Shown here one piece after another: positions 1 through 38,976 of a DNA stretch of 38,976 nt. The position numbers and the translations under genes were made by a program. The stretch comes from Aquabacterium sp. (GTDB lineage Bacteria > Pseudomonadota > Gammaproteobacteria > Burkholderiales > Burkholderiaceae_C): the NCBI GenBank assembly GCA_029865965.1, contig JARXAJ010000195.1:1-38976 (forward strand), written 5' to 3'. The stretch's first letter is position 1. Each line of letters opens with the position of its first letter. A model generated the notes under the pieces. That model saw nothing but the letters and a program-made list of their open reading frames with translations, did no database searches and was not told the origin of the DNA.

Positions 1-447
1 GTGTTCCACCTGGGCGACGTGGGCAGCGGCCATGCGATGAAGTGCATCAACAACCTGATCACCGCGGTCACGTTCAGTGCCACGGCCGAGGGCCTGGTGA
101 TCGGCAAGCGCTACGGGCTGGACCCGGCTGCCATGGTCGACGTGCTCAATGAAAGCACCGGCCAGAGCTGGATCACCCAGAACCACATCCGCCAGCGCAT
201 CCTGAGCCGCAGCTTCGACGACCCGTTCAAGCTGGCGCTGATGCTCAAGGACATGGGCATCGCCAACACCCTGGCGCGGGAGACCGGCACCGCCGCGCCG
301 CTGGCCGGCCTGGGCCAGCAGCTGTGGCAGGCCGCCGCACGCGCCGCCGGGCCCGAGGCCAGCGTCAGCGAGCTGGTGCGCTGGGTCGAGCAGCTCAGCG
401 CCACCGCCATCACGCCCGGTGCCGGGCCGCGCCAGGGTGCGGGCTGA
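1..447 (+). CDS. Beta-hydroxyacid dehydrogenase (3-hydroxyisobutyrate dehydrogenase family), C-terminal part
   Basis: This is the C-terminal helical domain of an NAD(P)-dependent beta-hydroxyacid dehydrogenase of the 3-hydroxyisobutyrate / tartronate-semialdehyde reductase family. The signature G-S-G-H-A-M-K-C-I-N-N lies at about residues 9-19 of the visible part and contains the family's catalytic lysine. The later run F-K-L-A-L-M-L-K-D-M is the usual 'KDM/KDL' helix. The N-terminal Rossmann domain lies before the window, so the GTG at base 1 is almost certainly an internal valine codon. The substrate cannot be told from this fragment. It lies directly before an MmgE/PrpD remnant and an acyl-CoA synthetase, which suggests catabolism of a branched or hydroxy acid. 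Family assignment is firm; the specific reaction is unknown. Confidence 0.85.
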   Translation: MFHLGDVGSGHAMKCINNLITAVTFSATAEGLVIGKRYGLDPAAMVDVLNESTGQSWITQNHIRQRILSRSFDDPFKLALMLKDMGIANTLARETGTAAPLAGLGQQLWQAAARAAGPEASVSELVRWVEQLSATAITPGAGPRQGAG

Positions 448-511
448 CCCGCTGGCGCTGCCGCCGCTGGCCAGCGACGATGGCATCCGTGCAACCGCCT
501 GTCTCTGCCCG

Positions 512-1466
512 ATGCCGATCACCGCTGAACAGCCAACGCCCGAGCAGCAACTCGCCCGCTTCGTGGTGCAGCAAGCGCCCGCTGCGGTGCCGGCCGACGC
601 CCGGCGCACGGTGCACCACATCGTGCGTGCCGTGGCCGGCACGGCGCTGGCCGGTGCGGGCGAAGACGGCATTGCCGCGCTGCGTCGCCTGCTGCAAGAA
701 CGTGGCGGCGCGCCCCAGGCCACGCTGCTGGTGTTCGGCGACAAGTTGCCGGCGGCCGCCGCTGCCCAGTTCAACGCCACGCTGTGCCGCGCGCTTGACT
801 ATTGCGACGCCGTGGCCCCCGGCCCGCATCTGGGCGCGGCCCTGCTGCCGGCTGGGCCAGGCCTGGCAGCTCGACCGGGTGATGTTCAAGCAGTTCCCCA
901 GCTGCGGTGTCACGCAAGGCGTCACCGCCCTGGTGCTGCAATTGGCTGCGCAGCACCAGCTGCAGGCCGACGCTGTGGCCAGCGCCACCGTGCGGCTGCC
1001 ACCCTATGCCCACCGCCTGGTGGGCCAGCCATTCAAGATCGGCGCCAACCCGCGTGTGGATGCGCAGTTCAGCGCGGCCTGGTGCGTGGCCAATGCGCTG
1101 CAGCGGGGCCGGCCGCAGCTGGCCCACTTCGAGCCTGCGCGGGTGGCTGATGCGTCCCTGCTGCCGCTGCTGCAGCGCATCACCGTGCTGGCCGACCCTG
1201 CGCTGGACGCGCGCGGCCACACGGCGGTTGACCTGGCCATCACCACCACCGACTGCCGCCTGCTGCAGGCCTGCCTGGACACCGCGCCAGGCTACCCGGG
1301 CGCCGGCCTGGCCGAGGCCCAGCACCAGGCCCGCTTTGGCGATTGCCTGGCTTATGCCGCCACCGCCGCGCCGCGCGCAGTGTCGCCGCAGCACGCCCAG
1401 GCACTGCAGGCCGCGCTGGGCGGCCTGACCGATGCACGCCAGCTGGCCACGCTGCTGGTGGCCTGA
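512..1466 (+). pseudogene. MmgE/PrpD family protein, broken by a frameshift and an internal deletion
   Basis: MmgE/PrpD proteins (2-methylcitrate dehydratase and relatives) are usually about 450 residues. Here an N-terminal part beginning at the ATG at 512 (M-P-I-T-A-E-Q) reads well to about base 850, ending at a D-Y-C-D-A-V then G-A-A-L-L-P-A stretch. The conserved C-terminal part, starting with a G-Q-A-W-Q-L-D block and then F-K-Q-F-P-S-C-G, continues in the next reading frame to the stop at 1464-1466. The whole is only about 318 codons, so roughly 130-170 central residues are missing, and the join changes frame at about 845-870. I infer a deletion that left a non-functional gene. An assembly error could explain the frame change but not the missing middle. 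It probably once belonged to the same catabolic group as its two neighbours. Confidence 0.75.
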
Positions 1467-1487
1467 CCCACTGACCGGAGACCCCAC

Positions 1488-3071
1488 ATGAACGTCGCCC
1501 ACCCCGCCTTGCGCCGCCAGACCCTGTCGGACCTGCTGCACCGCACCGCCGCCCGGCTGCCCAACAAGCCCGGCATCCTCTGCGGCAGCACCTGCTGGAC
1601 CTGGAAGGAATTCGACACCCTGGTCAGCCGTCTGGCGGCCGGCCTGCATGCCCAGGGCGTGGCCCAGGGCGAACACGTGGGCGTGCTGGCGCGAAACAGC
1701 CATGGCTTTGCCGCACTGCGTTTTGCACTGGCCCGGCTGGGCGCGGTGATGGTGCCGGTGAACTTCATGCTCAATGCCGACGAGGCGGGCTACATCCTGC
1801 GCCACGCCGGGGTAAAGCTGCTGGCTGTGGACAGCGGCCTGCATGCGCTGGGCCGGGCCGCTGCCCAGCGCGACACCCAGATCAACCGCTTCCTGTGGCT
1901 GCCGGCCGAAGAGCCCAGCACCTGCCCTGACGGCTGCCTGAACTTCGACATCCTGGCCGCCACCGACCTGGCCACCCACCCCTGCCCCGAGCCCACGTTC
2001 AACAGCCACCACCTGCTGCAGATCGTCTACACCAGCGGCACCGAAAGCCTGCCCAAGGGCGCGATGCTGACCCACGGCGCGGTGATCGACCAGTACGTCA
2101 GCTGCATCATCGAAGGCGAGATGGCCGAGGGCGACACCGTGCTGCATGCGCTGCCGCTCTACCACTGCGCCCAGCTCGATGTGTTCCTGGGCCCCAGCGT
2201 CTACCTGGGCAGCACCAGCATCATCACCGCCAAGCCCACGCCCGAACACCTGCTGCCGCTGGTGGCGCAGCACCGGGTCAGCCAGTTCTTCCTGCCGCCC
2301 ACGGTGTGGATTGCGGTGCTGCGCAGCCCGCTGTTTGCCCAGCACGACCTGAGCAGCCTGCGCAAGGGCTATTACGGCGCGTCCATCATGCCGGTGGCGG
2401 TGATGCGCGAGCTGATCGAGCGCATCCCGCAGATGCGCATCTGGAACTTCTACGGCCAGACCGAGATCGCCCCGTTGGCCACGGTGCTCAAGCCCGAAGA
2501 CCAGCTGCGCAAGCCCGGCTCGGCCGGCAAGCCGGCGATCAATGTCGAGACCCGGGTGGTCGATGACCAGATGAACGACGTGGCGCCCGGCGAAATCGGC
2601 GAGATCGTGCACCGCAGCCCGCAACTGCTGCTGGGCTACTTCCACGACCCCGAGCGCACCGAGGCCGCGTTTGCCGGCGGCTGGTTCCACAGTGGCGACC
2701 TGGCCACGGTGGACGACGAGGGCTACATCAGCGTGGTCGACCGCAAGAAGGACATGATCAAGACCGGTGGCGAGAACGTGGCCAGCCGCGAGGTGGAAGA
2801 GGCGTTGTACCGCCTGGCCGGCGTCAGCGAGGTGGCGGTGGTGGGCCTGCCGCACCCGCGCTGGATCGAAGCGGTCACGGCGGTGGTGGTGCCCAAACCC
2901 GATGCCGACCTGAGCGAAGCCCAGGTCATCGCCCACTGCGCCAGCCAGCTGGCGCACTTCAAGACACCCAAGGCCGTTGTCTTCGTCGACAGCCTGCCCA
3001 AGAACCCCAGTGGCAAGCTGCTCAAGCGTGAACTGCGGCAGCGATTCGAAACCCACTACGGCAGCGCCTGA
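1488..3071 (+). CDS. AMP-dependent acyl-CoA synthetase / ligase
   Basis: A member of the ANL (acyl/aryl-CoA ligase) superfamily, 527 residues, which activates a carboxylic acid with ATP to an acyl-AMP and then forms the CoA thioester. The ATP-binding motif Y-T-S-G-T-E-S-L-P-K-G starts near residue 181. The A5-type Y-G-Q-T-E lies in the middle. The A7/A8 hinge region reads G-W-F-H-S-G-D-L then D-R-K-K-D-M-I-K-T-G-G-E-N. The C-terminal P-K-N-P-S-G-K-L-L-K-R carries the catalytic lysine. The ATG at 1488 is preceded by CCGGAG, seven bases upstream. It sits 21 bp after the MmgE/PrpD remnant and converges on the ABM gene. Substrate (fatty, branched or aromatic acid) cannot be read from the sequence; FadD-like or benzoate-ligase-like roles are both possible. 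Confidence 0.9.
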   Translation: MNVAHPALRRQTLSDLLHRTAARLPNKPGILCGSTCWTWKEFDTLVSRLAAGLHAQGVAQGEHVGVLARNSHGFAALRFALARLGAVMVPVNFMLNADEAGYILRHAGVKLLAVDSGLHALGRAAAQRDTQINRFLWLPAEEPSTCPDGCLNFDILAATDLATHPCPEPTFNSHHLLQIVYTSGTESLPKGAMLTHGAVIDQYVSCIIEGEMAEGDTVLHALPLYHCAQLDVFLGPSVYLGSTSIITAKPTPEHLLPLVAQHRVSQFFLPPTVWIAVLRSPLFAQHDLSSLRKGYYGASIMPVAVMRELIERIPQMRIWNFYGQTEIAPLATVLKPEDQLRKPGSAGKPAINVETRVVDDQMNDVAPGEIGEIVHRSPQLLLGYFHDPERTEAAFAGGWFHSGDLATVDDEGYISVVDRKKDMIKTGGENVASREVEEALYRLAGVSEVAVVGLPHPRWIEAVTAVVVPKPDADLSEAQVIAHCASQLAHFKTPKAVVFVDSLPKNPSGKLLKRELRQRFETHYGSA

Positions 3072-3098
3072 CGCGAAGCGGCAGGTTTGTGGGCGCTC

Positions 3099-3398
3099 TC
3101 AGGCCTTGGCCGAGACTTCCAGCGCCGTCACCAGCACCACATCGCCATCGAGGATGGGCTGTGCGATGCCGAAGAAGGCGGCCACGGTGGCCGAGTTGTT
3201 GTGCAGGTCCATCGCCGCCTGGTCCACAAAGCGTTCATGCGTGGTGAACACGCAGGGGTTCACCGGGTCTTGCGAGATGAAGAAGCTGATGGTGCCCGGC
3301 TCGTTGCGCTGCACGTTGTCGGCCACCACCAGCAAGGCGTCACGCAGGGTCTGGTCTTGGCCGGGCTTGGCGCGGATGACGGCGGTGATGGTGTGCAT
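3099..3398 (-). CDS. Antibiotic biosynthesis monooxygenase (ABM) / YgiN-like protein
   Basis: A 99-residue protein with the pattern of the dimeric alpha-beta barrel ABM/quinol-monooxygenase family: an opening strand (I-T-A-V-I-R-A-K-P-G), a helix, E-P-G-T-I-S-F-F and later T-H-E-R-F-V-D-Q-A-A-M-D-L-H. Members are cofactor-free oxygenases or small-molecule binders, mostly cytoplasmic. It is the last gene of the leftward operon, 58 bp behind the amidohydrolase, so it may act on that enzyme's product. It ends 27 bp from the convergent acyl-CoA synthetase. Family membership is fairly clear; the reaction is unknown. Confidence 0.8.
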   Translation of the reverse strand: MHTITAVIRAKPGQDQTLRDALLVVADNVQRNEPGTISFFISQDPVNPCVFTTHERFVDQAAMDLHNNSATVAAFFGIAQPILDGDVVLVTALEVSAKA

Positions 3399-3456
3399 GG
3401 TGCATCCTCAAAGGTGCATCAAGGATACGCGAGCCAGCGCACCCGCCGGCACGCCC

Positions 3457-5001
3457 TCAGGTCTTCGACGACGGCGCGTAATGCGGCTGCCGCGTCGGCT
3501 CGCTGTCCAGGTAGTTGGCGTAGAAGCTCTTGACATGCGGGAACACTGCCTTGGACAAGGCGCGCCGCTTCTCCTCGTCGGCGCTGCGCGGGCGTGACAA
3601 CTGTTCGGCGATGTCGGCCAGCACCTTGTCGCGGTCGATGTGCTTGAAGCGGCCCTGGGCGTAAATGGGGTCGCCGCCCACGTACACCGTGTCCACATGC
3701 CGGGTGGTGGCACGCTGCATCAGCGCGTCCAGCGGCGGGATGTCGGCGTCCTGGAACGGCCAGGTGGCGGCGTGGAAGTCCACCGCCACGGCGTCGAACA
3801 ACATGCCGGGCTCCAGCCGGCCGATCTGGCCGCGGAAGGCGGTGGTCCGCGCGCCATGCTCGCTGGCCATGCGCAGCACTTGCGGCACGGTGGGCACGTC
3901 GTCGTCGTCCATGCCGGGCACGCGGTGGGAATGCAGGGCCAGCTTCATCTCCAGCAGCATGTCGCGGTCTTCATTGATGCCGGCTTCGTCCAGCCCCATG
4001 CCGATGGTGACGCCCTTCTTCGCCAGCGCATTGATGGGCGCCACGCCGCTGCGCAGGCGGAAGTTGCTGCTGCAGTTGTGGCACACGCAGGTCATGGTGT
4101 GCGCCACGATGTCCACGTCTTCCCCGGTCAGCCACACGGCATGGCCCAGCGTCATGTCGGGGCCCAGGGCGCCCAGCTTGTGCAGATGCTTGACGGCGGT
4201 GGTGCCGGTGCGGCGGCGGGCGTATTCCTTCTGGTACACGGTCTCCAGCAGGTGCATGTGCAGCGGCACCTGGTCGGCCTTGGCGCGTTCGACCAGCGTC
4301 ATCAGGCCGTCATCGGTCACCCAGTGGAAATTGGCTGGCGCCAGCTGGATGCGTGTCAGGCTCTGGCCCTGGTTCTCCTGGCGCAGCTGGGTGTAGAGCT
4401 GCAGGTGCTCGGCCATGCTCAGCGTGGCCTGCTTCAGGTTGTCGGCCAGCGGGCCGCCGATCTCGGGCGGCAGGCTGGCGCAGAAGGTGGCGTCGTCTTC
4501 ATAGACCAGCCGGTTCTGCTCACGCACCGCGTAGCAGTACGACGCCCGCATGCCGATGCTTTGGTAGGCGCGCAATACCGCGCTGGACGCACCGTGCACA
4601 TGCTCCAGCGTGCCGCGTATCCAGCCGTGGATGTGCTGCACGCAGGTGATGCCCGAGGCCACCATCTCGAAGGCCGAGTACAGCGTGTCCATGTACATAT
4701 CGACATCGCGCGCCGACATGCGGCTGGCAAACCACAGCTCCAGCGCATAGTCGGGCGAGCCCAGCTGCAGCGGCGTCAGGCCGACATGGTGGTGGCTGTT
4801 GACGAAGCCGGGCAGCAGCATGTGCCGCGCATGGTGGGTGACGGCTGCTGTTGGGTAGCGCGCCAGCATGTCGACAAAGGCGCCGACAGCGACGATCTTG
4901 CCGTCTTCATGCACCACGGCGCCGTCGCTGATGACGTTGGCGTGGTGGCGGTCTTGCACGCCGGTGACGACCCAGGTGGCGCGGACCATGGCTGTTGTCA
5001 T
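3457..5001 (-). CDS. Amidohydrolase (TrzA/AtzB/SAH-deaminase-like, metal dependent)
   Basis: A 514-residue member of the amidohydrolase superfamily, the group holding triazine chlorohydrolases/deaminases and S-adenosylhomocysteine deaminases. The metal-binding H-x-H is at about residues 70-72 (F-V-N-S-H-H-H). Further likely ligands are the histidine in L-H-M-H (about 248-250), the one in L-G-H-A (about 287) and the aspartate in G-L-D-E-A-G (about 338). The end of the barrel, G-R-L-E-P-G-M-L-F-D-A-V-A-V-D, is also typical. The ATG at 5001 was chosen because GGAG lies six bases before it; longer in-frame starts would run into the ATPase gene. It follows an uptake ABC transporter in the same operon, so it probably deaminates or dechlorinates the imported ring compound. 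The substrate is unknown. Confidence 0.88.
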   Translation of the reverse strand: MTTAMVRATWVVTGVQDRHHANVISDGAVVHEDGKIVAVGAFVDMLARYPTAAVTHHARHMLLPGFVNSHHHVGLTPLQLGSPDYALELWFASRMSARDVDMYMDTLYSAFEMVASGITCVQHIHGWIRGTLEHVHGASSAVLRAYQSIGMRASYCYAVREQNRLVYEDDATFCASLPPEIGGPLADNLKQATLSMAEHLQLYTQLRQENQGQSLTRIQLAPANFHWVTDDGLMTLVERAKADQVPLHMHLLETVYQKEYARRRTGTTAVKHLHKLGALGPDMTLGHAVWLTGEDVDIVAHTMTCVCHNCSSNFRLRSGVAPINALAKKGVTIGMGLDEAGINEDRDMLLEMKLALHSHRVPGMDDDDVPTVPQVLRMASEHGARTTAFRGQIGRLEPGMLFDAVAVDFHAATWPFQDADIPPLDALMQRATTRHVDTVYVGGDPIYAQGRFKHIDRDKVLADIAEQLSRPRSADEEKRRALSKAVFPHVKSFYANYLDSEPTRQPHYAPSSKT

Positions 5002-5080
5002 GTGTGTCTCCAAGATGGGGAAAGAGGCAGGGCCTTGCCGGCTGGGGATGCGCAGCGTGCAGGCCGGTGCAGTTGGTGGG

Positions 5081-5872
<792 letters not shown>

Positions 5873-5875
5873 GGT

Positions 5876-6817
5876 CTACCTCGCCACCAGGGCCGACGGG
5901 CCCACCCACCACAGCACACGCTGCTGCACCCACAGCAGGCCGCGGTCGAACAGGAAGCCGAGCAGGCCGATCAACGTCATGGTGAAGAACACCAGGCTGG
6001 CGTTGAAGGTGTTGCGCGCCATCATCACGATCTGCCCCAGGCCCGAGCCCACGCCCACGGCTTCAGCGATCAGCACCACCATCCAGGCGGCGAACAGGTT
6101 CATGCGCAGCGTGACGAACAGGCTGGGCAGGATGGCCGGCAGGATGACGTGGCGGAACATCTGCCGCTTGCTGGCACCCATGATGCGTGCCACATGCAGG
6201 TAGGGCGCGGGCACGCTGTCGATCTGCGACAGCGTGGACAGCACGATGATGAAGAACACCGAGATGAACACCAGAAACACCGCCGGCACGTTGCCGATGC
6301 CGAAGATGAAGATGGCCACCGGCAGCCAGGCCACCGGCGAAATCGGCGTCAGCAGCGTGATGGTGGGCAGCGTGAGCTTGCCAAACACCGCCCAGTAGCG
6401 GATGGCCACGCCCACCGCCACCGCGCCCACGAAGCCCAGCGCCAGGCCGGCAATCACCCGCAGCGACGTGGCCAGCATCACCAGCAGCACCGACACCAGC
6501 CCGCCGCTTTCTTCAGCCAGGCTGCGCGCGCCCACCGGGTCGAAGAACCTGAACTGCTCGGGCAGGTTGGCCAGGAACAGGTGCGGCGGTGGCAGCATCA
6601 GCGGGTCGGCCCAGCCCTGCCACCAGCAGAACTCCCAGATGCCGACGAACAGCCCCACCGAGGCCAGCCACCACAGCGTGCGCTGTAGCCAGCCCAGAGC
6701 CTTGGCACGGGGTGTGTGCAGGGGTGGTGAGGCTGTCATGGTCGCAGTGCTGTCGGGCGGCGCTTGCGGCGCTGCGCGCACAGCCACCTTCGACCCGGCC
6801 AGAGGCATGGCGCGCAT
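5876..6817 (-). CDS. ABC transporter permease (NitT/TauT type, SsuC-like)
   Basis: A 313-residue inner-membrane permease of the BPD (binding-protein-dependent) family, predicted by eye to have six membrane segments. The cytoplasmic loop V-A-R-I-M-G-A-S-K-R-Q-M-F-R-H-V-I-L-P carries the EAA-type coupling motif that contacts the ATPase. The ATG at 6817 has CAGGAG six bases upstream and is preferred over the internal methionine at about residue 27. The first ~40 residues are hydrophilic and Ala/Pro-rich, a longer cytoplasmic tail than usual. It starts 16 bp after the binding-protein gene and is followed by the ATPase after 3 bp. Confidence 0.92.
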   Translation of the reverse strand: MRAMPLAGSKVAVRAAPQAPPDSTATMTASPPLHTPRAKALGWLQRTLWWLASVGLFVGIWEFCWWQGWADPLMLPPPHLFLANLPEQFRFFDPVGARSLAEESGGLVSVLLVMLATSLRVIAGLALGFVGAVAVGVAIRYWAVFGKLTLPTITLLTPISPVAWLPVAIFIFGIGNVPAVFLVFISVFFIIVLSTLSQIDSVPAPYLHVARIMGASKRQMFRHVILPAILPSLFVTLRMNLFAAWMVVLIAEAVGVGSGLGQIVMMARNTFNASLVFFTMTLIGLLGFLFDRGLLWVQQRVLWWVGPSALVAR

Positions 6818-6833
6818 CGTTGGCTCCTGGGGG

Positions 6834-7898
6834 TCAGGCGGCGGTCTTGAGCTTCAGCGACTGGTACAGCGGCCTGTTCTCGGCGATCACCTGCTCCATC
6901 AGCGCCCAGTCGATGCTCTGGCGCGGCGCCAGCTTCTTCACATAGCCCAGATCCAGCATCGACTGTGAGCGGTCGAGGATGAACTGGGTGTTGTTGCGCT
7001 GGTCCACCATGATGGGCTGTTTGGATGCCGCCAGCTTGGCCGCATCCATCGTGGTCTTGTAGTAGCTGCCCACGGTGTCGCGCAGGGCGGCGTCGATGTC
7101 GGTTTCGGCCTGGCCCTGGGCCGTGAACATGGCCTTGATCACCGCCTTCACCGCCTTCGGGTCTTTTTCGATCATCGGGATGCGCGCAGCCAGCACGCAG
7201 TCTGAGTAGCCCTTGCCGTACAGGTCCTTGCCGTCGGACAGCACGGTCGAGCCTTTGCGCAGCGTGAGGCACTGGGTGGCATAGGGCTCGATGTGGCAGA
7301 TGGCATCGACGCCGCCGGCGATGAAGGCCTGGGCCAGTTCGGGCGAGGTGTTGAAGTAGCGCACCTTCACATCCTTGAACGACAGGCCGGCTTTCTTCAG
7401 GTAGTCGTAGGGCAGCACTTCGAGCGTGTCGGCCTGGAAGGTGCCCAGGGTCTTGCCCTTCAGATCGGCTGCCGACTTGATGCCTTCGCGGGCCAGCAGG
7501 ATGCAGCCTTCCACACCGGCGCCTGCCACGATGCGCACCGGCGCGCCCGCGTCGTACAGGGTCAGGAAGTTGGAATAAGGGATGACCGACATGTCCACCA
7601 GGCCGGCGCCGAACAGCGTGGCAATGTCGGCATTGGTGGGGGTGATGACGAAGTCGAGATCGACACCGTCGGCCTTGGCCAGGTCACGTTTCTTGGCCAG
7701 GAAGAAGCCCAGGTTGCACAGGCCCGAGCCGTGCGTGGCCTTGACCCGCGTGGCGGCCTGGGCTGCTTGGGGCAGCAGGGCTGCGGCCACGGCGGCCGGC
7801 AGGGCCAGCCGCACACCGGCCGCACTGCCGGTCTTCAGGAAGCCGCGCCGGGACAAGTCCAGCAATTGCCCATAGGTTGAACCATTGCGCCCACACAT
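6834..7898 (-). CDS. ABC transporter substrate-binding protein (NMT1/TauA-like) with Tat signal
   Basis: A 354-residue periplasmic solute-binding protein of the NMT1/THI5-like (TauA/SsuA) family and the first gene of the operon. A twin-arginine export signal is visible: S-R-R-G-F-L-K at about residues 16-22, then an Ala/Leu-rich stretch ending A-Q-A-A near 47-49. The mature part has family features such as the strand V-R-Y-F-N-T-S-P and the K-G-K-T-L-G-T-F loop. The ATG at 7898 is chosen because GGAGG lies eight bases before it; an upstream in-frame ATG at 7961 has no such site and would spoil the Tat signal. Tat export suggests folding before export. The ligand is unknown; the linked amidohydrolase points to a nitrogen-bearing molecule. 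Confidence 0.9.
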   Translation of the reverse strand: MCGRNGSTYGQLLDLSRRGFLKTGSAAGVRLALPAAVAAALLPQAAQAATRVKATHGSGLCNLGFFLAKKRDLAKADGVDLDFVITPTNADIATLFGAGLVDMSVIPYSNFLTLYDAGAPVRIVAGAGVEGCILLAREGIKSAADLKGKTLGTFQADTLEVLPYDYLKKAGLSFKDVKVRYFNTSPELAQAFIAGGVDAICHIEPYATQCLTLRKGSTVLSDGKDLYGKGYSDCVLAARIPMIEKDPKAVKAVIKAMFTAQGQAETDIDAALRDTVGSYYKTTMDAAKLAASKQPIMVDQRNNTQFILDRSQSMLDLGYVKKLAPRQSIDWALMEQVIAENRPLYQSLKLKTAA

Positions 7899-8062
7899 GA
7901 TGAGAACCTCCGTCGTGTTCGCCGGCGCCTTGCCGGCGGTGGTGCCCAACTTTTGGGGCACTCGTTGCTGACAACCACGGTGGTTTCATCGGCGGTGGTG
8001 ACACGGTCGGCGATTCCACACGTTCGCTCGGCACGCCAACCAGAGGACTTTCGTCCGCGCTG
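7899..8062 (-). other. Inverted-repeat-rich 5' leader of the ABC/amidohydrolase operon
   Basis: If transcription starts 12 bases after the sigma-54 element, the messenger carries about 164 nt before the binding-protein ATG. Four inverted repeats are seen here by eye: GGAC-GAAA-GTCC (8045-8056), AACCAC-G-GTGGTT (about 7974-7986), GTGCCC with GGGCAC around an 8-base loop (about 7942-7961), and CGCCGGC-GCCTT-GCCGGCG (7920-7938), the last only some 10 bases upstream of the Shine-Dalgarno sequence. I do not recognise a known riboswitch. It could be a regulatory leader or chance structure in GC-rich DNA. Confidence 0.35.
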
Positions 8063-8072
8063 CCAGCGGTTT

Positions 8073-8088
8073 AGCAAACGGCGTGCCA
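8073..8088 (-). promoter_or_regulatory. Sigma-54 (RpoN) -24/-12 promoter for the ABC/amidohydrolase operon
   Basis: On the minus strand the sequence reads TGGCAC, five bases (GCCGT), then TTGCT. This is an exact match to the sigma-54 consensus TGGCAC-N5-TTGCW, with the GG and GC dinucleotides at the required spacing. It points at the binding-protein gene 175 bp away. RpoN promoters need an enhancer-binding activator; I saw no clear NtrC site upstream, only two copies of GGCGCACC (minus strand) at about 8126-8133 and 8190-8197. Confidence 0.65.
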
Positions 8089-8376
8089 AACGCTGGGGTG
8101 TGGCGTTGCGGCAGGCGGCGTCTGGTGCGCCCTGCCAGTGGCGGGCGCGGCCTGCGGCGTATGGGTGGCGGCACGGCTTGGCTGCGGCGCGGTGCGCCAG
8201 GCTGCAGCAGATCGTTGCGTGCCCGCCTCCATCCAGTGCGCGACGAACCGCTTCGGTGCCATGCCCTGCGCCGACATATCCGCATGCCCGGGCCGGCCAT
8301 AAGCCGGAAATGCAGCACCAGCGCGGCGCCCGGAATGCGCCTGGCAGGAGACCCGGCGGGTCTGACCGGAGTGGGT
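8089..8376. other. Intergenic stretch with no gene seen
   Basis: About 290 bp lie between the sigma-54 promoter and the stop of the collagen-like gene. Short frames cross it but none has a ribosome-binding site, conserved motif or sensible composition. It probably contains the upstream activating region for the sigma-54 promoter. Confidence 0.4.
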
Positions 8377-10281
8377 TCAGTTGGGCGGGTGGAACGACAT
8401 CGTCTGGCGGTTGGCGTTGTCGTCCAGTACCTCGGCGTTATAGCCCACCAGGAAGTGCTTGCGGCCGACGCCGGGGATGGTAGCGGTCTGCATGCCCAGC
8501 GTGGCCGCGCCACCGCGGATCAGCCGGCAGCCGCTCATCCCCGAGTACGTGGCCTTGACCAGACCCGAGGATTCGTGCACCGAGACCATCACGTTCACCG
8601 CATCCGCGCCGCAGGCAAAGGTGTCGAACAGGCGGTTGCGGAAGTAGAGGTTGAACACGCGGCCCGGTGCGGTGCCGAAGGTCTTGTACTCGGCGAACTC
8701 GCCGGTGCCAAGGTCGCGCAGGTCGGTCCAGAAGAAGAACAGCGCCGCGTTGGTGGTCAGGTTGGTGGGCAGCGGGCCGCCGAGCGCCGCCGTGCACTGG
8801 CTGCCGAAGAACAGGATGCCGTTCGACGACAGGCTGACGGTGGCGGTCTCGGCACCGAAGCCCCGGTAGGTGAAGCCCAGCGGGATGCCGTGGTGGCACT
8901 TGTCGTCTTCGAGGTTCTCGATGCGCGTCCAGCTGGTACGGTCGTCCTGGCTGAACTGCATGTCGATCGTGGCGACGATGCCCGAGGCCGGCCCGGCCGG
9001 CCCCTGCGGGCCGATGGCGCCCTGCGGTCCCGGCACGCCTTGCGGGCCCGGCGGGCCGGGGTCGCCCCGTGGCCCGGTGGGGCCGGTATCGCCCTTGAGG
9101 CCCTGCACGCCGGGCAGGCCGGGTGCGCCAGCATCGCCCCTGGGCCCCTGGTCGGACAGGGTGAGGTCGAGCCGGGCCACATTGCCGGTGGCGGTGTTCT
9201 CCTTGCTGTCGAAGAACGCGACCGTGTCCGGCGCGCTGAGCGCAGGCGTGACCGCCCAGCCCAGGTTGGTGCCGGGGTTGCTGATCCAGCTCCTGACCTG
9301 GGCCGTCACGTCCACGGCCAGGAACTGCCCCGCCGCCGGCAGCGGCAGGCCGAACAGGGTGTTGCCGCCCAGCGGCGGCTGGTTGCCCGCGCGCACGCCG
9401 GGTTCGGCCCATTTGCCGTTGACCGGATGCAGGTCGACCGCGCCCGGGCTGCCCACGCGGTTGACATGCAGCACCAGCGTGGCCTTCACCAGCTTGGCAG
9501 CGCTGGTGCCGGCCGGCAGCGTGCCCAGGTCGAAACGCAGCAAGGCAGTGGCGCCGCCGCCGACGTTCAAGGTGGGCAGCGCGCCGAAATTGATGTCGGG
9601 CAGCGCGGCGTTGGTGTGGGCGTCGGCAGCCAGCGGCGCGTCCAGCGCCAGGGCAGGGTCGGCAGCCAGTGCGGTGGTGGCGGCCAGCACCAGGGGCGCG
9701 GTCTGCCGGCGCACGCCGCCCCTTCGCACCAGCCCGGCCAGGCCGAGCAGGCCCGCCGCCCACAGCCACCAAGTCACCGGCTCGGGCACCAGGGTGACGG
9801 TGGTGGCCACGGTGATGTCCAGTGCCCAATGGCCGTTGCGCTGGCTGCCGTCCACCCGCACGAAGCGCGCGTCGGCGTCGGGCGCGCCGGTCAGGAAGAC
9901 CGCCGTGTAGGCGGGCTGGCCGGTCTGGCTGAAGACGCCGGCCACCGTGGCTAGCGTGACCGGCTGGCTGGGGTCGGGCGCATTGCCGTCCTGGGACAGC
10001 ACCAGCAGGTAGCTGCCGGCGGGCATGCTGGTGTCGAGCCGGGCATCCCAGCAGAAGCTGCCGGGGCCGGTGCAGGCCTGGCTGCTGCCGACCTTGCCGT
10101 CCACCAGGAAGCCATCGGTTCCGAACAGCGACAGCACAGGCGCAAAGCCGCCTGGCGGCACCAGGGCGCCGGTGGCACTGGTGCCGCCACCGCCGCGAAA
10201 GCGCGGCTGAACAACCGATTCGGCATGGCATGTCCCCAACACGCCGCGGTTGCGGCATGGCTGGGCAATGTGGCATTGCAA
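8377..10281 (-). CDS. PEP-CTERM protein fused in frame to a DNRLRE / collagen-like surface protein
   Basis: One open frame of up to 634 codons joins two proteins. The upstream part (about 9715-10200) resembles DVUA0089-type PEP-CTERM exoproteins: [20 protein letters not shown], and a closing sorting signal (V-P-E-P, membrane helix, R-R). Without a stop, a second export-signal-like stretch follows, with a possible GTG start at 9714 and AAGGGG just before it. After it come a DNRLRE-type domain ([22 protein letters not shown]), 18 Gly-X-Y triplets, and a C-terminal beta-rich domain with several cysteines that I cannot name (perhaps nidogen-like). The beginning is poor: only a TTG at 10281 or a GTG at 10242, no signal peptide and no ribosome-binding site, so the PEP-CTERM part looks 5'-truncated. 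The second protein could be made alone from 9714 (445 residues). Confidence 0.7.
8986..9147 (-). repeat. Collagen-like Gly-X-Y tract (18 triplets)
   Basis: The 54 codons encode 18 uninterrupted Gly-X-Y triplets such as [18 protein letters not shown] and G-P-Q. Proline is frequent in X, and charged triplets occur at G-D-A, G-L-K, G-D-T and G-D-P. Bacterial collagen-like segments form trimeric rods that hold a terminal domain away from the cell; here the rod would separate the DNRLRE domain from the C-terminal domain. Confidence 0.9.
9715..9789 (-). other. Internal PEP-CTERM sorting signal
   Basis: The codons spell V-P-E-P, then a Trp/Leu/Ala/Gly-rich hydrophobic helix, then R-R-G-G: the tripartite PEP-CTERM signal recognised by exosortase (EpsH/XrtA). 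It normally ends a protein. Here translation can continue straight into the next domain, which is unexpected. Confidence 0.75.
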
Positions 10282-10282
10282 G

Positions 10283-10320
10283 GCCCCGCCGGGGCATGCG
10301 CAACCCCCTGCGGGCAGGGG
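10283..10320 (-). terminator. Two GC-rich hairpins downstream of the bchG-bchP operon
   Basis: GCCCC-GCC-GGGGC (10283-10295) and CCCCTGC-GG-GCAGGGG (10305-10320) are perfect inverted repeats just beyond the last gene of the leftward bch arm. No T-run follows, so an intrinsic terminator is only possible; they could also stabilise the messenger's 3' end. Confidence 0.3.
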
Positions 10321-10356
10321 AATCCGGGTGAACTTTGACAGCGCCGGCGGCGCTGC

Positions 10357-10698
10357 TCAGGCCTTGCCGCCGTGCCCGGTTTGCCAGCGCCGACGCATGT
10401 CGACCACATGGGCCACGCCGGACAGCGCAAACAGGGCCAGCAGGCAGGCCGGCGGGCCATCGGTCAGTGCCGCCAGCAACGCGCCCATCAGCCCACCGCC
10501 GGCCACCAGCGTGGGCAGCAGCGTGCGCGGCGGCAAGCCGGCGCCGGTGCGGCGGTGCCAGGCTGTCAACACCAGGGCTTCCAGCACCATCCCGGCACTG
10601 GTCAGCGCCACCAGATGGGCCAGCCACGGCAGGGCCACCGGCGCTGCAGCCGGGCCTTCAGCCAGCCAGCCCCACAGGGTGGCGAGCTGCTCGCTCAC
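10357..10698 (-). CDS. Small membrane protein of the photosynthesis gene cluster
   Basis: A 113-residue hydrophobic protein with about three predicted membrane helices (around residues 20-45, 60-78 and 82-95) and a basic C-terminus (D-M-R-R-R-W-Q). Its GTG start overlaps the bchP stop in a GTGA, so it is translationally coupled to bchP and last in the bchG-bchP operon. I do not recognise the family. Coupling to the bacteriochlorophyll tail reductase suggests a role in that reaction, in membrane anchoring of BchP or in pigment handling, but this is inference only. Confidence 0.7.
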   Translation of the reverse strand: MSEQLATLWGWLAEGPAAAPVALPWLAHLVALTSAGMVLEALVLTAWHRRTGAGLPPRTLLPTLVAGGGLMGALLAALTDGPPACLLALFALSGVAHVVDMRRRWQTGHGGKA

Positions 10699-11924
10699 AC
10701 CCGGGCCAGCCCCAGCAGGTGCGCCATGTCCTTGAAGAAGATGCGCACATGGGCCATGGGCTTCGTGCGCACCAGGCGCTTGTTCATGTAGGCGTCGAAG
10801 GTCAGCTGCTGCACGTCCTTGTCCTTGCAGATGCTGACGAAGCGCTCGCGCCGCTTGTCGCTGGAGTACCAGAAGCGCTGCATGATGCCCAGCACCCAGA
10901 ACACGCGGCCATGCTCGCGCATGAACAGCTTGCGCGCCAGGCCCAGGCAGCGGGGTGATGCGCCTGCGAGCAGGGCGCCCACGGCGGTGGCGGCATGCCG
11001 GCCGCTGGCCATGGCGTAGTAGATGCCTTCACCCGACGACGGGGCGATCACGCCGGCGGCATCGCCCACCACCACCACGTCGCGGCCGTTGTCCCAGCGC
11101 TTGAGCGGCTTCATCGGCAGTGGCGCACCCTCGCGGCGGATGGTGCGGGCGCCGGCCAGGCCGGCCTCGGCGCGCAATGTGGCCACCGCCCCGCGCAGGC
11201 TGAACCCCTTGTCGGCGCTGCCGGTGCCGATGGACAGGGTCTTGCCATGCGGGAACACCCAGCCGTAGAAGTCGGGCGAGATGCTGCCGCGGTAGACCAC
11301 ATCGCAGCGTGTGGGGTCGTAGCCGGCCGGCTGCTGATCGGGCAAGGCGATGATCTCGTGGTACGCAAACACGCAGGCCACCTTGCTGATGCCCGGGATG
11401 GCCTGCTGGGCCACCGCCGAACGGGCGCCGTCGGCACCGATCACCGCCTTGGCCCGCACCGACCACAGCGGGCCCACGGCGTCGGTGCCATCACCGCCAG
11501 AGGGGCGGTACAGGATCACGGCCGTGCCGTCGGCGTCACGCTCCAGCCGCTCGAAGCGGCCGCTGCGGCGCTGGGCGCCGTGGCTGGCTGCGCGCGTGCG
11601 CAAAAACTCGTCGAAGTGCTCGCGGTCGACCATGCCGACGAAGCCGCCCTCGATCGGGATGTCCACTTTCACATCGGCCGGCGACACCATGCGCGCCGAG
11701 TGGGCGCGCGCCGCCAATTGCGAATCGGGGATGGCGAAGTCCTTGATCAGGCGCGGCGGGATGGCGCCACCGCAGGGCTTGATGCGTCCGGCGCGGTCGA
11801 GCAGCAGGACTTTGCGGCCCTGGCGTGCCAGGTCGTCGGCGGCGGTGGCGCCGGCAGGCCCGCCACCGACCACCACCACGTCAAAGGTTTCGGCTTGTGC
11901 CGTCGGGCTGGGGATGAGGCTCAT
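10695..11924 (-). CDS. bchP: Geranylgeranyl bacteriochlorophyll / diphosphate reductase BchP
   Basis: A 409-residue FAD-dependent reductase that saturates three double bonds of the geranylgeranyl tail to give the phytyl tail of bacteriochlorophyll. The dinucleotide-binding motif V-V-G-G-G-P-A-G-A-T-A-A lies near residues 19-30 and is followed by L-L-D-R and the family-typical K-P-C-G-G-A-I-P-P. The second FAD motif, V-V-V-G-D-A-A-G-V-I-A-P-S-S-G-E-G-I-Y-Y, is also present. The start overlaps the preceding PucC-like gene by 4 bp, and the small membrane gene overlaps its stop. Membrane-associated, electrons from NADPH. Identification is secure from motifs and context. Confidence 0.95.
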   Translation of the reverse strand: MSLIPSPTAQAETFDVVVVGGGPAGATAADDLARQGRKVLLLDRAGRIKPCGGAIPPRLIKDFAIPDSQLAARAHSARMVSPADVKVDIPIEGGFVGMVDREHFDEFLRTRAASHGAQRRSGRFERLERDADGTAVILYRPSGGDGTDAVGPLWSVRAKAVIGADGARSAVAQQAIPGISKVACVFAYHEIIALPDQQPAGYDPTRCDVVYRGSISPDFYGWVFPHGKTLSIGTGSADKGFSLRGAVATLRAEAGLAGARTIRREGAPLPMKPLKRWDNGRDVVVVGDAAGVIAPSSGEGIYYAMASGRHAATAVGALLAGASPRCLGLARKLFMREHGRVFWVLGIMQRFWYSSDKRRERFVSICKDKDVQQLTFDAYMNKRLVRTKPMAHVRIFFKDMAHLLGLARV

Positions 11925-13492
11925 GTCGCTGCTCCGAATTCATTGGCAGGGGTGAGGGTGCCCGGCCGCCTGTTGGCGGTGTTGGGCTGGGAGATGGTTG
12001 CAGTTGCGGTTGCAGTTGCGGTTGCGGCTGAAGTTGCTGGTGCTGGTGCCGGCACGGCCACACGCCAGGCCAGGCCGGCGGCCACCACGAACAGTAGGCC
12101 TTCGAGCGCAAACACCAGGGCATAGGCTTGGCCAGGGGTGCCGATCAGCTGGCGCGACAGATCGCTGGCAGCCGCGCCCAGCAGCCCGCCGAGGCCGAAG
12201 GCCACCGCCTGCGCCGCGCCCCACAGGCCCATGCGCACGCCTTCGCGGCCGGGTGCGCCCTGGGTGGCCAGCGCCATCATGGCGCCGATGGCGGCGATGG
12301 AGAACGCGCCGTTGGACACGCCCAGCAAGAACACCGTGGTGCGCAGCGGCCAGGCCGTGCCCAGCAGCCCGGCGGCGACCAGGCCGGCCATGGCGATGGC
12401 CGAGGCGATGCAACCGCCCACCACCCAGCCGCGCAGTGAGCCCAGGGCCCGACCAGCCAGGCGCCGGCCGGCAAATGCCGCCATCAGCATGCCCAGCAGC
12501 ACACCGCCGTGCTGCACGCCCGACAACTGCGTGCTCTCACCCGGGGTGTAGCCATGCACGATGCCGGCGAAGGGCTCCAGGATCAGGTCTTGCGCGCTGT
12601 AGGCCAGCATCGACACGAACACGAAGATGGTGAAGCGGCGGGCATCGCTGTCAGCCCACACCTGGGCCAGCGCGGCGCGGAAGTCGGGCTTGGCGGCAGC
12701 GGCGTCGGGCGTGTCTGGCGGTGCCTGGGCGGTTTCGACACCCCACACCGCCAGCAGTGACAGCACCAGGGCCAGCGCGCACACCCCGCCGCTGACCTGC
12801 AGCAGCCGGGCTGGCGAGTATGGGTCGAGCAGCTTGCCGCTGACACCGGCGGTGACGGCGAAGCCGACGATCATCATCAGCCACACCGTGGTGGCGGCGG
12901 CGGCGCGGCGGTCGGCCGCCACCCGTTTGGCCAGCAGCACCAGCAGCGACGTGCCGGCCGCGCCCACGCCCAGGCCGATCAGCACGAAGGCCGCCACCGC
13001 CAGGGTGATGCCGGCTGCCGGGCTGCTGCCCATCCACACCGTGGCCAGCGCGGCCAGGAAGCCGCCACTGGCCAGGACCGCCATGCCGCCGGCGATCCAC
13101 GGCGTGCGGCGGGCTGTCACGTCGCTGCCATGGCCCAGCCGCGGCCGCAACATCTGCACCAGGTAGTGCAGGGCCACCAGCGCACCCGGCAACAGCGCCG
13201 GCAGCGCCAGCTCGACCACCATCACCCGGTTCAATGTGGATGTGGTGGTGACCACCACCGCACCCAGGCAGGCCTGCACCAGGCCCAGCCGGAAGATCTG
13301 CCACCAGCTGAAATGGGTATCCCCGCTGCGGCCTTCGGCCGCCCCCCCAGGAGGTGCAGGCCAGCGCCCCGGCGAAGCCGGTTCCGCGAAGTGGGTACCC
13401 CCCCTACGGCCTTCGGCCGCCCCCCCAGGGGGGCCACGCCAGCGGCCCGGCGAAGCCGGTTCCGCGGCGTGCGCTTGCTGGGGAGTGCTCAT
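11921..13492 (-). CDS. PucC/LhaA-family MFS protein between bchG and bchP, with repeat insertion
   Basis: A 523-residue membrane protein of the BCD (bacteriochlorophyll delivery) family of major facilitator proteins, like LhaA and PucC and the orf428-type gene found between bchG and bchP in other purple bacteria. Family blocks include F-R-L-G-L-V-Q, T-S-T-L-N-R-V-M-V-V-E-L and F-A-G-I-V-H-G-Y-T-P-G-E-S-T-Q-L-S-G. The ATG at 13492 overlaps the bchG stop (ATGA), so the start is firm. Between residue 9 and the native-looking S-W-W-Q-I-F (residue 62) lie two 26-residue Pro/Gly-rich repeats encoded by tandem 78-bp DNA repeats, absent from the family as I know it. The C-terminus ends in an Ala/Thr/Pro-rich tail. 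It likely helps pigment insertion or transport. The insertion keeps the frame, so the protein is probably still made. Confidence 0.88.
   Translation of the reverse strand: MSTPQQAHAAEPASPGRWRGPPGGAAEGRRGGTHFAEPASPGRWPAPPGGAAEGRSGDTHFSWWQIFRLGLVQACLGAVVVTTTSTLNRVMVVELALPALLPGALVALHYLVQMLRPRLGHGSDVTARRTPWIAGGMAVLASGGFLAALATVWMGSSPAAGITLAVAAFVLIGLGVGAAGTSLLVLLAKRVAADRRAAAATTVWLMMIVGFAVTAGVSGKLLDPYSPARLLQVSGGVCALALVLSLLAVWGVETAQAPPDTPDAAAAKPDFRAALAQVWADSDARRFTIFVFVSMLAYSAQDLILEPFAGIVHGYTPGESTQLSGVQHGGVLLGMLMAAFAGRRLAGRALGSLRGWVVGGCIASAIAMAGLVAAGLLGTAWPLRTTVFLLGVSNGAFSIAAIGAMMALATQGAPGREGVRMGLWGAAQAVAFGLGGLLGAAASDLSRQLIGTPGQAYALVFALEGLLFVVAAGLAWRVAVPAPAPATSAATATATATATISQPNTANRRPGTLTPANEFGAAT
13310..13465 (-). 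repeat. Two tandem 78-bp palindromic repeats inside the PucC-like gene
   Basis: Copy one spans 13310-13387 and copy two 13388-13465; aligned by eye they differ at about nine positions. Each carries the palindrome GCGGCC-TTC-GGCCGC (or the near-identical ACGGCC version) and a C-run facing a G-run. 78 bp is 26 codons, so both copies stay in frame and code for A-E-P-A-S-P-G-R-W...T-H-F twice. They look like a dispersed intergenic palindromic element that landed in a coding sequence and duplicated. Confidence 0.9.
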
Positions 13493-14376
13493 CCGGGCTG
13501 TCCGGTTGTCGCGCGCAGCGCGAAGGCGCTGACCAGCATGCCGCTGACAAAGAAGTTGATGCCCAGCGCGCTGTACCAGATGGCGCGCTCACGCGGGCTG
13601 GCCAGGAAGCGCAGCATCAGCAGAAGTTGCACCGCCAGCAGGCCAGCCACGCCCAGCGCATGGCTGCTGGCGCCCCATTGGGCCAGCATCACCACCACCA
13701 CCACCTGCGGCGCCGCCATCATCAGGCAGGCGGTGCGGGCTGCCCCGTCCACCCCCAGGCGCACGGGCAGCGAGCCGATGCCCATCTGCCTGTCGCCTTC
13801 GATCGACTTGAAGTCGTTGAGCGTCATGATGCCGTGTGCCCCCACGCTGTAGAGCAGGGCCAGCAGCATCGACCGTTCACTGGGCCAGCCACCGGCGGCC
13901 ATCACCGCGGCGCCGGTCATCCAGGCCAGGCCTTCATACGACAAGCCGCAGGCTGCATTGCCCCACCAGCCGTTGCGCTTCAGGCGCAGCGGCGGCGCGC
14001 TGTACGCCCAGGCCAGCAATAGCCCGGCGGCGGCGGCAGCAAACCCCACCGGCCCCAGCACCATGCCCACGGCCAACGACAACACGGTCCACAGCACGGC
14101 GATGTACAGGCCCCAGCGGCCTGGCATGCGGCCCGACGGAATCGGCCGGTTGGGTTCATTGATGGCGTCGACATGGCGGTCGAACCAGTCGTTGACCGCC
14201 TGGCTGGTGGCACACACCAGCGGGCCGGCCAGCAAGATGCCCACCAGCACCAGACCCCAGCGGTCTGCAATCGGTGCGCCCGAGGCCACCACGCCGCACC
14301 CAAAGGCCCACATCGGAGGGAACCAGGTGATGGGCTTGAACAGTTCGGCGACGGTGGACAGCGCGGGTCTGGGCAT
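13489..14376 (-). CDS. bchG: Bacteriochlorophyll synthase BchG
   Basis: A 295-residue UbiA-family prenyltransferase that esterifies bacteriochlorophyllide a with geranylgeranyl (or phytyl) diphosphate at the inner membrane. The first Asp-rich motif reads N-D-W-F-D-R-H-V-D-A-I-N-E-P-N-R-P-I-P-S-G and the second T-L-N-D-F-K-S-I-E-G-D-R, both diagnostic of chlorophyll synthases; about eight membrane helices are predicted. The ATG at 14376 (M-P-R-P-A-L-S) is preferred to a TTG at 14412 that lies within the promoter. No good Shine-Dalgarno sequence is seen, and the predicted transcript start is next to the ATG. It leads the operon bchG / PucC-like / bchP / small membrane gene, with a PpsR box at the promoter. 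Confidence 0.95.
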   Translation of the reverse strand: MPRPALSTVAELFKPITWFPPMWAFGCGVVASGAPIADRWGLVLVGILLAGPLVCATSQAVNDWFDRHVDAINEPNRPIPSGRMPGRWGLYIAVLWTVLSLAVGMVLGPVGFAAAAAGLLLAWAYSAPPLRLKRNGWWGNAACGLSYEGLAWMTGAAVMAAGGWPSERSMLLALLYSVGAHGIMTLNDFKSIEGDRQMGIGSLPVRLGVDGAARTACLMMAAPQVVVVVMLAQWGASSHALGVAGLLAVQLLLMLRFLASPRERAIWYSALGINFFVSGMLVSAFALRATTGQPG

Positions 14377-14380
14377 GCGC

Positions 14381-14398
14381 TGATTCTTCTGCCTGACA
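14381..14398 (-). promoter_or_regulatory. Second, imperfect PpsR-like site at bchG
   Basis: On the minus strand the sequence reads TGT-N12-TCA, one mismatch from TGT-N12-ACA. It lies 8 bp from the perfect box at 14407-14424, a spacing that suits cooperative PpsR/CrtJ binding. Its first 12 bases, TGTCAGGCAGAA, recur exactly at 17051-17062 upstream of bchF. Confidence 0.45.
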
Positions 14399-14412
14399 CT
14401 CCAGAGTGTCAA
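14384..14412 (-). promoter_or_regulatory. bchG promoter (sigma-70 type) overlapping a PpsR box
   Basis: On the minus strand TTGACA (14412-14407) is followed after 17 bases by GAAGAA (14389-14384), a consensus -35 with a weak -10. The first T of the -35 lies exactly 36 bases before the A of the bchG ATG, so the transcript would start about at the start codon. The -35 lies inside a PpsR box, which fits repression by blocking RNA polymerase. Confidence 0.5.
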
Positions 14413-14424
14413 CCGGGATTTACA
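14407..14424 (+). promoter_or_regulatory. PpsR/CrtJ binding site upstream of bchG
   Basis: TGTCAACCGGGATTTACA is an exact TGT-N12-ACA match to the PpsR/CrtJ recognition sequence. It sits between the ppsR stop and the bchG start and overlaps the bchG -35 hexamer. It also shares its left half with the 18-bp palindrome TGACACTC-CA-GAGTGTCA (14394-14411). Confidence 0.7.
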
Positions 14425-14456
14425 TAGCCCCCGAGGATCGGCGGGCGGCGGGGCGG

Positions 14457-15914
14457 CTACTTTTCGACGCCGGGCCCCAGGTCGCCGAGGCCGTAGCGCC
14501 GCAGCTTCACGTACAGGCTCTGACGCGACAGCCCCAGGATCTCGGCGGCCGAGGCGCGGTTGTCGCGGGTGAGCTCCAGCGCGGCCTCGATGCAGCGCTT
14601 CTCGATCAGGTCGGTCGTCTCGCCGACGATGTCTTTCATCGGCACCCGCCCCACCAGCTCTGTCAGCTGGTTGACCGAGCGCGGCAGGGTCTGCGCGGCG
14701 GTGGTGTCGGGCTGCAAGCGGCGGCCGACGTCGCGCACGGTGAAGCCCAGCAGCATCGGGTCAGACCGGGTGACGGTGACCGCCGAGATCTCGACCTCGG
14801 TGTTGGCACCGAACTCACCACGCAGCGTGGTGGCAAAAAGCTTGACCGCCCCGCGCTGGCGCAGGTTGGACACCAGCACGCCCAGGTCCACGTCGGTGCG
14901 CCCCAGCCAGCGCTCCAGTGACTGGCCGCGCATCTGCTCCTCGCCGGCCATCTGGCAGAGGTTGATGAACTCGGTGTTGGCGGCCTGCACCAGGCCGTCC
15001 AAGTCGGTGACCACCAGCCCGTCTGGCGCGCCCTGGGCCAGTTGCAGCAGCATGGCCGATTCAGCCCCGTGGCTTTGGGCATGCTGGTTGTCAATGCGTG
15101 ACAGCCGCACCAGCAGCAGGTGGCTCTGGTCCTGGTGCAGCAGCGTGGCCGACACCTGCACCGCGCTGCGGCTCTCGGCAAGTTCGGCGCTGACCGGATC
15201 GGCGCGGCCGGTGCGCCGTGCCGCCGCCAGCAGCACGGTCACCAGCTTGGTGCTGCGCGGTGTCTGGCCCAGCGGAAACACCTGGCCCACCAGCCGCTCG
15301 ACCGGTGTGCCCATCATGGTGACGGCGGCAGGGTTGGCTTCCAGCACACGGCTGGTTTCGGCGTCGACCACCAGCACGGCCTCGCCGGCCATCTGGAACA
15401 GCTGGCGGTAGCGCAGTTCGGCCTGGCGGAACCGGGCGTAGTCGCGCTCGACCGACAGCTGGGCTTCGACCAGGCGTTGCTGCAGCGCCATGGTCACGCG
15501 CTGGTCGCGGCCGAAGGCAAACCAGCGTGCCGGCTTGCTGCCCTGTGCGGGCACGGCATGGCTGGCAAAGCTCAACGGCAAGGTGCCGCCTTCAGGGATG
15601 GTCTGGTTGATCTGCCGCCAGCGCATGGCGCCCGGTGCTGGCGGCGCCAGCAGTGCACGCACTTTGGCATGGCTGTCATCGCTGACGGTGTCGATCCAGC
15701 GCAGGCCGATCCACGCGTCGCCCAGTTCATTGGCCAGTGCCTCGTCACCGAAGGCCATGTCCAGGATGGTGCCGGTGTCGTCGATCACCATGGTCACGTC
15801 GGTGGCCGTGCACAGCAGGGCGGCGATGGCCTCGGGGCCGATGTCAGCCAGGGTCTGGCGCGCCTGCTTGAACTCCCCGGTGGCCCGGGTGGCAGCCGGC
15901 TTGGTCTTTTTCAT
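14457..15914 (-). CDS. ppsR: Photosynthesis-gene transcriptional regulator PpsR/CrtJ
   Basis: A 485-residue redox-responsive DNA-binding protein that controls bch, crt and light-harvesting genes by binding TGT-N12-ACA. PAS-like regions are seen at about residues 28-140, 165-275 and 285-400. The C-terminus carries a Fis-type helix-turn-helix (R-A-S-A-A-E-I-L-G-L-S-R-Q-S-L-Y-V-K-L, about 453-471). Only three cysteines occur: 35, 320 and 441; Cys441 lies just before the recognition helices, where CrtJ has its reactive cysteine, but I find none near residue 249. The ATG at 15914 (M-K-K-T-K) is chosen because the upstream extension reads as the shadow of ppaA. It follows ppaA by 34 bp and precedes bchG. 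Confidence 0.93.
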   Translation of the reverse strand: MKKTKPAATRATGEFKQARQTLADIGPEAIAALLCTATDVTMVIDDTGTILDMAFGDEALANELGDAWIGLRWIDTVSDDSHAKVRALLAPPAPGAMRWRQINQTIPEGGTLPLSFASHAVPAQGSKPARWFAFGRDQRVTMALQQRLVEAQLSVERDYARFRQAELRYRQLFQMAGEAVLVVDAETSRVLEANPAAVTMMGTPVERLVGQVFPLGQTPRSTKLVTVLLAAARRTGRADPVSAELAESRSAVQVSATLLHQDQSHLLLVRLSRIDNQHAQSHGAESAMLLQLAQGAPDGLVVTDLDGLVQAANTEFINLCQMAGEEQMRGQSLERWLGRTDVDLGVLVSNLRQRGAVKLFATTLRGEFGANTEVEISAVTVTRSDPMLLGFTVRDVGRRLQPDTTAAQTLPRSVNQLTELVGRVPMKDIVGETTDLIEKRCIEAALELTRDNRASAAEILGLSRQSLYVKLRRYGLGDLGPGVEK

Positions 15915-15948
15915 GCCGGAAGTTCCTGTGACAGGACGCCGTGTGGCC

Positions 15949-16884
15949 TCAAATCCCCTTGACGCGGCGGCCCAACAGTCGCTCGGCCAAAGCGGGGGCC
16001 TGCTGGCCGTCGGTGGCCACGCCATCGGCGCCCAACTGTTCCACCAGCTCGGGGTGGGTGACAAACAGCGGACCACCCACCATCACCGCGACCGCGCGGT
16101 TGTGCGACAGGCGCCGCACCTTGGCAATGCACGACAGGATGCCGTCCAGGCGCGCTGTGCTGCCTGCCGAGATGCCCACCAGATCGAACCATTCTTCCTT
16201 GATCCTGTCTTCGAACCCCGCGGCCAGCGGATCCATCACGCCGACCACCTCCCAGCCCGCCCGCGCAAAAAACTCGGCCACCATCGACAAGCCGAAGGTG
16301 TGCTGGTCGCCCGGGGCGGGCATCAGCAGTGCACGCCGGCCACCGGTGGGGGGGTCGATCTCGGTGCCGAAGGCAGTGCTGAGACTGCGCATGATCTGCT
16401 GCAGGCGCCCCATGCCGACGGTGACTTCGGCAAAGTGGCAACGGTCATCGTCCCACAATTCCCCGAGGTACCGCGCCGCAGGCGCCAGCAGGCCGACATA
16501 GATCGACTCCACACTGACACCGCGTGCGCGCAGCTCGGCCAGCTGCGTGTGGATGCCGGCGTCGTCGCGGTCCATCACATGCGCGGTGAAGGCCACCACG
16601 TCTGCGCGCGTGGGCAGAAGCAGGTCTGCAGCGCTGTTGGCCGCCGGGGTTTGGCTGTGGGCGCGCACCAGGCGCGGGATGATGTCGCGTTCGATCGTGT
16701 CGACCAGGCGCGACAGGCGCTCTTCCACCGCCGGGCGCTGGCTGGCAAGCCCCGCCCAGGCCGCATGGCCCTGGTCAGAGTTGATGGACTGCATCTCGGC
16801 CCAGCAGTCGGGCTGCTCGTTGTTGTGCCAATCGGCGCCGGGCGTATTGCCGGCGCGGGTCTTTTCAGGTTGCATGCGGCTCAT
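15949..16884 (-). CDS. ppaA: PpaA/AerR-type B12-binding antirepressor
   Basis: A 311-residue cytoplasmic protein with the two-part build of AerR/PpaA. A helical region carries W-D-D-D-R-C-H-F-A-E-V-T-V-G-M-G-R-L-Q (about 144-162). A cobalamin-binding domain carries D-Q-H-T-F-G (193-198), which fits the D-x-H-x-x-G loop whose histidine coordinates B12, and later G-I-S-A-G-S and V-G-G-P. In Rhodobacter such proteins bind B12 and counteract CrtJ/PpsR in a light-dependent way. The ATG at 16884 follows GAGGAG by six bases. It is transcribed away from bchF across a 230-bp control region and precedes ppsR by 34 bp. The name aerR would be equally acceptable. Confidence 0.9.
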   Translation of the reverse strand: MSRMQPEKTRAGNTPGADWHNNEQPDCWAEMQSINSDQGHAAWAGLASQRPAVEERLSRLVDTIERDIIPRLVRAHSQTPAANSAADLLLPTRADVVAFTAHVMDRDDAGIHTQLAELRARGVSVESIYVGLLAPAARYLGELWDDDRCHFAEVTVGMGRLQQIMRSLSTAFGTEIDPPTGGRRALLMPAPGDQHTFGLSMVAEFFARAGWEVVGVMDPLAAGFEDRIKEEWFDLVGISAGSTARLDGILSCIAKVRRLSHNRAVAVMVGGPLFVTHPELVEQLGADGVATDGQQAPALAERLLGRRVKGI

Positions 16885-17050
16885 CGCGATCTCCTCAATC
16901 AGGGCCCTGTGAGCAGCCGAAGAAGGATCGGCGTGCTCGGCAAGCAACCTGCCAGTCTTCTGTCATCTGTCATTTCAGTCACAGGCGAATGTCAGTCCCG
17001 CATCCGGGCGCGTCAAGTGGGGATCAATCCCGAGTTCAGCCGGAGGTTAA

Positions 17051-17068
17051 TGTCAGGCAGAAAAGACG
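17051..17068 (+). promoter_or_regulatory. Imperfect PpsR-like site upstream of bchF
   Basis: TGTCAGGCAGAAAAGACG has the form TGT-N12-ACG, one mismatch from the PpsR consensus, and abuts the second site at 17067-17084. Its first 12 bases are identical to the auxiliary site at bchG. Confidence 0.4.
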
Positions 17069-17078
17069 TCAACCAGGA

Positions 17079-17084
<6 letters not shown>
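17067..17084 (+). promoter_or_regulatory. PpsR/CrtJ-like site overlapping the bchF -35
   Basis: CGTCAACCAGGATTGACA differs from TGT-N12-ACA only in its first base and contains the symmetric arms GTCAA...TTGAC. It closely resembles the exact box at bchG (GTCAACCGGGATTTACA) and covers the -35 hexamer TTGACA. Confidence 0.55.
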
Positions 17085-18988
<1,904 letters not shown>

Positions 18989-18991
18989 CCC

Positions 18992-20624
18992 ATGCAGCTC
19001 ACGCTCTGGACCTACGAGGGGCCGCCGCACGTCGGCGCCATGCGCATCGCCACCGCGATGCAGGACGTGCACTACGTGCTGCATGCGCCGCAGGGCGACA
19101 CCTACGCCGATTTGCTGTTCACGATGATCCAGCGCAGCGACAAGCGCCCGCCGGTCACCTACACCACCTTCCAGGCGCGTGACCTGGGTGGCGACACGGC
19201 CGAGCTGTTCAAGACCGCAGCGCGTGATGCCTTCGAGCGCTTCCAGCCCGCCGCCATGCTGGTGGGCTCGTCCTGCACGGCCGAGTTGATCCAGGACGAC
19301 CCGGGCGGCCTGGCCCAGGCGCTGGCCCTGCCGCTTCCGGTGGTGCCGCTGGAACTGCCCAGCTACCAGCGCAAGGAAAACTGGGGCGCTGCCGAGACGT
19401 TCTACCAACTGGTGCGCACCCTGTGCCCGGCACCGGCGCAGCGGCTGGACCGCAGCGCCGCGCGCCCGGCCGGCCAGCGCCCGCGCTGCAACCTGCTGGG
19501 TGCCACGGCGCTGGGCTTCCGCCACCGCGACGACGTGACCGAGATCACCCGCCTGCTGGCGCGTCTGGGCGTCGATGTGCATGTCAGCGCGCCGCAGGGT
19601 GCCAGCGTGGCCGACCTGCGCCGCCTGGCCGAGGCCGACTTCAACGTGGTGCTCTATCCCGAAATCGCCGGCACGGCCGCTGCCTGGCTCAAGCGCACCC
19701 ACGGCTTGCCCCACACCACGGTGGTGCCCATCGGCATGGGCGCCACGCGTGATTTCATCGCCGAGGCGGCGCAGCTGGCCGGCGTGGACGCTGCCCCGCT
19801 GTTGGCCGAGATCGGTGCCGACATGGGCGCTGGTGGCACCCGCGCACCCTGGTATGCACGCTCGGTGGACAGCACCTACCTCACCGGCAAGCGGGTGTTC
19901 GTCTTCGGCGACGCCAGCCACGCGGTGGCGGCTGCCCGGGTGGCGGCCACCGAGCTGGGCTTCACCGTGGTCGGCCTGGGCACCTACAGCCGCGAATTTG
20001 CGCGCGAGGTGCGCGAGGCCGCCAAGCTCTACGGCGTCGAGGCGCTGATCAGCGACGACTACCTGCAGGTGGAGGCCGCCATCGCCGAAGCCCTGCCCGA
20101 ACTGGTGCTGGGCACGCAGATGGAGCGCCACATCGCCAAGCGCCTGGGCGTGCCCTGCGCGGTGATCTCCGCGCCGGTGCATGTGCAGGACTTCCCGGCG
20201 CGTTATTCACCGCAGATGGGCATCGAAGGCGCAAACGTGCTGTTCGACACCTGGGTGCACCCGCTGATGATGGGCCTGGAAGAACATCTGCTGGGCATGT
20301 TCAAGGGCGATGTCGAGTTCCACGAAGATGCCGCGCCCTCGCATCTGGGCCGTGCTGGCACACCCCAGGTGGCCCAGCCGGTGCAGGCGCCGGTGGCAGC
20401 CCACGCCCAGACCAACCCGGTACAGGCCGCCGCTGCGCTGGAGGCGGCTGCTGTGCTGGCCACTGCCGCCCAGCGTGCTGACGCCCCCACCGTGAGCACC
20501 TGGGCCACAGATGCCGAGATTGAACTGAAGAAGATCCCGTTTTTCGTCCGCGGCAAGGCCCGCCGCAACACTGAGCGCTATGCGCTGGAACGTGGCCTGG
20601 CCACCATCACCGTCGAGACCTTGT

Positions 20625-20653
<29 letters not shown>
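18992..20653 (+). CDS. bchB: Dark-operative protochlorophyllide reductase subunit BchB
   Basis: A 553-residue NifK-like subunit, partner of BchN in the protochlorophyllide reductase heterotetramer. Asp36 ([10 protein letters not shown]) corresponds exactly to the aspartate that ligates the shared [4Fe-4S] cluster. [12 protein letters not shown] and Y-S-R-E-F-A-R-E-V are further family blocks. A linker of about 60 residues rich in Ala, Gln, Pro and Val (about 450-510) precedes the small C-terminal domain ([19 protein letters not shown]). The linker makes the protein slightly longer than the roughly 525 residues of Rhodobacter BchB. bchH starts inside its last 29 bp. Confidence 0.97.
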
Positions 20654-25369
<4,716 letters not shown>

Positions 25370-25380
25370 AAGCCAGTGCC

Positions 25381-26088
25381 ATGAACACCGCCGCTTACGA
25401 ACAACGCCGCAGCAAGATCGAAGACTACTTCGATCGCACCGCTGTCAAGGCCTGGGAGCAACTGACGTCCACCGCGCCGGTTGGCCGCATCCGCACCACC
25501 GTGCGCGCCGGCCGCGACCGCATGCGCGCCCAACTGCTCGACTGGCTGCCAGCCGACCTGCAGGGCGTGCGCATCCTGGATGCCGGCTGCGGCACTGGCG
25601 CGCTGGCGCTGGAGGCTGCACGTCGCGGCGCCCATGTGCTGGCCATCGATCTGTCGCCCCAGCTGGTGGATGTGGCGCGCCGGCGCGTCGATGAGGTGGT
25701 CAGCCAGGAAGCATTGGCCGGGCGGATCGACTGGCGCAGCGGCGACATGCTCGACACCGCGCTCGGGCAATTCGACCACGTGGTGGCCATGGACTCGTTG
25801 ATCCACTACGACGAAGCCGACATGGTGCGCATCCTGCACAGCTGGTCGCTGCGCACGCAGCACAGCATGCTGTTCACGTTTGCGCCACGCACCCGCCTGC
25901 TGGCCGCCCTGCGCCAGGTCGGGCGGCTGTTCCCGAGCAACAACCGGGCACCCTGGATCGAACCGGTGGCCGAACGCTCACTGCGGCGGTCCGCCGCGCA
26001 GCAAATGCCCGAATGGGCCGCCAGCCGCACGCAGCGCGTGTCCAGCGGGTTCTACACCTCCCAGGCCATGGAGTTGAGCCGGCCATGA
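25381..26088 (+). CDS. bchM: Magnesium-protoporphyrin O-methyltransferase BchM
   Basis: A 235-residue S-adenosylmethionine-dependent methyltransferase that makes Mg-protoporphyrin IX monomethyl ester, the substrate of the cyclase AcsF encoded further along the same arm. Motif I is D-A-G-C-G-T-G-A-L-A (about 70-79), followed by A-I-D-L-S-P-Q-L-V. The N-terminal Y-F-D-R-T-A-V-K-A-W is characteristic, as is the C-terminal R-V-S-S-G-F-Y-T-S. The ATG at 25381 lies 11 bp after bchL. lhaA overlaps its stop by 4 bp (ATGA). Confidence 0.95.
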   Translation: MNTAAYEQRRSKIEDYFDRTAVKAWEQLTSTAPVGRIRTTVRAGRDRMRAQLLDWLPADLQGVRILDAGCGTGALALEAARRGAHVLAIDLSPQLVDVARRRVDEVVSQEALAGRIDWRSGDMLDTALGQFDHVVAMDSLIHYDEADMVRILHSWSLRTQHSMLFTFAPRTRLLAALRQVGRLFPSNNRAPWIEPVAERSLRRSAAQQMPEWAASRTQRVSSGFYTSQAMELSRP

Positions 26089-27545
26089 AGCCCGCCAACC
26101 GCAAGCCGATGGCGCAGCGCGTTATCCGTGCCTGGTCCACGCTGGGGCCGGAGTACCTGCCCTTTGCCGACGCCGCCAGCGCCGATCTGCCGCTGCCCCG
26201 CCTGTTGCGGCTGTCGCTGTTCAAGTTCACCATGGGTGTGACCCTGGCCCTGATGCTGGGCACGCTGAACCGCGTGATGATCTTCGAACTGCAGGTCTCG
26301 GCCTGGTTGGTGGCGCTGATGCTGTCGCTGCCCTTGCTGGTCGCGCCGTTCCGCGCCATCACCGGCTTCCAGTCCGACACCCTGCGCTCGGCATTCGGCT
26401 GGAAGCGTGTGCCGTTCATGTGGGGCGGCACCCTGGTGCAGTTCTTCGGCCTGGGCATCATGCCCTTCGCCCTGCTGGTGCTGTCGGGCGGTGGTGCGGT
26501 GCCCACACCTGACTGGGTGGGCCAGGGCGCGGCCGCGTTGTCCTTTCTGATGGTGGGCGCCGGGCTGCAAACCTCGCAGACCGCTGGGCTGGCGCTGGCC
26601 ACCGATCAAGCCAGCGATGCCACCCGTCCACGCGTGGTGGCGCTGATGTATGTGATGCTGCTGCTGGGCACGGTGCTGGGCAGCCTGGCGTTCAGCGTGC
26701 TGCTGGCCGACTTCAGCCCGCAGCGCCTGGTGCAAGTGGTGCAGGGCACGGCGATGTTTGTTCTGGTGTTCAACGCCTATGCCTTGTGGAAGCAGGAGCC
26801 GCGCAACCCGGCGCGTGCGGCCGCGATGAAGACCGAACCCGCGATGCCCTTCCGCCAGGCCTGGGGCCGCTTCATCGAGAACCCTCGCTCGCGCCGGTTC
26901 CTGTGGGCCACCGGCCTGGGCACCATGGCCTTCAACATGCAGGATGTGGTGCTCGAGCCCTACGGCGGCGAGATCCTGCACCTGAGCGTCAGCGCCACCA
27001 GCGGCCTGACCGCGCTGCTGGCAGGCGGTGCCCTGATCGGCTACATCCTGTCGGCCCGCAGTCTGGCGCGCGGCATCGATCCCTTGCGCCTGGCAGGTTA
27101 TGGCACGGTGCTGGGTCTGCCGGCCTTCGCGGCCGTCATCCTTGCCGCACCCATGGACGCCAGCTGGCTGTTCCGGCTGGGCGCCTTCGGCATCGGCTTC
27201 AGCGGCGGCCTGTTCGCCGTGGGCACGCTGCTGGCTGCCATGCACCTCGAGCAGGGCCGCTTCGTCGGCATGGCCCTGGGCGCCTGGGGTGCGGTGCAAG
27301 CCCTGGCCGCCGGGCTGTCGATGTTCATCGGCGGCGCACTGCGTGACTCTGTCTCGACCCTGGCAACGCAGGGCGCCTTGGGCAATGCGCTGGCCCAGCC
27401 GGCCACCGGGTACAGCGCTGTCTACCACCTTGAAATGTTGTTGTTGTTCATCACCCTCATCGCCATTGGCCCACTGGTGGGCCGCCGTGCGACATCCCCC
27501 AACCCCGAAACCACCCGCCTCGGTCTGGCCGACCTGCCGGGCTGA
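26085..27545 (+). CDS. lhaA: Light-harvesting complex 1 assembly protein LhaA (PucC family)
   Basis: A 486-residue inner-membrane protein of the BCD/PucC family of major facilitators with about twelve predicted helices, required in Rhodobacter for LH1 assembly and thought to deliver bacteriochlorophyll. Conserved blocks: F-K-F-T-M-G-V-T-L-A-L-M-L-G-T-L-N-R-V-M-I-F-E-L, G-W-K-R-V-P-F-M-W-G-G, and G-T-M-A-F-N-M-Q-D-V-V-L-E-P-Y-G-G. It is translationally coupled to bchM and is followed 25 bp later by puhA. It is a paralogue of the PucC-like gene in the bchG operon. Confidence 0.95.
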   Translation: MKPANRKPMAQRVIRAWSTLGPEYLPFADAASADLPLPRLLRLSLFKFTMGVTLALMLGTLNRVMIFELQVSAWLVALMLSLPLLVAPFRAITGFQSDTLRSAFGWKRVPFMWGGTLVQFFGLGIMPFALLVLSGGGAVPTPDWVGQGAAALSFLMVGAGLQTSQTAGLALATDQASDATRPRVVALMYVMLLLGTVLGSLAFSVLLADFSPQRLVQVVQGTAMFVLVFNAYALWKQEPRNPARAAAMKTEPAMPFRQAWGRFIENPRSRRFLWATGLGTMAFNMQDVVLEPYGGEILHLSVSATSGLTALLAGGALIGYILSARSLARGIDPLRLAGYGTVLGLPAFAAVILAAPMDASWLFRLGAFGIGFSGGLFAVGTLLAAMHLEQGRFVGMALGAWGAVQALAAGLSMFIGGALRDSVSTLATQGALGNALAQPATGYSAVYHLEMLLLFITLIAIGPLVGRRATSPNPETTRLGLADLPG

Positions 27546-27570
27546 CCAGCCACCAAGAGGAGAAGACGCC

Positions 27571-28338
27571 ATGCAGAACTTCACCACCATCACCGGATAC
27601 GTCGATCTCGCGCAGATCGTTCTCTACATGTTCTGGCTGTTCTTTGCCGGACTCATCTACTACCTCGTGCGCGAAGGGCACCGCGAGGGCTACCCGATGG
27701 AGTCCGACAGCCTGGGTCGGGCGGTGATCAAGGGCTGGCCCGTGCCAGATCCCAAGGTCTTCAAGCTCGCTGGCGGCAAGTCGGTCACCGTCCCCGACGG
27801 CCGTGCCGAGCCGCCACTGATGGCCCGTGTGACCTCGCCGGCACCCGGCTCGCCGATCGAGCCGACCGGCGACCCGATGGTCGACGGTGTGGGCCCGGCG
27901 GGCTACTCGCTGCGCGCTGACGAGCCTGACCGCATGCACAGCGGTGAGCCGCTGCTCAAGCCGCTGCGTGTGGCCAGCGCTTACAGCGTGGCAAAGCAGG
28001 ACGTCGATCCCCGTGGCCTGCCCGTGATTGGCGGCGACGGCAAGCCCGGCGGCGTGGTGCGTGATCTGTGGATCGACAGCGCCGAAATGATGTTCCGCTA
28101 CCTCGAGGTGGAAACCACCGGCGCCAGTGGCACCCGCCGGGTGCTGCTGCCCATACCGTTTGCGCGCATCCGCCGCAACCATGTGGAAGTCAACTCGATC
28201 TACAGCCACCACTTCGCCAAGGTTCCGGGTACCCGCAACCCTGACGTGGTGACGATGCTCGAGGAAGAAAAGATCAGCGCCTTCTACGGCGGCGGCACCT
28301 TGTACGCCGACCCGAAGCGCAGCGAGCCGCTGCTCTGA
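27571..28338 (+). CDS. puhA: Photosynthetic reaction centre H subunit PuhA
   Basis: A 255-residue H subunit of the type II reaction centre. One N-terminal membrane helix (about residues 12-31, I-V-L-Y-M-F-W-L-F-F-A-G) is followed by the typical Y-Y-L-V-R-E-G-H-R-E-G-Y-P-M-E. The soluble PRC-barrel part includes A-S-A-Y-S-V-A, D-P-R-G-L-P-V-I-G-G-D and L-L-P-I-P-F-A. It caps L and M on the cytoplasmic side and guides proton flow to QB. AAGAGGAG lies seven bases before the ATG. The pufLM genes for the other subunits are not in the window. Confidence 0.97.
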   Translation: MQNFTTITGYVDLAQIVLYMFWLFFAGLIYYLVREGHREGYPMESDSLGRAVIKGWPVPDPKVFKLAGGKSVTVPDGRAEPPLMARVTSPAPGSPIEPTGDPMVDGVGPAGYSLRADEPDRMHSGEPLLKPLRVASAYSVAKQDVDPRGLPVIGGDGKPGGVVRDLWIDSAEMMFRYLEVETTGASGTRRVLLPIPFARIRRNHVEVNSIYSHHFAKVPGTRNPDVVTMLEEEKISAFYGGGTLYADPKRSEPLL

Positions 28339-28396
28339 GCAGGCCGGCCTTTCGTTCAAGCCACCTTCCCCAGACAGTTGCCCCGGAGTTGATGTC

Positions 28397-29092
28397 ATGA
28401 CCATCCAGAATCATGGCCACGAGCATGAGTTCGAGCCCCAGTACGGCCTGCCCGAGCGCCTGCCTGCCGATGAGCGCATCCTGTGGCAGGGCTCGCCCGA
28501 TGCCGCTGCGCTGGCCCGGCATGTCTTTCACCTGCGCAAGCTCGCGCTGTACTTTGCCGTGCTGATGGCCGCAGCGTTGTTGCCCACGCTTTGGGCCGGT
28601 GAGGGCTTGGGCAAAGCTCTGCTGTCGGTGCGCTGGGTGCTGCCCCTGTCCCTGCTGGGGCTGGGCAGCGTGGCGCTGCTGGCCTGGCTGACGGCACGGA
28701 CCACCGTCTACACCCTGACGGACCGCCGTGTGGTCATGCGCCTGGGCATCGCCCTCACCGTCACCTTCAACCTGCCGCTGACGGCGTTGTCCGGTGCAGC
28801 ACTGCGGGCGCACGGACAGGGCGCCGCAGACATCAGCCTGCGCCTGGCGGGTTCTGACCGCATCGCCTACTTGCATCTGTGGCCCAGTGTGCGGCCGTGG
28901 CGCTTCACCCAGCCGGAGCCCACGCTGCGCTGCGTGCCCGACGCGCAGAAGGTGTCGGCATTGCTCCAGCAAGCCTGGTCGCGTTGCACCGGCTTGGCGA
29001 CCACGCCGGCAGAGGCCCTGGCGCATCGGCCGGCGGATGCCGCTGTTGCCGCCTCGTCCGGCAACGGTGTCCTGCAACCGAGCGCGGTGTGA
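28397..29092 (+). CDS. puhB: Photosynthetic complex assembly protein PuhB
   Basis: A 231-residue membrane protein immediately after puhA. Conserved PuhB features are the N-terminal L-P-A-D-E-R-I-L-W-Q-G-S-P, two to three membrane helices (about 46-66 and 83-101), and a bPH2-like region with T-V-Y-T-L-T-D-R-R-V-V-M-R. In Rhodobacter capsulatus PuhB assists reaction-centre assembly. The C-terminal ~30 residues are Ala-rich and poorly conserved. puhC starts 2 bp after the stop. Confidence 0.92.
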   Translation: MTIQNHGHEHEFEPQYGLPERLPADERILWQGSPDAAALARHVFHLRKLALYFAVLMAAALLPTLWAGEGLGKALLSVRWVLPLSLLGLGSVALLAWLTARTTVYTLTDRRVVMRLGIALTVTFNLPLTALSGAALRAHGQGAADISLRLAGSDRIAYLHLWPSVRPWRFTQPEPTLRCVPDAQKVSALLQQAWSRCTGLATTPAEALAHRPADAAVAASSGNGVLQPSAV

Positions 29093-29094
29093 GC

Positions 29095-29586
29095 ATGTCC
29101 ACGCTGACATCCACTGCTGCACCGGCCAAGCCGGTGGGTCGCGACAACTTTCCCCGTTGGGTGCTGCTGCTGGCCGGCGGCATCCTGGCTTTCTCGCTCA
29201 TCAGCGTGGGGCTGGTGCGCCTGACCGGCAACGGGCCGGACCAGCTTGCCGCGTCCACCGTGGCCGAGCGCATGCTGCGGTTCGAGGACGGGCCCAATGG
29301 CTCGGTGGCCGTGATCGACGGCATCACCGGCGAAACCGTCGAACTGCTGCGCGGCGAGCAAGGCTTCGTCCGGGGTGTGCTGCGGGCACTGGCGCGCGAA
29401 CGGCGTTCGCGCGAGCTGGGCTCCCAGCAGCCGTTCCGGTTGACGGCCCATGCCGACGGCCGCGTCATGCTCTTCGACCCGGCCACCGGCTCGCGCGTCG
29501 ACCTGGAATCCTTCGGGCCGACCAACGCCGCTGTCTTTGCCCGTTACCTGCCGCCACCCGCGGCAGCACCCGCTGCCCGCCCCTGA
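29095..29586 (+). CDS. puhC: Photosynthetic complex assembly protein PuhC
   Basis: A 163-residue protein with a single N-terminal membrane helix (about residues 24-43) and a periplasmic domain. Family marks are F-E-D-G-P-N-G-S-V-A-V, E-Q-G-F-V-R-G-V-L-R-A-L-A-R-E-R and F-R-L-T-A-H-A-D-G-R. In Rhodobacter PuhC is needed for normal RC-LH1 levels. The ATG at 29095 lies 2 bp after puhB. A Pro/Ala tail ends the protein; acsF follows after 39 bp. Confidence 0.92.
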   Translation: MSTLTSTAAPAKPVGRDNFPRWVLLLAGGILAFSLISVGLVRLTGNGPDQLAASTVAERMLRFEDGPNGSVAVIDGITGETVELLRGEQGFVRGVLRALARERRSRELGSQQPFRLTAHADGRVMLFDPATGSRVDLESFGPTNAAVFARYLPPPAAAPAARP

Positions 29587-29625
29587 AGCCGGGCCGCGCA
29601 GTTCAAATCTTTGCCAGGACACCGT

Positions 29626-30702
29626 ATGTCAGCCACCCAGGTCATCGCCAACTCCGCCGACGCGGCCAGCAAGGCCAAGCAGGAGACCCTGCTCACGCCG
29701 CGCTTCTACACCACCGACTTCGCCGCCATGGACCGGCTCGATGTGTCGCCCCTGCGTGCCGAGTGGGATGCGATGCTGGCCGAGTACGAAGGTGACAACA
29801 ACCATGACCACTTCCAGCGCACGCCAGACTTCGCCACCGAGGTGGCCGAGCGCTTCTCCCAGGTCTCACCCGAGCTGCACCAGGAGTTCATCGACTTCCT
29901 GGTCAGCTCGCTGACGTCCGAGTTCTCGGGCTGCATCCTCTACAACGAGATCCAGAAGAACGTCCAGAACCCCGACATCAAGGCCTTGATGCGCTACATG
30001 GCCCGCGATGAATCGCGCCATGCCAGCTTCATCAACCAGTCGCTGAAGGACTTCGGCATGGGCCTGGACCTGGGCGACCTCAAGCGCACCAAGGCCTACA
30101 CCTACTTCAAGCCAAAGTACATCTTCTACGCGACCTACTTGTCCGAGAAGATCGGCTATGCCCGGTACATCACCATCTTCCGCGAGCTCGAGCGCCACCC
30201 TGAGAAGCGGTTCCATCCGATCTTTCGCTGGTTCGAGCGGTGGTGCAATGATGAATTCCGCCACGGCGAGTCGTTCGCGCTGATCATGCGGACGCAGCCC
30301 GGGCTGTTGCGCGGCGGCAATTTGCTGTGGATCCGCTTCTTCCTGCTGGCGGTGTACGCCACCATGTATGTGCGTGACCATTCGCGGCCGATGCTCAAGG
30401 CCGCCATGGGCCTGGACGCCACCGCCTACGACTACACCGTCTTCCGCATCACCAACGAGATCACCCAGCAGGTGTTCCCGATCTCCCTGGACATCGACAA
30501 CCCCGCCATGCGCGCCGGCATGGACCGGCTGTTCCGGCTGCAGGAGGCCGCTGACCGCGCCAAGGCCCGTGGCGGTGTTGTCGGCGCCGTCCAGCGCGGC
30601 GCCTGTGCGGTGGCGGCTGCCGTCACCTTCGGGCGGATGTACCTGTTGCCCGTCAAGCGCCACGCCTTGCCGGCCCAGGTGCGCATGGCGCCTGCCTGGT
30701 AG
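29626..30702 (+). CDS. acsF: Mg-protoporphyrin IX monomethyl ester (oxidative) cyclase AcsF
   Basis: A 358-residue oxygen-dependent diiron enzyme that forms ring E of bacteriochlorophyll, the length first described for Rubrivivax gelatinosus AcsF. Diiron-type motifs are [10 protein letters not shown] and [11 protein letters not shown], with earlier glutamates in [10 protein letters not shown]. The N-terminal [10 protein letters not shown] is typical. AGGA lies shortly before the ATG at 29626. Its presence shows the organism can make pigment in air. The anaerobic cyclase BchE is not in this window. Confidence 0.97.
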
Positions 30703-30772
30703 ACGCCGTGGCAGCAGCACCACGCCATCGCCGTCAGCCATTGCGGCTGCATCCATCCAACCGGTGCCCGGC

Positions 30773-31594
30773 ATGACAACCTGGATGTTGCCAGTGGGCT
30801 TTGCCATCTTCATCTGGTGGTTCGCCACCGGGCTGGTGCTGCTGCTTGACAACCTGCCGCGCACCACATTCCGCTGGAGCGTGCTGATCTCGTCGGTGTT
30901 GGCCGTGGCGGCCTTGGTGGCCTTGTCGCACACCGCCAGCCAGACCAGTGTGGCCGCCGCCTACTGCGCCTTCACGTCTGCACTGCTGGTGTGGGCCTGG
31001 CATGAGCTGACCTTTCTCACCGGCTGGCTCACCGGGTCGCGCAAGCAACCCCTGGCAACGGGCGCCAAGGGCTGGCAGCGGTTCCATCAGGCTGTGGCCG
31101 CGATCGTGTGGCATGAGCTGGGCATCCTCGCGTCGGGGCTGCTGATCCTGGCGATCACCTGGGGCGAGCCCAACCAGGTCGGCACGGGCACGTTCCTGGT
31201 GCTGTGGGTCATGCGCACCAGCGCCAAGCTCAACCTGTTTCTCGGTGTGCGCAACCTCAGCGAGGAGTTCCTGCCGCCACACCTGGTCTACATGGGCAGC
31301 TACTTCAGGCGCAGGCCCATGAATGCGCTCTGGCCGTTCTCCATCATCGGGGGCCTGGTGGTGCTGGCCTGGCTGCTGAACGACGGCATGGCTGCGACCG
31401 GCGGCCTGCAGGTGGGCGGGCTGCTGGTGGCCACCATGCTGGCCATGGCGGTCGTCGAGCATGGCCTGCTGGTGTTGCCGCTGCCCTCGACAGCGCTGTG
31501 GCGCTGGGCCATGCGCCACCGCGGACCGGACCGGCCCGGCGCCACGGCCTCCACCGAGATAACCGCGAATGACAAGCTTTTTCACGCCAGTTGA
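30773..31594 (+). CDS. puhE: Putative photosynthetic complex assembly protein PuhE (DUF3623)
   Basis: A 273-residue membrane protein with about seven predicted helices and the PuhE core W-A-W-H-E-L-T-F-L-T-G and V-L-W-V-M-R-T-S-A-K-L-N-L-F-L-G-V-R-N-L-S-E-E-F, typical of the DUF3623 family found beside acsF and puhC in purple bacteria. It begins 70 bp after acsF; the ATG at 30773 has only a weak ribosome-binding site. crtI starts inside its last 26 bp. The exact function is not settled; a role in reaction-centre or pigment amounts has been proposed. Confidence 0.88.
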   Translation: MTTWMLPVGFAIFIWWFATGLVLLLDNLPRTTFRWSVLISSVLAVAALVALSHTASQTSVAAAYCAFTSALLVWAWHELTFLTGWLTGSRKQPLATGAKGWQRFHQAVAAIVWHELGILASGLLILAITWGEPNQVGTGTFLVLWVMRTSAKLNLFLGVRNLSEEFLPPHLVYMGSYFRRRPMNALWPFSIIGGLVVLAWLLNDGMAATGGLQVGGLLVATMLAMAVVEHGLLVLPLPSTALWRWAMRHRGPDRPGATASTEITANDKLFHAS

Positions 31595-33152
31595 GGGCAT
31601 GCCTGGTGGTCGGCCTGCCGGCCGCAGCCCGGTAGCCCCTGGCGCGGCGGGTCGCGCAGGCGTGCCACCGGTGGCCCTGGTGGTGGGGGCGGGCTTCGGC
31701 GGGCTGGCTGCTGCCATCCGCCTGAGCGTCATGGGCTACCAGGTGCAAGTCCTCGAGAAGCTCGATGCCCCGGGCGGGCGTGCCTACGTGCGCCACCAGG
31801 ACGGCTTTGCCTTTGATGGCGGCCCGACGATCATCACCGTGCCGTTCATGTTCGAGGAGTTGTGGTCCCTGTGCGGCCGCACGCTCAGCGATGATGTCGA
31901 CCTGCGCCTGATGGACCCGTACTACCGCATCCGGTTCGACGACGGCACCCATTTCGACTATAGCGGCGACCCGGCGCGCATGCGGGCCGAGGTCGAGCGC
32001 ATCTGCCCCGACGATGCCGCTGGCTTCGACCGCTTTGTCGAGGAGGCCGACCTCTGTTACCGCCTCGGATTCGAAGCCCTGGGCTGCAAGGCCTTCGACA
32101 GCATTGGCGACCTGCTGGCGGCCATGCCGTCGATGGTGCGCATGCGTGCGTGGCGCACCATGCACGGCCTGGTGGCGGGCTACTTCAAGCACCCCAAGCT
32201 GCGCATCGCGATGAGCCTGCAGACCTTGCTGATCGGCGGCAACCCGTTTTCGGTGACCGGTGTCTACAGCCTGATCAATGCCCTGGAGCGGCGCTTTGGC
32301 GTGTATTCCGCCATCGGCGGCACCGGCGCGCTGGTGCGTGGCCTCGTCAAGCTGCTTGACGTGCGCGGCGTCGCCCTGCGTTGCAACGCCGAGGTGCGCC
32401 AGGTGGTGATCGAGAACGGCCGCGCCAGCGGGGTGGAACTGGCCGGCGGAGAGCGCCTGCGTGCAGACATCGTGGTGTGCAACAGCGACACCGCCTGGAC
32501 CTACAAGCATCTGGTGGCGCCTGAGCACCGCAAGCACTGGACCGACCAGCGCATCGAGAACGGGCGCTACTCGATGAGCCTGTTCGTCTGGTACTTCGGG
32601 ACCGACAGGCAGTACCCCGATGTGCCGCACCACACCATGGTGCTCGGCCCGCGCTATGAAGGCCTGCTCACCGACATCTTCAAGCACCACAAGCTGACCG
32701 ACGACTTCAGCCTGTACCTGCACCGGCCCACGGCCACCGATCCGTCGGTGGCGCCTGCGGGCTGCGACGCGTTTTATGTGCTGTCGCCCGTGCCGCATCT
32801 CGACAGTGGCACCGATTGGGCGGCCGTGTCCGAGGCCTACCGCGACGCGGTGGCACGCCGGCTGGAAGAAACCTTGCTCCCGGGGCTGCGCGGCCATGTG
32901 ATCAGCTCGCATGTGATGACACCGCAAGACTTCCAGGACCGCTTGCTGTCGTTCAAGGGGGCGGCCTTCGGGCTGGAGCCGCTGCTGTTGCAGAGCGCCT
33001 GGTTTCGCCCGCACAACCGCAGCGAAGATGTGGAAGGGCTTTACATGGTGGGCGCCAGCACCCACCCAGGCGCAGGCGTGCCGGGTGTGCTGATGTCGGC
33101 CAAGGCCCTGCAGACCGTGGTACCAACAGTGGCAAAAATAAACGGAGACTGA
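31569..33152 (+). CDS. crtI: Phytoene desaturase CrtI
   Basis: A 527-residue FAD-dependent carotene desaturase that converts phytoene stepwise towards neurosporene or lycopene. The dinucleotide-binding motif V-V-G-A-G-F-G-G-L-A-A-A-I-R-L is near residues 38-52, followed by V-L-E-K and P-G-G-R-A. F-D-G-G-P-T-I-I-T-V-P follows, and the C-terminal signature G-L-Y-M-V-G-A-S-T-H-P-G-A-G-V-P-G-V is complete. About 35 extra Gly/Pro-rich residues precede the Rossmann fold; a later start is possible, but the ATG at 31569, overlapping puhE by 26 bp, is the first clear one. crtB follows after 3 bp. The number of desaturation steps cannot be read from sequence. Confidence 0.95.
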   Translation: MTSFFTPVEGMPGGRPAGRSPVAPGAAGRAGVPPVALVVGAGFGGLAAAIRLSVMGYQVQVLEKLDAPGGRAYVRHQDGFAFDGGPTIITVPFMFEELWSLCGRTLSDDVDLRLMDPYYRIRFDDGTHFDYSGDPARMRAEVERICPDDAAGFDRFVEEADLCYRLGFEALGCKAFDSIGDLLAAMPSMVRMRAWRTMHGLVAGYFKHPKLRIAMSLQTLLIGGNPFSVTGVYSLINALERRFGVYSAIGGTGALVRGLVKLLDVRGVALRCNAEVRQVVIENGRASGVELAGGERLRADIVVCNSDTAWTYKHLVAPEHRKHWTDQRIENGRYSMSLFVWYFGTDRQYPDVPHHTMVLGPRYEGLLTDIFKHHKLTDDFSLYLHRPTATDPSVAPAGCDAFYVLSPVPHLDSGTDWAAVSEAYRDAVARRLEETLLPGLRGHVISSHVMTPQDFQDRLLSFKGAAFGLEPLLLQSAWFRPHNRSEDVEGLYMVGASTHPGAGVPGVLMSAKALQTVVPTVAKINGD

Positions 33153-33155
33153 GCC

Positions 33156-34238
33156 ATGCCCGAGACAAACGCCTCCCCGTCGGCACAGGCCGGTGCGCTG
33201 GACCTGGAGGCCTGCCGCACCCTGATGCGCGGCGGTTCCAAGACCTTCTTCGCAGCGTCGCGGCTGTTGCCCGCGCGCGTGCGGGCACCCGCCATTGCGC
33301 TGTATGCCTTTTGCCGCGTGGCCGATGACGCGATCGACCTGAGCGACGACCGCAACACCGCACTGGCCATGCTGATGCAGCGGCTCGACGACATCTATGC
33401 ACAACGGCCGCAGCCCTTCGAGAGCGACCGGGCGCTGGCCTGTGTGGTGCGCCAGTTCGCCCTGCCCAAACCCCTGCTGCTGGCGCTGCTGGAAGGTTTC
33501 GCATGGGATGCCGAAGGCCGCCGTTATGAGACGCTGGAAGACCTGGAGGCCTATGGTGCCCGGGTCGCTGGCAGCGTGGGTGCGATGATGGCCGTCATCA
33601 TGGGCGCACGTGACGAGCAGGCCGTGGCCAGGGCATGCGACCTGGGCGTGGCGATGCAGTTGACCAACATCGCCCGCGACGTGGGCGAAGACGCGCGGCT
33701 CGGCCGCATCTACCTGCCGCGGCAGTGGCTGCGCGAGGCCGGCATCTCGCCCGATGACTGGCTGCGCCAGCCGGTGTTCGACCAGCGCCTGGCAGGCGTG
33801 GTGGCGCGGCTGCTCCAGGCAGCCGATGTGCTGTACGCACGCGCCGAGCAAGGCATTGCCCGCCTGCCGCGCGACTGCCGCCCGGCCATCCTGGCCGCAC
33901 GGCTGGTGTATGCCGAGATCGGCCGCAGGCTTGAGCAACTGGGCCTGGATTCGGTGAACCAGCGGGCGGTGGTCTCCGGCCGGCGCAAGCTGCTGCTGCT
34001 GGCCCGTGCCAGCGGCGCCGCCCTGCTGGCGCCATCAGACTGCACGCGGTCTGCGCCGGCGCTGGCAGCCACGCAGTTCCTGGTGGATGCCAGTGCATGG
34101 CCGCATGACGACACCCAACTGCGGCGCAGCTTTGCAGACCGCATGGTGTGGCTGGCCGAGCTCTACAGCCGCCAGACCGACCGGGACTATCGGCGCAACA
34201 GCCATGGTCTGGGCGAGCATTCGGCCGGCGCACATTGA
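33156..34238 (+). CDS. crtB: Phytoene synthase CrtB
   Basis: A 360-residue trans-isoprenyl diphosphate synthase-type enzyme that condenses two geranylgeranyl diphosphates to phytoene. The two Asp-rich motifs are F-C-R-V-A-D-D-A-I-D and L-T-N-I-A-R-D-V-G-E-D, both intact. Y-L-P-R-Q-W-L is the usual following block. GGAGA lies upstream of the ATG at 33156, within the end of crtI. The last ~30 residues (S-R-Q-T-D-R-D-Y-R onward) are polar. It is the last recognised photosynthesis gene on the rightward arm; crtE, crtC, crtD and crtF are not seen. Confidence 0.95.
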   Translation: MPETNASPSAQAGALDLEACRTLMRGGSKTFFAASRLLPARVRAPAIALYAFCRVADDAIDLSDDRNTALAMLMQRLDDIYAQRPQPFESDRALACVVRQFALPKPLLLALLEGFAWDAEGRRYETLEDLEAYGARVAGSVGAMMAVIMGARDEQAVARACDLGVAMQLTNIARDVGEDARLGRIYLPRQWLREAGISPDDWLRQPVFDQRLAGVVARLLQAADVLYARAEQGIARLPRDCRPAILAARLVYAEIGRRLEQLGLDSVNQRAVVSGRRKLLLLARASGAALLAPSDCTRSAPALAATQFLVDASAWPHDDTQLRRSFADRMVWLAELYSRQTDRDYRRNSHGLGEHSAGAH

Positions 34239-34385
34239 TGCGCACGGCCCGGCCCGGGGCGTGATCCACCGCATGGGCGCGGCCATCGGCCGCCGACACC
34301 ACCACGGCACTCTCACCGCAGTGGCAGCTTGCTGCTGGCGGCCGGGCGGCCGCCTGGTGCCCTCCAGTCCTGCACCGGGCCTGGC

Positions 34386-35456
34386 ATGAGCTGGTTGATG
34401 GCCGTCAAGGTGCTGGGCCTGCTGGCTGCGCTGGTCGTCTTCGTGGTGTGGCAGTGGCGTGATTTGGCGCGGGCTGGCAGGCGGTCAGCCCTGGCGGGCA
34501 AGGTGGTTCTGGTCACAGGTGCTGCATCAGGCATCGGCGCTGCCGGCGCGCGCGCGTTGCAGCGGGTGGGTGCTGTGCCGGTGCTGGTGGACTGCGATGC
34601 CGCGCCCTTGGCAGCGCTGGCCGCAGCGATGGATGCCGCAGCGATGGGTGCCGCAGCAGACGGGCCGCCAGGCCAGGCTGCGGGCGCAGGAGCCGGCGCC
34701 GACCTGCCCGCTGCGCCCGGCGTACTCAGCGTGGTGGCCGATGTCACCGTGCCGGCCCAGTGTGCGGCTGCGGTGGCGGCGGCGGTGGCCCGGCATGGCC
34801 GCCTGGACGTGGTCTGGGCCAATGCCGGCGTGGCCTCGTTCGGGCCCCTGGCCTACACCGACCCGCTGGCCTGGCAGCGCTGCATCGAGGTCAATGTGCT
34901 GGGTGTGTTCCACACCGTGCGCGCAGCCCTGCCTGAGTTGCTGAAACAGCGCGGGCAGGTGCTGGTCTCGGCGTCGGTGTCCAGCTTTGCGCATCCGCCG
35001 CTGATGTCGGCCTACGCTGCGTCCAAGGCGGCTGTCGAGGCCATGTGCAATGCCTGGCGCATCGAGCTGGCGGCCCACGGTGTCAGCGTCAGTGCCCTGC
35101 ATGCGTCGTGGGTGAGCACGCCCTTGATGGAAGAGGGCGCGCTGCATCCGGCATTCAGCCGCCTGCGCGCCACCATGCCGGGGTTTCTGAACGGCGAGGT
35201 GTCGGCCGATGCGGCTGCCACCACCATCCTGGAAGGCCTGGCCGAGCGGCGCAGCCGCATCTGGGTGCCGGGCTGGGTGCGCTGGCTGTATGTCATGCGC
35301 GCCTTGCTGCACACGCAGGTGGCCGAGCGTGCGCTGCGCCAGGCGGCGCCCGATCTGGAGCGCCTGTATCTGGAGGGCCTGGCCGAAAGCGGGCCGGCGG
35401 CCTCGTCGTTCGGCCCGCGTGAGCTGGCGCGCAGCCAGCAGCGGCCGCCCGGCTGA
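34386..35456 (+). CDS. Membrane-anchored short-chain dehydrogenase/reductase
   Basis: A 356-residue SDR-family oxidoreductase. An N-terminal membrane helix (about residues 5-21) is followed by the cofactor motif T-G-A-A-S-G-I-G (about 44-51), an N-A-G at the usual place, and the catalytic pair Y-A-A-S-K with an upstream serine. An Ala/Gly-rich insertion (about residues 78-112) sits between the second and third strands. The ATG at 34386 is followed by M-S-W-L-M-A-V-K. It lies 147 bp after crtB in the same direction, so it may or may not be co-transcribed. The substrate (a lipid, steroid or carotenoid-derived alcohol) is unknown. Confidence 0.85.
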   Translation: MSWLMAVKVLGLLAALVVFVVWQWRDLARAGRRSALAGKVVLVTGAASGIGAAGARALQRVGAVPVLVDCDAAPLAALAAAMDAAAMGAAADGPPGQAAGAGAGADLPAAPGVLSVVADVTVPAQCAAAVAAAVARHGRLDVVWANAGVASFGPLAYTDPLAWQRCIEVNVLGVFHTVRAALPELLKQRGQVLVSASVSSFAHPPLMSAYAASKAAVEAMCNAWRIELAAHGVSVSALHASWVSTPLMEEGALHPAFSRLRATMPGFLNGEVSADAAATTILEGLAERRSRIWVPGWVRWLYVMRALLHTQVAERALRQAAPDLERLYLEGLAESGPAASSFGPRELARSQQRPPG

Positions 35457-35907
35457 ACGAAGCGCAGGGTGCCCACGCTCAGCACCGTGGCCAGACCCAC
35501 TCGCCGTTGACGCATCGACCGAGTCGGGCGGTGTGCAGTCTGGGGATCTGCGTGTCGGCAACATGCCGCCTGGAAACCGTTGCATGGTGGTTCCTGATGG
35601 GCCGAGCCACCCAAGAACGGGTACGGATGGTCGTCGACTTTGAGGCAGTTCGACTTGAGCGACCGTGCGGTCGTCAGCCGGCTGCGCTCAACAGCACATG
35701 GGCCGTTGCCCAGCAGTGCGGGTTCCGCTGGTTGTGCAATCGATGCTGACGACCAGCTTGAGCGGCCACTGGTCACGGCAAGCTGGTTGGTGCGTCACCG
35801 AACAGAAGTTCGGGCGGGCCTCACGTAGATTCACCTGACGCGTCCAGCAGCTTCTTTGCAAGCTGGTCGCATCCGAACACATCCAGTGACGGCAAGGACG
35901 ACGCATC
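35457..35907. other. Gene-poor intergenic stretch after the SDR gene
   Basis: No convincing gene is seen in these 450 bp. Composition looks less GC-rich than its surroundings. It contains a perfect inverted repeat CGACCG-TG-CGGTCG (35660-35673). On the minus strand a frame beginning M-R-Q-R-R-V-G-L-A-T runs from about 35516 back into the SDR gene and looks like a truncated or chance start. Confidence 0.4.
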
Positions 35908-35982
35908 ATGAATCGATTGATCTGGCTTGTAGGCGCGGTTGTCATCATCCTGTTTGTATTGGGCTACTTCGGCATGCGTTGA
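35908..35982 (+). CDS. 24-residue single-helix membrane peptide
   Basis: A very short frame (ATG 35908, TGA 35980-35982) begins M-N-R-L-I-W-L-V-G and ends L-G-Y-F-G-M-R. It is almost wholly hydrophobic between a basic N-terminus and a final arginine, so it fits a single membrane span. AAGGA lies nine bases before the ATG, a good ribosome-binding site in otherwise gene-poor DNA. Similar unnamed peptides of this form occur in other proteobacteria as far as I recall. Function unknown. Confidence 0.55.
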   Translation: MNRLIWLVGAVVIILFVLGYFGMR

Positions 35983-36151
35983 GCGCCTGCATCAACGCGC
36001 GTCTCGATTGTCCCGACGCATCGGCTTCATTCCAGATGGCAACCGGCACTGGGCGGTGCAACTTGGCCTCGCCACGGAGCAAGGGCGCGCCCATGGACCA
36101 GTGCCTGGCTGCCGTCATGCGGCATGTCAGCGTCGACCGTGTTCCAACGTC
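35983..36151. other. Short intergenic region before the phytase gene end
   Basis: About 170 bp between the small peptide and the phytase stop. No gene, clear terminator or repeat is seen. Confidence 0.35.
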
Positions 36152-38044
36152 TCAGGGCCGGATGCCGAGCACACGCGCCACCTGACGCCAGTCGATGATC
36201 TTGTAGTTCTGCGGGCCGCTCGGCAGCCGCTTGAAGCCATCCTGCACGACCAGGGCGCCTGCCGGGTAGGCAGGGCCCAGTGGCAGTGAGACCACCTCCA
36301 GACCATCGGTCTCCGACACGCCGTCAATGCCCTCTGCCGCCGCAATGCCGATGCGGAAAGCCCCGTGCACCCGGTACGGGGGTGCAGCGTCAAGCACCAG
36401 ATAGCTGTTGTTGCCCTGGCTCGATGCCACCAGCAGCGTGCCGCTGGCAGTGCGGTACAGCGCCAGTCCTTCGACATCGGCATGCAAGACCGGGCCCACC
36501 GGCAACACCATCTGCATCGGCGGCCGGTCGCCGTAACCACTGGCCGGGCCAATGGACATGGCCCAGATGCCGCGGTCCTCCTCTCCCAGGAAGAGACGTT
36601 CGGCGACGTCGTCGGCCACGCAACCCTCGGGCTGGGTGGCCACCGCAAAGCGCTGCAGTACCCGGCCGGTGATGCGGCCGTCTTGTTCGTCGAGGGCGAC
36701 GCGCAGGAAGCGGCCGTCCTGGTCGTTGACGAACACCTCCAGCCCGCCGGCACGCGGCGCATGCACGCACACGCCGTAGATGCCTTGCAGGCCGGTGGGC
36801 ACGCGGCCACGCTCGGTCAGCTGGCCATCCGTGTCGATCTCGAAGACCACCAGCGAGAAGTCGTCGCGGTGCGTCGCCACCGCCAGGTCGCGCTCGCGCC
36901 CGCCGATGCGCACACGCTGGCGCAGGTCGACGTTGTTCAGGCGCCCGATGGGCAGGCGCTGCAGTTCGCGGCCGCTCAGGTCGTAGACATGCAGGCCCTC
37001 GCGCTTGTTGGTGCCAAGGATGCGAGAGCGTGCCGGGTCGCTCGGGTGCACCCAGATGGCCGGGTCATCGGCCGCATCGCCCGCGCGGGAGACTGGCGCG
37101 GTCTGCGCCGACGCAACCACCACCGGCAAGGGCGCGGCCAAGCCGGCAGCGGCTGTGCGTGACCACGCGACCTGCCGGCTGGTCCAGCCACGGTCGTCGC
37201 GCCAGGTCAGCCTGGCCTGCCCGGCTGCAACGGTCGCAAACATCGCTTCAGCATCGTCGCGCACGTTGGCCGGCAGGCGTTGGGTCTGCACCCAGCTGGT
37301 GGCGCCGCGGCGTTCGATCAGGTGCACGCCCCGGCCCTTGCCATCCAGCACCGCCACGCCAGCGGGCAGCAGGGCAAAGGTGGCGACACCGCCCTCCAGG
37401 CGGCCCCAGGGCTGCGCCAGCGCCACGGCGTGGCGCTGTGGCGCACCTTCGGCGTCGGCGCGCACGGCCCACAGGCCCATCTCCGGCTCGGCGACATACA
37501 GCCAGCCGGCTGCGTCGTCGGCCTGGCAACGGGTCACACCCGGTGGCAGGGCCAGCTGGCGCTGCGACAGGGGCGGTGCATCGCCACGCAGCAGCCACTG
37601 TTCGGCCAGACCTTCCTTGCCGACGACGAACAGATGCGTCAGGCCCTGCGCATCGCGCCACAGGCATTGCGCCTCGACCGGGTAGCCCGGCGGCTCAAGC
37701 AAGGGCCGCTGTGCCAGCGTCATCGCGGTGGTGTCCACCGTCACCGCCAGCGTGCGCTGGGTGTCCGACTCCACCAGCACAGCCAAGACGCCGCCGGCCA
37801 CGGGTCGCAGGTCAAGCTGTTGTGCGCGCAGGGTCAGGCGGTCGCGCTCGGTGCCACCGGCATCCAGCAAGCGCAGGCTGCGCTTTTCCAGTGCGAGCCA
37901 GCCGCCGCCGGGCAGCGGCGCGAGTTCTTCTGCCTTGGCGGCCGACGCAGGCACGGCTGACGGGGCGGCCACCGCCAAGCCGGCGGCCAAGGCCACCAGC
38001 ACGGACAGGATGGTTTGCGGGTTGAGGCGTGGACGGAGCAGCAT
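36152..38044 (-). CDS. Beta-propeller phytase (3-phytase-like), two-part
   Basis: A 630-residue exported protein with a signal peptide-like N-terminus (basic L-R-P-R-L, then an Ala/Leu/Val helix to about residue 35). The C-terminal half (about 315-630) is a beta-propeller phytase: A-D-D-P-A-I-W-V-H-P, G-T-N-K-R-E-G-L-H-V-Y-D-L, G-R-L-N-N-V-D-L-R, Y-G-V-C-V-H, E-G-C-V-A-D-D, G-E-E-D-R-G-I-W and D-V-E-G-L-A-L-Y. Such enzymes are Ca-dependent and release phosphate from phytate. The N-terminal half (about 40-310) has strand-rich repeats but lacks these signatures, like the incomplete first domain of dual-domain phytases. The ATG overlaps the receptor stop by one base (TGATG), so the two are coupled. 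Confidence 0.88.
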   Translation of the reverse strand: MLLRPRLNPQTILSVLVALAAGLAVAAPSAVPASAAKAEELAPLPGGGWLALEKRSLRLLDAGGTERDRLTLRAQQLDLRPVAGGVLAVLVESDTQRTLAVTVDTTAMTLAQRPLLEPPGYPVEAQCLWRDAQGLTHLFVVGKEGLAEQWLLRGDAPPLSQRQLALPPGVTRCQADDAAGWLYVAEPEMGLWAVRADAEGAPQRHAVALAQPWGRLEGGVATFALLPAGVAVLDGKGRGVHLIERRGATSWVQTQRLPANVRDDAEAMFATVAAGQARLTWRDDRGWTSRQVAWSRTAAAGLAAPLPVVVASAQTAPVSRAGDAADDPAIWVHPSDPARSRILGTNKREGLHVYDLSGRELQRLPIGRLNNVDLRQRVRIGGRERDLAVATHRDDFSLVVFEIDTDGQLTERGRVPTGLQGIYGVCVHAPRAGGLEVFVNDQDGRFLRVALDEQDGRITGRVLQRFAVATQPEGCVADDVAERLFLGEEDRGIWAMSIGPASGYGDRPPMQMVLPVGPVLHADVEGLALYRTASGTLLVASSQGNNSYLVLDAAPPYRVHGAFRIGIAAAEGIDGVSETDGLEVVSLPLGPAYPAGALVVQDGFKRLPSGPQNYKIIDWRQVARVLGIRP

Positions 38045-38976
38045 CAGAACAACGCGATCTTCAACGCGACACGATAGGTCCGGCCATAGGTCTCGTACTG
38101 GGCGTTGCGACCGATGCGGGCCTGGTAGGAATAGTAGGGCTCGTTGGTGAGGTTGAGCGCCTCGACCACCAGGGACGTGCGCTTGTCCAGTGCCCAACGT
38201 GTCGACAGATCGATCTGGGTTTGGCCGGCGACATACAGGTCCTTCTCGGCGTCCAGCGGGTCGCCCACCTCCAGCAAGTAGCGTGATTTGTGGTTGGCGG
38301 CCACGCGCACACCGAACTGCGGTGACTCCCAGCCCACCACGGCATTGAAGGCCCGCGACGACTGGCTGGGCAGCGGGATCACCCGGGTCGCCAGCACACC
38401 GTTGTCGTTGGCGCCGATGCGCGCCTTCGACCGGCTGAAGGTGGCGTTGGTCGATGTCACCAGGCCGTTCCAAGGTGCCGGCAACTCCCGCCAAGTGCGC
38501 GACCAGGCCAGCTCGATGCCGCTGAGGCTGGCTTGGTCGCCGTTGGCAAAGGTGATGGCCTTGTCGAAATCGGCCCAGCGGCCACTGCCGGCCACGTCGG
38601 TCTGGTAGACGAAGTTTCGGATGCGCTTGTGGAAGGCATAGGCCGACATTGCGCCGGCAAAGCCCAATTGCTGCTCGATGCCCAGGTCGAGGTTGGACGA
38701 GCGCAGCGCCCGCAAGTCGGGGTTGCCGAACTCAGCCTCGTCGCCGTCGATCCTGATGCCAGGCGACACCTGCTCGAAGGTCGGCCGCACGACCGCATTG
38801 GTCCACGCGGCGCGCACGGCCGTTTGCTTGTCGATGTCATGGCGCAGATGAAGCCCGGGCAGCCAGTGGGTCTGCGTGTGGCGGACATCGGCGGCGACGA
38901 ACTTGCCATCGGCGTCGATGCCCGTGCCTTGGGCGCGGCGCTTGGTGCGCTCCATGCGCACGCCGGCCAGCACCGT
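38044..38976 (-). CDS. TonB-dependent receptor, C-terminal part
   Basis: About 310 residues of the C-terminal beta-barrel of an outer-membrane TonB-dependent receptor; the plug and TonB box lie beyond the window end. Alternating strands such as Q-T-A-V-R-A-A-W-T-N-A-V-V-R-P-T-F, N-P-D-L-R-A-L-R-S-S-N-L-D-L-G and V-V-E-A-L-N-L-T-N-E-P-Y are typical, and the last residue is the phenylalanine needed for barrel assembly. It lies upstream of, and is coupled to, the phytase gene, so it probably takes up phytate, its breakdown products or metal-phytate complexes. The ligand is inferred from context only. Confidence 0.9.
   Translation of the reverse strand, partial: TVLAGVRMERTKRRAQGTGIDADGKFVAADVRHTQTHWLPGLHLRHDIDKQTAVRAAWTNAVVRPTFEQVSPGIRIDGDEAEFGNPDLRALRSSNLDLGIEQQLGFAGAMSAYAFHKRIRNFVYQTDVAGSGRWADFDKAITFANGDQASLSGIELAWSRTWRELPAPWNGLVTSTNATFSRSKARIGANDNGVLATRVIPLPSQSSRAFNAVVGWESPQFGVRVAANHKSRYLLEVGDPLDAEKDLYVAGQTQIDLSTRWALDKRTSLVVEALNLTNEPYYSYQARIGRNAQYETYGRTYRVALKIALF

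Follow-up and report, generated by a model that had tools for sequence, protein, structure and literature searches.

An in-frame, tandemly duplicated REP-like element probably encodes an N-terminal extension of a pucC-like protein in Aquabacterium

How does a membrane protein of a photosynthesis gene cluster come to carry two palindromic repeats just after its start codon, and do these repeats become part of the protein? The pucC-like gene that raises this question lies in a 38,976-nt stretch of Aquabacterium sp. DNA, hereafter the window, at 11921–13492 on the minus strand, where it encodes 523 amino acids of the MFS-type PUCC family from an ATG start; in a profile search, PF03209 (PUCC) matches residues 86–479 with 328 bits. 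On its 5′ side is a bchG-type ORF, named by synteny (13489–14412, minus strand), and the pucC-like ATG overlaps the bchG TGA as ATGA (offset −1), the commonest arrangement among the relatives measured. The initial annotation had described two tandem 78-bp copies without stop codons in the coding frame, and both points hold: the copies, at 13310–13387 and 13388–13465, form a direct repeat with a period of 78 and a TRF score of 251, are 88% identical without gaps, and leave the pucC-like ORF open across both units. A 19-nt core pattern, allowing up to 3 mismatches, occurs 3 times in the window, compared with 0.11 expected from shuffles; it is exact in both copies and has 3 mismatches in the third occurrence. 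Fold stability of the insert beyond its composition is weak (z of −1.87 and −1.23).

Two identities for the insert were considered and set aside. For a known RNA family, Rfam at its gathering scores matches nothing in the window; for an intrinsic terminator, no hairpin followed by a T run is found at 12900–14500. Elsewhere in the window, the pucC-like gene has a short tandem repeat near its C-terminus (11996–12037, periods 6, 12 and 18) that encodes an Ala-Thr run, and a second relative of the gene, with 31% identity, is found at 26202–27485 on the plus strand, where the model of the element described below has no significant match.

The relatives show what the site looks like when empty. From the bchG stop codon to a conserved tryptophan, the distance is 26 bp in the two nearest relatives, genome G010 and R. 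pictus, compared with 182 bp here, exactly 156 bp longer; the corresponding empty sites read MMALPGSHFSWWQIF in G010 and VSTAAGQHFGWVQI in R. pictus. The protein is accordingly 52 residues longer than those of its nearest relatives, the length that the initial annotation had proposed for an N-terminal extension. Over 80 homologous named loci, the gap is 13–68 bp in all 70 in which it is measurable; the ten left out are two without the N-terminal part (L133, L139), seven with no bchG found upstream (L083, L087, L088, L109, L121, L122 and L131) and one that was mis-parsed (L072). The element model matches none of the 80 loci (546 kb) at E ≤ 0.01. Six of the 21 genomes of the genus have the gene (E ≤ 1e-40); the five besides the own genome are matched only from query residue 46–59 onward rather than from residue 1, and have N-termini of 7–10 residues ahead of the Trp position. 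Third-position divergence in bchG (0.25 from G010 and 0.24 from R. pictus) exceeds that between the two repeat copies (0.115), which fits insertion and duplication after these lineages split, as far as such a rough clock can tell.

An assembly or binning artefact, which we regard as extremely improbable, would draw on the state of the genome, a fragmented bin of 4.46 Mb in 317 contigs and 88% complete, in which about 70 other copies of the same family are present. The bchG–pucC arrangement is the same as in relatives, however, and the copies differ at nine positions in an array of only about 160 bp, so that a collapsed or chimeric join is unlikely.

Aligned with family members from elsewhere in the genome, the insert resolves into one complete element and one truncated copy. 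Starting from the gene start, the native codons ATG AGC ACT CCC CAG (MSTPQ) occupy 13478–13492 on the minus strand. They are followed by copy A, a full element of 84 nt or 28 codons (13394–13477, minus), running from CAAGCGCACGCC to GGGGGGGTACC, whose CAAG end lies 11 nt past the bchG stop codon; the covariance model matches it at 13395–13474 with 77.5 bits. Its main bulged hairpin, at 13435–13471 on the minus strand, is the covarying helix of the family and reads CACGCC-GCGG-AA-CCGGC, a loop of TTC, and GCCGG-G-CCGC-T-GGCGTG. Next comes CACTTC (13388–13393, minus), native His-Phe codons carried within the 78-nt duplication; HF stands before the conserved G/S-W in both G010 and R. pictus. Copy B, the second 78-nt unit (13310–13387, minus), is a weaker match of 41 bits, lacks the first 12 nt of the element and ends in CATTTC, read as the native His-Phe.

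This assignment moves one boundary. Nine native codons had been proposed ahead of the insert, and four of them, Q-A-H-A, are in fact the element's own end: CAAGCGCACGCC (13466–13477) is identical to the matching end of genomic copy L022, supplies one arm of the main hairpin, in which CACGCC is paired with GGCGTG, and, apart from its first 3 nt, lies inside the covariance-model match to copy A. About five native codons, MSTPQ, thus precede the insert, which we place at 13316–13477, 162 nt or 54 codons read as 84 + 78 nt, starting 12 nt earlier than first annotated. The stop-to-Trp length taken alone, 156 bp longer, leaves the boundary uncertain by about two codons, and the insert boundaries are accordingly given to within a few nucleotides.

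The same details bear on how there came to be two copies. Side-by-side insertion of two different family members is rather unlikely in our assessment, yet it has points in its favour: the divergence of copy A from copy B (9 of 78 sites) falls within what family members show among themselves, and adjacent copies do occur in R. pictus, at C19:54547–54626 and 54631–54711. In a further copy (L185) the third hairpin is partly repeated, so tandem copies of the element are also found elsewhere. Against two insertions, the shared ending TACCCA(C/T)TTC gives each unit the native His-Phe codons, and the element's 12-nt end is missing from copy B. Of the nine differing sites, six have the family letter in A and two have it in B, the remaining one falling in the native codons, as expected if B is a decayed duplicate of A. 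The third hairpin common to the pair (CGGCCTTCGGCCG) has no exact match among the 27 modelled copies of the genome, and the same variant is found in R. pictus, in a separate copy (L230), so that the shared hairpin supports a common origin weakly and does not prove duplication. Third hairpins vary in other ways too: in L183 (513–614), L192 and L208 a different palindrome, of the type GGCACAAACGGC...GCCGTTTGTG, takes the place of this hairpin. A single in-frame insertion of a REP-like element near the pucC-like start, followed by a 78-nt tandem duplication and translated as an extension of the protein, is very probably the correct reading of the locus.

The inserted element belongs to a large family. 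Copies aligned with their flanks define a unit of about 85 nt with C(C)AAGCGG at one end and a G run at the other. A covariance model built from 27 copies has 81 positions and 26 pairs arranged in three hairpins. Ten of the 26 pairs are changed on both sides, as many as in none of 500 shuffles, a comparison to be read with the caveat that related copies can exceed shuffles without structure; 95% of cells are paired, and pairing falls to 40–59% when the partners are slid by 1–3 columns, a shift that also destroys the covariation signal. A DNA search of the genome, with 40 of 194 candidates scored, gave at least 41 matches including the window. With the covariance model at E ≤ 0.01, and with 150 of 9889 candidates scored, there are at least 73 matches, two of which are the window copies, so that at least 71 copies lie elsewhere in the genome; a further 37 are found in R. 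pictus and 71 in G034, which belongs to another genus of the family, at E ≤ 0.001. Together with the homologous loci, short wherever measurable and free of the element, these other copies support the proposal that a palindromic element, located mostly between genes, came to lie within a coding region and was then duplicated.

The distribution of the element follows kinship. Under stricter filters it is found in 34 of 60 genomes searched, namely the own genome (1 of 1), all 20 others of the genus and 13 of 15 from the same family, and in none of the 24 genomes from other families of the order. Viral contigs contain no match to an exact 28-nt core pattern. Six plasmid records have similar DNA (three from Variovorax and one each from Methylibium, Comamonas and Diaphorobacter), and in one of the two inspected the match stands between arsC and an arsenic transporter gene, and a 30-residue consensus peptide has no match in plasmids. 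A RAYT transposase was considered as the mover of the element and set aside: no match to PF01797 (Y1_Tnp) was found in the own genome at E ≤ 0.001 by a search whose control was positive in 5 of 14 genomes, and as the own genome is 88% complete, a RAYT gene may have been missed.

A second candidate property, that the element is specially open in all six reading frames, was also rejected. Copies open in all frames number 32 of 71 in the own genome, 8 of 30 in R. pictus and 1 of 30 in G034, about equal to or fewer than dinucleotide shuffles of the same elements (fractions of 0.41, 0.39 and 0.31, respectively). Since shuffled elements are open about as often, the absence of stops follows from base composition.

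The most prominent feature of the family is its position relative to genes. Using a codon-based segmenter trained on the own genome to class the 71 other copies, a gene ends at the C-run side of 67, and the end of the stop codon lies between −9 and +4 nt from the element in 57 of the 66 that could be measured (71 minus four with a neighbour on the other strand and one without a measurable frame). A second count, independent of the segmenter, required an ORF of 100 codons or more whose stop ends −12 to +6 nt from the element start, and found one at 56 of 71 copies in the own genome, 28 of 30 in R. pictus (the best-scoring 30 of 37) and 22 of 30 in G034 (the best 30 of 71), compared with 134 of 3192, 52 of 1440 and 56 of 1440 shifted control positions, or about 4%. 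Across the loci tested in two genera (L141–L270), most copies begin a few nucleotides from a stop codon and mostly in one orientation. The other end of the element abuts a gene on the other strand in 12 of 71 own, 5 of 30 R. pictus and 0 of 30 G034 copies.

Within this pattern the window copy is unusual, in that the opposite end of the element faces the bchG stop, 11 nt away. Two exceptions elsewhere in the genome (L152, L164) have the window's orientation, with the G-run end just 5′ of a start codon. The abutment of stop codons may reflect targeting, or selection of the element as a 3′ RNA structure. A broader reading, in which the family is actively or selectively placed at stop codons and is a recurrent source of downstream N-termini where genes overlap, the pucC-like gene being a reversed and duplicated example, is offered tentatively and we consider it somewhat doubtful.

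Whether the insert is translated turns first on the start codon. The repeats could instead form a 5′ untranslated leader, with the start located 3′ of the insert and no extension made. Such a reading has been suggested for many REPs at the N-termini of ORFs, which may be extragenic owing to mis-called starts (PMC3733652), and a codon model finds 13338–13510 to be non-coding in composition. Between the insert and the invariant Arg68, however, there is no in-frame ATG, GTG or TTG, the first being a GTG at Val72, and in relatives the gene commonly starts with the same ATGA overlap. With no in-frame start before conserved residues, a leader of this kind is very unlikely and the insert is, judging from sequence, probably translated as part of the pucC-like protein. 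An AlphaFold2 prediction on 24 sequences gives 12 long helices from residue 63 onward and a pLDDT below 50 for residues 1–58, which is expected in part because no other alignment row covers that region. The predicted extension is thus probably a Pro/Gly/Arg-rich disordered tail, presumably on the cytoplasmic side, where we place it by PucC/LhaA topology.

The pucC-like gene seems not to be unique in having an element-encoded N-terminus. Where the next gene overlaps the stop codon that the element abuts, the element can become the N-terminus of that gene's product, and 12 of the 71 other own copies pass an automatic test for this arrangement, with a start codon at most 30 nt ahead of the element whose frame runs through it and on into coding-like sequence; in the antisense orientation, that of the window, none of the 71 do, and in other genomes 4 of 30 R. 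pictus copies and 1 of 30 G034 copies pass. Eight of the 12 were accepted as N-terminal candidates. In the other four (L146, L165, L182 and the L183 copy at 513), which are left out of the count, an ATG or GTG 13–51 nt past the element is a likely start. The accepted candidates encode a PRK04334-type protein with a GTG start (L153), UrtC (L158, 1501–1581), GluQRS (L166), TgpA (L183), XerC with a TTG start (L186), FlgI (L194), SpoVR (L204) and an FMN-dependent dehydrogenase (L207). For each of them the family model begins after the element-encoded peptide, and five lack any ATG, GTG or TTG in the 45 nt past the element; UrtC, FlgI and SpoVR have a TTG or GTG 14–29 nt past it, so that their start assignments are tentative.

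Orthologues, compared for two of these candidates, show empty sites. At GluQRS, the element is present in the own genome and missing from all 13 relatives read, with one partial locus of 14 left out. At UrtC, the own genome and 2 of 12 relatives (G005 and G020) carry it in frame and ten lack it, with one partial locus of 13 left out, a comparison that supports this candidate despite the TTG codons 3′ of the element. At the UrtB/UrtC-type junction, an in-frame element is seen in three species of the genus (L158, L288, L290), possibly by recurrent insertion at one site. The element is also read through at C-termini, where it adds about 30 residues to an enoyl-CoA hydratase (L149) and to an epimerase-family protein (L154).

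The family shares several properties with palindromic repeats described before. Similar to the GTAG/CGTC REPs described in PMC3733652, it consists of high-copy, dispersed palindromes (at least 71 other copies in the own genome, with a 26-pair, covarying stem-loop structure) that are mostly intergenic and near the 3′ ends of genes, with some in ORFs. It differs from them in size, at about 85 nt with its ends and three hairpins as opposed to 20–40 bp, in the tag, neither GTAG nor CGTC being conserved across the 27 aligned copies although each occurs in some, in the RAYT gene, none being detected in the own genome, and in abutting stop codons within a few nucleotides, mostly in one orientation. 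The same paper describes REPs inside ORFs of several species, a number of them at N-termini, REPs near gene 3′ ends, REP clusters that encode 43–82 residues in Thauera and R. conorii, and R. conorii proteins with an N-terminal RPE-1 that are expressed in vivo (PMC3733652).

Rickettsia RPE-1, RPE-4 and RPE-6 (as summarised in PMC3733652) are likewise palindromic repeats in many unrelated genes, and in-frame insertions into ORFs with empty orthologues, a feature of RPEs, are found here in the window gene, GluQRS and UrtC. The two are set apart, by description, by host and size and by the coding copies here being a minority, located at gene junctions. The palindromic amphipathic repeat coding elements known as PARCEL (PMC2996958) can be likened to the present element, again by description, as protein-coding repeats. 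In E. coli, according to PMC12306157, REPs also form hairpins within 15 nt of stop codons, with 446 of 4072 predicted REPs (about 11%) less than 16 nt away, whereas the present element lies within the narrower −12 to +6 nt at the large majority of copies counted above. Coding REP-like insertions are therefore already in print, and the present family adds a member to a known kind, distinguished by unusually tight placement at stop codons and, in the window, by a reversed orientation. Among titles and abstracts, a search in which subscription journals are mostly outside, we found no description of this element family and no named palindromic-element insertion in a photosynthesis gene.

Could the insertion have been kept for a function? 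Hairpins might tune bchG termination or translation of the pucC-like gene, or the extension might modify the assembly factor. In E. coli, a distance below 16 nt between REP and stop codon is reported to reduce translation (PMC12306157), and five of the nine differences between A and B are synonymous (P = 0.078 under random change). That P value is weak, and we do not claim selection on the extension from it; the insert is present in one genome only, the protein core is unchanged, and a change that broke the frame would inactivate the gene regardless of any value of the extension. We therefore consider retention for function unlikely, and infer that the extension is tolerated rather than selected.

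Under the preferred reading, a single insertion followed by duplication, a REP-like element of about 85 nt would have inserted 11 nt 3′ of the bchG stop, which is codon 5/6 of the pucC-like gene, in the orientation opposite to most copies and most likely by the stop-codon-proximal insertion typical of the family or through a copy spread by recombination. Its length of 84 nt and its lack of stops in frame would have kept the pucC-like gene open. A later in-frame tandem duplication of 78 nt, covering the element without its first 12 nt together with the native His-Phe codons, would have produced the present array; this order of events, like translation of the insert in the cell, is what we infer. 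With the old ATGA-coupled start retained, the insert would be translated in front of the intact core with its 12 long helices, and hairpins in the mRNA would have at most a modest effect on bchG-to-pucC coupled translation.

With this locus, a membrane protein of the photosynthesis cluster joins the genes that have palindromic-repeat-encoded parts, in a case where the empty site is visible in close relatives. Compared with what is reported for REPs of E. coli, the element abuts stop codons far more tightly, and where genes overlap in the ATGA manner it can become protein. Two questions thereby become testable: how such repeats reach stop codons, and whether cells translate and tolerate the N-termini that they encode.
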